Below, piece after piece: positions 1-52,643 of a DNA stretch of 52,643 nt. The number at the start of each line of letters is the position of its first letter. Position 1 is the stretch's first letter. The DNA is taken from the NCBI GenBank assembly GCA_001769195.1, contig MEOK01000036.1:41987-94629 (forward strand). The letters are read 5' to 3'. The DNA is from Bacteroidetes bacterium GWF2_40_14. GTDB taxonomy: Bacteria; Bacteroidota; Bacteroidia; Bacteroidales; UBA932. The notes below the pieces were generated by a model. The model made no database searches. It was given only the letters and a program-made list of their open reading frames with translations, and was not told where the DNA came from. Both the position numbers and the translations under genes were made by a program.

Positions 1-2
1 TC

Positions 3-392
3 GCCGCAAAGGATGTTTTCCTGAACATGGCCGGCGGGCTTAAGGTGTCCGACCCTGCATGTGACCTTGCAGTAGTCTGCGCTATTCTCTCGTCCAACTT
101 CGACGTATCCATCTCTCCCCGTGTCTGCTTTGCTGCAGAAGTCGGCCTTAGCGGAGAGATCCGCCCCGTAAGTCAGATTGAGCGACGAATTGCCGAAGCA
201 GAAAAACTAGGATTCGAAAAGATATTCATCTCCTCCTTCAACAAGCCCACCGGCAAGACCCGCAGCAAACAGCCTTCCAGAGCAAGCGCAAATACTTCCT
301 ATAATTCCGGCAACTCCTCTAATTCAACAGACAACATAGATGTCGTTGAAATACAGGATATTCCAGCACTTATACGCAAACTGTTCCAGTAA
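3..392 (+). CDS. radA: RadA/Sms DNA repair protein, C-terminal part (5' end outside window)
   Basis: The frame is open from the window edge and ends at TAA 390-392, so only about 129 C-terminal residues are visible. They match the Lon-protease-like C-terminal domain of RadA, a RecA-related ATPase that helps branch migration and recombinational repair: the stretch DVFLNMAGGLKVSDPACDLA, then EVGLSGEIRPVSQIERRIAEA and the LGFEKIFIS strand. A Ser/Asn/Thr-rich linker of about 35 residues precedes a last segment (VVEIQDIPALIRKLF) that resembles the usual RadA C-terminus; the linker is longer and lower in complexity than I expect. The ATPase and zinc-finger parts lie upstream of the window. A heptamer repeat array begins directly after the stop. 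Confidence 0.92.
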   Translation, partial: AAKDVFLNMAGGLKVSDPACDLAVVCAILSSNFDVSISPRVCFAAEVGLSGEIRPVSQIERRIAEAEKLGFEKIFISSFNKPTGKTRSKQPSRASANTSYNSGNSSNSTDNIDVVEIQDIPALIRKLFQ

Positions 393-760
393 TAGGCAAT
401 GGGCAATAGGCATTGGGCAATAGGTATTGGGCATTAGGCAATAGGCAATGGGCATTGGGCGTTGGGCATTAGGCAATAGGTATTGGGCAATAGGCAATAG
501 GCAATAGGTATTGGGCAATGGGCATTGGGCATTAGGCGTTGGGCAATAGGCGTTGGGCAATAGGCATTGGGCAATAGGCATTGGGCAATAGGCATTGGGC
601 AATGGGCATTAGGCAATAGGCGTTGGGCAATGGGCAATAGGCATTGGGCAATAGGCATTGGGCAATAGGCATTGGGCATTAGGCAATGGGCAATAGGCAA
701 TGGGCATTGGGCGTTGGGCAATGGGCAATAGGCATTTGGCATTAGGCGTTAGGCAATAGT
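393..760. repeat. Heptamer minisatellite (unit RGGCAWT)
   Basis: About 50 head-to-tail 7-bp units follow the radA stop. The variants are AGGCAAT, GGGCAAT, AGGCATT, GGGCATT, GGGCGTT, AGGTATT and AGGCGTT, which gives the consensus RGGCAWT. Because 7 is not a multiple of 3, any reading frame cycles through a 7-residue pattern. The minus strand stays open in more than one frame, which creates long spurious ORFs rich in MPNAYC/LPIAQC. The same unit is found inside prmC (about 8237-8330) and after gcvP (about 33320-33341). Confidence 0.93.
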
Positions 761-966
761 AGTAGTATTTAGTAATTAGCATATTAACACATTAGCACAT
801 TAACACATTAGCATATTAACACATTAGCACATTAGCACATTAACACATTAACACATTAGCACATTAGCATATTAACACATTAGCACATTAGCATATTAGC
901 ACATTAGCACATTAGCATATTAACACATTAACACATTAGCAAATTAGCAAATTAGCACATTAGCAA
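761..966. repeat. Octamer array (unit ARCAYATT) joined to the heptamer array
   Basis: After a short linker (TAGTAGTATTTAGTAATTAG, 759-779) the sequence becomes about 22 tandem 8-bp units, chiefly AGCACATT, AACACATT and AGCATATT, reaching the 3' end of the next gene. A nearly identical linker reappears at 33342-33366 next to three heptamers, so heptamers plus linker plus octamer start form one composite element. No gene is visible between 393 and 968. Confidence 0.9.
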
Positions 967-968
967 CT

Positions 969-2003
969 CTAAAGAAAAAACAACGACACCCCTACAACGC
1001 TCAGGATAGCTCCAATCAGCTCAACGAAAGTGATTTTCTTTTTGTATAGGAGGATGTAAGGTATAAGGATTATTATGGGGGTGGTGGCCATAATTGTAGA
1101 GGCAACAGCGGTGTTCGTGTGCTGTATTGCCATCAGCGAAAGCGAGACTCCTACAAAAGGGCCGAATATTGAACCGGCAAATGTTGCACTTACCGCTTTC
1201 CGGTTTTTGAAACCATCCTTAAAATCACGGAACCGTCTGGTGAAAAGTATAATAAGCGCAAATCCGATAATCCCTGTAATGATTCGCATCTGAGTAGCGG
1301 CAAAAGGAATGTATCCGGCAACATCGGTACCCTTGGCGGCGATGCTGTAGTAATTCATACCCTGCTTGCTCAGAACTATACCCAGCCCCTGACCAAGCGC
1401 CCCGCCAATCCCTAAAAGTAATCCTTTTAACGGAAGATGAAGCCTTAAGTTGGGACTTAGCTTGCTTATGACCCTTCTGGTAATGCTCTCCTTTTCACAT
1501 CTTGTAACAACTATCAGGTTGCTTCCTCCGGCAACGAGAGTCTCTTCTCCCACGCTTGCAGCAGTGTTGCTTCCTCTTTTAAGAACAGATATGGCTATAC
1601 CCACCAGAGTAACCGCCATTCCTACAAAACCCATGGGAGAAAGGGTCTCCCCAAGAAGGAGCCAGCCAAAAAGAGCCGCAAACGGAGGTGCCAGGGTCAT
1701 CAGAAGTTGAGAGAACCTTGCAGTTATGAGTAAGTATGAGTAAAAAAGGCAGAGGTCGCCAAATACAAACCCCACAAGACCCGACAATATCATCCATATC
1801 CAGGTATCGGCATCGGCGTTCTGGGGGATAAACGATCCCGTGGTAAAGAAAAGTAATGACCCCAAAAGGAAAAAGGCGAAAATGAGCCTTAATATATTTA
1901 CAATGAGCGATCCTATTTTCTTTCCTGCATATTCGAAGAAGAGAGCAGAGAGGGTCCAGGATACTGCAACAGCTATTGATATTATTTCGCCAAGAAAATG
2001 CAT
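969..2003 (-). CDS. EamA/DMT-superfamily transporter
   Basis: A 344-residue, highly hydrophobic protein with about ten predicted membrane segments arranged as two EamA halves. The first half has the family-typical run around LITARFSQLLMTLAPPFAAL and LLLGETLSPMGFVGMAVTLVG, and the second half repeats it (NTAVASTIMATTPIIILIPY, then VELIGAILSVVGVSL). Such proteins export or import small metabolites across the inner membrane; the substrate cannot be read from sequence. A hydrophilic insert of about 50 residues (from GSNTAASVGEE to the second half) separates the halves and is longer than usual. It is transcribed alone, with a TATATTTG box 20 bp upstream of the ATG, divergent from the def-like gene. 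Confidence 0.88.
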   Translation of the reverse strand: MHFLGEIISIAVAVSWTLSALFFEYAGKKIGSLIVNILRLIFAFFLLGSLLFFTTGSFIPQNADADTWIWMILSGLVGFVFGDLCLFYSYLLITARFSQLLMTLAPPFAALFGWLLLGETLSPMGFVGMAVTLVGIAISVLKRGSNTAASVGEETLVAGGSNLIVVTRCEKESITRRVISKLSPNLRLHLPLKGLLLGIGGALGQGLGIVLSKQGMNYYSIAAKGTDVAGYIPFAATQMRIITGIIGFALIILFTRRFRDFKDGFKNRKAVSATFAGSIFGPFVGVSLSLMAIQHTNTAVASTIMATTPIIILIPYILLYKKKITFVELIGAILSVVGVSLFFL

Positions 2004-2023
2004 TCGGTCAGTTTTTAGAAGCT

Positions 2024-2031
2024 CAAATATA
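2024..2031 (-). promoter_or_regulatory. -7 box TATATTTG for the EamA gene
   Basis: A match to the Bacteroidetes TAnnTTTG element on the minus strand, 20 bp before the EamA start codon. The divergent box for the def-like gene is 35 bp away. Confidence 0.6.
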
Positions 2032-2065
2032 AAGATTTTTTCAATCTCTCTTCTGAGAATTTAAT

Positions 2066-2073
2066 TATCTTTG
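2066..2073 (+). promoter_or_regulatory. -7 box TATCTTTG for the def-like/M64 pair
   Basis: An exact TAnnTTTG match 32 bp upstream of the def-like ATG at 2106. The M64 gene follows def with a 27-bp gap and no box of its own that I can see, so both probably share this promoter. Confidence 0.6.
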
Positions 2074-2105
2074 ACGATGTTAACATTTTATTAAACCCGA
2101 CGTAA

Positions 2106-2747
2106 ATGAGCATTTCTAAAAGCTTCTCCTCACATAAAGCCATTTTTTTTGCATTTATAGCAATATCTTTGTGCCTCTTTTCCTGCACAAAGCCCATAAC
2201 ATTCACACAATCAGAGCTTGACCTTATTGGCATGGACTCAACTGCAGGTATTATGCGTCTGTTTGTTGTAGACAATCCGACAGATACGCTTGTTCTCAAG
2301 AGTGTTTCATCTGACCTTACAACCGAGGATATAAAAAGTGATTACTACAACACCCTTAAGAAAAGAATGATGGCAACTGTACTCGATACTGCTAATGCAG
2401 GTGTCGGAATCGCTGCCCCTCAAGTTGGCATAAACAAGAGAGTGGTGGCAGTACAGAGGCTGGATAAAGAAGGGGAGCCATTTGAGTTTTACGCCAATAT
2501 CCGGTTTGTCGAGCTTTCAAAGGAGTGCAAATGGGGTTGGGAAGGCTGTCTCTCTGTTCCCGGCAAGCGCGACACCGTACAAAGATCTACCCGAGTTGTT
2601 ATATCATTCATCGACGAGAAAACATTTACTGAGAAAAAAGATACAATTGAGGGTTTCACCGCAGTAATATTCCAGCATGAGGTGGACCATCTTGAGGGAA
2701 TCCTCTATACCGACCGGGCACAGAAGCAATCAAAGCTGTTACAGTAA
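2106..2747 (+). CDS. def: Peptide deformylase-like lipoprotein
   Basis: 213 residues. All three deformylase motifs are present: GIAAPQVG (101-108), EGCLSVPG (about 146-153, metal-ligand Cys148) and QHEVDHLEG (190-198, His191/Glu192/His195). Peptide deformylase normally removes the N-formyl group from nascent proteins in the cytoplasm. Here a hydrophobic N-terminus ends in a lipobox (LFSC, Cys27), and about 60 further residues precede the catalytic core, so the product is predicted to be an exported lipoprotein. The catalytic residues look intact, so it is probably active as a metallohydrolase, but its substrate outside the cytoplasm is unknown. The neighbouring lipoprotein with an M64 peptidase domain, 27 bp downstream, suggests a surface peptide-processing role (inference). 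It may be an extra copy beside a housekeeping def elsewhere. Confidence 0.88.
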   Translation: MSISKSFSSHKAIFFAFIAISLCLFSCTKPITFTQSELDLIGMDSTAGIMRLFVVDNPTDTLVLKSVSSDLTTEDIKSDYYNTLKKRMMATVLDTANAGVGIAAPQVGINKRVVAVQRLDKEGEPFEFYANIRFVELSKECKWGWEGCLSVPGKRDTVQRSTRVVISFIDEKTFTEKKDTIEGFTAVIFQHEVDHLEGILYTDRAQKQSKLLQ

Positions 2748-2774
2748 ACTTTAGCAATAGTAAAAACAACACAA

Positions 2775-5700
2775 ATGACAAGAAACCTTAAAACAATTTC
2801 CATTTTCCTTATTATCTTTCTTGCTTTAATATGCATAAGTTGTCAGCCTGAGCCTACACTTTCGCTGTCATCATCAACCATAGAGGTACCTCCGGCGGGG
2901 TCGGAGACAACAATAACCGTAACATCAAATACATCATGGACCATCAGCGGCGGAGGGGGCTGGTGCAGTATCTCTCCCGTTTCGGGCGAGGGCACTGCTA
3001 CTGTAAGGCTTGTATCGGCAAAAAACACATCAAATGCAGACAGGTCAGCCACAATAACGGTTATTGCAGGGACATTGTCTGGTTCGGTTGCTGTTAACCA
3101 GAAGCAAAACGACGCCCTTATCCTGACCAAAAAAACAGAGAATCTGGACAACAGTGCCCGTACAATATCAGTTGAACTAAAAAGTAATATTACTTATGAT
3201 ATAATCATGCCTGCGGGTGTCACCTGGATAACAAAAGTTGCATCCAAGAGCTTTGACACATACAATCATGAATTTGCAATAGGCAAGAACACAGCCTACG
3301 ACAGCAGGTCGGCAAAAATCATCTTTAAGGATAAATCGAGTACCCTCGCAGACACGCTTACAATAAATCAGTCTCAGTTAAATGCTATTATCCTGACATC
3401 CAAGATTGTCAATATGCCGACTGCCGGTGGGAACATAGACGTAGAACTACGAACAAATGTTCTCTATGATTTTCAGATACTTGGCGACGACAGCTGGGTG
3501 AGTCACCTTGGGACAAAAGGGCTTAGTACATATACCCATCAGTTTTTCATTGCCCGTAACAGTACCTTCGACAACAGAACCTCAAAGGTGGTGTTCAAGG
3601 AGAAAAACGGCTCCATGGCCGATACTCTCATAATCAACCAGCAGATGATGTTCGCTCTCTTGTTGAGTAAGGAGAACTTTTACATACAAAAGAGCGGAGG
3701 CAGCTTCAACTACTCCGTACAGTCAAATACCGATAACACAGTTACAATATCGGGAGGGACTGGCTGGATATCACAAATCCGCACCAAAGGACTTGTAACA
3801 AGCGATTACACGTTCACTGTCAGCCCCAACACCGGGAGTACAGACAGAACTGCTCTGATCATCTTTACCCAGAATGTCGGCACAATTAAGGATACAATAA
3901 ACATCAAGCAGAGTGGTTTCGATGGATATTATGTGTATGAGGCAAATAGTCAGACACTTGCTTCTATCATTCCTGTGGCTGACCGTGCCGGAATAACCCG
4001 GCTCAAGATTGAAGGATTCCTCAAGGCCGACGACTTCACTACAATACGGGAAACCATAAGAGCATTGAAGGACCTTGACCTGAGCAGCTCCAAAATTGAA
4101 GACGACAAGATTCCTGACTATGCATTCAAATCTACCCTTACCTCTCCCGTTGCAATTGAAACTGTCGTTTTTCCTTCTACCCTTATCACAATTGGAAAGG
4201 AGGCTTTTTATAATTGTCTTAAGCTAAAATCTTTGACCCTGACTGCAAATCTTGCAACCATAGATAATTACGCTTTTGCCACATGCAGTAACCTTGCGGG
4301 GCATATTGAGTTCCCTGCGTCATTGGTTAAGATTGGAGAGTACGCATTTGCCAACTGTCTGGCTTTAAATACCGTGAGGCTGCCCAATTCTCTTAAAACC
4401 CTTAACAGTTATGCATTTAGCGGATGCTCTGCGCTTAACAGGGTGTACAGCAAGATAGCGCAGCCATACGTAATTTCTAATGTCTTCCCCGGACTAAATG
4501 CCGATGCCGACCTTATTGTTCCGGTTGGAACCCTGAGCGCATATCAGCTTACAGCAGGCTGGGGATATACTTACTTCAAAAGAATATACGAAGAGGGCAC
4601 CAGTCCGGAAAGTTACCTTCTGATAATAGAAAACAGAGTGCGTTCAACTGGCGCCGGTGATACAAAAACCCTTACTGTACAAGCTTCTGCCCCATGGGAA
4701 ATTGAGAGTTGCCCTACTTGGGTGACACCTTCAAAAACAAGCGGTACAGGTAGTACCACTCTCCAGATAACCTTTGCACCTTACACAGGTTCAACTATAC
4801 GGGAGGGAAATTTTGTACTGAAACTTACCGGAACAAATACAAAAACAACTGCGATACTCGACCAGACAAACATCAACTTTGACGACGGCGACTATATCAC
4901 CATCCAGAGTGCAACTCAGGGGGCAGGTGTGAACATCGTTTTCATGGGCGACGGATACTCACTGGAAGATATGATGACCAAAAAGTATGAAAACAATATC
5001 CGTGAAGCGGTTGGTCACTTCTTTAACGTTGAGCCATACAGGACCTATGCTGCTTATTTTAATGTATATATGGTCTATGCATTTTCTCAGGAGAGCGGAA
5101 TCACCGATCTCTCGAAAACAGTAAACACCGTATTCGAAACTAAATATACCAAAGAGCCTCCCGGAACCAGTATGGAGATTAATACTACAACCTGCTTTAC
5201 TTATGCTCTTTATGCACCTGTTACAGACAAGAACAAGACACTTGTTGTTGTGGTGGCAAACAGCACCAGATATGCAGGAACTGCCTGGCTGTTCTCTAAT
5301 GGTGCAGCAGTTGCAATTTGCCCTCGTTCAAATTCAAACTACCCATATGACTTTCGCGGTATTGTCCAGCATGAGGCTGGTGGTCATGGATTTGGAAAAC
5401 TTGCTGACGAGTATGTAAACACAACAGGACCAATAACTCAGGAAAGAATCAATACTTTAAAGCAATGGCAGGGTTACGGCCACTATCTGAATGTCGACCT
5501 TACAAGCGACCTTACAAAGATTCTTTGGAAACATTTTGTAGGGCTTCCAAATTATTCACCGGTAGGAGCATATGAAGGTGGTTATTACTACTCTCAGGGT
5601 GTATGGCGTGCAGAGAATCGCAGTACCATGATAAACAATATCGACTACTATAGTACTGCCAGCCGGGAGATGATTGTAAAAAGAATCAAGTCCCTTGCCG

Positions 5701-5837
5701 GTCAGACATATTCACTTGAAGATTTCAAGTCGCACGATGTGGTTGAGATATCACCTGCAACAAAGGCCGCAGGTATGTTTGTGGACCCTTTGATGCAACT
5801 GTCACCACCGGTAATGATCTTTGGATCACCTAAGTAG
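2775..5837 (+). CDS. BACON / BspA-LRR / M64 (IgA) peptidase lipoprotein
   Basis: 1020 residues. An N-terminal signal peptide ends in a lipobox (CISC, Cys23), so it is a predicted surface lipoprotein. Four BACON-like beta-sandwich repeats occupy about residues 30-385 (recurring W(I/V)S, R(T/S)A.I.F and D(T/S)L.I.Q elements), followed by BspA-type leucine-rich repeats (about 410-590; FPxTLxxIGxxAFxxC pattern), a fifth BACON-like repeat (about 615-700) and a C-terminal M64 metallopeptidase domain with HEAGGHGFGKLADEY (zinc site near residues 866-870). M64 is named for IgA-cleaving peptidases; BACON and BspA modules bind glycans or host proteins. It follows the def-like lipoprotein gene with a 27-bp gap, which suggests co-transcription. 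The actual protease target is not predictable. Confidence 0.9.
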   Translation: MTRNLKTISIFLIIFLALICISCQPEPTLSLSSSTIEVPPAGSETTITVTSNTSWTISGGGGWCSISPVSGEGTATVRLVSAKNTSNADRSATITVIAGTLSGSVAVNQKQNDALILTKKTENLDNSARTISVELKSNITYDIIMPAGVTWITKVASKSFDTYNHEFAIGKNTAYDSRSAKIIFKDKSSTLADTLTINQSQLNAIILTSKIVNMPTAGGNIDVELRTNVLYDFQILGDDSWVSHLGTKGLSTYTHQFFIARNSTFDNRTSKVVFKEKNGSMADTLIINQQMMFALLLSKENFYIQKSGGSFNYSVQSNTDNTVTISGGTGWISQIRTKGLVTSDYTFTVSPNTGSTDRTALIIFTQNVGTIKDTINIKQSGFDGYYVYEANSQTLASIIPVADRAGITRLKIEGFLKADDFTTIRETIRALKDLDLSSSKIEDDKIPDYAFKSTLTSPVAIETVVFPSTLITIGKEAFYNCLKLKSLTLTANLATIDNYAFATCSNLAGHIEFPASLVKIGEYAFANCLALNTVRLPNSLKTLNSYAFSGCSALNRVYSKIAQPYVISNVFPGLNADADLIVPVGTLSAYQLTAGWGYTYFKRIYEEGTSPESYLLIIENRVRSTGAGDTKTLTVQASAPWEIESCPTWVTPSKTSGTGSTTLQITFAPYTGSTIREGNFVLKLTGTNTKTTAILDQTNINFDDGDYITIQSATQGAGVNIVFMGDGYSLEDMMTKKYENNIREAVGHFFNVEPYRTYAAYFNVYMVYAFSQESGITDLSKTVNTVFETKYTKEPPGTSMEINTTTCFTYALYAPVTDKNKTLVVVVANSTRYAGTAWLFSNGAAVAICPRSNSNYPYDFRGIVQHEAGGHGFGKLADEYVNTTGPITQERINTLKQWQGYGHYLNVDLTSDLTKILWKHFVGLPNYSPVGAYEGGYYYSQGVWRAENRSTMINNIDYYSTASREMIVKRIKSLAGQTYSLEDFKSHDVVEISPATKAAGMFVDPLMQLSPPVMIFGSPK

Positions 5838-6119
5838 GGGGGACACCTTACTCGGCACCTTACTCTGCCAAAGACCTTAGTAGTTATCAGATAATCAAAT
5901 AATTGTATATTTGTCTGATTTTCAGGCCGTGACAAACTCCCTTGAAGTTTTTTACAAGTTTCAGATATGTAGGCAAATACAAAATAATTTTTTAATAACC
6001 GTTTCTTAAAAATTCTATATACTACTGTAAGGAAGCTATATATGAAAAACTTCAAGGAAGTTTTTATGTACTCCACCCTTAACAATTTGGGTACACAATG
6101 TTCGTCCCCGTGTACCCTA
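5838..6119. other. Intergenic region with decayed repeat fragments
   Basis: 282 bp between two convergent genes. It contains pieces seen elsewhere in the window: CTCTGCCAAAG around 5865-5875, a TCTGATTTTCAGGCC segment near 5911-5926 that resembles the left flank of the dispersed three-hairpin element, and AACTCCCTTGAAGTTTTT at 5935-5952, which recurs at 38934-38951. No ORF worth calling. Confidence 0.6.
6045..6065. terminator. Bidirectional hairpin terminator between M64 and trpB
   Basis: Perfect 9-bp arms (AAAAACTTC / GAAGTTTTT) around a 3-nt AAG loop, with A and T runs on the two sides. It suits termination from both convergent genes. Confidence 0.6.
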
Positions 6120-7406
6120 CTACAAGTACTCTTCGTAAGCCGGTATGTCCAGCAGGCCGTGACCTGAGAGGTTGAAAAGAAGAACATCTGCCCGGCCTGC
6201 CTCTTTAGCTTTTAACGCTTCCCTTATGGTAGCAGCAATTGCATGTGTAGATTCAGGTGCGGGAATTATTCCCTCTGCACCGGCAAAGAGAATTCCGGCT
6301 TTGAACGCCTCCAATTGTTCAATCGCATAACTGTTTATATAGCCATCCTTCTTTAACTGGCTCACGATCCTTCCGCCGCCATGGTAGCGCAGACCGGCTG
6401 CATGTATCTGTTCCGGCTGGAAATCATGACCAAGAGTGTACATCGGAATAAGAGGAGTCATACCGGCCGAATCGCCAAAGTCATACTCAAGAACGCCCTT
6501 TGTAAGCTTTGGACAAGCAGCAGGTTCGGCAGCTATCAGCTCAACAGATCTGCCACCGGTAAGTTTATGCCGCAGAAACGGAAACGATATGCCGGAAAAG
6601 TTGGACCCGCCACCAAAGCACGCAATTATCTTGTCGGGGTACTCTCCTGCCATCTCCATCTGCCTCTCTGCCTCAAGACCGATAATTGTCTGATGCAATA
6701 GAACATGGTTAAGGACACTTCCTAGCGTATATCTTGTGTTTGGTTGAGTTACAGCTCTCTCCACAGCCTCCGAAATGGCCATCCCAAGGGAGCCCCTGCA
6801 ATCAGGATCTTCTGCCAGAACCTTTCGGCCATATTCTGTTATATTTGAAGGAGAGGCATATACCTTGCTGCCATAAGTTTTCATAACCACTTTTCTGTAG
6901 GGTTTTGCCTCGTAGCTCTGCTTGACCATGAACACCTCAAGTTCGATTCCGAAATGTTTGCATGCTATACTCATTGCCGAACCCCACTGTCCCGCTCCGG
7001 TTTCGGTTGTAAGCCGGGTGATTCCCTGTATATGATTAAAATAGGCCTGAGGTAATGCAGAATTGAGCTTATGTGAGCCTACAGGGCTGATGCTCTCATT
7101 CTTGAAAAATATCTTTGCCGGAGTATCCAGCGCCTTTTCCAGACCAAAGGCTCTTACCAGCGGTGTGGGCCGGTAATTCTTGTAAAGCTGAAGAACCTCG
7201 TCTGGAATGTCATGCCATCGTTTTTCCGAAAACTCCTGTTCTACCAGACCTTTAGCAAATAGGTCTTCCATCTCTTGCGGTAAAAGAGGCTTTCTTGTCT
7301 GGGGATTCAACATGGGTTGTGGTTGTGTTGGCATGTCTGCCATAATGTTGTACCACTGTTTCGGCAACTCGCTCTCTGAGAGCATGATTTTTTTTGTTGT
7401 CTTCAT
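6120..7406 (-). CDS. trpB: Tryptophan synthase beta chain, TrpB2 type
   Basis: 428 residues, a PLP-dependent enzyme condensing indole and serine to tryptophan. The PLP lysine lies in GSHKLNSA, followed by ETGAGQWGSA and the glycine-rich phosphate loop CFGGGSNFSG. The N-terminal block (LPKQWYNIMADMP) and overall length mark the TrpB2 subfamily rather than the TrpB1 that pairs tightly with TrpA. No trpA or other trp gene is next to it. TrpB2 may salvage indole or work with a distant TrpA, and some members use other substrates. Here the upstream leader peptide with three Trp codons ties expression to tryptophan, which supports a real tryptophan role. Confidence 0.93.
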   Translation of the reverse strand: MKTTKKIMLSESELPKQWYNIMADMPTQPQPMLNPQTRKPLLPQEMEDLFAKGLVEQEFSEKRWHDIPDEVLQLYKNYRPTPLVRAFGLEKALDTPAKIFFKNESISPVGSHKLNSALPQAYFNHIQGITRLTTETGAGQWGSAMSIACKHFGIELEVFMVKQSYEAKPYRKVVMKTYGSKVYASPSNITEYGRKVLAEDPDCRGSLGMAISEAVERAVTQPNTRYTLGSVLNHVLLHQTIIGLEAERQMEMAGEYPDKIIACFGGGSNFSGISFPFLRHKLTGGRSVELIAAEPAACPKLTKGVLEYDFGDSAGMTPLIPMYTLGHDFQPEQIHAAGLRYHGGGRIVSQLKKDGYINSYAIEQLEAFKAGILFAGAEGIIPAPESTHAIAATIREALKAKEAGRADVLLFNLSGHGLLDIPAYEEYL

Positions 7407-7455
7407 CTTCTTAAAAGATTTGAAATTTTAAAAAAGTTTAGTTAAAAAATTGGAT

Positions 7456-7486
7456 AAAAAAAAAGTCCGGTGCATGAGCACCAGAC
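7456..7486 (-). terminator. trp attenuator terminator upstream of trpB
   Basis: On the minus strand, a 9-bp stem (GTCTGGTGC / GCACCGGAC, one G-U pair) with a 4-nt TCAT loop (7465-7486) is followed immediately by nine U (7456-7464). It sits about 50 bp before the trpB start and after the leader ORF, so it can only act on trpB transcription. The segment 7537-7543 inside the leader ORF can pair with 7474-7480 in the terminator (7 bp) and is a candidate antiterminator. Confidence 0.85.
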
Positions 7487-7519
7487 CTTGATAATACGAT
7501 AAGTATAATTATACCTTCC

Positions 7520-7594
7520 CTATACACAAACAGCAATGCTCACAAACCCATCGGATCTGTGCCACCACCAATTTTGAGTTAAAGAGATATTCAC
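7520..7594 (-). CDS. trpL: Trp leader peptide (attenuator ORF)
   Basis: A 24-codon ORF starting with GTG (7594-7592) and ending TAG (7522-7520). Codons 9-11 are three consecutive TGG (7570-7562), giving SLTQNWWWHRSDG. It begins 20 bp after a -7 promoter box and is followed by an intrinsic terminator before trpB. This is the classical leader-peptide attenuation design: scarce charged tRNA-Trp stalls the ribosome on the Trp codons and favours an antiterminator. It is too short for routine gene calling. The GTG start is chosen because an in-frame TAA lies a few codons upstream and no ATG precedes the Trp codons. Confidence 0.85.
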   Translation of the reverse strand: MNISLTQNWWWHRSDGFVSIAVCV

Positions 7595-7614
7595 TGTTTT
7601 CTTTTATGTTGCGG

Positions 7615-7622
7615 CAAATGTA
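7615..7622 (-). promoter_or_regulatory. -7 box TACATTTG for trpL-trpB
   Basis: An exact TAnnTTTG element on the minus strand, with a TTTTG about 20 bp further upstream as a -33 candidate. It lies between the prmC stop and the leader start, so trpL-trpB has its own promoter and a very short 5' leader. Confidence 0.7.
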
Positions 7623-7649
7623 AAAAACAAATTTTACTTTGACAAAATT

Positions 7650-8645
7650 TTATTTTAAGATACCCCTAACCATCCGATCTTTGTCGTTGAGATCCTTGCG
7701 GAGAATTAGGCCTGTGTAACCGGCTAATGCAAGCATTTCAACAACCTCTTTACCATAGGCTTCGTTTATTTCTAAATAGATGGAGCCACCAGGCTTAAGT
7801 AGTCTTAGCCCCCATTCAACCAACGCTTTATAAAACACCAACGGATTGTGGTCGCTTACGAAAAGAGCTTCTGTCGGTTCGAAGTCAATCACATTTTTGT
7901 GCATTAGCGCCCTCTCTTGATCTCTCACATATGGAGGATTGCTTACAATAATGTCGAGAGAGTGACTTTCTATAACATCCTGACCAGAAGGTCCGGCAAG
8001 AATATCTGCTTTATACGGATGCAGTAAACTTTTATGAGTTTGTTGAATCGAAATCGAAGAAGAAGCCTCGGTTAGAAGTCGGCTTGCGTTTTTTGTAGTT
8101 ACCTCAAGAGCCTTATCTGACAAATCCAGAGCAAAAATCTCTGATCCAACAAAAGAGTTTGAGCCGGCAATCTCTGCGGCCAGCGTTATTCCAATGCATC
8201 CCGACCCACATGCCGCATCCAGAATCCGCACCACCCTATTGCCCATTGCCTCTTGCCTATTGCCTAATGCCCATTGCCCATTGCCTGTTCCCTCTTGCCT
8301 ATTGCCTATTGCCTGTTGCCTATTGCCTAATATCCACCCAACAAGCTCCTCTGTCTCCGGCCGTGGTATAAGAACACCCTCCTCAACCAGAAATTTTCTG
8401 CCACAAAATTCTGCAAAACCCAGTACATACTGGAGAGGGCGGGCAGCAACAAGTTCTGCCATGTCGCTCTCCATTTCAGTAACACAACCCTCAGATATAA
8501 TTCCAAAAGGATCAATAATGTGGTCGTGAGGTCCAAGTCCGCAACGGTACTGCAGTAATCTCAATGCAATGGCCCGCCCCTCCTGCCGTCCGTACAGTGG
8601 TTCCAGCTTAGCTCCTCCATTATCAATAAACTCTTTATAGAACAT
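7650..8645 (-). CDS. prmC: Peptide chain release factor N5-glutamine methyltransferase, with repeat insertion
   Basis: 331 residues; PrmC methylates the GGQ glutamine of release factors. Visible are the N-terminal helical domain, the linker PRPETEELV, the SAM-binding motif [12 protein letters not shown] and the catalytic SNPPYV (about residue 234). The family is usually near 280 residues; most of the excess is a repetitive insert at about residues 106-136 ([31 protein letters not shown]) between the N-terminal domain and the SAM motif. It is encoded by the same heptamer DNA seen at 393-760 and keeps the frame. It has its own promoter box at 8690-8697, divergent from the DUF4153 gene. Confidence 0.93.
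8237..8330 (-). repeat. Heptamer repeat inside the prmC coding frame
   Basis: About 13 copies of the RGGCAWT heptamer (with RGGCARG-type variants) read on the minus strand. The length, about 93 bp, is divisible by three, so prmC stays in frame, and each 21 bp gives one 7-residue repeat. Confidence 0.9.
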
Positions 8646-8689
8646 AAAATATAGAATCGTATATGTAAAAAACAGTATCGGATAATGGA

Positions 8690-8697
8690 CAAAGTTA
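8690..8697 (-). promoter_or_regulatory. -7 box TAACTTTG for prmC
   Basis: A TAnnTTTG match on the minus strand, 45 bp before the prmC ATG. Confidence 0.5.
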
Positions 8698-8708
8698 GAA
8701 TATTTACC

Positions 8709-8716
8709 TAATTTTG
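8709..8716 (+). promoter_or_regulatory. -7 box TAATTTTG for the DUF4153 gene
   Basis: A TAnnTTTG match 24 bp upstream of the ATG at 8740, divergent from the prmC promoter. Confidence 0.55.
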
Positions 8717-8739
8717 ATTATCCCTAAAATAATTCAAGT

Positions 8740-10383
8740 ATGAAAGTAAATCTTAAAGCTATCACAAACAACCTAATTGTGATAATTGCCCGCAATCCTG
8801 TAGAGATAATCATCTCCGGTGCCTTTTTCTTTCTCTCTTTCCTAACATACGAGAAGATTATGAAACCGGAAACCTATGGAGAGAATCTGCTTATTGCACC
8901 ACTCGTATTTGCATTCTCCTACCTTCTTAACCGTGTATTCACCACCGGCATTAAAAGAGTTATATATTATCTGTCGGTTCTGGCAGCAGCAATACCATTT
9001 CTTGTGAATGCCTCGGACTGGGTGGAAAGTGGCGAATATGTGGCATCGCTTGCGGTGGCAGTAGCCTTTCTGGCAATCTACACCAACTACAAGGACAACA
9101 CAAAATTTGTAAGGAACATACTTGCCTATGCTAAGGAGCTTTTCTTTACAATGGCCATAGTTACCGCAATCTTCGCGGCATTAATTGCGATATTCTTCTC
9201 GTTCATCTATCTCTTTGATATTTTCAAAGACTCGTACGACAATATCGCTTTCTATACTTCAATTGTATGCTACATAATCCTTGCACCGGTTACCTTCCTG
9301 TATCTCAACGCCGACGACGGGAACAAAAGAGAGGCGTTCCGTATAACCAAGATTTTTGAGGTCATTATTAACTATATATTAGCACCGGCACTCATTATTT
9401 ACACCATAATCCTCTACCTGTACATTGCGAAAATCATAATAGGATGGTCTCTCCCAAAGGGCAGCCTTGCATATATGGTCTTTGGGTTCATAATCTCTGC
9501 AATAGTAATAAAAGCGGGAATGCTGATGGTTAGCAAACCCACATTTACACGCTTTTTTGAGTCGTTCAGCTTGATTGCCATTGCACCGCTGGCTCTCTTC
9601 TGGATAGGATCACTGCACAGGATATCGCAATACGGCTTTACAGAAGAGAGAGTCTATCTGATAGTCTGCGGAGCTATAATGACACTTACAGTGTTGCTCT
9701 TCATCTCGCGGAAATATGACAAATATCTGTATGTAGGCTATGTTACCATTGTCCTGCTCTCTCTCTTTTCCTATATCCCTGCAATATCGGCCAAACAGAT
9801 TGGAATAAAATCACAGACATATCAGCTTAAAACCCTTGCCACCGAACTAAAAATGATGGGAGAAGACGGAAAATTGACAGCTCCGCCTCAGGTTTATGAC
9901 GACTCTTTGTCAAAGGCAAATTTCGTGCGTCTTTACGACATCTACTCATATCTGGCAAGACAAACGGATAAGAACCTTTTAGAGTACCTTTACGGCTATC
10001 CTTCAGGAGGAGAGCTCCGTACGAAATTTGGAGAGAACTTCACATATAAGGAGTACAACAAAAATTCAATAGAGAGAGTTGAGGATAAGTTCTCCACAGC
10101 CGGATATCCATGGATAAATACAGATGTATATTCTACTGTGGCCAATGACACACTAACAGTTCTTGGCTTAAAAGGAGATGAGTTAATTGCTGCCCCACTC
10201 ACCCTGCTTATGGAAAGGCTAGCATTTTCGGCACAGAATGACTCTATTACAGGAGTGTTGTTTTATCCAGATTCCGTCCTTTATCTTGACATTGATAATT
10301 ACAGAGTCATTTTCTCTAAAATATCATTTGATAAAGAGGAAAATATATCAAAAGCAATTGTAAAAGCACTGCTCATAAGGTAA
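8740..10383 (+). CDS. DUF4153-type integral membrane protein
   Basis: 547 residues. The first two thirds is almost entirely membrane segments (about eleven), with family-like stretches such as the AKELFFTMAIVTAIFAALIA segment and VTFLYLNADDG. The last 180 residues are soluble and polar, beginning after a final helix near YIPAISAKQIGIKSQTYQL. It matches my memory of DUF4153 proteins, which are widespread and functionally uncharacterised. It is monocistronic with its own -7 box; a dispersed repeat element starts right after the stop. No catalytic motif is recognisable. Confidence 0.7.
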   Translation: MKVNLKAITNNLIVIIARNPVEIIISGAFFFLSFLTYEKIMKPETYGENLLIAPLVFAFSYLLNRVFTTGIKRVIYYLSVLAAAIPFLVNASDWVESGEYVASLAVAVAFLAIYTNYKDNTKFVRNILAYAKELFFTMAIVTAIFAALIAIFFSFIYLFDIFKDSYDNIAFYTSIVCYIILAPVTFLYLNADDGNKREAFRITKIFEVIINYILAPALIIYTIILYLYIAKIIIGWSLPKGSLAYMVFGFIISAIVIKAGMLMVSKPTFTRFFESFSLIAIAPLALFWIGSLHRISQYGFTEERVYLIVCGAIMTLTVLLFISRKYDKYLYVGYVTIVLLSLFSYIPAISAKQIGIKSQTYQLKTLATELKMMGEDGKLTAPPQVYDDSLSKANFVRLYDIYSYLARQTDKNLLEYLYGYPSGGELRTKFGENFTYKEYNKNSIERVEDKFSTAGYPWINTDVYSTVANDTLTVLGLKGDELIAAPLTLLMERLAFSAQNDSITGVLFYPDSVLYLDIDNYRVIFSKISFDKEENISKAIVKALLIR

Positions 10384-10386
10384 GTA

Positions 10387-10690
10387 GCTTATGTTTCCAA
10401 CATGTCCGACAAAATCATGTGCAAACTGAGTTGAAAATTTGTATTCAGGAGGAATCAAAGAGCTCAAGAAGGTATGTGTCGGCAAGATTTGCCGACACAT
10501 GGTTTTATATTCAGCTGCAAATCTGGTACTTGCTAACTGCTTTGGCAGAGCAGTTAGCAAATAACTGACTAGTAGACCAATACGCATACTTCTCATTTCC
10601 AGGAAAGAGCTAAGCCCTCTGGCAGAGTCTCTGCCAGAGGGCTTAGCTCTTTCCTGATTTACAAACACTTAAAAAATGGTCTGAAAATCA
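10387..10690 (-). repeat. Dispersed three-hairpin element, copy A
   Basis: Read on the minus strand this about 300-bp unit has a conserved left flank (TTGATTTTCAGACCATTTTT, about 10690-10671), a long palindrome (HP1 10600-10656), hairpin HP2 (10530-10560; arms TTGCTAACTGCT / AGCAGTTAGCAA), a TGCAGCTGAATATAAAA spacer, hairpin HP3 (10474-10500; 12-bp arms) and a right end CATGTTGGAAACATAAGC. Copy B at 43030-43383 has the same order. The unit fills the gap between the DUF4153 and phosphoesterase genes; the ORF running through it (10348-10668) is not convincing as a gene. Confidence 0.8.
10600..10656. repeat. Perfect 57-bp palindrome
   Basis: Two perfect 28-bp arms around a single T at 10628. 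The core is CTCTGGCAGAG / CTCTGCCAGAG. The same core with different but still complementary outer arms occurs at 33262-33302 and 43069-43115. Confidence 0.92.
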
Positions 10691-10764
10691 ATTAAATATG
10701 CAATACGTTGATTGTCTGTCATTTGCCTGAGTCACCAATCACTATACGATACCTCAAACTGCGC

Positions 10765-13092
10765 CTATAATAGTTTGATCGACCATAAGTTACCTCCAAA
10801 ATCACATACATAGAGAACTCCGTCCTCTATAACTATGTTGCCCAGGATTGGTGCTCCCAGGTTCAATCGCCAGCGGAAAAGTCCGTTGGCTACATCCAGA
10901 CAGTACAGAAAACCGTCGTTGGCACCAAAATATACTCTTTCGCCATCAATAGAGGCACCGCTCTCCACGGTCATCTGGAAATCCTTGGTGTAGGGAGCAG
11001 TATAGAGAATGGCCGGGTTTGGCTTGAAGTTCCAGAGCTCTTTGTAACCGTTCTGTCGGTCAAAAGCCGCAACACCTTTGTCTGTAGTTCCTACAATAAA
11101 GTACTTGTCAGTTACCAAAGGACGGGAATTGCTGTTAACTGTGTAGTTGATTTTCTGTTTTACAGTTTCTGACCCTGTAAGTGGGTCAACTTCTGTTATA
11201 TATCCAGGTGAAGTATAGTAAAATTTACCTTTGAAAGCCACTGGAGAGTTATCGCATATACGCGAATCCTCATCCTTTTTCTCCCATAGCATTTTTCCTG
11301 AAACGGCTTCATGAGCAAAACGACCAAGCCAGTACCCGGCTGCAAGTAAAACACCCGAATCCGGATCGACAACAAGAGAGGCAACTGCAGAGACACCACC
11401 GTTCCAGGCACCATTCACCCAAAGGACCTTTCCGTCAGAAATATTTAGAGCAGTAAGATTCTTACCCTGACCTGCATAAACGATGCCATTATGCGTAGCA
11501 ATCCCCTGTGTGAAAACCGGGTGAATACTGCCTTCCCTCAATGCCCTGGACCACTTAAGCGAGCCTGTACCAACATCAATCGCATAGAGCCAACCCTCAA
11601 TATCACAAGCAAGTAGGGTACCATCTGAAACCACCATGTTGTTTTTGACCGAATTCTTCGTTTTAAAGCTCCATTCTTTCTTTCCCGAAACTCTGTCAAA
11701 AGCCTTGACTGCGGCATTTTTGCCCGAATCGTCGTCGGTTGTTGCTGCAATTACCAGATTGCCCGTAATAACCGGCGAAGTCATGAATATGTTTGAGCCC
11801 AGATTGCTCACCCATTTGATTGCGGGCGTGTGATTCATTGTAATCTGCTTGTAAACAACACTCCCGTCAGAAAAATTAACCTTAACTCTTAAATCCCTCC
11901 CTGCAAACTCTTTAGCTATGTTAAATGACCAGCTCCATGAACTTTTCCGCACCATCATAAGCGCCCCTTGGCCATCCACAATCTCTGCGCTAACCACTTC
12001 TGTTCCTGTATCATAAATATTGGCAACAAAAGAGTATCCTTTTTTTGTGACACTCCTGAAACCATTGGCCACAATATGTTTATCCAGATTAGAATACTTT
12101 AGCTCAGAACTCATATCTCCCTTTGCATTGAATTTCAAAACCCTGAAAGACGATGGTGAGTGGTCTATTCCACCTTTATTGGGCGACATGGTGCTAAAGA
12201 GCGATGCCCCATTTCCGGTTTCGTGAAAAGAGTTTGTATGGTAGTGAGCATAAAGATAGCCCTTGAAATTATAATCATTAAGGTTAAGCGTCTGCTTGTC
12301 TGTTTTCATCACAAAATTGTCGGCATAGCCATAGAGATGATGGTTGATTATAATTACCGGAGTATTACGGGGAATTGCATCAAGATCCTTTCTCAGCCAG
12401 TTGTAAAGATCGTCTGCGCTGTAAGAAGGAACCTTGTCGCCATAGTTTACCGGAAGGTTCACAAAGTGCACCCCTCCAACGTTGAAAGAGTACCAGACCG
12501 GACCAAACAGCTCTTCGTACAGCTGCTCACCATAATCACCTGCAACAAGATCGTGGTTGCCAAGGGAATAGACAACCCTCAGCCCCATAGTTTCTGTAGT
12601 AATCTCCCTTGCATGGAAGTTCATCCCCTTTTCATAACAGATATCTCCATTAAGGAGAAGAAACGCAAGCTTATGATTAGATAAATAACTCTTAAGCCCG
12701 TCAATCCAGTTTTTGTATATGTTTGCCTCGGTATCACCAATATGAATAAACTTATCGGACTGCTGGCTTACCTTTTTCAACTTGAAATCAAGAGGCCCTG
12801 TCGGATCTTTGTCAAGTCTGTAATAGAAGCTGCTAACCTGCTCGTATCCACCGGGGGTTGAGACAAATAAAAACCTTGCACGAGGGTTGGTCTCAAATAT
12901 AAAATCCCCCCCGGTATTGCTTTTGACAACATTAAAGCCATCAGAGACCAAAACATCCCCGACACCCTTTCCTGCCTGGTCAGTAACCTTTCCCGAAACC
13001 CGTTGCTGACCATTGGCAGATGATACTGCAAATAGCAACAAAAACACAACAGCAAGGGAACCTGCCGTCATTCTGAAAATTTTAGCAACCAT
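10765..13092 (-). CDS. Secreted calcineurin-like phosphoesterase with PQQ-type propeller
   Basis: 775 residues with a signal peptide (cleavage near SSANGQQ). An N-terminal carboxypeptidase-regulatory-like fold (VSGKVTDQAGKGVGDVLVSD) precedes a metallophosphoesterase domain: HIGDTEANIY, LNGDICY, SLGNHDLVAGDYG, IINHHLYG and AHYHTNSFH (first residue A where GHxH is common). A C-terminal domain and a PQQ-like beta-propeller follow from about residue 420 (repeats of the type VIAATTDDDSGKNAAVKAFD and LYAIDVGTGSLKWS). This fusion is typical of Bacteroidetes envelope phosphoesterases of unknown substrate. It is last in a PBP1A-ddl operon, 26 bp after ddl, hinting at a cell-wall or phospho-glycan link (inference). 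Confidence 0.87.
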   Translation of the reverse strand: MVAKIFRMTAGSLAVVFLLLFAVSSANGQQRVSGKVTDQAGKGVGDVLVSDGFNVVKSNTGGDFIFETNPRARFLFVSTPGGYEQVSSFYYRLDKDPTGPLDFKLKKVSQQSDKFIHIGDTEANIYKNWIDGLKSYLSNHKLAFLLLNGDICYEKGMNFHAREITTETMGLRVVYSLGNHDLVAGDYGEQLYEELFGPVWYSFNVGGVHFVNLPVNYGDKVPSYSADDLYNWLRKDLDAIPRNTPVIIINHHLYGYADNFVMKTDKQTLNLNDYNFKGYLYAHYHTNSFHETGNGASLFSTMSPNKGGIDHSPSSFRVLKFNAKGDMSSELKYSNLDKHIVANGFRSVTKKGYSFVANIYDTGTEVVSAEIVDGQGALMMVRKSSWSWSFNIAKEFAGRDLRVKVNFSDGSVVYKQITMNHTPAIKWVSNLGSNIFMTSPVITGNLVIAATTDDDSGKNAAVKAFDRVSGKKEWSFKTKNSVKNNMVVSDGTLLACDIEGWLYAIDVGTGSLKWSRALREGSIHPVFTQGIATHNGIVYAGQGKNLTALNISDGKVLWVNGAWNGGVSAVASLVVDPDSGVLLAAGYWLGRFAHEAVSGKMLWEKKDEDSRICDNSPVAFKGKFYYTSPGYITEVDPLTGSETVKQKINYTVNSNSRPLVTDKYFIVGTTDKGVAAFDRQNGYKELWNFKPNPAILYTAPYTKDFQMTVESGASIDGERVYFGANDGFLYCLDVANGLFRWRLNLGAPILGNIVIEDGVLYVCDFGGNLWSIKLL

Positions 13093-13118
13093 AATAATAC
13101 GTTTTAGATAGTGATTAT

Positions 13119-14084
13119 TTAACCAAGCAGTTTTGTCAAAAACTCCTTTATTGTCATTCCTGCGGCCCTTATCTGCTGAGGGACAAGGCTCATTTCGGTC
13201 ATCCCGGGAACTGTGTTTATCTCAAGAAAATAGACATCTTCTCCCTTTACAATATAATCCATTCTCACAACACCCTTACAGCCAAGATAGTGATACATTT
13301 TGTGTGACATATCTATTATCTTTTCGCTCAACCGCTCCGGTATTGCTGCGGGACAAATCTCCTGACTGGCTCCCAGATATTTAGCCTCATAGTCGAAAAA
13401 CTCGTTCTTGGAGATAATCTCTGTTACAGGCAATCTTACAAGGGCACCGTCAGCTTGAAATACCCCATTTGTCATCTCCCTTCCGTTTATGCACTCTTCA
13501 ATAAGAATAGTCTCTCCCTCTGAGAAGGCGGCCTCAATTGCGCCCGTCAGATCCTCTGCCCTCTTTACCTTGGTCACACCAAAGCTACTCCCCCCTGAGT
13601 TTGGTTTAACAAACAAAGGAAGACCCAGCCGTGAAACAATCTCTTCTACAGAAAAGGAATCTCCCTTTCTCATAAAGACCTCGCGGGCAAGAAGGATTCC
13701 GGTATCTCTAAGATAACACTTGCATGCATACTTGTCAAAAGTAATGGCAGAAACAATGGAAGAACAGGTTGTGCTTGGCAGTCCGATCATCTCAAAGTAG
13801 GCCTCAAGTATGCCGTTTTCACCGGGTGTGCCGTGAATCATTATAAGGGCAATATCAAAATGAACTCTTCTGCCGATTTTGTCAACAAAAGAAAAATCAG
13901 CTTTATCTATCTGGATAACAGAGCCATCTTCCATCTGCACACCCCAGTCCCTGCCTTTTACAAGCACCTCAAAAAACTCATATCTCTCCCTGTCTATGTG
14001 GCTGGCAACATGCTTGCCGCTCTTTACCGAAACTTCCGCCTCGGAGGAATCTCCCCCATAAACGAGGGCAACTATTTTCTTCAT
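13119..14084 (-). CDS. ddl: D-alanine--D-alanine ligase
   Basis: 321 residues, ATP-grasp enzyme making the D-Ala-D-Ala dipeptide of peptidoglycan. Seen: the N-terminal VYGGDSSEAEVSVKSG, the MIHGTPGENGILE segment, the glycine-rich ATP loop PNSGGSSFGVTKV, EIISKNEFFDYEAKY and the Mg-binding LEINTVPGMTEMSLVPQ. Length is normal for the family. It lies 33 bp after PBP1A and 26 bp before the phosphoesterase gene, all on the minus strand, so a cell-wall operon is likely. Confidence 0.95.
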   Translation of the reverse strand: MKKIVALVYGGDSSEAEVSVKSGKHVASHIDRERYEFFEVLVKGRDWGVQMEDGSVIQIDKADFSFVDKIGRRVHFDIALIMIHGTPGENGILEAYFEMIGLPSTTCSSIVSAITFDKYACKCYLRDTGILLAREVFMRKGDSFSVEEIVSRLGLPLFVKPNSGGSSFGVTKVKRAEDLTGAIEAAFSEGETILIEECINGREMTNGVFQADGALVRLPVTEIISKNEFFDYEAKYLGASQEICPAAIPERLSEKIIDMSHKMYHYLGCKGVVRMDYIVKGEDVYFLEINTVPGMTEMSLVPQQIRAAGMTIKEFLTKLLG

Positions 14085-14117
14085 TTAATATGCAACTGTT
14101 AATCTGATCAATAAATA

Positions 14118-16469
14118 CTAATGGAAAAAGGGATCTTTCAGGAATGAGTTTGAGTTTATGTCTTCGTCACTTCCCTTGCAGTTGAACTGAACCGAGAAGC
14201 CCGGAGGAGCAATAAAGCTGTCTTTTGTCGATATTCCCAGAGTACCGTCCTTTAAAACCTTTTGCATGAAAATTCCCCAGATAGGAAGTGCCATATTGGC
14301 GCCACCTCCCTTATCGAGTCCCTCAAAGTGTACCTGCCTGTCCTCGGCACCTACCCATACTCCGGCTGTAAGCTTTGGAACATATCCAATAAACCATCCG
14401 TCGGCCTGGTCGTTGGTAGTTCCTGTCTTTCCTGCTATAGGTCCCTCCGGAACATACTTCCACCTTAACCTCGATGCCGTCCCTTCATTTACAACACCCT
14501 CCATAAGGTTAACCATCAGGTATGCAGTATGTTCGCTTATTGCCTCTCTCTTTCTTGCAGTAAAGCTAGAGAGTACATTGCCGGCCTTGTCTTCTATCCG
14601 AAGAACAAAAACCGGATCTACGTGAACCCCCTTGCTCGGGTATGTGTTGTATGCCCCAACCATCTCAAAAAGGGTAAGGTCGGCAGGTCCCAGACAAAGT
14701 GAGGGAACTGCGTCAAGATAGCTGGTAACTCCCAGCTTTCTGCACATGTCCACCATTGCATTAGGCCCGAACTGCTTCATGAGAAATGCCGATATATTGT
14801 TGGAACTCTTAGTAAGACCCCATTTTAATGTAACCTCATTGCCAATCCATTCAGGTTTGTCTGTGCTTTCAGGTGTCCAGGTAGTATCTCCTATAATGAA
14901 TGTCTGTGGCACATTGAAAACCTTGTAACAAGGGTCGTAACCCTCCTGCATAGCCAGAGTATAGAGAAACGGTTTGATTGTGGAACCAACCTGTCTTTTG
15001 GCCTGACGAGCATTGTCGTATTTAAAATACCTGTAGTTAGGTCCGCCAACGTATGCCTTTACAAATCCTGTCTGCGGTTCCATAGCCATAAAAGCTGCCC
15101 TCAGGAATGATTTGTAGTACCTTATAGAGTCGTTCGGAGTCATTACGGTATCTACATATCCTTTGTCCTTCCATGAAAACACCCTCATGTTTGCAGGCTT
15201 GGTGAATGTCTCAATAATCTCGCTTTCCGACAATCCGTCAGCCTTAAGGTTTCTGTACCTGTCGCTCCATCTTCTGCCCTTTTTCATCACCGATTCTACT
15301 ACATCCCTTGGTGCACTGTTAGAGAAGGGAGGAGAGCTGTTTCTCTTAATTTCCCTGTTGAAAACAACCTGCAGATCTTTACTCAGATGCTCAACAATAG
15401 CATCTTCTGCATAACGCTGCATCTTTGAATTTATTGTAGTATAAATTTTTAGCCCGTCTTTGTCAAGATTATAACTAGATCCATCCGGTTTTGGATTCTT
15501 GAAGAGCCATCCATAGAGAGCGTCATCCCTCCAGAGCAGCGAATCAGCCCTGAAATCTTCTGCCTGAGCATAATCCGACCTTTGGGGCTTTTCTGCGTGC
15601 ATTATTCTTCTTAGCATGTCCCTGAAGTAAGGCCCCAGACCGGAGTTGTGGTCCTGCTGTATGAAAGCAAGTTTTATAGGAATTGTCCTGACAGAATCGA
15701 AGGTTGCCTTGTCTATGAAGTCATACTTGTACATCTGGCTCAGCACATGGTTCCTTCTCATGAGGGATTGCTCCGGATTTGTCACAGGATTATATCTTGT
15801 TGGCTTGTTGACCATTCCTACAAGAAGGGCACCCTCCTCAAGGGTGAGTTCCGACGGATGTTTGCCAAAGAATGTATTGGCCGCTGCCCGTATTCCGTAA
15901 GCATTGCTGCCGTAGAAGACAGAATTCAGGTACATGCTCAGAATCTCGTTTTTGGTATAGTTTCTCTCCAGCTTGACTGCAGTAATCCACTCCTTGAATT
16001 TGGAAACCCCAAGTACAAATGTCTTGGCTCCGGGTATTTTGCTCTTTACAGTGTCTCTGGGAAAAAGGGACTTTGCCAGCTGTTGTGAAAGGGTACTACC
16101 CCCTCCACCGGAACTTCTTCTGCCGAGCATCAGCGATTTTACAGCAACCCTTACCAGACTCTTGAAGTCAATGCCGCTGTGGCCCTCAAACCTCACATCC
16201 TCTGTTGCTATTACAGCCTGTACAAGCGAAGGGGCAAGTTCGTCGTATGTTACAAAAGACCTGTTCTCAATATGAAATGTGGTAAGGAGTTCACCATCCT
16301 CAGATATCACCTCCGTTGCAATATTCTTCTGTGGATCTTCAAGCTCCTCGAATGATGGAATGTCAGAAAATATACCAACCATAAGAAGAAAAAACACAAC
16401 CAGCACAAAAGGACTTAAAACAACTATCCAAAACCTTTTCAGGAACTTATCTCTATCTTTAATCTTCAT
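14118..16469 (-). CDS. mrcA: Penicillin-binding protein 1A (bifunctional glycosyltransferase/transpeptidase)
   Basis: 783 residues. One N-terminal membrane anchor (about residues 13-33) is followed by a GT51 domain (ATEDVRFEGHSGIDFKSLVR, GGGGSTLSQQLAKSLF, then KNEILSMYLNSVFYG) and a transpeptidase domain with the SxxK serine in GSTIKPFLY, SxN in SSNN, and KTGTT near residue 687. It polymerises and cross-links peptidoglycan on the periplasmic face. It heads the PBP1A-ddl-phosphoesterase operon, with a TATTTTTG box at 16501-16508 and topA divergent. Confidence 0.95.
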   Translation of the reverse strand: MKIKDRDKFLKRFWIVVLSPFVLVVFFLLMVGIFSDIPSFEELEDPQKNIATEVISEDGELLTTFHIENRSFVTYDELAPSLVQAVIATEDVRFEGHSGIDFKSLVRVAVKSLMLGRRSSGGGGSTLSQQLAKSLFPRDTVKSKIPGAKTFVLGVSKFKEWITAVKLERNYTKNEILSMYLNSVFYGSNAYGIRAAANTFFGKHPSELTLEEGALLVGMVNKPTRYNPVTNPEQSLMRRNHVLSQMYKYDFIDKATFDSVRTIPIKLAFIQQDHNSGLGPYFRDMLRRIMHAEKPQRSDYAQAEDFRADSLLWRDDALYGWLFKNPKPDGSSYNLDKDGLKIYTTINSKMQRYAEDAIVEHLSKDLQVVFNREIKRNSSPPFSNSAPRDVVESVMKKGRRWSDRYRNLKADGLSESEIIETFTKPANMRVFSWKDKGYVDTVMTPNDSIRYYKSFLRAAFMAMEPQTGFVKAYVGGPNYRYFKYDNARQAKRQVGSTIKPFLYTLAMQEGYDPCYKVFNVPQTFIIGDTTWTPESTDKPEWIGNEVTLKWGLTKSSNNISAFLMKQFGPNAMVDMCRKLGVTSYLDAVPSLCLGPADLTLFEMVGAYNTYPSKGVHVDPVFVLRIEDKAGNVLSSFTARKREAISEHTAYLMVNLMEGVVNEGTASRLRWKYVPEGPIAGKTGTTNDQADGWFIGYVPKLTAGVWVGAEDRQVHFEGLDKGGGANMALPIWGIFMQKVLKDGTLGISTKDSFIAPPGFSVQFNCKGSDEDINSNSFLKDPFFH

Positions 16470-16500
16470 TTTTTTGCAATATATAAGGTGTACTAAAGCG

Positions 16501-16508
16501 CAAAAATA
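16501..16508 (-). promoter_or_regulatory. -7 box TATTTTTG for the PBP1A operon
   Basis: A TAnnTTTG match on the minus strand, 31 bp before the PBP1A start. Confidence 0.5.
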
Positions 16509-16578
16509 GGAATAAAAATTTGGATATTACCCTACTTTATACCTTACTTTGCAGCCATCAAGGTTTAATTTTGAAGAT

Positions 16579-18876
16579 ATGGGAGAGAATTTAGTAATAG
16601 TTGAGTCACCTGCCAAAGCAAAGACAATTGAGAAATTTTTGGGTAACGGGTATCAGGTAAAATCCAGCTTTGGACACATCAGGGATCTTTCTAAAAAGAA
16701 TCTTGGAATAGATATAGAGAACGGTTTTCTACCCGACTATCTCGTTTCCGATGACAAAAAAAAGGTGGTTTCAGAATTGAAGTCACTTGCAAAAAAGGCC
16801 GACACAGTATGGCTCGCATCCGATGAGGACCGTGAAGGGGAGGCAATTGCGTGGCACCTCAAGGAGACACTTGGTCTCGACGACAAAAAAACCAAAAGAA
16901 TAGTTTTCCACGAAATCACAAAAGATGCTATTCTTAACGCCATTGAGAATCCAAGGAGTGTCGACATGAACCTGGTTATGGCACAACAGGCCCGCAGGGT
17001 GCTGGACAGACTTGTGGGTTTCGAACTGTCACCAATTTTGTGGAAAAAAGTAAAACCCAAACTCTCAGCAGGTCGTGTACAATCTGTAGCACTGAGACTG
17101 ATAGTGGAAAAAGAGAGGGACATTCAGTCATTTGCAGCCAAATCACTATTCCGGATAGAGGGAATTTTCAATCCCGACAATTCAAAGGCCTCTGTAAAAG
17201 TAGCTGCAGAACTTGACGAAAAGTTCGAGAAAGAGGATAAAGCCCGCGAGATTCTGGAAAAGTGCAATGGAGCAAAGTTCAAAATCGTTTCAATAGAGGA
17301 GAAGGAGTCAAAAAGAACTCCTCCGCCACCTTTCACCACATCTACACTTCAGCAGGAGGCTGCCAGAAAGCTCGGATTCTCACTTAATCAGACAATGAGA
17401 ACTGCCCAGAACCTGTATGAATCCGGCTTTATCACATACATGCGTACAGATTCTGTTAACCTCTCGACTCTGGCAATAGGAGCTGCAAAAAAGACCATCA
17501 CCGAGTTCTATGGCAAAGAGTACTCAAAAACAAGGCAGTATGCCACAAAGACAAAGGGAGCTCAGGAGGCCCACGAGGCAATCAGGCCAACCTATATGAG
17601 CAATCAGGAGATAGAAGCCGGGGCACAGGAGAAAAAGCTTTACGCCCTAATCTGGAAAAGGACAATGGCCTCGCAGATGGCCGACGCCACAATTCAGAAA
17701 ACCGAAATATCTATAGGCACCAGTGCAATAAAGAACCTGTTTCTGGCAACTGCAGACAGGGTTAAGTTCGACGGGTTCCTGAAAATATATATAGAGTCAA
17801 AGGACGACGACTCAACAGACGAAGAGACCAACCTGCTGCTTCCAGCTCTTGCAGTAAATCAGGAGATGCACCTGCAAAGCCTTAGGGCCATAGAGAAATT
17901 TTCGCAGAAGCCTCCAAGGTATTCAGAAGCCAGTCTTGTAAAGAAATTAGAGGAACTAGGTATAGGAAGACCTTCTACATACGCCCCTACAATCTCCACA
18001 ATCATAACACGCGGCTATATTGTAAAAGACAACAGGGCCGGACAGGAGCGTCAGTTCAGGGAATTAAAGCTGGAAAAGGGAACAGTCATTTCAAAAATCC
18101 TTACTGAGACCTGGGGAGCAGAAAAAAACAAACTTTTTCCTGAGGATATCGGCATTCTGGTTAACGACTTTATAGTAGATAATTTCGACACTATTATTGA
18201 CTATGGATTCACCGCCAAGGTTGAAGAGGATTTTGACAGGATAGCAGAGGGGAAATTAGTATGGAACGATGTCATTGCAGAATTCTACAAACCATTCCAT
18301 AAAAAAGTGGAGGAGACCCTGTTAGTGTCAAGACCGGCAAATGCAGAGAAGGTTCTTGGAACCGACCCTAATTCCGGAAAGACAGTCTCTGTAAGAATCG
18401 GACGATTCGGTCCGCTTGCCCAGATAGGCGAGAGTGATGACCCCGACAAGAAGTTTATGAGCCTGGGTAAAGGACAGCTTATAGAAACCATAACCCTAAG
18501 CGAAGCGCTTAAACTGTTTGACCTTCCGCGCAGTGTAGGTTCATACAAAGAGAAGGAGATTGTTGCAGCCATTGGCCGTTTTGGGCCTTATATAAAATAC
18601 AACGGAGGCTTCATCTCCATAGGCAAGGATAACGATCCTCACACAATAGATATAGACACCTCAATAAGGCTTATTGAAGCACATGCAAAAAAAGAGTCTG
18701 AAAGACTGATTAAAGGATTTCCGGAAGAGGGTATCGAAATCCTTAACGGCCGCTTTGGAGCATACATAAAAAAGGGAAAGGAGAATTTCAAAATTCCAAA
18801 GGGTACAGATCCAAAGGAGCTGGATCTCGAAACCACTTTAAAACTGATTGAAAAAGGCGGAAAATCAAAAAAATAG
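16579..18876 (+). CDS. topA: DNA topoisomerase I
   Basis: 765 residues from the ATG at 16579, type IA topoisomerase relaxing negative supercoils. TOPRIM domain: LVIVESPAKAKTIEKFLG and the acidic triad region WLASDEDREGEAIAWHL. The active-site tyrosine lies in SGFITYMRTDSVNLS. C-terminal zinc-free repeats of the form GRFGPLAQIG, GRFGPYIKYNGGF and GRFGAYIKKGK replace zinc fingers, as in other Bacteroidetes. An in-frame TTG lies 30 bp upstream, but it overlaps a near-consensus -7 box (TTACTTTG, 16544-16551), so the ATG is preferred. A ureohydrolase-like gene follows after 6 bp. Confidence 0.96.
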   Translation: MGENLVIVESPAKAKTIEKFLGNGYQVKSSFGHIRDLSKKNLGIDIENGFLPDYLVSDDKKKVVSELKSLAKKADTVWLASDEDREGEAIAWHLKETLGLDDKKTKRIVFHEITKDAILNAIENPRSVDMNLVMAQQARRVLDRLVGFELSPILWKKVKPKLSAGRVQSVALRLIVEKERDIQSFAAKSLFRIEGIFNPDNSKASVKVAAELDEKFEKEDKAREILEKCNGAKFKIVSIEEKESKRTPPPPFTTSTLQQEAARKLGFSLNQTMRTAQNLYESGFITYMRTDSVNLSTLAIGAAKKTITEFYGKEYSKTRQYATKTKGAQEAHEAIRPTYMSNQEIEAGAQEKKLYALIWKRTMASQMADATIQKTEISIGTSAIKNLFLATADRVKFDGFLKIYIESKDDDSTDEETNLLLPALAVNQEMHLQSLRAIEKFSQKPPRYSEASLVKKLEELGIGRPSTYAPTISTIITRGYIVKDNRAGQERQFRELKLEKGTVISKILTETWGAEKNKLFPEDIGILVNDFIVDNFDTIIDYGFTAKVEEDFDRIAEGKLVWNDVIAEFYKPFHKKVEETLLVSRPANAEKVLGTDPNSGKTVSVRIGRFGPLAQIGESDDPDKKFMSLGKGQLIETITLSEALKLFDLPRSVGSYKEKEIVAAIGRFGPYIKYNGGFISIGKDNDPHTIDIDTSIRLIEAHAKKESERLIKGFPEEGIEILNGRFGAYIKKGKENFKIPKGTDPKELDLETTLKLIEKGGKSKK

Positions 18877-18882
18877 CTTAAA

Positions 18883-19878
18883 ATGAAAAACAAAGGATTT
18901 CTGGAGGTTATCCCTGCTGCTGCTATCAGTGAGGCGTGTCAGGGTGCTGCAGCAATTATAATAAACACAACAGGTGACCCTTCTATTGTCAACTCACTCT
19001 CAGACCTCTTTCCTCAGTCCGGCTACAAGGTCTATTATGTAGAACCGGGCATTAATCAACTCAGGGAGACTATAGCTCTTTGCTCCAGGTTGAACATAAG
19101 ATGTATAGTTTTGTGTGGTGAGGAACTGCCGGATATTAAATCAATTGCTCCGGAAAAAAGTTATTCGGCCGCACTCATTTCTGCAGGAAGCAACGAGGAC
19201 AAAAGCAACATTCTCACTTACCTTCTGGAGGACGGACTTGTTTCTGATTTCTCACACATAGCATATCAAAGTTATAAATACGACCCTCTGTTGTTACAAA
19301 AGACAAAAGAGCGGTGCTTTGAGGATCTGCGGCTTGGAGCAATACGAGGTGACATTTCAAGAATAGAACCTTATCTGAGATCTGTCAATTACCTGTTCCT
19401 GGATATGCGCTCGGTACGTTACAGCGATTTCCCGGAAAGTCTTACAAAATCGCCTAATGGTCTCTATGCAGAAGAGATTTGTCAGCTTGGCAGATACATT
19501 GGAATGGATCAGAATCTTAAAACTGCATATATCTACGGATACCCTTCTAAATCCAAACCAAAATCTGCCTCAGCACAACTTACGGCAGAGATTCTGTGGC
19601 ACATGTGCGAGGCCATATCTTCCAATGTTAATGAAGATCCTGGTGTTCCCGAGATCGAAAAACTGCTATTGAGAAAAATCGTAAGCATGGGTCAGGAGGG
19701 TCAGGATCTGGATTTTTATACAAGCAGTTCAACGGGCAGATGGTGGATGAAAATACCCGAGGTAAAAAACAATAATAATCAATATGTTGCGTGTTCCTAT
19801 TCTGACTATTTAACTGCATGTTCGGGCGAAATTCCCATGAGATGGCTTTTCTTTTTTCAAAAAATAAATCATAGCTAA
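18883..19878 (+). CDS. Ureohydrolase (formimidoylglutamase/arginase)-like protein, probably non-catalytic
   Basis: 331 residues, 6 bp after topA, so likely co-transcribed. The C-terminal half keeps landmarks I associate with Bacteroidetes formimidoylglutamase-like proteins (LDMRSVRYSDFP, then SPNGLYAEEICQLGRYIGM). The Mn-binding signatures of true ureohydrolases (a GGxH site and paired DxDxD motifs) are not visible, and the N-terminal half (PAAAISEACQGAAAIIINTT, then VEPGINQLRETIALCSRL) looks only loosely arginase-like. My reading is a ureohydrolase-fold protein that has lost catalysis. Alternative: an unrelated hypothetical with a chance resemblance. The function is unknown. Confidence 0.55.
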   Translation: MKNKGFLEVIPAAAISEACQGAAAIIINTTGDPSIVNSLSDLFPQSGYKVYYVEPGINQLRETIALCSRLNIRCIVLCGEELPDIKSIAPEKSYSAALISAGSNEDKSNILTYLLEDGLVSDFSHIAYQSYKYDPLLLQKTKERCFEDLRLGAIRGDISRIEPYLRSVNYLFLDMRSVRYSDFPESLTKSPNGLYAEEICQLGRYIGMDQNLKTAYIYGYPSKSKPKSASAQLTAEILWHMCEAISSNVNEDPGVPEIEKLLLRKIVSMGQEGQDLDFYTSSSTGRWWMKIPEVKNNNNQYVACSYSDYLTACSGEIPMRWLFFFQKINHS

Positions 19879-19892
19879 TTATAATTTATTAC

Positions 19893-19900
19893 TATATTTG
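19893..19900 (+). promoter_or_regulatory. -7 box TATATTTG for the Lrp/AsnC gene
   Basis: An exact TAnnTTTG match 27 bp before the ATG at 19928. It contains a TTG that could be mistaken for an upstream start. Confidence 0.6.
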
Positions 19901-19927
19901 CCATCTGACATTAAATTCTTAACAATT

Positions 19928-20425
19928 ATGCCTAAGTTCCAAATCGATCAGATAGATCAGAAAATACTTGCATTTCTGGTTAAAAATGCAAGAATGCCTT
20001 TTTTGGAGATTGCCCGTGAATGCGGCGTCTCCGGAGCAGCAATCCACCAAAGAGTTAAAAAGATGGAAAACCTTGGGATTATCACAGGTTCTCGTCTTCT
20101 GGTAAAACCTCAGACACTGGGGTTGAACGTGTGTGCTTTCGTTGGTGTGAGCTTAGCTCAGGCAAATCATTATCCTTCAGTTATTGAAGCTCTTAAAAAC
20201 ATCCCCGAGGTGGTTGAGTGTCACTTTGTAACCGGAAAACATGCTCTCATGTTAAAGATCTATTGTCAAAATCACGATCACCTTATGGAAATCCTTATAA
20301 ACACTATCCAGAATATCCCTTCTGTTGAACAAACAGAGACATTCATATCACTGGATCAGGCAATTGAGAGACAAGTCTGGGTTAAAGATTTTCCACCTAA
20401 AGGGACTCCTCTTAAAAAACGCTAA
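19928..20425 (+). CDS. Lrp/AsnC family transcriptional regulator
   Basis: 165 residues. The N-terminal winged helix-turn-helix reads IDQIDQKILAFLVKNARMPF, then IARECGVSGAAIHQRVKKM, followed by an AsnC/RAM effector domain with VGVSLAQANHYPSVIEAL and VVECHFVTGKHALMLKI. Such proteins sense amino acids and act as octamers. The start is at ATG 19928; an upstream in-frame TTG belongs to the -7 box. The 3' end overlaps the convergent ispD by 14 bp. The target is unknown; an autoregulated or local role is possible. Confidence 0.9.
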   Translation: MPKFQIDQIDQKILAFLVKNARMPFLEIARECGVSGAAIHQRVKKMENLGIITGSRLLVKPQTLGLNVCAFVGVSLAQANHYPSVIEALKNIPEVVECHFVTGKHALMLKIYCQNHDHLMEILINTIQNIPSVEQTETFISLDQAIERQVWVKDFPPKGTPLKKR

Positions 20426-21089
20426 GGATAGCTCTGGCCAGAACAAGATCTTCGGGCTTTGTTATCTTTATGTTGCAGCTGTTCCCTTCCGTCAGGTAAA
20501 CCTCTTTTCCAACACTCTCTACTACCGATGCGTCATCGGTGAAACCTGGAGAATACGCTTGATTATATGCATCCAGAATTATATCGGAATGAAATACCTG
20601 AGGAGTTTGTACCAGTACGAACTCCTCTCTTTTTACATATACACTCCGACCGTCTGTCACTCTCTTTCTCATCGAATCTATCACGTTAACAACCGGTGCA
20701 ACTGCACCCTTTTCTTCTGCAATAACAAAAAGCGATTCAACAAAATCGCTGGAAATAAAAGGTCTCACGCCATCGTGAATTGCCACCAGGGCTCCTTTTG
20801 GAATATACTTAAGGGCATTTTTCACAGAATGAAACCTGGTTATTCCTCCCGACACCAAAATATGACTGAATGTTATATGGTTCTCCAGACAGTAGTCCTT
20901 CCAGTACTGACGATAGTCTGTAGGCACAACAAGAATAATCTCTACCGGAAAAGAGAGGCGCAGGAATGCCTCTATGGAATGAAGTATTATAGGCTTATCA
21001 CCCAGTGTAAGAAACTGTTTTGCTACATCGCCCCCCATTCTGGCTCCTGTTCCGCCGGCCACAATAACGGCGTAGTACTTTTTATTCAT
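20412..21089 (-). CDS. ispD: 2-C-methyl-D-erythritol 4-phosphate cytidylyltransferase
   Basis: 225 residues from the ATG at 21089 (a TTG one codon upstream is less likely). The enzyme attaches CMP to MEP in the non-mevalonate isoprenoid pathway. Seen: the N-terminal nucleotide-binding signature VIVAGGTGARMGGDVAKQFL, the HDGVRPFIS block and the C-terminal DDASVVE and NIKITKPEDL. It is convergent with and overlaps the Lrp-family gene by 14 bp. A -7 box TAATTTTG lies at 21112-21119. Confidence 0.95.
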   Translation of the reverse strand: MNKKYYAVIVAGGTGARMGGDVAKQFLTLGDKPIILHSIEAFLRLSFPVEIILVVPTDYRQYWKDYCLENHITFSHILVSGGITRFHSVKNALKYIPKGALVAIHDGVRPFISSDFVESLFVIAEEKGAVAPVVNVIDSMRKRVTDGRSVYVKREEFVLVQTPQVFHSDIILDAYNQAYSPGFTDDASVVESVGKEVYLTEGNSCNIKITKPEDLVLARAILSVF

Positions 21090-21111
21090 CAATTGTTACA
21101 TTATAAGCACA

Positions 21112-21119
21112 CAAAATTA
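21112..21119 (-). promoter_or_regulatory. -7 box TAATTTTG for ispD
   Basis: A TAnnTTTG match on the minus strand, 22 bp before the ispD ATG; purH diverges 24 bp away. Confidence 0.55.
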
Positions 21120-21142
21120 AATAAATATCGGTTATTTTTTAG

Positions 21143-21150
21143 TAGTTTTG
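21143..21150 (+). promoter_or_regulatory. -7 box TAGTTTTG for purH and the mre operon
   Basis: A TAnnTTTG match 16 bp before the purH ATG. Because mreB follows purH by 17 bp without its own clear box, this promoter may drive the whole purH-mreB-rodA run. Confidence 0.6.
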
Positions 21151-21166
21151 TAGTCATTTATTATAT

Positions 21167-22690
21167 ATGGAGCATAAAACAATCAAGCGGGCATTAATAT
21201 CTGTCTATCACAAAGACGGAATTGCAAAAATTGCAGAAAAACTAATTGAATCGGGTGTTGAAATTCTTTCAACGGGTGGAACTTACGACTTTTTGAAAGG
21301 TCTGTCAATTCCGGTTCTTTCTGTTGAGGAGATAACAACCTACCCCTCTATTCTGGGAGGCAGGGTCAAGACATTACATCCTAAGATTTTTGGAGGAATA
21401 CTGGGGAGACGCGACAATCCGGGTGATATAGAAAGTTTTAAAGAATACGGCATACCTGAAATTGACCTGGTCATTGTAGATCTTTATCCTTTTGAAGAGT
21501 ACGTGGCATCTGAGGCACCCCGCGATGTGGTAATAGAGAAGATAGATATTGGAGGTATTTCATTAATCCGTGCAGCAGCCAAAAACTATAAAGATGTTGT
21601 TATAGTTGCATGCAAGGATCTTTATCCGCATCTGACAGAAATTCTGGAGACACGAGGAGCAGTAACCACACTGGAGGAGAGAGCTTATTTTGCAGCTCAG
21701 GCATTCAACACAAGTTCGAACTACGATACGGCTATTTTCACATATTTCAACAGGGATGCACAGATTCCTGCGTTCAAGCTCAGTTTAAATGATTCAAGAC
21801 CTCTGAGATATGGAGAAAATCCTCACCAAAAGGCTTTGTTTTACGGTAAAAGCGGAGATATGCCTGTTCAGATTCACGGGAAAGAGATATCGTACAACAA
21901 CCTTCTTGACATTGAGGCAGCAATAGAACTTATTTCGGACTTTGAAGATACAACCATTGCAATTCTTAAACACAATAACGCCTGCGGATGCGCATCAAGA
22001 AACAAGCTTTCTGATGCATGGAAAGCTGCCCTGGCTGCAGATCCGGTATCGGCATTCGGTGGTGTGATAATTGCCAACAGAGAGATAGACAGCGAGACAG
22101 CAGCAGAGATGAACAAGCTCTTTTTTGAAGTATCAATTGCCCCCGGTTATACAAATGATGCACTCGAAATTCTTAAGGAGAAAAAGAACAGAATTATACT
22201 CATTAACGATAAGGATATCAGAACCAGCAGAAAATTCAGAAGCATGCTGGGCGGAGTTCTGGTGCAAGAGAGAGATTCAGAGGTAGAGACAGAGGAGTCG
22301 CTCAAAAGCGTGACAAATACCGCTCCCGATAAAAAACAGTCGGAGGACCTTCTTTTTGCAAACAAGATTGTAAAACACTCAAAATCCAATGCTATTGTTC
22401 TGGCAAAAGACAAAACACTGCTGGCCAGTGGTATTGGTCAAACGTCTCGTGTAGATGCACTTAAACAGGCAATTGACAAGGCGGGAGTCTTCGGTTTCTC
22501 CCTTGATTCTGCAGTAATGGCTTCCGATGCGTTTTTCCCTTTTGCAGATTGTGTAGAGATTGCCCACAAAGCCGGCGTCAATTCAGTCATACAACCGGGG
22601 GGTTCAATCCACGACAAGGATAGCATAGACTATTGTAATCAAAACGGCGTGGCGATGGTTATGACAAGCATTAGACATTTCAAACATTGA
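21167..22690 (+). CDS. purH: Bifunctional AICAR formyltransferase / IMP cyclohydrolase
   Basis: 507 residues, the last two steps of purine synthesis. N-terminal MGS-like cyclohydrolase domain with ILSTGGTYDFLKG and ILGGRVKTLHPKIFGGIL; C-terminal transformylase domain with LRYGENPHQKA, LKHNNACGCAS and SDAFFPFADCVEIAHKAGV. Full length. It is followed by mreB after 17 bp, so purH may share a transcript with the cell-shape operon; both are core growth functions, but no direct link is known to me. Confidence 0.96.
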   Translation: MEHKTIKRALISVYHKDGIAKIAEKLIESGVEILSTGGTYDFLKGLSIPVLSVEEITTYPSILGGRVKTLHPKIFGGILGRRDNPGDIESFKEYGIPEIDLVIVDLYPFEEYVASEAPRDVVIEKIDIGGISLIRAAAKNYKDVVIVACKDLYPHLTEILETRGAVTTLEERAYFAAQAFNTSSNYDTAIFTYFNRDAQIPAFKLSLNDSRPLRYGENPHQKALFYGKSGDMPVQIHGKEISYNNLLDIEAAIELISDFEDTTIAILKHNNACGCASRNKLSDAWKAALAADPVSAFGGVIIANREIDSETAAEMNKLFFEVSIAPGYTNDALEILKEKKNRIILINDKDIRTSRKFRSMLGGVLVQERDSEVETEESLKSVTNTAPDKKQSEDLLFANKIVKHSKSNAIVLAKDKTLLASGIGQTSRVDALKQAIDKAGVFGFSLDSAVMASDAFFPFADCVEIAHKAGVNSVIQPGGSIHDKDSIDYCNQNGVAMVMTSIRHFKH

Positions 22691-22707
22691 TAATTATAAT
22701 ATAACAT

Positions 22708-23727
22708 ATGGCATTTTCTTTTTTAACACAAGATTTGGCTATAGACCTTGGAACTGCAAATACCGTCATACTCATAAATGACAAGGTTGTAGTTGATGAG
22801 CCATCGATAGTCGCTATAGATCAGAATACCGGCAAACCTATTGCATTTGGGCAGAAGGCTCGTATGATGCATGGCAAGACTCACGCAAACATTAAAACAA
22901 TAAGACCACTTAAGGACGGTGTTATTGCAGACTTTAATGCTGCTGAGATGATGATCAGAGGCTTTATCAAGATGATCAACTACAAGAACTCATTCTTCAC
23001 TCCAAGCCTGCGAATGGTAGTAAGTATCCCATCCGGAAGTACCGAGGTGGAGATACGTGCGGTACGCGACTCCTCTGAGCATGCAGGCGGACGTGACGTT
23101 TATATGATTTATGAGCCAATGGCCGCAGCGATAGGTATAGGACTAGATGTGGAGGCCCCTACCGGAAACATGGTTGTTGATATCGGAGGTGGAACAACAG
23201 AGATTGCTGTTATATCACTTGGTGGAATAGTTGTAAATTCGAGCATTCGCGTTGCCGGTGACGGATTCACATACGAGATACAACAATATATGCGCCAGCA
23301 ACACAGTATCAAGATAGGGGAACTGACAGCAGAAGACATAAAGATAAAGGTTGGTGCAGCCATTTCTGAACTTGACGAATATCCAGAACCATATGTTGTT
23401 AGAGGACCAAACCTTATGACTGCCCATCCGGTTGAAGTAAGCGTTACAAGTCAGGAGATTGCGCACTGCATAGACAAGTCAATTGCAAAAATTGAAGCAG
23501 CCGTAATCTCAGTACTGGAACAAACTCCGCCTGAACTTTATGCAGATATCGTACAAAGGGGTATCTTCCTTACAGGTGGTGGAGCATTGCTTAGGGGCTT
23601 GGATAAGAGACTATATGAAAAGATCAATATCAAGTTCCATGTCTCTGAAGATCCTTTGCACGCTGTTGCAAGAGGAACCAGTATTGCCCTTAAGAATGCC
23701 GACAAACTTCCATTTTTAATGCGATAG
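22708..23727 (+). CDS. mreB: Rod shape-determining protein MreB
   Basis: 339 residues, bacterial actin that organises lateral wall synthesis. Phosphate-1 motif DLGTANTVILIND, the adenosine/phosphate-2 region VVDIGGGTTEIAVISLGG, and a C-terminal FLTGGGALLRGLDKR. The hydrophobic N-terminus AFSFLTQDLAIDLG is usual for MreB. First of five cell-shape genes in tight array (mreB-mreC gap 6 bp). Confidence 0.97.
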   Translation: MAFSFLTQDLAIDLGTANTVILINDKVVVDEPSIVAIDQNTGKPIAFGQKARMMHGKTHANIKTIRPLKDGVIADFNAAEMMIRGFIKMINYKNSFFTPSLRMVVSIPSGSTEVEIRAVRDSSEHAGGRDVYMIYEPMAAAIGIGLDVEAPTGNMVVDIGGGTTEIAVISLGGIVVNSSIRVAGDGFTYEIQQYMRQQHSIKIGELTAEDIKIKVGAAISELDEYPEPYVVRGPNLMTAHPVEVSVTSQEIAHCIDKSIAKIEAAVISVLEQTPPELYADIVQRGIFLTGGGALLRGLDKRLYEKINIKFHVSEDPLHAVARGTSIALKNADKLPFLMR

Positions 23728-23733
23728 CCACAC

Positions 23734-24567
23734 ATGGCCAAAAGATCTTCCGTCACTCCTATTTTGGCAACAATCGTGCTCTTTCTGCTGCTGGAGGCAG
23801 GTTCGCTGTTAATGATGGCAAACTCTTCTATCTTTCAGCAAATAAGGATATATGGGGTTTTGATGCAGTTTCAGGGGAAATTTATGAGAGCCCAGACAAA
23901 CATAAATTATTATCAGAATCTTAAAACTGTAAACGAACAACTTGCTCAACAGAACACAAGGCTCCTCAATGAACTGGACAGGTACAGGACCCAGCTGGAC
24001 ACTTTAAAGAAGGATACTCTGGCTTACAAGCCTTTAACCGACAGTTCATGTTTTGAGTATCTTCCTGCAAAAATTATTGGTAACAGTATAAATAAAAATC
24101 ATAATTTTATCGTTATTGACAAAGGCCAGAAAGATGGTGTCCGACAGGATATGGGAGTAATATCTCCAAACGGTGTTGTTGGCGTTGTCAGTGCTGTGTC
24201 GGATAACTTTGCATACATTATTTCCCTCTTGAATATTAACCAGAGCGTAAGCGCAAAGATATCACGGTCGGGCGCATTCGGACCACTTATATGGGACGGA
24301 AAAAACCCTGGCTATGCCTTGCTTACAGAGATACCTCAGCACATTAAGCTACAGATAGGAGACAGTATTGTAACCAGCGGATTTTCTTCAATATTTCCTC
24401 CCGACATACCTCTGGGAACAGTACGGAAGTCAAAAATAATAATGGGGACCCATCACGAAATACAGGTTAAGCTTTTTCAGGATTTCAGAACATTGCATTT
24501 TGTAAATGTTGTCATAAACACACACAAAGACGAGATAGACAAATTAAGTAAGACAAATGAAAAATAG
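23734..24567 (+). CDS. mreC: Rod shape-determining protein MreC
   Basis: 277 residues: one N-terminal membrane helix (about 8-27), a coiled-coil stretch rich in N, Q, L and R (about 60-95; NEQLAQQNTRLLNELDRYRT), then the beta-sandwich MreC domain with FIVIDKGQKDGVRQDMGVIS, GVVGVVSAVSDNFA and GDSIVTSGFSSIFPPDIPLG. It links MreB to the periplasmic wall machinery. It overlaps mreD by 11 bp. Confidence 0.95.
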   Translation: MAKRSSVTPILATIVLFLLLEAGSLLMMANSSIFQQIRIYGVLMQFQGKFMRAQTNINYYQNLKTVNEQLAQQNTRLLNELDRYRTQLDTLKKDTLAYKPLTDSSCFEYLPAKIIGNSINKNHNFIVIDKGQKDGVRQDMGVISPNGVVGVVSAVSDNFAYIISLLNINQSVSAKISRSGAFGPLIWDGKNPGYALLTEIPQHIKLQIGDSIVTSGFSSIFPPDIPLGTVRKSKIIMGTHHEIQVKLFQDFRTLHFVNVVINTHKDEIDKLSKTNEK

Positions 24568-25072
24568 TTTGAGCAACATAATACTTTTCTTCTCATTTCT
24601 CATAATTCAGGTTTTGATGAGTAACTTCATTAATTTCGGTCCGCTTTTGATTATTGTTGTTTATCCTCTTTTCATCCTTACCATGCCAACCACTACACCC
24701 ACTTCGAGCTTAATGCTGTGGGCATTTGCAATGGGGCTTGGTGTGGACTATTTTACCGATTCCATTATGGGACTCAATGCTGCGGCGGCTGTTTTCCTGG
24801 CGTTTGTACAACCTCTTGTTTTCAAACTGGTTTGTCGTAAAGGAGAACTTGAGAATCAGATAAGACCTGGACTAACTGAACTTGGCCTCCGGCGCTTTTT
24901 AAGTTTTATCTTCATAGGCCTTGTTATTCATCATGTTGCAATTATATTACTTGAAAATTTCTCTTTGGCTTTTAGCCTTCATTCTTTAATCAGAATAGTC
25001 TTAAGTTTGTTTGTAAACACAGTACTTATCCTGCTTATAGAGTTTGGCATTTTTTATAAAAACTGGCGGTAG
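24557..25072 (+). CDS. mreD: Rod shape-determining protein MreD
   Basis: 171 residues, almost all membrane segments (about five). MreD is poorly conserved; the assignment rests on position between mreC and mrdA, length and topology. The segment GLGVDYFTDSIMGLNAAAAV resembles the GlxxDxxxxxxlGlxa pattern of MreD. It overlaps mreC by 11 bp and lies 10 bp before mrdA. Confidence 0.87.
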   Translation: MKNSLSNIILFFSFLIIQVLMSNFINFGPLLIIVVYPLFILTMPTTTPTSSLMLWAFAMGLGVDYFTDSIMGLNAAAAVFLAFVQPLVFKLVCRKGELENQIRPGLTELGLRRFLSFIFIGLVIHHVAIILLENFSLAFSLHSLIRIVLSLFVNTVLILLIEFGIFYKNWR

Positions 25073-25082
25073 CATTTAATAT

Positions 25083-26915
25083 ATGGGTGTCGAACTAAAG
25101 AAAAAAAATATTCTTATAATCGGGACCATTGTTGTTGCAGTTTTGATTCTGCTACAGCTGGTAAATCTGCAGATACTGGACAATCAGTACAAGATTACAG
25201 CAAGCAACAATGCATTCCGGTACGATATCCGCTACCCGGCAAGGGGACTCATACTTGACCGTACGGGCAAGATTCTTGCCGGCAACGTTACTGCATACGA
25301 TATAATGATAACCCCTTTTGAGGTAACCGAGCTGGACACTGCCGACCTTTGCAGGATATTCGAACTGGACATTTGCAATGTCCGTAAAACACTTAAGGAC
25401 TATAGGCGGAACAGACGTAAAATAGGGTACCAGTCTATGCCGTTTGTGAAACAGATCTCCAGCCAGCAATACGCCGTGTTTCTGGAAAAGGCATACAAGT
25501 TCCCAGGGTTCAGTGCAATCTCGCGTACTGTAAGATCATACCCATATAACGCAGGAGCCAATCTGTTAGGTTATATATCGGAGGTTGACACCTCGTACAT
25601 ACGCAAGAATCCTGAATATAAGCGTGGCGATTATATTGGGCGCACCGGTATAGAGCAATCATATGAAGGGGTGCTTAAGGGAGAGAAGGGTTACAACATT
25701 TTTCTGCGAGATGTCAACAACAGGGTTAAGTCGAGCTTTGCCGAGGGGCAATACGATCTTAATGCGGTTCCCGGCAAAAACATAATATCTTCTATTGACG
25801 CAGAACTTCAAAGCTACGGAGAGTCTCTGATGGTTAATAAGGTTGGCAGCCTTGTAGCAATAGAACCATCCTCGGGAGAGATACTCACTCTGGTTTCCAG
25901 CCCTGGAATAGATGTAACTAAGCTTTCCACAATCAATAAATATTACAGTGAGCTTCTGAACGATCCGCTGAAACCTATGTTCAACAGAGCAGTGATGTCG
26001 CCATATCCTCCCGGTTCAGTATTCAAACTGGTCAATGGCCTGGTTGCCCTTCAAGAGGGAGTTCTGGATACGCTAGTGCGTTATCCGTGCAGCATGGGGT
26101 TCCATATCGGAAGAGGAGTGGCTTGTCACGCCCATCCCTCACCGCTGAGTCTTACAGGAGCTATAATGATGTCTTGCAACTCTTACTTTTGCTACGCATT
26201 CAGAAAAATAATGGATAACCCGGCATATCCCAATGTTGCTGCTGCATTCAACAGCTGGAAGGAGAAGGTGGAGAGTCTTGGATTTGGATTAAAGCTGGGA
26301 ACCGATTTCCCCTCTGAACAGGCAGGAATACTCCCAACGACTGGTGATTACGACAAAATTCACGGCAAGAACAGGTGGAGCTCCCTATCTATAATATCTC
26401 TGGCAATCGGTCAGGGAGAGATTGGAACAACCCCACTTCACCTTGCAAATTTTGCCGCTATAATTGCCAACAGGGGCTTTTACTACACTCCTCACATTAT
26501 AAAGGGGGCCGAGGATACTGTAATAAATGCAGATTTTTCAAAAAAACACTATGCAAAGATAGATGTGCAAAACTTCAAGAAGCTCATTCACGGAATGTAT
26601 CTGGCTGTGAACTCGGCCCCCGGATCGGGTGCTACGGCAAGAATTGCAGCTGTTCCCGGACTTGAAATATGCGGAAAAACCGGAACAGCACAAAATCCTC
26701 ATGGTAAGGACCACTCTGTTTTTATCTGCTTTGCTCCTAAGGACAATCCAAAAATTGCTGTGGCAGCTTATATAGAAAATGCAGGTTTTGGAGCAACATG
26801 GGCCGCACCCATAGCTTCTTTGCTAGTTGAAAAGTACCTCAACAAAAAGGTAGAAAGAAAAGATCTTGAGGTATATATACTCACTGGGAACACTATGATA
26901 AATGTTTTGAAATGA
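25083..26915 (+). CDS. mrdA: Penicillin-binding protein 2 (elongasome transpeptidase)
   Basis: 610 residues, single N-terminal membrane helix (about 9-28), PBP dimerisation domain (YPARGLILDRTGKILAGN, then ISRTVRSYPYNAGANLLGYI) and transpeptidase domain with the catalytic serine in YPPGSVFKLVNG, SxN in SCNSYF and KTGTAQNPHGKDHS. It cross-links wall made by RodA. It overlaps rodA by 4 bp (ATGA), typical of translational coupling. Confidence 0.95.
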   Translation: MGVELKKKNILIIGTIVVAVLILLQLVNLQILDNQYKITASNNAFRYDIRYPARGLILDRTGKILAGNVTAYDIMITPFEVTELDTADLCRIFELDICNVRKTLKDYRRNRRKIGYQSMPFVKQISSQQYAVFLEKAYKFPGFSAISRTVRSYPYNAGANLLGYISEVDTSYIRKNPEYKRGDYIGRTGIEQSYEGVLKGEKGYNIFLRDVNNRVKSSFAEGQYDLNAVPGKNIISSIDAELQSYGESLMVNKVGSLVAIEPSSGEILTLVSSPGIDVTKLSTINKYYSELLNDPLKPMFNRAVMSPYPPGSVFKLVNGLVALQEGVLDTLVRYPCSMGFHIGRGVACHAHPSPLSLTGAIMMSCNSYFCYAFRKIMDNPAYPNVAAAFNSWKEKVESLGFGLKLGTDFPSEQAGILPTTGDYDKIHGKNRWSSLSIISLAIGQGEIGTTPLHLANFAAIIANRGFYYTPHIIKGAEDTVINADFSKKHYAKIDVQNFKKLIHGMYLAVNSAPGSGATARIAAVPGLEICGKTGTAQNPHGKDHSVFICFAPKDNPKIAVAAYIENAGFGATWAAPIASLLVEKYLNKKVERKDLEVYILTGNTMINVLK

Positions 26916-28339
26916 CAGTAGGAATAAAATACAAAAAACTTGACTGGCCTCTCATAGCCTCATATTTGACGCTTGTGATAATAGGCTGGTTAAGCGTCTT
27001 TTCCTCTGTTTACGACCCCGATCACGCAGGAATTTTTGATATTTCACAAAGATACGGAATGCAGTTCATCTGGATAATCTCATCTCTTGGAATTGCAGTG
27101 CTTATACTATTTGTAGTAAATCCAAAGTTGTACAATGTAACGGCATGGTTCATCTATGCAATCAGCATATTTTTCCTTGTTGCCGTGCTGGTAGCCGGAG
27201 TAGAGATAAACGGTTCAAAATCATGGCTCATGCTTGGGCCATTCAGGTTTCAGCCTGCCGAATTTTCAAAAATCGCAACTTCTCTTGCCCTTGCGGCCCT
27301 AATGAGTACATATAACTTTCAGTTCAAGTCTTTGGGGGCCTTAGGAAGGATAGCTGTAACAATACTTTTTCCTATGGTCATGATTGTTCTGGAAAAAGAG
27401 ACGGGCTCGGCACTTGTATATGCCGGCTTCATTTTCATGCTTTACAGAGAAGGGCTCAACGGATGGTACCTCATTTTTGGAATCCTTGCTATATTACTCT
27501 TTCTTATAACTCTGTCTTTCTCTTCCTATGTCGCAATAATCTTCTTGTTTATAATTATGGTAGTTGCCCGTGCCCTGCTTACACGTCAGTTTATCAGACA
27601 TGGGGTCTTTCTGTTGTTCTACCTTCCATTGCTTATATTTTCAAGAAGACTGGGTGAGCTTTCGCTCTTTGATTTTCTCGGCCACTGGTCGGAGACAGCA
27701 TGGCTGGCGCTGTTTATTGCTCCACCTGTGATCTATCACACCATAAGCGCATTCAGACAGAAAATATCTCATCTCTGGTATATTCTGCTTTGCTTTATTG
27801 TCTCTTTTGCAATGATATTCTCTGTTGATTTCTTTTTTGAAAAGGTGCTTCAGGACCATCAGCGAGCAAGAATTGAAAATCTTCTTGGCATACATGTAGA
27901 TCTTAAAGGGGCAGGATACAATGTTCATCAGTCCAAGATTGCCATAGGTTCGGGCGGTTTTTCGGGTAAAGGTTTTTTGCAGGGTACCCAGACAAAATTC
28001 AACTTTGTGCCGGAACAAAGTACCGACTTTATATTTTGCACTGTTGGTGAAGAGTGGGGGTTCCTGGGTTCGGTATTTGTTGTGTTCCTCTATTGCTTTA
28101 TGATAATAAGAATCGTCAACCTCTCAGAGAAACAGAAGGATGCGTTTGCCAGGGTATATGGCTACTGCCTTGCCTCAATCATATTCCTTCATTTTTTCGT
28201 GAATATTGGAATGACAATCGGGCTCATGCCTGTAATAGGAATCCCCCTGCCCTTTGTGAGCTACGGGGGATCATCTCTATGGAGCTTTACTATTTTCCTG
28301 TTTATTTTTATCCGTTTAGATCTAGAGCGCTGGAAATAG
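26912..28339 (+). CDS. rodA: Peptidoglycan glycosyltransferase RodA
   Basis: 475 residues, SEDS-family polytopic protein that polymerises lipid II with PBP2. Landmarks: GSKSWLMLGPFRFQPAEFSK (family WxxxGxxxxQPSE region), KETGSALVYAGFIF, the loop with IGSGGFSGKGFLQGTQTKFNFVPEQ, DFIFCTVGEEWGFLG and the C-terminal GMTIGLMPVIGIPLPFVSYG. It is longer than E. coli RodA (about 370 residues) because of an extra central hydrophobic region. The 3' end overlaps the convergent biotin-carrier gene by 32 bp. Confidence 0.95.
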   Translation: MTVGIKYKKLDWPLIASYLTLVIIGWLSVFSSVYDPDHAGIFDISQRYGMQFIWIISSLGIAVLILFVVNPKLYNVTAWFIYAISIFFLVAVLVAGVEINGSKSWLMLGPFRFQPAEFSKIATSLALAALMSTYNFQFKSLGALGRIAVTILFPMVMIVLEKETGSALVYAGFIFMLYREGLNGWYLIFGILAILLFLITLSFSSYVAIIFLFIIMVVARALLTRQFIRHGVFLLFYLPLLIFSRRLGELSLFDFLGHWSETAWLALFIAPPVIYHTISAFRQKISHLWYILLCFIVSFAMIFSVDFFFEKVLQDHQRARIENLLGIHVDLKGAGYNVHQSKIAIGSGGFSGKGFLQGTQTKFNFVPEQSTDFIFCTVGEEWGFLGSVFVVFLYCFMIIRIVNLSEKQKDAFARVYGYCLASIIFLHFFVNIGMTIGLMPVIGIPLPFVSYGGSSLWSFTIFLFIFIRLDLERWK

Positions 28340-28718
28340 ATTCGTCTGAGGTCAGAAATTCGACATCTGCCTTAAGATAGATCATCAAGGTTCCCTTTGC
28401 CAGTTTTTCGCGCTCATTTACCAGAATCTTGTCTATCGTTCCGTCAAAAGGTGCCCTTATTATATTCTGCATTTTCATTGCTTCATAAACCATAATCTGA
28501 TCACCTTTTGTAACGTGGTCCCCAGTTTTAACCTTAATCTCTGTAACGGTGCCCGGTATAATGGAATAGATCTCCTGTAAGTCGGGTCTCTTCCATATTT
28601 TACGGTTACGTACCTTTTTTGTAAGATTCGTTTTATATATCCTGGCACCGGGAAAAATCTGAAGGGTCTCCATCATTTCTAAATCGGCGGGTGGCAGGGC
28701 ATTTATATTTTTTTTCAT
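28308..28718 (-). CDS. Biotin carboxyl carrier (biotinyl domain) protein
   Basis: 136 residues. The C-terminal 70 form a biotinyl domain with the biotin-acceptor lysine in YEAMKMQNII and hairpin partner GDHVTKGDQIMVY. The N-terminal 60 (ADLEMMETLQIFPGARIYKT, NRKIWKRPDLQEI) lack the Pro/Ala-rich linker usual in such carriers. It carries carboxybiotin between a biotin carboxylase or decarboxylase and the carboxyltransferase. Directly downstream of the carboxyltransferase gene (18-bp gap); together they form the alpha/gamma-like part of an acyl-CoA carboxylase or sodium-pump decarboxylase. Confidence 0.9.
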   Translation of the reverse strand: MKKNINALPPADLEMMETLQIFPGARIYKTNLTKKVRNRKIWKRPDLQEIYSIIPGTVTEIKVKTGDHVTKGDQIMVYEAMKMQNIIRAPFDGTIDKILVNEREKLAKGTLMIYLKADVEFLTSDESISSALDLNG

Positions 28719-28736
28719 TTCAGTTGGTTTAATTGT

Positions 28737-30284
28737 TTAAAACGGTGGAAGGCCGTGTTTTTTATTTGGCCTCTTTACTATTTTATCTTCAGAGACTTCG
28801 AATGAGTGAATCAGGTATTTTCTGGTATCCTTAGGGTCGATGACAGAATCTATATATCCCTTTGCCGCCGCAACATAAGGGTTGGCAAACTTTTGTTTGT
28901 ACTCCTCAACCTTCTCTCTGCGCATTGCATCAGGGTCTGCAGCTTCCATGATCTCTTTTCTGAAAATAATATTTGCAGCTCCCTCTGGTCCCATAACGGC
29001 AATTTCTGCCATTGGCCATGCAAATACGAAGTCTGCTCTCAGGTGACGTGAGTTCATAGCAATATATCCTCCGCCATAAGCTTTTCTGAGTATTATGGTA
29101 ACCTTTGGCACTGTTGCCTCGCTATATGCATAAAGCAGCTTGGCTCCATGCCTTATTACACCGGCATGTTCCTGATCAACTCCTGGCAGATAGCCCGGCA
29201 TGTCTTCCAATGTTACTATTGGAATATTAAAGGCATCGCAAAAACGGACAAATCTTGCAGCTTTGTCTGATGAATCACAATCCAGTACCCCTGCCAGAAC
29301 TAATGGCTGATTCGCTACAAAACCAACGTTTCTTCCGTCAATCCTGCCAAAGCCAACCACAATATTTGCTGCCCATAGTTCATGAACCTCAAGAAACTCA
29401 GAATTATCTGTAAGTGCACGTATTACATCTCTTACATCGTAAGGATTTGTTGGATCATCGGGGACAATCTTATCAATTGCGTACTTTCTTTCCGGCTCAT
29501 TTTTCTTAGTTTTTGGGTGTTTGCATTCGTTGTTGGCAGGTATATATTCCAACAGCGTCTTGATTTGCTCAAAACACTCAATCTCACTGTTTGCAAAAAA
29601 GTGTGCATTACCCGAAATCTCGCTGTGGACCCTGGCTCCGCCAAGTGACTCCATGTCAATCTCCTCTCCTAATACCGACTTGATAACCTCCGGGCCGGTG
29701 ATGAACATCTTTGAAATTTTATCAACCACAAATACAAAATCGGTCAATGCAGGTGAGTAGACTGCACCTCCCGCACATGGCCCCAGAATAACCGATATTT
29801 GAGGAATTACACCACTAGCCATTGTGTTTCTGAAGAAGATCTCTCCATAGCCTGCAAGTGAATTAACACCCTCCTGAATACGTGCACCTCCCGAGTCATT
29901 TATGCCAATCAGCGGAATACGCATTCTCAGGGCATAATCCATGATTTTTGTAATTTTTCTGGCATGCATCATTCCGAGTGAACCTCCTGCTACAGTAAAG
30001 TCCTGCGCATAAATAGCAATCGGTTTTCCCTTGATTGTACCTGTTCCAATTACAACCCCGTCACCTGCGAGGTCCTTTCCCTCCATACCGAATCCTCTGG
30101 CTTCGTGTTCAATGAAGAGGTCGTACTCATAAAATGATCCTTCATCAAGAAGGTGATTGATCCTTTCCCGAGCCGGAAGCTTACCCATGGCTATCTGCTT
30201 AGCAATGGCAGTTGCACCGCCCCCTTGTTCTGCTTTTGCCTTCCGTTCCTGCAGTTCGGAAATTTTTCTGCTTAATAAACTCAT
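28737..30284 (-). CDS. mmdA: Acyl-CoA carboxyltransferase (methylmalonyl-CoA decarboxylase alpha / propionyl-CoA carboxylase beta type)
   Basis: 515 residues with two crotonase-like halves: GGATAIAKQIAMGKLPARER, ARGFGMEGKDLAGDGVVIGTGT, INDSGGARIQEGVNSLAGYG, then in the second half GFVANQPLVLAGVLDCDSSD, MPGYLPGVDQEHAGVIRHGA and the KAYGGGYIAMNSRH loop. It moves carboxyl between carboxybiotin and propionyl/methylmalonyl-CoA, a step of the succinate-propionate pathway. No OadB/OadG membrane subunits or biotin carboxylase are adjacent, so whether it is a decarboxylase or a carboxylase cannot be decided here. Confidence 0.92.
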   Translation of the reverse strand: MSLLSRKISELQERKAKAEQGGGATAIAKQIAMGKLPARERINHLLDEGSFYEYDLFIEHEARGFGMEGKDLAGDGVVIGTGTIKGKPIAIYAQDFTVAGGSLGMMHARKITKIMDYALRMRIPLIGINDSGGARIQEGVNSLAGYGEIFFRNTMASGVIPQISVILGPCAGGAVYSPALTDFVFVVDKISKMFITGPEVIKSVLGEEIDMESLGGARVHSEISGNAHFFANSEIECFEQIKTLLEYIPANNECKHPKTKKNEPERKYAIDKIVPDDPTNPYDVRDVIRALTDNSEFLEVHELWAANIVVGFGRIDGRNVGFVANQPLVLAGVLDCDSSDKAARFVRFCDAFNIPIVTLEDMPGYLPGVDQEHAGVIRHGAKLLYAYSEATVPKVTIILRKAYGGGYIAMNSRHLRADFVFAWPMAEIAVMGPEGAANIIFRKEIMEAADPDAMRREKVEEYKQKFANPYVAAAKGYIDSVIDPKDTRKYLIHSFEVSEDKIVKRPNKKHGLPPF

Positions 30285-30305
30285 TAGATTTTTGTTTTAG
30301 TCTCA

Positions 30306-30313
30306 CAAAAATA
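30306..30313 (-). promoter_or_regulatory. -7 box TATTTTTG for mmdA
   Basis: A TAnnTTTG match on the minus strand, 21 bp before the mmdA start codon. Confidence 0.5.
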
Positions 30314-30352
30314 TGAAAATAATTTAATTCGCAAATTTTAGGAAATAATCAC

Positions 30353-30360
30353 TACATTTG
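30353..30360 (+). promoter_or_regulatory. -7 box TACATTTG for gcvP
   Basis: An exact TAnnTTTG match 40 bp before the gcvP ATG. Confidence 0.6.
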
Positions 30361-30400
30361 CAGTTCTAATTGCTATTAACAATCTAATAAATAACACAAT

Positions 30401-33241
30401 ATGTCACTTTCTTTTGTTGATCGCCACAACGGCCCAAGGGAGCACGATATCAAGGATATGCTCGCATTTATTGGCGCAAAAAGCTTGGATGAGCTTGTAA
30501 AACAAACCGTTCCTTCAGATATTCTTTTAGACAAGCCACTAGCTTTAGAAGATGCAATAAGCGAATATGAATATCTTGCCAAATTAAAGGCAATGGCCTC
30601 TAACAACAAGAACTTCCGCTCTTTAATAGGCCAGGGTTTTTATGGCACCGCCACGCTTCCGGTAGTTGTCCGCAACATATTCGAAAATCCAAGCTGGTAT
30701 ACTTCATACACTCCATATCAGGCAGAAATATCTCAGGGTCGCCTGGAGGCTCTTCTGAATTTCCAGACAATGGTTTCTGACCTTACCGGGTTCAAAATGG
30801 CAAATTGTTCTATGCTTGACGATTCAACAGCTGCAGGAGAGGCAGTGCGCATGATGTACGAACTTCGTTCCCGCGATGCCGTCAAAGCAGGAAAAAACAA
30901 AGTGATTATTGATTCAAATATATTCCCGCAGGTTCTTGCCGTTATCCAGACACGTTCAGAAGTTCTTGGAATTGAAGTTGTTGTTGCCAGATTCGACGCA
31001 GTTGAATTTGACGACAAATGTTTTGGCGCAGTATTACAATATCCCGCTGCAAACGGTGAGGTACGCGACTACTCTGCTTTCTGCGAAAAGGCACACTCAA
31101 AAGGTGTTCTTATAACTGCTGTAACCGACCTTCTTGCACTTGCTCTTATAAAGGAACCTGCTGCATGGGGTGCTGATATTGCCGTAGGTACTGCACAAAG
31201 ATTTGGACTTCCGATGGGTTTTGGCGGTCCTACTGCAGGATTCATGGCTACACGCGACGAGTACAAACGCAACATGCCAGGAAGGATCATTGGAGTCTCT
31301 GTTGACAGACTGGGCAACCCGGCTCTCCGCATGGCTCTTCAGACAAGGGAACAACATATTAAACGCGAAAAAGCAACTTCAAATATCTGTACCGCTACTG
31401 CACTTATGGCCTCAATGACAGGAATGTATGCAGCATACCATGGACCGGAGGGCATTAAATCGATAGCCACAAATGCTCATGCATATGCAGGTGCCGTTGC
31501 CGGAGAACTCAAGAAAGCCGGGTTTAAGCTTGCAGCAGAAAATTTCTTCGACACAATTGAGATTAGCGGCGTAAACGCAGAAGATATCGCAGAAGATATC
31601 AAAAGCAAGGCAGAAGCTAAAGGGTTGAATTTCTTTTACCCTTGCAGCAAATCTGTACGCATAAGCTTCGATGAGCTTTCAAACTGTCAGGAGGCTACAA
31701 CTATTCTGGAGGTATTCGGTCTTAAGAACATTGAGTGTCCCGGGGCTCCTAAAGGAAAAATCTTCATGGCCCGTGAAAGTTCATATCTAACAGCAGATGT
31801 GTTCAACAAATATCACTCAGAGACTGAGATGATGAGATACATGAAAAAGTTGGAGAGAAGGGATATCTCACTTACTCACTCTATGATTCCGCTGGGTTCT
31901 TGCACAATGAAGCTTAATGCAGCAGTTGAAATGTTCCCGCTAAGCTGGAGCGAGTTCACAAATGTTCACCCTTTTGCTCCTCTTGATCAGGTGGACGGTT
32001 ACATGCAGCTTATACACGAAGTTGAGAATGACCTCTCTGTAATTACCGGTTTCGATGCTTGTTCGCTTCAGCCTAACTCTGGTGCCGCCGGTGAGTATGC
32101 CGGTCTTATGACTATTCGTGCTTACCATATAGACAAAGGCAATCATGAGAGAAACGTAGTTCTGATACCTACCTCTGCACACGGCACTAACCCCGCATCT
32201 GCAGCAATGGCAGGTATGGAAATCGTACTAATTTCCTGCGACGAAAAAGGAAACATAAACGTAGATGAGTTCCGTCAGAAAGCAGAGCAATATAAGGACC
32301 GTCTCTCTTGCACAATGATCACCTACCCTTCTACACATGGTGTGTTCGAGGTTGAGATCCGTGAGATGGTAAAAATCATACACGATAACGGTGGTCTGGT
32401 ATACATAGACGGAGCAAACATGAACGCACAGGTTGGTCTTACTAATCCGGGTGTTATTGGTGCCGACGTTTGTCACCTTAACCTTCACAAGACTTTTGCA
32501 ATCCCTCACGGTGGCGGTGGTCCGGGCATAGGCCCTATCTGTGTTACCAAAGAGCTTGCTCCATACCTTCCATGCCACCCTTACTTGTGCAACTGCGAAA
32601 AGAAAGGGGTTTCTGCAGTTAGTTCTGCTCCTTACGGCTATCCGTCGGCACTGCCTGTAACTCATGCATACGTAAAGCTACTTGGCCCGGACGGTCTAAA
32701 AAAAGCAACTGAAGTTGCAATTCTTAACGCTAACTATATGTCGGCAAAACTGGCTCAAAATGGATTCAAAACCCTTTACACCGGTGGAATGGGCAGAGTC
32801 GCCCACGAATGTATTATTGATGTAAGGCACTTCAAGGCAGAATACGGTGTAGATGCAGGTGATTTGGCTAAACGCCTGATGGACTTTGGATTCCACGCAC
32901 CTACCCTCTCTTTCCCTGTTCACGAAACCCTTATGATTGAACCTACCGAAAGCGAACCTAAAGCAGAGATGGACCGCTTCATAGATGCTATGATCTCTAT
33001 TAAGAGTGAGTGCGAAGCCATCAAGGCCGGAACAATGGACAAGGATGACAACCCTCTCAAGAATGCTCCTCACACAGCTCTGGAGGTTACTGGTAATGAG
33101 TGGAACCACCCGTACAGTCGCCAACAGGCCGCCTACCCTCTTGAGTGGATAAAAGATAACAAGTTCTGGCCGCATGTTGCCCGCGTTGACAACGGTTTCG
33201 GTGACAGGAACCTGATGTGCAGCTGCGAGGGCTGGAAATAG
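30401..33241 (+). CDS. gcvP: Glycine dehydrogenase (decarboxylating), P protein
   Basis: 946 residues, the single-chain P protein of the glycine cleavage system (glycine decarboxylation onto lipoyl-H protein). N-terminal half: RHNGPREHDIKDML, PYQAEISQGRLEALLNFQTM; C-terminal half with the PLP lysine in HLNLHKTFAIPHGGGGPGIG and SALPVTHAYVKLLG. Length matches fused GcvP (about 950), unlike split GcvPA/PB. No gcvT/gcvH adjacent. Strong, long palindromic terminator follows. Confidence 0.96.
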   Translation: MSLSFVDRHNGPREHDIKDMLAFIGAKSLDELVKQTVPSDILLDKPLALEDAISEYEYLAKLKAMASNNKNFRSLIGQGFYGTATLPVVVRNIFENPSWYTSYTPYQAEISQGRLEALLNFQTMVSDLTGFKMANCSMLDDSTAAGEAVRMMYELRSRDAVKAGKNKVIIDSNIFPQVLAVIQTRSEVLGIEVVVARFDAVEFDDKCFGAVLQYPAANGEVRDYSAFCEKAHSKGVLITAVTDLLALALIKEPAAWGADIAVGTAQRFGLPMGFGGPTAGFMATRDEYKRNMPGRIIGVSVDRLGNPALRMALQTREQHIKREKATSNICTATALMASMTGMYAAYHGPEGIKSIATNAHAYAGAVAGELKKAGFKLAAENFFDTIEISGVNAEDIAEDIKSKAEAKGLNFFYPCSKSVRISFDELSNCQEATTILEVFGLKNIECPGAPKGKIFMARESSYLTADVFNKYHSETEMMRYMKKLERRDISLTHSMIPLGSCTMKLNAAVEMFPLSWSEFTNVHPFAPLDQVDGYMQLIHEVENDLSVITGFDACSLQPNSGAAGEYAGLMTIRAYHIDKGNHERNVVLIPTSAHGTNPASAAMAGMEIVLISCDEKGNINVDEFRQKAEQYKDRLSCTMITYPSTHGVFEVEIREMVKIIHDNGGLVYIDGANMNAQVGLTNPGVIGADVCHLNLHKTFAIPHGGGGPGIGPICVTKELAPYLPCHPYLCNCEKKGVSAVSSAPYGYPSALPVTHAYVKLLGPDGLKKATEVAILNANYMSAKLAQNGFKTLYTGGMGRVAHECIIDVRHFKAEYGVDAGDLAKRLMDFGFHAPTLSFPVHETLMIEPTESEPKAEMDRFIDAMISIKSECEAIKAGTMDKDDNPLKNAPHTALEVTGNEWNHPYSRQQAAYPLEWIKDNKFWPHVARVDNGFGDRNLMCSCEGWK

Positions 33242-33261
33242 TTTAACTGTTCTCGATACAC

Positions 33262-33302
33262 TACTAAAAACTCTGGCAGAGACTCTGCCAGAGTTTTTAG
33301 TA
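33262..33302. terminator. Palindromic terminator after gcvP
   Basis: A perfect 20-bp-arm palindrome around A33282 with core CTCTGGCAGAG / CTCTGCCAGAG and outer arms TACTAAAAA / TTTTTAGTA, ending in a T run. It is 20 bp after the gcvP stop, so an intrinsic terminator is plausible. It shares its core with the palindromes at 10600-10656 and 43069-43115, so it also belongs to that family. Confidence 0.75.
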
Positions 33303-33319
33303 TACTCTCAATTAACTCA

Positions 33320-33372
33320 TTAGGCAATGGGCATTAGGCATTAGTAATAGTATTTGGTAATTAGCAAATTAA
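33320..33372. repeat. Short third copy of the heptamer composite
   Basis: Three heptamers (AGGCAAT, GGGCATT, AGGCATT) followed by AGTAATAGTATTTGGTAATT and AGCAAATTAA. Apart from a few changes this is the junction seen at 751-785 between the heptamer and octamer arrays. The copy lies between the gcvP terminator and the next gene's 3' end. Confidence 0.8.
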
Positions 33373-33786
33373 TCACCTCCGTCCCGGAATAAGCTTTGTC
33401 CTGTTACTCTCCTCAAAGTACTTGAAGTACATAAAAAGCTTATAGTTGAATTCAAAATCGTACTTGATAAAAGGATCATACGCTATATAACTGTCTATTC
33501 TCCTGTCTCCTCTGTTGAACCTGCTGTTCCATTCGTTTACATACTGCAGGTTTGAGGATCTGAGATAATCGTTTGAATATTGAGACTTAGAGAAGCCTCT
33601 GCTGTTAAACCAGTAATCAAATCCTGGATCAAATACAATCAGTTCATATTCTGTTGAATCTGCAACGGAAATTGTATCCTTGACAGCTATCTTTCCCTTG
33701 GAATCCGATATGTTTCTCGGAATTCCGCAAGAGAACAACATGGTCAGAACTGAGGCCAAAATCAGTGTTTTCTGTATAGTTTTCAT
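33373..33786 (-). CDS. Small lipoprotein, DUF6146-like
   Basis: 137 residues. A signal peptide ends in a lipobox (LFSC, Cys20), so it should be a lipoprotein. The mature part has YELIVFDPGFDYWFNSRG, YVNEWNSRFNRGDR and YDPFIKYDFEFNYKLFMYFK, which resembles the family I recall as DUF6146 in Bacteroidetes (from memory, not checked). No enzymatic motif. Monocistronic, convergent with gcvP and divergent from the hypD leader. Function unknown. Confidence 0.65.
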   Translation of the reverse strand: MKTIQKTLILASVLTMLFSCGIPRNISDSKGKIAVKDTISVADSTEYELIVFDPGFDYWFNSRGFSKSQYSNDYLRSSNLQYVNEWNSRFNRGDRRIDSYIAYDPFIKYDFEFNYKLFMYFKYFEESNRTKLIPGRR

Positions 33787-33832
33787 ACATTAAATTTAAA
33801 CATTCTCAGCAATATTATAAACAGTTTATTTG

Positions 33833-33840
33833 TATATTTG
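33833..33840 (+). promoter_or_regulatory. -7 box TATATTTG upstream of the hypD leader
   Basis: An exact TAnnTTTG match. The first ATG downstream is at 33859 (leader ORF), and hypD itself starts 180 bp after the box, which leaves a long 5' leader. Confidence 0.6.
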
Positions 33841-33858
33841 TTTTCAAATCGAATTACA

Positions 33859-33933
33859 ATGACCTCTTACAAATTCATATCGAATTTATATCACAAACCC
33901 GGGAGGGGTCTTTTTTCTTGTCTTATAAGCTGA
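33859..33933 (+). CDS. Putative leader peptide upstream of hypD
   Basis: A 24-codon ORF (ATG 33859, TGA 33931-33933) beginning 18 bp after a -7 box, the same geometry as the trp leader at 7594. The peptide contains YKFISNLYHKPGRGLF. Its 3' half overlaps ACCCGGGAGGGGTCTTTTTT (about 33897-33916), which could form a weak ACCC/GGGT hairpin before six T, or pair GACC (33861-33864) with GGTC. I do not see a strong run of one codon, so an amino-acid sensing role is only suggested. It may be an untranslated coincidence in a 180-bp leader. Confidence 0.4.
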   Translation: MTSYKFISNLYHKPGRGLFSCLIS

Positions 33934-34020
33934 TTTTCTTACTCTGTCTTGTTTTTCCTGAGTCTGTCAAGTGCAGATTCTGTAATAAACTCTGTTTAAA
34001 AAATCAAAAATGTAATTATT

Positions 34021-36447
34021 ATGGATTATTCTAAAAGGATAGAAAAGCTACGTAAGTTATCGGTTGAGACAGAACCAACTCTTTCGATAGAGCGGGCACT
34101 TATTGAGACTGATTTCTATAAGGAGAATCTGGGAAAATATCCAACACCCATGCTTCGAGCCCTCAACTTCATGGAAATCTGTAAAAAGAAAACAATATAC
34201 ATAGGTGATTATGAGCTGATTGTTGGCGAGAGGGGTCCAAAGCCAAAGGCTGTTCCTACTTTTCCCGAACTTACTTGCCATTCTGTGGATGACCTTAATG
34301 TGCTCAATACCCGGGAGCTTCAGCGATACACAATCAGCCGGGAGGATATTGATACATACGAAAAGATTGTTATACCTTACTGGGCAGGCAAGACCCAGAG
34401 GGAGCGGATATTCGGTCATGTTCCTGATGAGTGGCGCGCGGCATACGAAGCGGGCCTTTTCACCGAGTTTATGGAGCAGCGCGCCCCCGGACACACAGCA
34501 CTCGACGGCAAGATATACAGGATGGGGATGCTGGACTTCAAGAAGCAGATTTCCGAAGCACTGAACAAACTTGATTTTCTGAACGATCCGGAAGCCACTG
34601 ACCGGCAGGAGCAGCTGCGCGCCATGGATATCTCATGCGACGCAGTTATTCTGTTTGCAGAGAGGCACGCCCTGCTGGCAGAGGAACAGGCAGAGAAGCT
34701 AGGCGAGAATATGGAATCACTAAATTCCACGCCCGAAAAACCTGATGATGAAGCTGGAAAAGAGCTTAAAAGGCGCATAGCAGAGCTTCACAAGATTGCA
34801 GAGGTGTGCAGGAGGGTGCCGGCAAATGCTCCGCAGACATTTTGGGAGGCAATCCAGATGTATTGGTTTGTGCACCTCGGCACAATCACAGAACTAAATG
34901 GGTGGGACGCAATGAACCCCGGCCACCTAGACCAGCACCTTGCACCATTCTACGACCGGGAGATAGCCGCCGGCACCCTCACCAGACAAGAGGCAAAAGA
35001 GTTAATCGCATGCTTCTGGATAAAGGTGAACAACCACCCTGCCCCGCCAAAGGTGGGCATAACCGCCAGAGAGAGCGGCACATACAACGACTTTACCAAT
35101 ATAAACACAGGAGGATTGATGGCAGACGGAAGCAGTGGAGTAAGCGAGGTGTCGTATATAATTCTTGAAGTACTTGAAGAGTTACATATTCTTCAGCCAG
35201 GATGTTCGATACATATCAGTCATAACACCCCAGAAAATTTCCTGCATGCCGGATGCAAGGTTATAGGCAAAGGGTACGGATATCCGTCGGTTTTCAATGC
35301 CGACGCATATATTCAGGAGCTGACGCGACAAGGGAAGTCACTAAAAGATGCCCGCGAAGGAGGTTGCAGCGGATGCATAGAGGTAGGAGCATTCGGGAAG
35401 GAGGCCTATCTGCTCACGGGCTATCTTAATGTTCCCAAAATCCTTGAGGTTACTCTCAATAATGGAACTGACCCCGTGAGTGGCAAATTCGTAGGCATAA
35501 AAACAGGTAATCCGCTGGAATTTAAAAGTTTCGAAGAGCTCTACGATGCATTTCTCAAACAGTTGAATTACATAGTGGATCTTAAGATAAGGGTGAGTAA
35601 CTACATCGACAGGATGTTCGCCAAATATGCCCCTGCAACGTTCCTTTCGGTAGTAACAGAAGATTGCATAACCAAAGGGAGAGACTACTACAATGGTGGG
35701 CCACGTTACAATACAAACTACATTCAGTGCACCGGACTAGGAACAGTTACAGACTCACTTTCTACCATTAAATGGCATATTTTTGAAAAGGGGAGCTTTA
35801 CCTTGGAGCGCTTACTGGGCGCCATTGTAAATAACTTTGAAGGAGAGGAGATACTCAGGCAGACAATAATAAACAAGACCCCCTTCTACGGAAACGACAA
35901 CGACTATGCCGATTCAATTGCCGTCAGGGTATATGACGACCTCTTCGCTGCCATAGACGGAAAGCCGAACACAAAAGGGGAGTGCTTCCACATGAACATG
36001 CTCTCCACAACCTGCCACGTCTACTTTGGAAAGGTGACCGGAGCAACACCTAACGGAAGGAAAGCCGGACGGGCAATTTCCGACGGCACATCTCCCTCGC
36101 AGGGAGCGGACACACACGGCCCCACATGCGTAATCCAGTCACTGGGTAAGCTGGACCAGATAAAGTCGGGTGGAACCCTTCTAAACCTTCGCTTTCTCCC
36201 CTCTCTTGTTAAAACCGACAGCGACCTCTCCAAACTGGGAGCCCTTATCCGTAGCTACTTTTCTCTTAACGGCCATCATGTTCAGTTTAACATTGTAGAC
36301 TCCGCAACTCTGCGCGACGCCCGCAAGAGGCCAGAAGAGTACCGCGACCTGCTCGTACGGATGGCCGGCTACAGCGACTACTTCAACCACATGAACGCCG
36401 ACCTTCAGGAGGAGATAATCTCCAGGACAGAAAACGGCAAATTTTAA
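34021..36447 (+). CDS. hypD: Glycyl radical enzyme, trans-4-hydroxy-L-proline dehydratase (HypD) type
   Basis: 808 residues. The active-site cysteine lies in GGCSGCIEVGAFGKEAY (Cys452, followed by Glu454), and the glycyl radical site is MAGYSDYFNHM (Gly783) near the C-terminus. Segments such as EFMEQRAPGHTALDG, NGWDAMNPGHLDQHLAPFY and APPKVGITARESGTYNDFTN follow the HypD family as I remember it, rather than pyruvate formate-lyase (CC pair) or glycerol/choline lyases. HypD dehydrates trans-4-hydroxyproline to pyrroline-5-carboxylate, an anaerobic collagen-proline salvage route. The activase follows after 12 bp. No proC is adjacent, so the product must be reduced by a gene elsewhere. A different dehydratase or eliminase substrate is possible. 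Confidence 0.85.
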   Translation: MDYSKRIEKLRKLSVETEPTLSIERALIETDFYKENLGKYPTPMLRALNFMEICKKKTIYIGDYELIVGERGPKPKAVPTFPELTCHSVDDLNVLNTRELQRYTISREDIDTYEKIVIPYWAGKTQRERIFGHVPDEWRAAYEAGLFTEFMEQRAPGHTALDGKIYRMGMLDFKKQISEALNKLDFLNDPEATDRQEQLRAMDISCDAVILFAERHALLAEEQAEKLGENMESLNSTPEKPDDEAGKELKRRIAELHKIAEVCRRVPANAPQTFWEAIQMYWFVHLGTITELNGWDAMNPGHLDQHLAPFYDREIAAGTLTRQEAKELIACFWIKVNNHPAPPKVGITARESGTYNDFTNINTGGLMADGSSGVSEVSYIILEVLEELHILQPGCSIHISHNTPENFLHAGCKVIGKGYGYPSVFNADAYIQELTRQGKSLKDAREGGCSGCIEVGAFGKEAYLLTGYLNVPKILEVTLNNGTDPVSGKFVGIKTGNPLEFKSFEELYDAFLKQLNYIVDLKIRVSNYIDRMFAKYAPATFLSVVTEDCITKGRDYYNGGPRYNTNYIQCTGLGTVTDSLSTIKWHIFEKGSFTLERLLGAIVNNFEGEEILRQTIINKTPFYGNDNDYADSIAVRVYDDLFAAIDGKPNTKGECFHMNMLSTTCHVYFGKVTGATPNGRKAGRAISDGTSPSQGADTHGPTCVIQSLGKLDQIKSGGTLLNLRFLPSLVKTDSDLSKLGALIRSYFSLNGHHVQFNIVDSATLRDARKRPEEYRDLLVRMAGYSDYFNHMNADLQEEIISRTENGKF

Positions 36448-36459
36448 AACTGAATTACT

Positions 36460-37368
36460 ATGAGTCTTATTTTCGACATAAAACGCTACTCAATAAACGA
36501 CGGTCCCGGAATCCGCCTTACAATATTTTTCAAAGGTTGCCCGCTATCCTGCATCTGGTGCCACAATCCGGAAGGTATAAAAAGTACAAAGGAGAAACTC
36601 TACAACAAAGAGAAGTGCCTCAGCTGCCGGACGTGCGTAAGTGTTTGCCCCAATACGGCATTAGCCATGACATCGGAGGAGATTTCCACCGACGCAACTC
36701 TCTGCACGGAATGCGGAACCTGTACCGAGGCCTGCCCCGCAAATACGCTTGAGATATCCGGCCACGAAATGGGAACAGACGAAATTATGAAGGCCATTGA
36801 AAGAGAGAGTTTCATATTTGACCAGTCAGAAGGAGGGGTTACATTTTGCGGAGGAGAACCGCTTTTACACAGAAAACTTTTGCTTGAACTGCTCGACAAA
36901 TGCGGCAAACGGGGCATCCACCGTGCAGTTGACTCCTCACTATATGCCACTGAAGCCATCGTAAGGGAGGTCGCCTCAAACTGCGAGCTCATACTTGCAG
37001 ACATAAAGCTGATGGACCCCGTTCTGCATAAAAAGTATACAGGAGAGAGCAATGAGCTCATATTGGACAACATACGTATGCTGGCAGCAGAGGGGTTTGC
37101 ATTTATCCCACGTATTCCATTGATTGAGGGAATAAATGCCGACGAAAAGAATACCAAAGCCACCGCCATGTTCCTCTCCTCTCTTCCCGGCCATAAAAAA
37201 CGCACCGTCGAGCTCCTGCCATATCACGACATCGCCATCGGAAAACACACCCGGTTGGGTACAATTTACAACCCCAACAACATACCAATGGCCCGGCCTT
37301 CAGACGAGCGAATAGACAGATGTGTAGAGATATTCAAAGAGAAGGGAATAGTAGCTATTGTAAAATAG
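36460..37368 (+). CDS. Glycyl radical enzyme activase (radical SAM)
   Basis: 302 residues. The radical-SAM CxxxCxxC is in GCPLSCIWCHNPEG (Cys27, 31, 34), followed by two ferredoxin-type clusters (CLSCRTCVSVCPNTA and CTECGTCTEACPA) typical of activases of dehydratase-class glycyl radical enzymes, then GGVTFCGGEPLLH and LELLPYHDIAIGKH. It installs the glycyl radical on Gly783 of the partner encoded 12 bp upstream. Both should be oxygen-sensitive, which fits an anaerobe. Confidence 0.93.
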   Translation: MSLIFDIKRYSINDGPGIRLTIFFKGCPLSCIWCHNPEGIKSTKEKLYNKEKCLSCRTCVSVCPNTALAMTSEEISTDATLCTECGTCTEACPANTLEISGHEMGTDEIMKAIERESFIFDQSEGGVTFCGGEPLLHRKLLLELLDKCGKRGIHRAVDSSLYATEAIVREVASNCELILADIKLMDPVLHKKYTGESNELILDNIRMLAAEGFAFIPRIPLIEGINADEKNTKATAMFLSSLPGHKKRTVELLPYHDIAIGKHTRLGTIYNPNNIPMARPSDERIDRCVEIFKEKGIVAIVK

Positions 37369-37457
37369 GGAACTGGAAAGCCTATATTTTCGTATTTCCA
37401 GTTCACGAATTTATATCTGCCAAAATATAACCCAAATTTTATACACTGGTTTTTTCA

Positions 37458-37465
37458 TATCTTTG
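37458..37465 (+). promoter_or_regulatory. -7 box TATCTTTG for the MscS-type gene
   Basis: A TAnnTTTG match 37 bp before the ATG at 37503. Confidence 0.55.
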
Positions 37466-37502
37466 CCCTCAGAATATTATTGACATTAAAAATTCCTGAA
37501 AC

Positions 37503-38765
37503 ATGATAGAGAATGCAATAACAACAAGGGCAACGGCACTCTTCGGGGTGGTTGACGGAATATACCAGATGCTGGTCGACTGGGGGGTCTCTTCTGTTTT
37601 AGCCGGCTGGCTCGACGAAATCATAAGCATAACACTCCTTTTTTTACTTGCATACGGAGTAGATCTCATTTCAAGATTCATACTTCACCGGGTAATGGGA
37701 CATGTGGCAAAATTCACGACAGCAATCTGGGACGACATATTTGTAGAATTCAAAGTGTTCAAGTTTCTTGCCCATATTTTTCCCGGTATCGTATTCTATC
37801 TGTGTTCCCCAATAGCCCTCAAGTCACTGTTTTGGGTGACAATCTTTGAGAAGGGCGCCCTCATATATATCGTCTATGCAATCATCCGTGCAATACATGC
37901 CGCAACAAAGGCGATGACCAAAATATATTCACAATCTGAAGATTACTCCAACAAGCCAATACAAATTATCTTCCAGATAGTGGCCGTAATTGCCTACTTT
38001 GTAGGAGCCATATCGCTGCTTAGCATTTTGTTAAACACCTCTTTCACCGCACTTTTTGCCGGGCTGGGAGCATCAATGGCAATACTGATTCTGGTTTTCA
38101 AGGACACAATCCTCGGTTTCGTAGCCGGCTGGCAGCTCTCCTCAAACGACATGCTTCGTCAGGGTGACTGGATAACAGTTCCCAAATACGGAGCCGACGG
38201 TAACGTGGAGGAGGTTAGTCTATACTCGGTTAAGGTACGCAACTTCGACAACACCATTACAACAGTTCCCCCATACGCTCTTGTGAGCGAATCTTTCCAG
38301 AACTGGCGCGGAATGCAGGAGTCCGGCGGCCGGCGGATAAAGCGTTCGATTATACTAGACATGACCAGCATAGGCTTCTGTACTCCTGAGATGCTTGAAC
38401 GCTTCCGCAAAATCAAGTACCTTAAAGAGTACATAGAGGAGACCGAAAAGGAGATTCAGAAGTTCAACAGCGAAAACGAAACCGACAATACCGTTCTGGT
38501 AAACGGCCGCCGCCAGACAAACATAGGGGTGTTCCGCGCATACATACAGACCTACCTGGAACACCATCCGGAAGTCAACCACGAAATGACCTGCATGGTC
38601 CGCCAGCTTCAACCCACAGAAAAGGGCATCGCCCTGGAACTCTACTTCTTTACCCGCGTCAAGGATTGGGTCTACTACGAAAATGTGCAGTCCGATATAT
38701 TCGACCATGTAATGGCCGTAGTCGAGCAGTTCGACCTAAGAGTGTTTCAGTACCGGGGACTATAG
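37503..38765 (+). CDS. Small-conductance mechanosensitive channel (MscS family, YbdG-like)
   Basis: 420 residues with about five N-terminal membrane helices and the pore-lining MscS signature LFAGLGASMAILILVFKDTILGF (broken here for length) at about 180-205, followed by the beta domain GDWITVPKYGADGNVEEVSL and TVPPYALVSESFQNWRGMQE. The GGRRIKRSI stretch after the beta domain and the total length resemble E. coli YbdG. The C-terminal domain has an insertion (EKEIQKFNSENETDN). It opens under hypo-osmotic stress. Monocistronic. Confidence 0.9.
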   Translation: MIENAITTRATALFGVVDGIYQMLVDWGVSSVLAGWLDEIISITLLFLLAYGVDLISRFILHRVMGHVAKFTTAIWDDIFVEFKVFKFLAHIFPGIVFYLCSPIALKSLFWVTIFEKGALIYIVYAIIRAIHAATKAMTKIYSQSEDYSNKPIQIIFQIVAVIAYFVGAISLLSILLNTSFTALFAGLGASMAILILVFKDTILGFVAGWQLSSNDMLRQGDWITVPKYGADGNVEEVSLYSVKVRNFDNTITTVPPYALVSESFQNWRGMQESGGRRIKRSIILDMTSIGFCTPEMLERFRKIKYLKEYIEETEKEIQKFNSENETDNTVLVNGRRQTNIGVFRAYIQTYLEHHPEVNHEMTCMVRQLQPTEKGIALELYFFTRVKDWVYYENVQSDIFDHVMAVVEQFDLRVFQYRGL

Positions 38766-38799
38766 ACATAGATATTATTTATTTCAGTTTTAATTGCTC

Positions 38800-38951
38800 G
38801 TAAATCCTCCCGAAACTCCCCTCTACTAACATCTTTGGCAGAGCACTTAGTAAACGACTGATTAGTACGCGAATACGCATGTTACTCATTTCTAGCGAAT
38901 TATATTGTACTTAACCCTGTGGGACACTTCAAAAACTCCCTTGAAGTTTTT
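38800..38951 (-). repeat. Dispersed element, partial copy C, plus AT hairpin
   Basis: On the minus strand a stretch around 38900-38825 reads ATGAGTAACATGCGTATTCG, then TTTACTAAGTGCTCTGCCAA and TGTTAGTAGA, aligning with the HP2 region of copies A (10530-10590) and B (43125-43193). HP1 and HP3 are absent. At 38931-38951 AAAAACTCCCTTGAAGTTTTT forms a short hairpin also seen near 5935. No gene here. Confidence 0.65.
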
Positions 38952-38966
38952 ATTTCGCTAACTCCT

Positions 38967-40055
38967 TTACCGCAGAAACTTCGCAAACTCCTCGGCGTAC
39001 CTCAAGAATCCAAGGTCGGTCATGTGAACGCCGTCAACGGTTCCCTCACCGTCACAACCGGCAAGCTTTGCACCCGAAATGAAGTATACATTGCGGAACC
39101 TCTCTTTTTTAAGCTTCTGATAAACAGATCTCCACTCGATGTTCTCCTCACTGAGTTCGGCAGCAGTTTTCTGGTCGAACCTCAATGTAGGGAAGACGGG
39201 GTTCTCCACCATATAGATTTTAACTCCAGGTTTTGCATCAAGAATCATTCTGATAAAGTTGTAGGCACTATCCCTTACAATCTGGGCATTTGTGTTTGGC
39301 AGACAGTCAAGGACAACCGTCTGTGCGCTGACCTTGCATATTGCCTCTGCCATGGATTTGTCCATACGGCCGTTACCCGAGAACCCCAGGTTGATGGTCT
39401 CTCTTTGTAACATCCTGCCCAGGATTGCAGTATATGCCATACCAGGCCGCGATGCGCAGCCACCCTGGGTAATGCTGGTCCCATAAAACAGAATGGCACC
39501 CCCGTCGTCACTTTTCAGCAAAACTTTCTCCTGAGGCATCCCAATTGTTGAAAGAGAATCCACCCCAAAAGAGAGACTCTCGGTACCATCATAAAGCGGA
39601 AGGTAGGCAATGTACTCCCGTTGCTTAGCGGTCATGTTTTTGATAACAACGGCATTGTTCTCCTTGTCGGTGGGCCTTGCTGTACCCATAAAATACCACT
39701 TTCCGTTATCGAGAGAATAGAGGTCGACACCCTTTATACCGGTCGCAGGCATGTGATTCATAGACATATTTGTCATGACCGTCCAACGGACAGCAATGGA
39801 GGTACTGTTAGAAGAGAACCTCACGGCAAGGCCTGCAGAGTTCCTGGCAAGGCTCCAGAGCTCCTTTCGGAAACCATCCTTACCACTAAGGGGTAACCTG
39901 CTGTAATACGACTCGGTAACATCAAAACCCTTTCCCAGAAGCATTAGCTCCCTGGCATCGGTATATTTAATTTTCCCAGCACTCTGTCCACTGACAGTAT
40001 TACCAAAGCACAACGCAAAAAGGGGTAAAAGAATCAAGAGAGAGATTTTTTTCAT
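38967..40055 (-). CDS. Secreted SGNH/GDSL hydrolase
   Basis: 362 residues from the ATG at 40055 (a longer frame reads back into cstA and lacks support). Signal peptide ends near NTVSGQS. An N-terminal jelly-roll-like domain contains the GxDLY signature (GVDLYSLDNGKWYF), followed by an SGNH domain: block I FYGTSITQGGCASRPG (catalytic Ser), GFSGNGRMDKSM (block II Gly/Asn), DCLPNT (block III) and DGVHMTDLG (Asp/His). Predicted periplasmic esterase acting on acylated sugars or similar. The ATG overlaps the cstA stop (ATGA, 4 bp), so translation is probably coupled. Confidence 0.88.
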   Translation of the reverse strand: MKKISLLILLPLFALCFGNTVSGQSAGKIKYTDARELMLLGKGFDVTESYYSRLPLSGKDGFRKELWSLARNSAGLAVRFSSNSTSIAVRWTVMTNMSMNHMPATGIKGVDLYSLDNGKWYFMGTARPTDKENNAVVIKNMTAKQREYIAYLPLYDGTESLSFGVDSLSTIGMPQEKVLLKSDDGGAILFYGTSITQGGCASRPGMAYTAILGRMLQRETINLGFSGNGRMDKSMAEAICKVSAQTVVLDCLPNTNAQIVRDSAYNFIRMILDAKPGVKIYMVENPVFPTLRFDQKTAAELSEENIEWRSVYQKLKKERFRNVYFISGAKLAGCDGEGTVDGVHMTDLGFLRYAEEFAKFLR

Positions 40056-41479
40056 TTCTTCTTTCTGTTTAAAAATATAATCAATACAGATATGGCAACA
40101 ATAATTCCTACAATGTACCCGATCATTGGATCCAGACTCAACCCGCCGGCTTTGTAAGGAGCAATAAAGAAATACGACACACATATAAATGTGAGGAAAG
40201 TTGCCGGAACAGACAATATCCAGTGTGGTTTTTTAACTGTAACAGCATAAGCCGCAGCTGTCCACAATACTATTGTCGCAAGCACCTGATTTATGATTCC
40301 GACGTATTTCCAGATTGTGGAGAAGTCCAGATTACATAACAAATAAGCAACGACAAACATAGGAATAGCCAGAATTAATCTGTTTTTTATCGGTTTTTGC
40401 TGATATTTGAAGGCGTCTGCCAATAACAGTCTCAATCCACGGAAAGCAGTGTCGCCGGATGTGATGGGACACACCACAACTCCAAGAATTGCAATGATTG
40501 CCCCTGCCCTGCCAAGCCAAGAGTTGCAGATTTCGTTCACAATAATTGCAGGAGTCTTGCCACCATCGGCAGCAATGTTAAGACCATCGGCCCCGCCAAA
40601 ATAGGAGATTGCCGCTGTGGCCCATATAAGTGCTACAATACCCTCAGCAATCATTGCTCCGTAAAAAGAGGGGCGGCCATACTTTTCGTCGGTCATACAT
40701 CTGGCCATCATTGGCGACTGAGTTGCGTGGAAACCGGAGATGGCACCACAGGAGATCACAACGAACATCATTGGGAAAAGCACATTCACACCGGGGTTTG
40801 AATGCATGTTTCGGAAGGAATCCAGAGAGAGTTCCGTCATTGTAACGGTTCCGTTGAAAACCTTGAATATCATTGCCCCTCCAATGGCAACTGCCATAAA
40901 CAAAAGAATACCTCCAAAAAGCGGATAAATTCTGCCGATAATTTTGTCGATAGGTAACAAGGTTGCCAGGATATAATAAACAAAGATTATGTACAGCCAG
41001 TACATCATCTTCATCCCCGTAAGCACAGCCATGAGGTTTGCAGGTCCGTTCACAAATGCCACTCCTACAGCCATAAGCAGAAAGGCGGTGATTATAACCA
41101 TAGCCTTCTTTATGTTACTCCCAAGATACTTTCCAACCATATCGGGCAGACTCTTGCCGTCGTTCCTTATTGATAGCATCCCGGAGAAATAGTCATGCGA
41201 AGCACCCATGAAAATGCACCCCACCACAATCCATATATACGCCATCGGGCCGTATGCCGCACCCATTATTGCACCAAAGATTGGCCCGAGACCCGCAATG
41301 TTCAGAAACTGGATAATGAATATTCTCCAGGGTTTGAGCTCGACGTAATCCACACCGTCGGCAAGTCTTTTGACCGGTGTCGGTATTGCCGATGAGGCAC
41401 CAAAAAACCTTTCTACAAATTTTCCATAGGTAAAGTAAGCCCCAATAAGAAGCAGAACAGCTACAACAAAAGTTATCAT
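40052..41479 (-). CDS. cstA: Carbon starvation protein CstA family transporter
   Basis: 475 residues with about 13 membrane helices. Landmarks: GLGPIFGAIMGAAYGPMAYI, GASHDYFSGMLSIRNDGKSL, CGAISGFHATQSPMMARCMT and ITSGDTAFRGLRLLLADAF, all CstA-typical. CstA proteins import peptides or pyruvate when carbon is limiting. This is the short form (E. coli CstA is about 700). Translationally coupled to the SGNH hydrolase; the pairing has no obvious known explanation. Confidence 0.93.
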   Translation of the reverse strand: MITFVVAVLLLIGAYFTYGKFVERFFGASSAIPTPVKRLADGVDYVELKPWRIFIIQFLNIAGLGPIFGAIMGAAYGPMAYIWIVVGCIFMGASHDYFSGMLSIRNDGKSLPDMVGKYLGSNIKKAMVIITAFLLMAVGVAFVNGPANLMAVLTGMKMMYWLYIIFVYYILATLLPIDKIIGRIYPLFGGILLFMAVAIGGAMIFKVFNGTVTMTELSLDSFRNMHSNPGVNVLFPMMFVVISCGAISGFHATQSPMMARCMTDEKYGRPSFYGAMIAEGIVALIWATAAISYFGGADGLNIAADGGKTPAIIVNEICNSWLGRAGAIIAILGVVVCPITSGDTAFRGLRLLLADAFKYQQKPIKNRLILAIPMFVVAYLLCNLDFSTIWKYVGIINQVLATIVLWTAAAYAVTVKKPHWILSVPATFLTFICVSYFFIAPYKAGGLSLDPMIGYIVGIIVAISVLIIFLNRKKK

Positions 41480-41506
41480 ATTGTTTAAGTTAAGTTTCTA
41501 CTGCAA

Positions 41507-42373
41507 TTATCTGTTTTCTACCCACTCTATCTTCACTCCCTTGCGCTCCATACCCCTGAACCATGTCATCTGTCGCTTTGCAAACTGATGAATAGCAACG
41601 GCAAGCTGCCTCTCCATCTGCTCGTAAGTAAGTTTGCCCATCAGGAACAGCGTCACAAATTTATACTCCAGCCCGTAATAAATCAAGTCATCAGGTGAAA
41701 TTCCCGAGTCAAGGAGCCTGCGAACCTCCTCAATCATTCCACCCTCGAGCCTCTCCCTTAGTCTCTTGTCAATCCTTGCCAAACGCTCTTCCCTGCATAC
41801 GGAAATTCCTATAAATCTTGTATTTATGGGAGCTGTCTGCACATATTCAACCGGCGAGTCCTGACGGTAAATCTCAATCTCCAAAGCCCTTATAACCCTC
41901 TTTTTACTATCAATGTCAGATTTGTTATGCATCTTCTTCATCCCCTCCAGCCTGCCCGACAGCTCCTCCATCGACAGCTTCTCCAGCTCTGCCCTCAGCT
42001 CCGGGTTCTCCGGAACCTCAGCCAAAGAGTACCCCCTTGTTACAGCGTCAATATACAGCCCCGTACCACCACACAGGATCGGCAACCGGCCCCTCGACCT
42101 GATGTCGTTGTAAACCCGTTCAAAATCCTTCTGAAACTGGAAAAGATTGTACTTCTCCCCTGCATCGGCAATATCTATCAGGTGATAAGGAACCTTAACA
42201 CCATTCACCGTGTACTCCGACAGATCCTTGCCCGTGCCGATATCCATCCCGCGGTAAACCTGCCTCGAGTCGGCAGAGATAATCTCGCCACCCGTCTCAA
42301 GTGCCAATCTAACAGCATATTTAGTCTTTCCAGAAGCCGTCGGCCCCAATATACAGATCAAATCGTGGTTCAT
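41507..42373 (-). CDS. miaA: tRNA dimethylallyltransferase
   Basis: 288 residues; transfers dimethylallyl to A37 of tRNAs reading UNN codons. P-loop [46 protein letters not shown] and the C-terminal [14 protein letters not shown]. Slightly shorter than E. coli MiaA, usual for Bacteroidetes. Divergent from smpB with only 30 bp between start codons. Confidence 0.95.
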
Positions 42374-42388
42374 TCCACAAATTTACAC

Positions 42389-42396
42389 TATTTTTG
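42389..42396 (+). promoter_or_regulatory. -7 box TATTTTTG for smpB
   Basis: A TAnnTTTG match whose last base is only 7 bp before the smpB ATG, implying a leaderless or nearly leaderless mRNA if it is the real promoter. Confidence 0.55.
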
Positions 42397-42403
42397 CACT
42401 CCC

Positions 42404-42853
42404 ATGCCAAAAGCAAAAAGTAAAATAGAGATTAAAAACAAGAAGGCCTCTTTCGAATATGAATTCATAGAGAGCTTCACTGCCGGTATAGTTTTGTCAG
42501 GAACAGAGATAAAATCTATACGTGCGGGAAAAGCCTCTATTGCAGACGCTTACTGCTATTTTGCAAACAGGGAGCTATATGTGAAGAACATGCATATTGC
42601 CGATTACTGGTGGGGTTCATTCAACCAGCACGACCCTAAAAGGGACCGCAAGCTGCTTCTCTCAAAACGCGAACTTAACCGGCTCCACAGAGGATCACGC
42701 GAAAAAGGGCTCACAATTGTAGCCACCCGACTCTTTATTGCCGAAAATGGCTTTGCAAAGCTGAACATATCCCTAGCCAAAGGAAAGCGCGAGTACGACA
42801 AGCGTCACACAATAAAGGAGAACGATCTCAGAAGAGAGAGCGACCGGGCCTGA
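42404..42853 (+). CDS. smpB: SsrA-binding protein SmpB
   Basis: 149 residues from ATG 42404; binds tmRNA for trans-translation. [51 protein letters not shown] and the basic C-terminus [15 protein letters not shown] longer in-frame ORF reads back through miaA and is rejected. The ATG lies 8 bp after a -7 box. Confidence 0.95.
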
Positions 42854-43029
42854 CGATAGGGTCTGACGATATAATCTGCCAGTACAATAAGCCACGGCAG
42901 TTTATCAGTTGGTTTGCTACTTTTTTCTTCATAAATTGACACTGTTTTTGTGTCAACCTATTTCAGGACGGGACAAGACTCTGCCAAAGGTTGGTACGCG
43001 CCTGACAATCTGTTAATTACATATTTATT
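42854..43029. other. Intergenic region after smpB
   Basis: Holds a hairpin at 42936-42956 (arms TTGACAC / GTGTCAA) and a fragment GACTCTGCCAAAGGTTGGTA / CGCGCCTGACAATCTG (about 42969-43004) that resembles the interior of the dispersed element starting at 43030. No ORF. Confidence 0.5.
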
Positions 43030-43383
43030 TGATTTTCAGACCATTTTTCAAGTATTTGTAAATCAAGCAAGTGCTAACCCCTCTGGCAGAGACTCTGCCA
43101 GAGGGGTTAGCACTTAATTGAAAATGAGAAACGTGCGTATACGCCTGACAATCTATCACTTACTAACTGCTCTGCCAAGGTTGTTAGTAAGTGTCTTATC
43201 TGCAGCTGAATATAAAATCATGTGGAGGCAAATCTTGCCGACACATACCTTCTTGAGTTTTGAATCCTCCTCAACACCAATTTTCAACAGGGTTTTAGAA
43301 AATTTCGCATTGTTCAGTGCTTTTTTATTCAGTGCCCTTTGCAGTTTTTACATGATTTTGCTGTACATGTGGGAAACTATTGT
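43030..43383 (+). repeat. Dispersed three-hairpin element, copy B
   Basis: Same order as copy A, on the plus strand: left flank TTGATTTTCAGACCATTTTT, HP1 palindrome 43069-43115, GAAAATGAGAAACGTGCGTA, HP2 43157-43193 (arms CACTTACTAAC / GTTAGTAAGTG), spacer TGCAGCTGAATATAAAA, HP3 43220-43246 (10 of 12 pairs kept), TACCTTCTTGAG, and a right end CATGTGGGAAACTATTG. The middle is longer than in copy A. A 95-residue ORF (43118-43405) overlaps but looks like a by-product of the repeat. Confidence 0.8.
43069..43115. repeat. Perfect 47-bp palindrome
   Basis: 23-bp arms around A43092 with core CTCTGGCAGAG / CTCTGCCAGAG and outer arms AAGTGCTAACCC / GGGTTAGCACTT. Related to the palindromes at 10600-10656 and 33262-33302. 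Confidence 0.92.
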
Positions 43384-43492
43384 AGGAACATCATTCTTAA
43401 CTTAGTAACGCCCTTGTAGTCTGGTGATTACATAAGTACTTATATGCAAGAATAATATGCATGTGTCTGAGTGCTAAATATATGTGGGCGTT

Positions 43493-44377
43493 CTAATTTT
43501 GTTTAGATTGTTTTTTTTGTCCAACAACAGTACTACCCTGCTTTGTTGCCTTCACATCCTGCTCTATTACGGCTGGTTTGCCCTTTAGAACGCTGTAAAC
43601 TACAAGTGCCGCACCTGCCAGTACGAACGGAATGCTAAGGATCTGACCCATATTCAATGTCATTCCCTGCTCAAATGCAACCTGAGGCTCCTTTACAAAT
43701 TCGATGAAGAAACGGGCAGAGAAGAGGCCGATCAAAAAGATGCCGAACAGGGTTCCTCTTTTAAGTCTTGGAAGGAACTTGTAGTACATAACCATAAGTA
43801 TCCCAAAAATAAGTAGATATGAGAGAGTCTCGTATAGTTGCGTTGGGTGTTTGGCAACGGTCTCACCCCTTAGTGTGAAGATGAATCCCCAAGGCATGTC
43901 GGTAGGGTTACCGTAAATTTCAGAATTCATGAGGTTACCCAGCCTTATAAGGGCACCGGCAAGAGCCGTCGGAATACCAATCCTGTCCATGAGCCACCAG
44001 AAGTCGAAGTTGTACTTTTTTCCGTACTTCTTGACATACCACCAAATCCCTATCAGAATGGCAATGGCTCCCCCGTGACTGGCGAGACCGCCGCGCCATG
44101 TCATCAAGATTTCAAGCGGATGGGCAAGGTAGTACTCAGGCTCGTAAAAGAAACAATGGCCAATTCTCGCACCAATCACTGCCGACCCCAGCAGTGTGTA
44201 AAGCAACACATCCAGAATATCTGTCGGAAGTTTCTCCCTTTTGAAGAACCAAAGGAAAATGTAAAAGCCGATTATGAATCCCGACACGAATAGAATGCCG
44301 TAATATCTTATGTGGATTGGTCCCAAAGAAAAAAGTTCAGGTGACGGGCCCCAGGTTATGGACAGAAGAGTGTTCAT
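43493..44377 (-). CDS. lgt: Prolipoprotein diacylglyceryl transferase
   Basis: 294 residues with about seven membrane helices; attaches diacylglycerol to lipobox cysteines, needed for the many lipoproteins in this genome. Signature around GGLASHGGAIAILIGIWWYV, then RIGNLMNSEIYG-like RLGNLMNSEIYGNPTDMPWG and HPTQLYETLSYL. A charged tail ends the protein (KATKQGSTVVGQKKQSKQN). It starts 3 bp after the stop of the RlmI-like gene, so both form one transcript. Confidence 0.95.
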   Translation of the reverse strand: MNTLLSITWGPSPELFSLGPIHIRYYGILFVSGFIIGFYIFLWFFKREKLPTDILDVLLYTLLGSAVIGARIGHCFFYEPEYYLAHPLEILMTWRGGLASHGGAIAILIGIWWYVKKYGKKYNFDFWWLMDRIGIPTALAGALIRLGNLMNSEIYGNPTDMPWGFIFTLRGETVAKHPTQLYETLSYLLIFGILMVMYYKFLPRLKRGTLFGIFLIGLFSARFFIEFVKEPQVAFEQGMTLNMGQILSIPFVLAGAALVVYSVLKGKPAVIEQDVKATKQGSTVVGQKKQSKQN

Positions 44378-44380
44378 AGA

Positions 44381-45325
44381 TTATCTTTTTAAACGTGTGA
44401 AAACACTTAATGGTAATGCTTTTTCAAATTTATCCTGCAACACAAGCTCTCCGTATGTCAGTTCGAAGCTCTTTTTGTCCGATCCATCGCCCTTTTTAGC
44501 CGTTCCGTTGAGTCTGAAGGCTGTCTTTATGAGAGTGTCGGCCAACACAGCAGAGTAGCCGTTTGAGTAGAGATTCAGCACAACATAGCTGTCTTTGGGA
44601 GCAAGTATAGAAGCGACCTCTCTCAATAGCTCAAACAACAGCTCGTCCAGCTTCCACCTCTCACCGTCCGGTCCGTGTCCGTAGGCAGGCGGGTCAAGTA
44701 TGATTCCCTGATAAATATTGCCTCTACGGGCTTCTCTCTTCACAAATTTTAGAGCGTCCTCAATTACCCAGCGAATATTGTCGAGCTTGCTTATCTCCAT
44801 GTTGACCCTTGCCCAGTTCACCACCTGCTTAACGGAGTCCAGATGCGTAACGTCGCCCCCACCGCAGTTTGCTGCCAGACTGGCGGCGCCGGTGTATGCA
44901 AAAAGGTTCAGGATTTTAGGTTTCGACCCTGGGTTGGCGTTTCCTACCTCCCTTGTCTTGGCGTAGATATAGTCCCAGTTGGGTGCTTGCTCGGGAAACA
45001 CTCCCACATGCTTGAAGGCAGTAAGACCGAGGCGCAACTTGAATGAAAACTCTGCACGATTGTATGCTATTACCCACTGTTCATCCATCTTCTTGAGCAT
45101 GTGCCATGTGCCCGAATCTTCCTTGCCCGAACTTCCGAAACCGGCGCCGGTGGTAAACCTTGTATGTGCCATGTTCATCCACTCCTTGGTAGATAATGTC
45201 CTGCCCCACAGTGCTTTTGGTTCCGGCCTTATAAGATAATACCCTCCAAAGCGTTCGAGTTTTTCAAAATCACCCGAATCTATCAATTCGTAATCGTTCC
45301 ATTTAACAGGGTACTCCAGCAACAT
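44381..45325 (-). CDS. Class I SAM methyltransferase, RlmI/RlmK-like
   Basis: 314 residues. SAM-binding [20 protein letters not shown], acidic loop [16 protein letters not shown] and catalytic [20 protein letters not shown] match rRNA m5C/m2G methyltransferases of the RlmI/RlmK group. The N-terminus does not show an obvious PUA domain (it begins [18 protein letters not shown]), so it is a shortened relative. Target probably 23S rRNA, not proven. Upstream of lgt by 3 bp. Confidence 0.85.
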
Positions 45326-45392
45326 ATCTCTTTATTCTTAATCTATACCGTTTATATCGGGCCGAAGTTAGTAATTTTAATCAGATTATTTC

Positions 45393-45400
45393 TAAATTTG
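45393..45400 (+). promoter_or_regulatory. -7 box TAAATTTG for pgk
   Basis: A TAnnTTTG match 36 bp before the pgk ATG at 45437. An upstream in-frame TTG lies inside this box and is therefore not used as the start. Confidence 0.65.
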
Positions 45401-45436
45401 CCCCGACAAATAAGTACCAACTTAATATTTTTCCTT

Positions 45437-46693
45437 ATGCAAAAGATTGATAATTACGATTTCTCCGGCAAAAGAGCAATTGTCCGTGTAGACTTTAATG
45501 TTCCACTGAATGAGTCATTTCAGATTACTGACGATACCCGTATCCGTGCAGCAATTCCAACACTTAAAAAGGTTCTGGCTGGTGGCGGTTCGCTTATTAT
45601 AATGTCGCACCTTGGCAGGCCAAAGGGCCCTACAGGCAAATACTCTCTAAAACATATCATTGGTGACATTGAAACCAAGCTTGGTACAAAGATTAAGTTC
45701 GCTCCGGATTGTATGGGAGAAGAGGCCGCTGAGCTCTCTAAGACCCTTAAGCCGGGCGAGGTACTGTTGTTGGAAAATCTTCGCTTCTATGCTGAGGAAG
45801 AGGGAAAGCCTCGCGACCTGGCCGAGGATGCTTCTGACGAGGTTAAGAAGGCCGCTAAGGCCGACATGAAAGAGAAGCAGAAAGATTTCACAAAGAAATT
45901 GGCTTCTTATGCCGATTGTTACATAAATGATGCTTTTGGTACCGCTCACAGGGCTCATGCCTCTACAGCGCTTATTGCCAAATACTTTCCTAATGACAAA
46001 ATGTTCGGTTATGTTATGGAGGGCGAGATTATTGCTATTGACAAGGTTCTAAAGACTCCTGCTCATCCTGTAACTGCTATTCTTGGCGGCGCCAAAATCT
46101 CTACCAAGATTGCCATTATCGAGAAGTTGTTCGATGTTGTTGACAACATGATTATCGCAGGCGGTATGGTTTACACATTTGTAAAGGCTCAGGGTGGTAA
46201 AATTGGTAGTTCTCTTTGTGAGGAAGACCAGATGCCTCTTGCTTTGTCGATTCTTGAAAAGGCTAAGGCTAAAAACGTTAAGATATATTTCTCTGGTGAG
46301 GTTGTGATTGCCGATGCTTTCAGTGCCGATGCCAATACCAAGGTTTGTCTGGATTCTGAGATTCCTGATGGTTGGATGGGTATGGATGCTGCTGAGTCTA
46401 CTCTTAAGGAGTGGGAGGGTGTTCTGAGGGCTTCCAAGACTATTCTGTGGAACGGTCCGGTTGGTGTGTTTGAGATGGAGAAGTTTGCTGTTGGGACCAA
46501 GAAAATTGCTACTATGCTTGCTGACGTCACTAAGCATGGTGTCTTCACTCTTGTTGGTGGTGGCGACTCTGTTGCTGCTGTTACGCAGATGGGTTTTGCC
46601 GATAAGGTGAGCTATGTGTCTACTGGTGGTGGGGCGATGCTGGAATATCTTGAGGGCATCGAGTTGCCGGGGATCAAAGCTATTCGTGAATAA
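45437..46693 (+). CDS. pgk: Phosphoglycerate kinase
   Basis: 418 residues from ATG 45437. [57 protein letters not shown], the hinge [12 protein letters not shown] and the nucleotide loop [17 protein letters not shown]. It makes ATP in glycolysis. Codon use toward the 3' end is strongly GNT-rich (GGT, GTT, TCT, CTT), in line with high expression. The stop is followed immediately by a long inverted-repeat structure. Confidence 0.96.
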
Positions 46694-46933
46694 CGCTCAT
46701 TTGCATTTCCTTTAATTGTTGTGTAATTGCCCTCGTGGGCCGTGCACCGCAATTACCCGCTTCGCGTTCATTTCGCTAAAAAACAAAGGTGTCGACCGAG
46801 AGTATGCTAGTGCAAATTAGATACCGGTCGACACTCTCGTTTTTTTACGCTCCATTCACTAAGCGGGTGCCCAAACCCTAATTGCAATGCCCACTCAGAC
46901 AATTACACAATCAAATTTTTATGCAAATGAGTA
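46694..46933. repeat. Six-stem nested inverted repeat downstream of pgk
   Basis: Six arm pairs nest in perfect order: 46696-46706/46921-46931 (CTCATTTGCAT), 46719-46729/46900-46910 (TTGTGTAATTG), 46735-46740/46889-46894 (GTGGGC), 46749-46755/46879-46885 (GCAATTA), 46755-46762/46861-46868 (ACCCGCTT) and 46789-46798/46825-46834 (GTGTCGACCG). The apical part also has CGAGAGT/ACTCTCG (46797-46803/46833-46839) before seven T, overlapping the last stem. The region begins 3 bp after the pgk stop, so part of it may act as the pgk terminator. The size and nesting suggest a structured RNA or a fold-back mobile unit. Confidence 0.8.
46797..46846 (+). terminator. Candidate pgk terminator within the structure
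   Basis: CGAGAGT (46797-46803) pairs with ACTCTCG (46833-46839), directly followed by seven T. This stem shares two bases on each side with the competing 10-bp stem 46789-46798/46825-46834, so the two are alternatives or form a pseudoknot. Confidence 0.5.
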
Positions 46934-47000
46934 ATATATAGAAATAGCTATTTTCTTACCGACAACTTTACACCCTAAATCTTGCCTAGTACCGTATCCC

Positions 47001-47260
47001 GGAATTACCCACTCCTCTCCTTGAGTGGGTACCCAATTCCTCCAGATAAGCATCTTCAAACTCTGCTCCTTATCCTGTTTTTGCCCTAAATTTGCGCCCT
47101 TAATATCGAATAGCTCATAATCACCCAGAAGTCAGACGCCTTCTTGGACCGTGCACCGGGTTTACCCACTTAACGCTCCATTCGCTTAGTGGGTACCCAA
47201 ACTAATTGCAAGCATCTGCGAACCCCTCTCCCTATCCTGTTTTGCCCAACAATTGCGCTC
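47001..47260. repeat. Two tandem hairpin repeats between pgk and gajA
   Basis: Repeat 1: hairpin GGAATT-ACCCACTC / GAGTGGGT-ACCC-AATTCC (47001-47040), then AAGCATCTTCAAACTCTGCT, TATCCTGTTTTTGCCC and TTTGCGCCC (to about 47099). Repeat 2: ACCCACT / AGTGGGT with ACCC then AAAC (47161-47202), AAGCATCTGCGAACCCCTCT, TATCCTGTTTTGCCC and TTGCGCTC (to about 47261). Each keeps an unpaired ACCC after the 3' arm. A third, weaker relative (GAGCTGGTGCCCA at about 47298) and another TATCCTGTT (47392) follow. No ORF in 46694-47576. Confidence 0.75.
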
Positions 47261-47576
47261 AGATTTTGTGACTAAGCCATAGATTTACTCTCTTTGAGCT
47301 GGTGCCCACATTGTCCTGATTTCAATAAAATATCATTTTTTGCTATACTTCTAAGAATTAGTTGCATAACATATATAAAAAAGTATAACTTTATCCTGTT
47401 GAACAATTTGCGGCAAATTGAAAGAATTGTTCAATATACTTGATTTAAGCACCAAATATTTGAGGACTTTATGCAGGATAAGTAAGGTTATAAGACGACT
47501 TAGCATCAAATACACAACTAATTTTAAAATAAACTTATTTGAAAATATACTGATAGTAGAAAATTAAATTGGACTA

Positions 47577-49631
47577 ATGAAGATAAAAGACATTACCATA
47601 AAAAACTTTAGACTTTTAGAAGATGTAAGGTTAAATATTGAAGAAGACATAACCCTAATTGTCGGCAAAAACAACACTGGTAAGACATCACTTTTTGAAG
47701 TAATTAATATGTTCTTTAACGAAAAGAACAATTTAAGTTTTCCCGACTTTTCGCAAAAAACATACTCTCAGTTTGAAGCAAGTTTCAAAATTTATGAAAC
47801 AGTTCTAAAAGAAACTGACGAAGAAAAAAAAGAAGAGTTAGAAAAATCTTTAATCTCATCTATACCTAACATTCAACTTGAAATTCAAATTGAATATGAC
47901 AAAGCTAAAGACAGTTTGATAAATCTTTCCGAATTTATAAGCGACCTTGATGATTCTAAAAATATAGCAACTATAAAATTACAATATAAATCAAAAGATA
48001 GCTTAAGGCTATTTGCTGCATTTGGTGTCCGAAAAGAAAAGGAACAAAAATTAATTGAGTGGCTAAATGAAAATATTACATCGTATTATGACATCAAATG
48101 CTATGGCGGTGATAATTTGATTGAAGAAAACTTCAAACGAAAACTTCTTTCAGTTTTATATTTTGAAACCATTCAAGCATCAAGAAAATTAGACGACACA
48201 AAAGCAGATAAAAACAAAACATTAGCCGTAGGTTTTTCTGACTATTACCGAGAAACAAATAAAGACAATAATGAAGACATCGAGAGCTTAGAAAAACAGC
48301 TAAAAGAAACTTCTACGGTTCTTAATGAAAAATATGAGAACATTCTCAAAGAGCTACTTGAAAAACTTAAACTGTTTGGAGTTGAACCTCATTTGACAAT
48401 TCCTGAAATTGTTCTTCAAGCAGGTTTTGACCCCGAAAACATTCTTAAAAACAACATTAAATACTTTTATAAACAAAATGATGTTACACTTCCTGAAAAC
48501 TTTAATGGTTTAGGCTATAGTAATTTGATTTATCTTGTTCTCAAAGTGGTGAGTTTCATAGAAAAATTCAAAAAGGCAGCACCTTTATACAAATCTGAAA
48601 CCCTCACAATTTTAATTGAAGAACCTGAAGCACACTTGCACCCGCAAATGCAACAAGTTTTTATTTCCCAAATTAAACGGACAATAAAAGAAACTAAAGT
48701 AAAAGAAAACTTGGCGGTTCAAGTCATTATAAGCACTCATTCATCTCATATTGTAACAGAAGCAGGAATAGATGTTGAAAGAAGTTTTGAAAGAATCAGA
48801 TATTTCTCAAAGCTATATGTTAAAACTGAAAACCGATATAAAATTGAAGTAAAGGACTTTAACGAATTTAAGCATAAAGAAAGTGATAAAGAAACATTTC
48901 GTTTTCTCAAACAATATATGAGCCTTCATAGATGCGACATATTTTTTGCAGATAAGGCAATTCTCGTTGAAGGGACAACTGAAAGAATTTTACTTCCACT
49001 TATGATAAATAAAGTTGCTAAAAGTTTGAATAACGAATATGTTTCTATAATTGAAGTTGGTGGGGCTTATACTTCAAAATTTAAAGAACTACTCAAATTT
49101 GTTGGAGTGAAAACATTAATTATCACCGATATTGATTCTTGTGATATAAACTCCAAAGAAGAATGTAGTGTAAATACACCAAATTCATTTACTTCAAATG
49201 AAACACTTAAAAGCTGGATTCCAAAGAAAGAAGGTATTACAGAATTGCTTGCTACTTCAGAAAGTGAAAAATATGATGATAAATCAATTAGAATAGCCTA
49301 TCAAATACCTGAAGTGTGTAATGGGCATTGTGCAAGAAGTTTAGAGGAATCAATAATCAATGTTAATATTTCTTTTTTTAAGGATAACTACTTTACAGAT
49401 GAAGGGGACGAAAAGAAAATAAAGATTCATTTCTCAATTTTTCATGGAAAAGAAGATGATTTAAACACAGAAAACATTTGGGAACTACGTCCAAAATCAT
49501 CAAGTACAAAAACGAATTTTGCTTTTGCATTGATGACTTTTGATGAAAATAAAACGAAAAAAGAATGGCAAGTACCTTTGTATATTAAGGAAGGTTTAGT
49601 TTGGTTGGCAAAAAATGAAATTGGGAAATAA
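47577..49631 (+). CDS. gajA: Gabija-like GajA: OLD-family ATPase-TOPRIM nuclease
   Basis: 684 residues. ABC-type ATPase with Walker A GKNNTGKTS (30-38) and, after a long coiled segment (about 225-270), Walker B ILIEEPEAHLHPQMQQVFIS (about 346-365) and the switch IISTHSSHIVTEAG. A C-terminal TOPRIM domain has the catalytic Glu in ILVEGTTERILLP (about 462) and Asp-x-Asp in IITDIDSCD (about 518). This order is that of OLD nucleases; a UvrD-like helicase follows, the class 2 OLD / Gabija arrangement that blocks phage by cutting DNA under nucleotide control. Clearly more AT-rich than pgk and its neighbours, suggesting transfer. It is longer than the Bacillus GajA I recall (578), so a related subtype is possible. 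Confidence 0.87.
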   Translation: MKIKDITIKNFRLLEDVRLNIEEDITLIVGKNNTGKTSLFEVINMFFNEKNNLSFPDFSQKTYSQFEASFKIYETVLKETDEEKKEELEKSLISSIPNIQLEIQIEYDKAKDSLINLSEFISDLDDSKNIATIKLQYKSKDSLRLFAAFGVRKEKEQKLIEWLNENITSYYDIKCYGGDNLIEENFKRKLLSVLYFETIQASRKLDDTKADKNKTLAVGFSDYYRETNKDNNEDIESLEKQLKETSTVLNEKYENILKELLEKLKLFGVEPHLTIPEIVLQAGFDPENILKNNIKYFYKQNDVTLPENFNGLGYSNLIYLVLKVVSFIEKFKKAAPLYKSETLTILIEEPEAHLHPQMQQVFISQIKRTIKETKVKENLAVQVIISTHSSHIVTEAGIDVERSFERIRYFSKLYVKTENRYKIEVKDFNEFKHKESDKETFRFLKQYMSLHRCDIFFADKAILVEGTTERILLPLMINKVAKSLNNEYVSIIEVGGAYTSKFKELLKFVGVKTLIITDIDSCDINSKEECSVNTPNSFTSNETLKSWIPKKEGITELLATSESEKYDDKSIRIAYQIPEVCNGHCARSLEESIINVNISFFKDNYFTDEGDEKKIKIHFSIFHGKEDDLNTENIWELRPKSSSTKTNFAFALMTFDENKTKKEWQVPLYIKEGLVWLAKNEIGK

Positions 49632-49632
49632 T

Positions 49633-51462
49633 ATGACAGCTTTTGAACAAATATCTCAATACCTAAATGAACGCAAAAGCTTTGTTTTAGAGGCAGGTGC
49701 AGGCTCAGGGAAAACATATACGCTAATACAAACATTAAATTATCTCATTCAAAATAAAGGAGAGGAAATAAAAAAGACAAATCAGAAAATTGTCTGTATA
49801 ACCTATACCAACGTAGCTAAAAATGAAATTATTGATAGAATTGAGCACAATGAATTAGTTATTGTATCAACAATTCACGAGTTTTTATGGGGGTCAATAA
49901 AACAATATCAAAAGCAACTAAAATTTGAACTTTGTATACTGAATGAAATAAATTTAGCAAAAGATATAGCAAAGGGAAAAGATTCAAAATACATTGAAAA
50001 GTTAGAAGACAGAATAGATTCAATCAATAAAGTAGAATACAACGACTCGACATTTAACGATTTTGAAAAAGGACTGATTCAACATGATGACGTGATTGAA
50101 ATTGCAAAAATGATGTATGAAAATTATCCGCTTTTGACTGATATTGTTTCTGCAAAACACCCTTACATTTTTGTTGACGAGTACCAAGACACAGCAGAAG
50201 AAACAGTTTTCTGTTTAATTGATTGCCTTCTGAAACGAAATAGTAAAAAAGAAGTAATTGGGTTTTACGGTGATTCACACCAAAAAATTTATGATTACGG
50301 CATTGGAGATTTAGAAAAATACTACACTTCAAGAGGCGGACAAATAGAATTAGTAAAGAAAGAAGAAAATTATCGTTCTTCTCAATCCGTAGTTGGTTTA
50401 CTAAACAATTTCAGAAAAAACATTCAGCAAAAACCACAGAAGAAAATTGATGGCAGTGTAAAATTTATTTATTGGGCAAATCATCCAGAAAAACCCAAAA
50501 CTAAAATAAGAGAATTTAATGCCGAAATAGCTGCTACCAAAAACCAATTTTACGATACTGTTGTTAAAAAAATATCTGAATTAGGTTGGATATTTGAAGG
50601 AGATACTAATGCTAAAGTTTTGGTTCTTGCCAATAGCAGAGTTGCTAAAAGAGCTGGGTTTAGCAATTTATATTCTGTTTTTTCCACAAGATTTGGTCAA
50701 AGTACAAAAGAAAGATTGCTTGATAGAAATCATCATTTAATTACATATTTTGTTGGTTCTATTGACAAAAAAACATCACAAGAAAGAAAAATAGGTTTAG
50801 AACATTTAATTAATTTTTGGTATACTGGAAATCAAAATGAAGTAATAAGATTTATCAAAAAAAATGGCACAATACTGAACGGTGAATTTAAACATGGTCA
50901 CAAGAAACAAATTGCGGAATTTCTTGATACGCTTTCTTTAAATAGAAAAGATTGGAAAATAAAAGAAGTTTATGCTTTTGCTTCAAGCAAAGGTATTTTA
51001 TCCAACAAAAAATTTACTGAATTTATAGAAAGATTATCAATTGACCCAAAAGATTTAACAGAAGAAGAAAAAGAAAGACAGACTAAAGACAAAATACTAT
51101 ATGACGCATTTATGGAATTGTCATATACAGAACTTCAAAATTTCTGGAAACACGTTCAAAACAACACAGTATTTTCAACTAAACACGGAACAAAAGGTGA
51201 AGAATATACAAATGTGCTTACAGTAATTGATGATACAGAATGGGTTCAAGAATATAACTTCAAGAATTTTTTCAATGACACCGAAGAAATACCTGAACGA
51301 AAATTAAGAACAAGAAATTTGTTTTACGTTGAATGTTCAAGAACCATTGACAATTTAATTGTTTTGTGTTTATCAGACCTTGACCCTGCTGCAATTGCAA
51401 ACGTTAAAACTTGGTTTGGTAGGGACAACGTAATTGATGTAGAAGAATATTTAAAGAATTAA
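49633..51462 (+). CDS. gajB: Gabija-like GajB: UvrD/PcrA-like helicase
   Basis: 609 residues from ATG 49633 (an ATG at 49615 adds six residues and overlaps gajA by 17 bp; both starts fit). Superfamily 1 motifs in order: LEAGAGSGKTYTLIQTL (Walker A), CITYTNVAKNEI (Ia), IFVDEYQDTAEE (II, about residue 181), GFYGDSHQKIYDYG (III), ENYRSSQSVVGLL (IV), TKHGTKGEEYTNVLTVID (V) and LFYVECSRTIDNL (VI). In Gabija the partner helicase senses DNA or nucleotide state and works with GajA. Translation is probably coupled to gajA. Longer than the Bacillus GajB I recall (494). AT-rich like gajA. Confidence 0.87.
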   Translation: MTAFEQISQYLNERKSFVLEAGAGSGKTYTLIQTLNYLIQNKGEEIKKTNQKIVCITYTNVAKNEIIDRIEHNELVIVSTIHEFLWGSIKQYQKQLKFELCILNEINLAKDIAKGKDSKYIEKLEDRIDSINKVEYNDSTFNDFEKGLIQHDDVIEIAKMMYENYPLLTDIVSAKHPYIFVDEYQDTAEETVFCLIDCLLKRNSKKEVIGFYGDSHQKIYDYGIGDLEKYYTSRGGQIELVKKEENYRSSQSVVGLLNNFRKNIQQKPQKKIDGSVKFIYWANHPEKPKTKIREFNAEIAATKNQFYDTVVKKISELGWIFEGDTNAKVLVLANSRVAKRAGFSNLYSVFSTRFGQSTKERLLDRNHHLITYFVGSIDKKTSQERKIGLEHLINFWYTGNQNEVIRFIKKNGTILNGEFKHGHKKQIAEFLDTLSLNRKDWKIKEVYAFASSKGILSNKKFTEFIERLSIDPKDLTEEEKERQTKDKILYDAFMELSYTELQNFWKHVQNNTVFSTKHGTKGEEYTNVLTVIDDTEWVQEYNFKNFFNDTEEIPERKLRTRNLFYVECSRTIDNLIVLCLSDLDPAAIANVKTWFGRDNVIDVEEYLKN

Positions 51463-52020
51463 ATGACTAATAAAAAAGTTTACTGCCAATAAATAGAACT
51501 TTATGTGGCATGCAGTGCCCAACTTGAAGTCCATGGAATAATAGTAGCTAGACCATAAACGGCATGTTTAAATTGCTCTAGGATGGCGGTTTGGCAGACA
51601 GAGCCAGAGCTGTGAGATACCCGTTAATCTCGTCATCGGCAATTAGCTCAGACAACATCCTGAAATGCATGGAGATGGCTGCTCCACGGCGGATGTAATT
51701 GTGAAGGGTGCTTTTTCTTTGACCCCGTAAAACCACCTGTTAGTGAAGCTTCTGGCAGGCACAGTCGAAACCTGGAACGCATTCCAGTGCCTTCTCAATA
51801 ATGGTTGACTCTGACTTTTTGCTCATACAGCATTACTTTTAATTTGTACTGTCGTAAAGTTCATCAAATCAGATTTTATGCTTATTTTTATTCGTTGAAA
51901 AATTATCCCAAAATGGATTTAGTTCAACACACAGCAAATTCTATTAAAACGGAAATTTACTGTGAAACTTTTGGCAATAAGGCTAAATAGAGACTGCTAC
52001 CCTAATAATAAATTATTAAT
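51463..52020. other. Intergenic region with recombinase remnant
   Basis: Besides the minus-strand recombinase pseudogene at 51505-51826 this 558-bp gap holds only a doubtful 26-codon ORF at 51913-51990 (MDLVQHTANSIKTEIYC start), which might be the N-terminal scrap of another gene. No terminator or clear promoter is seen. Confidence 0.5.
51505..51826 (-). pseudogene. Decayed tyrosine recombinase (N-terminal part)
   Basis: Starting at ATG 51826 the minus strand reads MSKKSESTIIEKALECVPGF, has a stop after CQKLH, then continues QVVLRGQRKSTLHNYIRRG and FRMLSELIADDEINGYLTAL. A stop follows KPPS; fragments FKHAVYGL and SYYYSMDFKLGTA then appear in two other frames. This matches the N-terminal SAM-like/core-binding part of the tyrosine-type recombinases that accompany IS91-like elements in Bacteroidetes (recognised from memory). 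It contains at least two stops and two frame changes and lacks the catalytic domain, so it is dead. It marks past mobility next to the defence genes. Confidence 0.7.
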
Positions 52021-52575
52021 ATGAAGACTGACGATATTACACAAAAATTAGGTGTTACATTAAAGGAATTTCTTGGTTTCTTAAAAAAAGAATTACATAA
52101 AAAAGTTTTAGAACTTGACACAAATATAAAAAGTAAAGACTATTTTGAGGAATTAACAAGAGTGTCAAATAGTCTTGAACAATATGTTCAAAAAGATGTA
52201 AGCTTGTTTTATGTTGGTTTTCTTGGAAGTTATAGCTCAGGGAAGTCAAGTACAATAAATTCTTTGTTACAACTATGGGACACTGACAAAGCAAGGATAG
52301 TAAGTAATAATCCTACTGACACAAGTATTACTTTAATAACAAATCAAAATAATGTTAATAACGTTTTTACATTCGCAAAAGAAGGAGCTATACCAATAAG
52401 AACGTACACCAATTTTGACTCTCCATTACTTGAAAATATTGTATTAATGGATACTCCTGGTTCTGGAGACCCTAATATAATAGAAAGTATTGTAAGAGAC
52501 AGTTTGCCACTTTGTGATTTAATAATTTATACCCTTAACGCAACCGCTCCATTTACAGATGTAATCGGTAAATAG
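52021..52575 (+). pseudogene. Truncated dynamin-like GTPase
   Basis: 184 residues are readable before a stop. N-terminal helices precede a GTPase: G1 GSYSSGKSS (69-77), G2 Thr in NNPTDTSITL (about 101) and G3 VLMDTPGSGDPN (about 144-147). Dynamin-like proteins normally have hundreds more residues after this point; here the frame runs into VIGK and stops where a different, repeat-bearing sequence starts. I read this as a gene cut by an insertion sequence. Some bacterial dynamins act in membrane repair or phage defence; the position beside a Gabija-like pair is suggestive only. Alternative: a complete small GTPase, unlikely because the G4 motif is missing. Confidence 0.75.
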
Positions 52576-52643
52576 AAATACACCAAAAATGGTAAATAAG
52601 AATACACCAGTTTCGAAAATATTTTATTGTTTTGAATTCACTA
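52567..52643. mobile_element. Probable insertion-sequence end with short direct repeats
   Basis: Two 19-bp direct repeats, GGTAAATAGAAATACACCA (52567-52585) and GGTAAATAAGAATACACCA (52591-52609), begin exactly where the GTPase frame ends. Multiple short repeats at a terminus recall IS21-family ends, but the transposase genes would lie beyond the window, so this cannot be confirmed. Confidence 0.5.

Follow-up and report, generated by a model that had tools for sequence, protein, structure and literature searches.

Integron attC sites are imperfect palindromes in which the stems vary and some parts are conserved and unpaired. REPs are given a length of 20-40 bp in one published passage (PMC3733652). 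Part of another paper (PMC6006769) describes atypical structures, with copies elsewhere, that flank the TnpA-REP genes of Bacteroidetes. Group IIC introns are described in part of a third (PMC4424553) as inserting after intrinsic terminators and at attC sites. The element reported here belongs to a window of 52,643 nucleotides (the whole stretch of DNA that was analysed) from Bacteroidetes bacterium GWF2_40_14. It is read, with a probability of about 0.6, as one of a dispersed family of long palindromes, broadly REP/BIME-like repeats, which would be copied by a Y1 enzyme and would act as a two-way terminator behind pgk. We take the open reading frame that ends at the element to be pgk, phosphoglycerate kinase; pgk is also the name given by the initial annotation. 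The features are as follows.

45398..46693, + strand: host gene taken to be pgk (phosphoglycerate kinase); open reading frame call, with a stop codon that abuts the element
46694..46933, unstranded: whole fold-back element; folding of both strands
46695..46706 (left arm) with 46921-46932, unstranded: outermost stem, 12 bp; minimum-energy fold
46718..46729 with 46900-46911, unstranded: outer stem, 12 bp; minimum-energy fold
46735..46740 with 46889-46894, unstranded: stem of 6 bp; minimum-energy fold
46752..46876, + strand: conserved family core, TTACCCRCTT ... AGYGGGTGCCCAAA; covariance model match of 122.9 bits, E 1.7e-23, this copy being itself among the 11 that built the model
46754..46762 with 46861-46869, unstranded: core stem, 9 bp; fold and alignment
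46778..46845, unstranded: inner hairpin; fold and alignment
46778-46784 with 46839-46845: A/T stem of the inner hairpin, 7 bp; fold
46788-46798 with 46825-46835: GC-rich stem of the inner hairpin; fold
46802-46805 with 46821-46824, and 46807-46811 with 46816-46820: small stems of the inner hairpin; fold
47004..47038, + strand: short relative of the core, lacking the inner hairpin; 28.4 bits, E 0.0003
47161..47202, + strand: second short relative of the core, likewise lacking the inner hairpin; 40.6 bits, E 2.2e-5

The interval 46680-46950 folds at -92.0 kcal/mol, compared with -52.9 +/- 4.2 for 200 dinucleotide shuffles (z -9.35; 0/200 as low), and the complementary strand also folds strongly (z -8.84); the fold described in the initial annotation is confirmed and lies far beyond chance. 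The element itself (46694-46933) is a single long imperfect palindrome. Its helices are strictly nested and measure 12, 12, 6, 4, 9, 7, 11, 4 and 5 bp, with a 2-bp step and three single pairs; six of them have 6 bp or more, which agrees with the six nested arm pairs first proposed. An apical stem was also said to compete with a 7-bp stem. Both are nested and coexist in the minimum-energy fold, and no competition is seen. The window contains more stable folds than the element, which has -88.4 kcal/mol for 240 nt: when 437 windows of that length were folded on a grid, two gave lower energies (-106.9 and -91.1 kcal/mol). The arm at 46718..46729 is of the GTGTAATTG type, which by eye is common to some other copies, the remaining copies having different arms. 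In the core stem, the conserved CCC is unpaired on the 3' side. An A-tract and a T-tract give the inner hairpin the look of a terminator on both strands. The loop is long, and a run of seven T (46840-46846) begins 4 bases past the GC-rich stem. A pattern scan of 46600-47576 for canonical intrinsic terminators (a short-loop GC stem followed by a T run) gave none, because the apical loop is too long for the scan. Two-way termination by the hairpin is probable.

The element has many relatives. A DNA search of its own genome (3.36 Mb in 42 contigs) found 20 places, several of them near contig ends and one elsewhere in the window. A covariance model of the 125-nt core (R1) was built from 11 of 14 aligned copies; the other three do not have the conserved 5' half. 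It gave at least 32 matches in the own genome at E <= 0.01 and at least 31 at E <= 0.001, which are lower bounds because 140-150 of about 1000 candidates were scored. Matches at E <= 0.001 were present in 4/25 genomes of the genus: the own genome (at least 31), G017 (at least 5), G014 (at least 4) and G013 (at least 1). Under stricter filters, a sample of the family gave matches in 5/299 genomes; the fifth, from another genus, is weak (34.9 bits), with a layout that is similar by eye. Five places in five unrelated organisms (genome contigs) matched a sequence pattern and were taken as chance, not as wider spread; the pattern search of viral contigs gave no matches. It is well supported that this is a long-hairpin family dispersed within its own genome, with few matches outside the species.

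Copies keep their pairing while their sequence changes. In a structure-blind MAFFT alignment of 29 copies, a structure of 30 pairs is paired in 91.7% of 845 cells; slid partners pair in 39.5-53.5% of the cells. Both sides have changed in 20/30 pairs. The covariation score is 0.329, compared with 0.140 +/- 0.009 when shuffled (0/500); the weakest covariation measure, further pair types, was reached by 10/500 shuffles. The 30-pair structure was assembled from RNAalifold and from a reading of the rows, and therefore leans towards these sequences. The model yielded 40 rows (L026-L065), 12 of which the alignment excludes. These are L029, which is the window copy and was aligned under its window coordinates instead, and 11 copies that are at contig ends, interrupted by an intron, partial or remnants. 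Swapping arms between copies destroys the pairing of the inner stems (8.1 vs 4.1; 37 copies; 0/20000 permutations) and of the outer stems (20.0 vs 7.8; 28 copies; 0/20000 permutations). The rows used were 38/40 for inner stems (37 distinct), with 29 distinct stems among the 37 copies and some of only 3 bp, and 28/40 for outer stems. The copies are related, so the changes in pairing cannot be counted as independent. Outside the core, BLAST finds inverted arms that start within 20 nt of it in 23/36 copies with enough flank; 12/36 have none and one has distant matches alone, while four more copies are too short.

Like REPs, REPINs and BIMEs, the copies are palindromes that lie between genes and near gene 3' ends. 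They are also mosaic and nested, and in five of them the core stands between inverted short repeats. The differences are of size and of constancy. The core has 125 nt and the window copy 240 nt, compared with the 20-40 bp given for REPs in part of PMC3733652, and the stems covary rather than repeat exactly. The classical foot GTAG/GGAG does not appear as an invariant motif in the 29-copy core alignment; the outer ends are variable and lie outside that alignment. The core adjoins no RAYT or other Y1 gene among those found in its four genomes (G000, G013, G014 and G017), where other palindrome families do flank Y1 genes. This also sets it apart from the atypical structures of subclass 2.6 described in part of PMC6006769, which it otherwise resembles: both are long non-GTAG structures with copies elsewhere and the same kind of enzyme in the genome. 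That likeness is one of description, not of compared sequences. An outer motif, GGGGACGCAC, is one position off the consensus GGGG[AT][CG]A[CG] given for TIRYT terminal inverted repeats in parts of PMC3733652 and PMC6006769; it occurs in some copies only, and no found Y1 gene lies between such sites. The copies share with attC sites the imperfect palindrome, varying stems and conserved unpaired parts, and group IIC introns also target attC sites (part of PMC4424553). The present copies differ in lying behind unrelated genes.

Y1_Tnp genes are present in 22/25 genomes of the genus, above the cut-off in 21. With a 13-protein profile, three were found in the own genome, three in G013 (two partial), one in G014 and five in G017. 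NCBIfam NF047646 (REP-associated tyrosine transposase) is the only NCBIfam match for 5/5 proteins, at 29-57.5 bits against a cut-off of 80, and Pfam Y1_Tnp is above its cut-off in 4/5. The HUH motif is present; N65, H66 and H68 (N-H-x-H) are invariant in the 13-protein alignment. Regions were fetched around 12 Y1 genes and one (L115) was dropped; L108 and L112 are one site in two genomes. By eye, other long palindromes lie at 10/11 Y1 loci: at six, a single kind of palindrome flanks the gene both 5' and 3'; at four, palindromes lie mainly 3' of the gene; and one locus (C41 of the own genome) has a short one only. The palindrome at the C25 gene has 33 half-sites in its own genome and none in four congeners. 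The Y1 gene at L105:2485-3288 (- strand) is in the same place in three genomes (also L108 and L112), behind genes which are presumably rpsB-tsf. The palindromes that flank it differ between the own genome and G017/G014; the enzyme may have been retained at this site and the palindrome changed. As no found Y1 gene neighbours the core in the four core-bearing genomes, its link to the enzyme is by analogy. On that analogy, the family was probably spread by a REP-associated-type HUH (Y1) transposase, which would process the hairpin as single-stranded DNA and so give new copies.

Copies prefer gene 3' ends. ORFs were called automatically on 40 rows, among which four pairs of congener rows, and L029/L055, are not independent. 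Genes flank the copy on either side in 31 rows and are convergent in 17 of these, tandem in 11 and divergent in 3. Nine of the 40 rows stop at a contig end, and eight have an ORF call of 49-273 aa over the core. At the window copy, the comparison of relatives covers the genus: pgk relatives are found in 24/25 genomes, and 22 3' flanks were compared, including the own, with the partial genes of G012 and G023 excluded. There are no core model matches in the 21 congener flanks. The initial annotation's fold-back mobile unit behind pgk therefore stands as regards spread, given this absence, the two short relatives downstream and the matches in the own genome; movement itself we infer. Within 160 nt behind pgk, a terminator-like hairpin is clear in 11 of the 21 congeners, doubtful in 3 and absent in 7, and several congeners have a co-directional reading frame at once behind pgk. 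Over that distance the element's hairpin is the only terminator-like one in the own genome. Transcription behind pgk may now be terminated, in both directions, by this inner hairpin and its A-tract and T-tract.

It was also fair to place the element at the boundary of an accessory island, as a Gabija pair begins at 47577. GajA and GajB (47577-51459, + strand; PADLOC E 2e-179 and 9e-159) lie directly downstream and are followed by a 184-aa frame with a weak LeoA match (52021-52575, + strand). Elsewhere in the window, two other long hairpins (10380-10760 and 42860-43230) have CTCTGGCAGAGnCTCTGCCAGAG and neighbouring palindromes in common, and by eye appear to be another dispersed palindrome family; 10441-10680 is the most stable of the 437 windows on the folding grid.

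A group II intron meets the family at the inner hairpin. Rfam RF02001 (group II D1-D4-3) matches DNA adjoining copy L054 (L054:120-290, - strand, 109.7 bits). A pattern is read as the intron 5' end because of its GTGTG start and its place. It was found seven times in the own genome. Five of the seven come right after the T-tract in the inner hairpin of a copy, and two lie elsewhere; an eighth end, truncated where the contig stops, falls within a copy as well (L052). The six ends in copies are divided equally, three behind the + strand T-tract and three behind that of the - strand. Intron ends are placed at L185-L191, and most of the detected 5' ends are near contig ends. By analogy with group IIC introns, a multi-copy group II intron may use the hairpin as a landing site; its membership of class C is only a candidate one.

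These observations can be read another way: the copies may be a host-derived family of two-way terminators or mRNA-stabilising hairpins, multiplied by selection at convergent gene ends and not itself mobile. The 3'-end bias, the A-tract and T-tract that flank a GC stem, and the want of another terminator-like hairpin behind pgk are all in keeping with it. So are the intron ends behind the hairpin on both strands, as some such introns target terminators (part of PMC4424553). This explanation is nonetheless unlikely. A 125-nt core that has conserved unpaired motifs, lies behind unrelated genes and descends from one ancestor must have been copied. A frame of 490 aa seems, by eye, to run into the element in copy L041. 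Copies are also nested by eye: at a site common to G017 and G014, the G017 copy lies inside another copy (L060 vs L059), and L062 shows nesting too, the left outer arm of its nested copy being absent from L065.

The outer parts of the copies vary more than the core. The GGGGACGCACATTGTGTAC motif occurs 31 times in the own genome at <=2 mismatches, and in none of 24 congeners, although three of them carry the core. Its sites are inverted around five copies (L030, L032, L035, L040 and L044), so that 5/32 are symmetrically bracketed at <=2 mismatches; the window copy is not among these. Diverged versions are seen by eye at a few other copies, such as L027 and L034. The motif also flanks other copies one-sidedly, stands alone, or forms an inverted pair without the core, which indicates that the outer parts of the elements are modular. 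One site of the motif lies in the window (6091-6109, - strand), with one mismatch. Runs of short tandem repeats of the TTAGCACA type are present in the right arm, downstream of the core, in L041, L043, L046 and L051. The flanks of L061 resemble diverged inverted copies of one terminator region and extend as far as the neighbouring gene's end. By eye, L061 and the pgk end suggest that host flanks may have been copied in inverted form; this would not be general, because several subfamilies share arms. An empty counterpart was sought only for the L061 copy (G017 vs G013), where the G013 contig ends at the junction. Where congeners have a site in common it appears to be inherited, so the family may or may not still be active.

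It is improbable that the copies are non-autonomous MITEs with terminal inverted repeats at their outer ends, on which a conventional DNA transposase would act. The five bracketed copies, and the few with diverged versions, are what such elements would give. The other matches are unbracketed at <=2 mismatches, the motif is found without the core and the core without the motif, and no parent transposase with such ends was noticed in a search confined to Y1_Tnp.

Selection on one RNA strand should tolerate G-U pairs, and A-C mismatches are not expected under it. The mismatch cells of the core comprise 15 G-T and 20 A-C (p 0.50); column pair 3-126, largely U-G and perhaps no true pair, was kept out of this count. 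The outer arms of 26 copies have 60 G-T and 51 A-C. The inner stem, aligned from its base, has 18 G-T and 9 A-C, which leans towards RNA; the core and outer-arm counts do not. As G-T is not clearly commoner than A-C, the pairing appears to be maintained at the level of DNA, or of both strands, and not in a one-strand RNA switch. Symmetry of mismatches would also be expected if both strands were transcribed or if template switching corrected the palindromes. Nowhere in the window does an Rfam family score up to its gathering threshold. At loose E-values the element and its surroundings give lncRNA and miRNA matches alone, far below gathering scores, and were rejected as a known RNA family, as was a weak match of copy L053 to IsrM (20.6 bits vs a gathering score of 376). 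The structured regulatory RNA of the initial annotation, a terminator switch (or riboswitch) or pseudoknot, is hardly credible: the very stable fold, the strong covariation and the inner-stem count speak for it, but both strands fold alike, the inner stems coexist, Rfam gives no match, the neighbouring genes are unrelated by eye and the mismatches of the core and outer arms show no clear G-T excess.

The preferred reading, a palindromic repeat copied by a Y1 enzyme, has its own difficulties. The copies are far longer than classical REPs, and their outer arms differ in a way that simple copy-and-insert does not explain. No Y1 gene found in the four core-bearing genomes stands beside the core, the one site searched gave no clean empty counterpart, the terminator scan was empty and the inner stem leans towards RNA. 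Under this reading, the pairing would be maintained by selection for the DNA hairpin, by template switching that corrects the palindrome, or by both. A more speculative form, which we consider doubtful, is a mobile hairpin of single-stranded DNA recognised by its shape and not by its sequence: a Y1 enzyme acting in trans would read conserved bulges and loops, the stems would drift while template switching restored perfect pairing, and the arms would lengthen at each site by nesting or by copying of flanks. The family is best regarded as a variant within the palindromic-repeat kind; it is well supported as a dispersed hairpin family, and no claim is made that it is absent from the literature.

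Strong covariation in bacterial intergenic folds may, these results suggest, stem from DNA hairpins and not from RNA. The count of G-T against A-C mismatches is a simple test that can be applied to other candidate structured RNAs. A single genome with diverged hairpins and several HUH genes that have palindromes of their own is useful for questions of enzyme recognition, and the family is also useful for asking how gene ends gain new terminators. If the hairpin is indeed recognised by shape, a selfish element would supply two-way terminators throughout the genome, and these in turn would be landing sites for introns.
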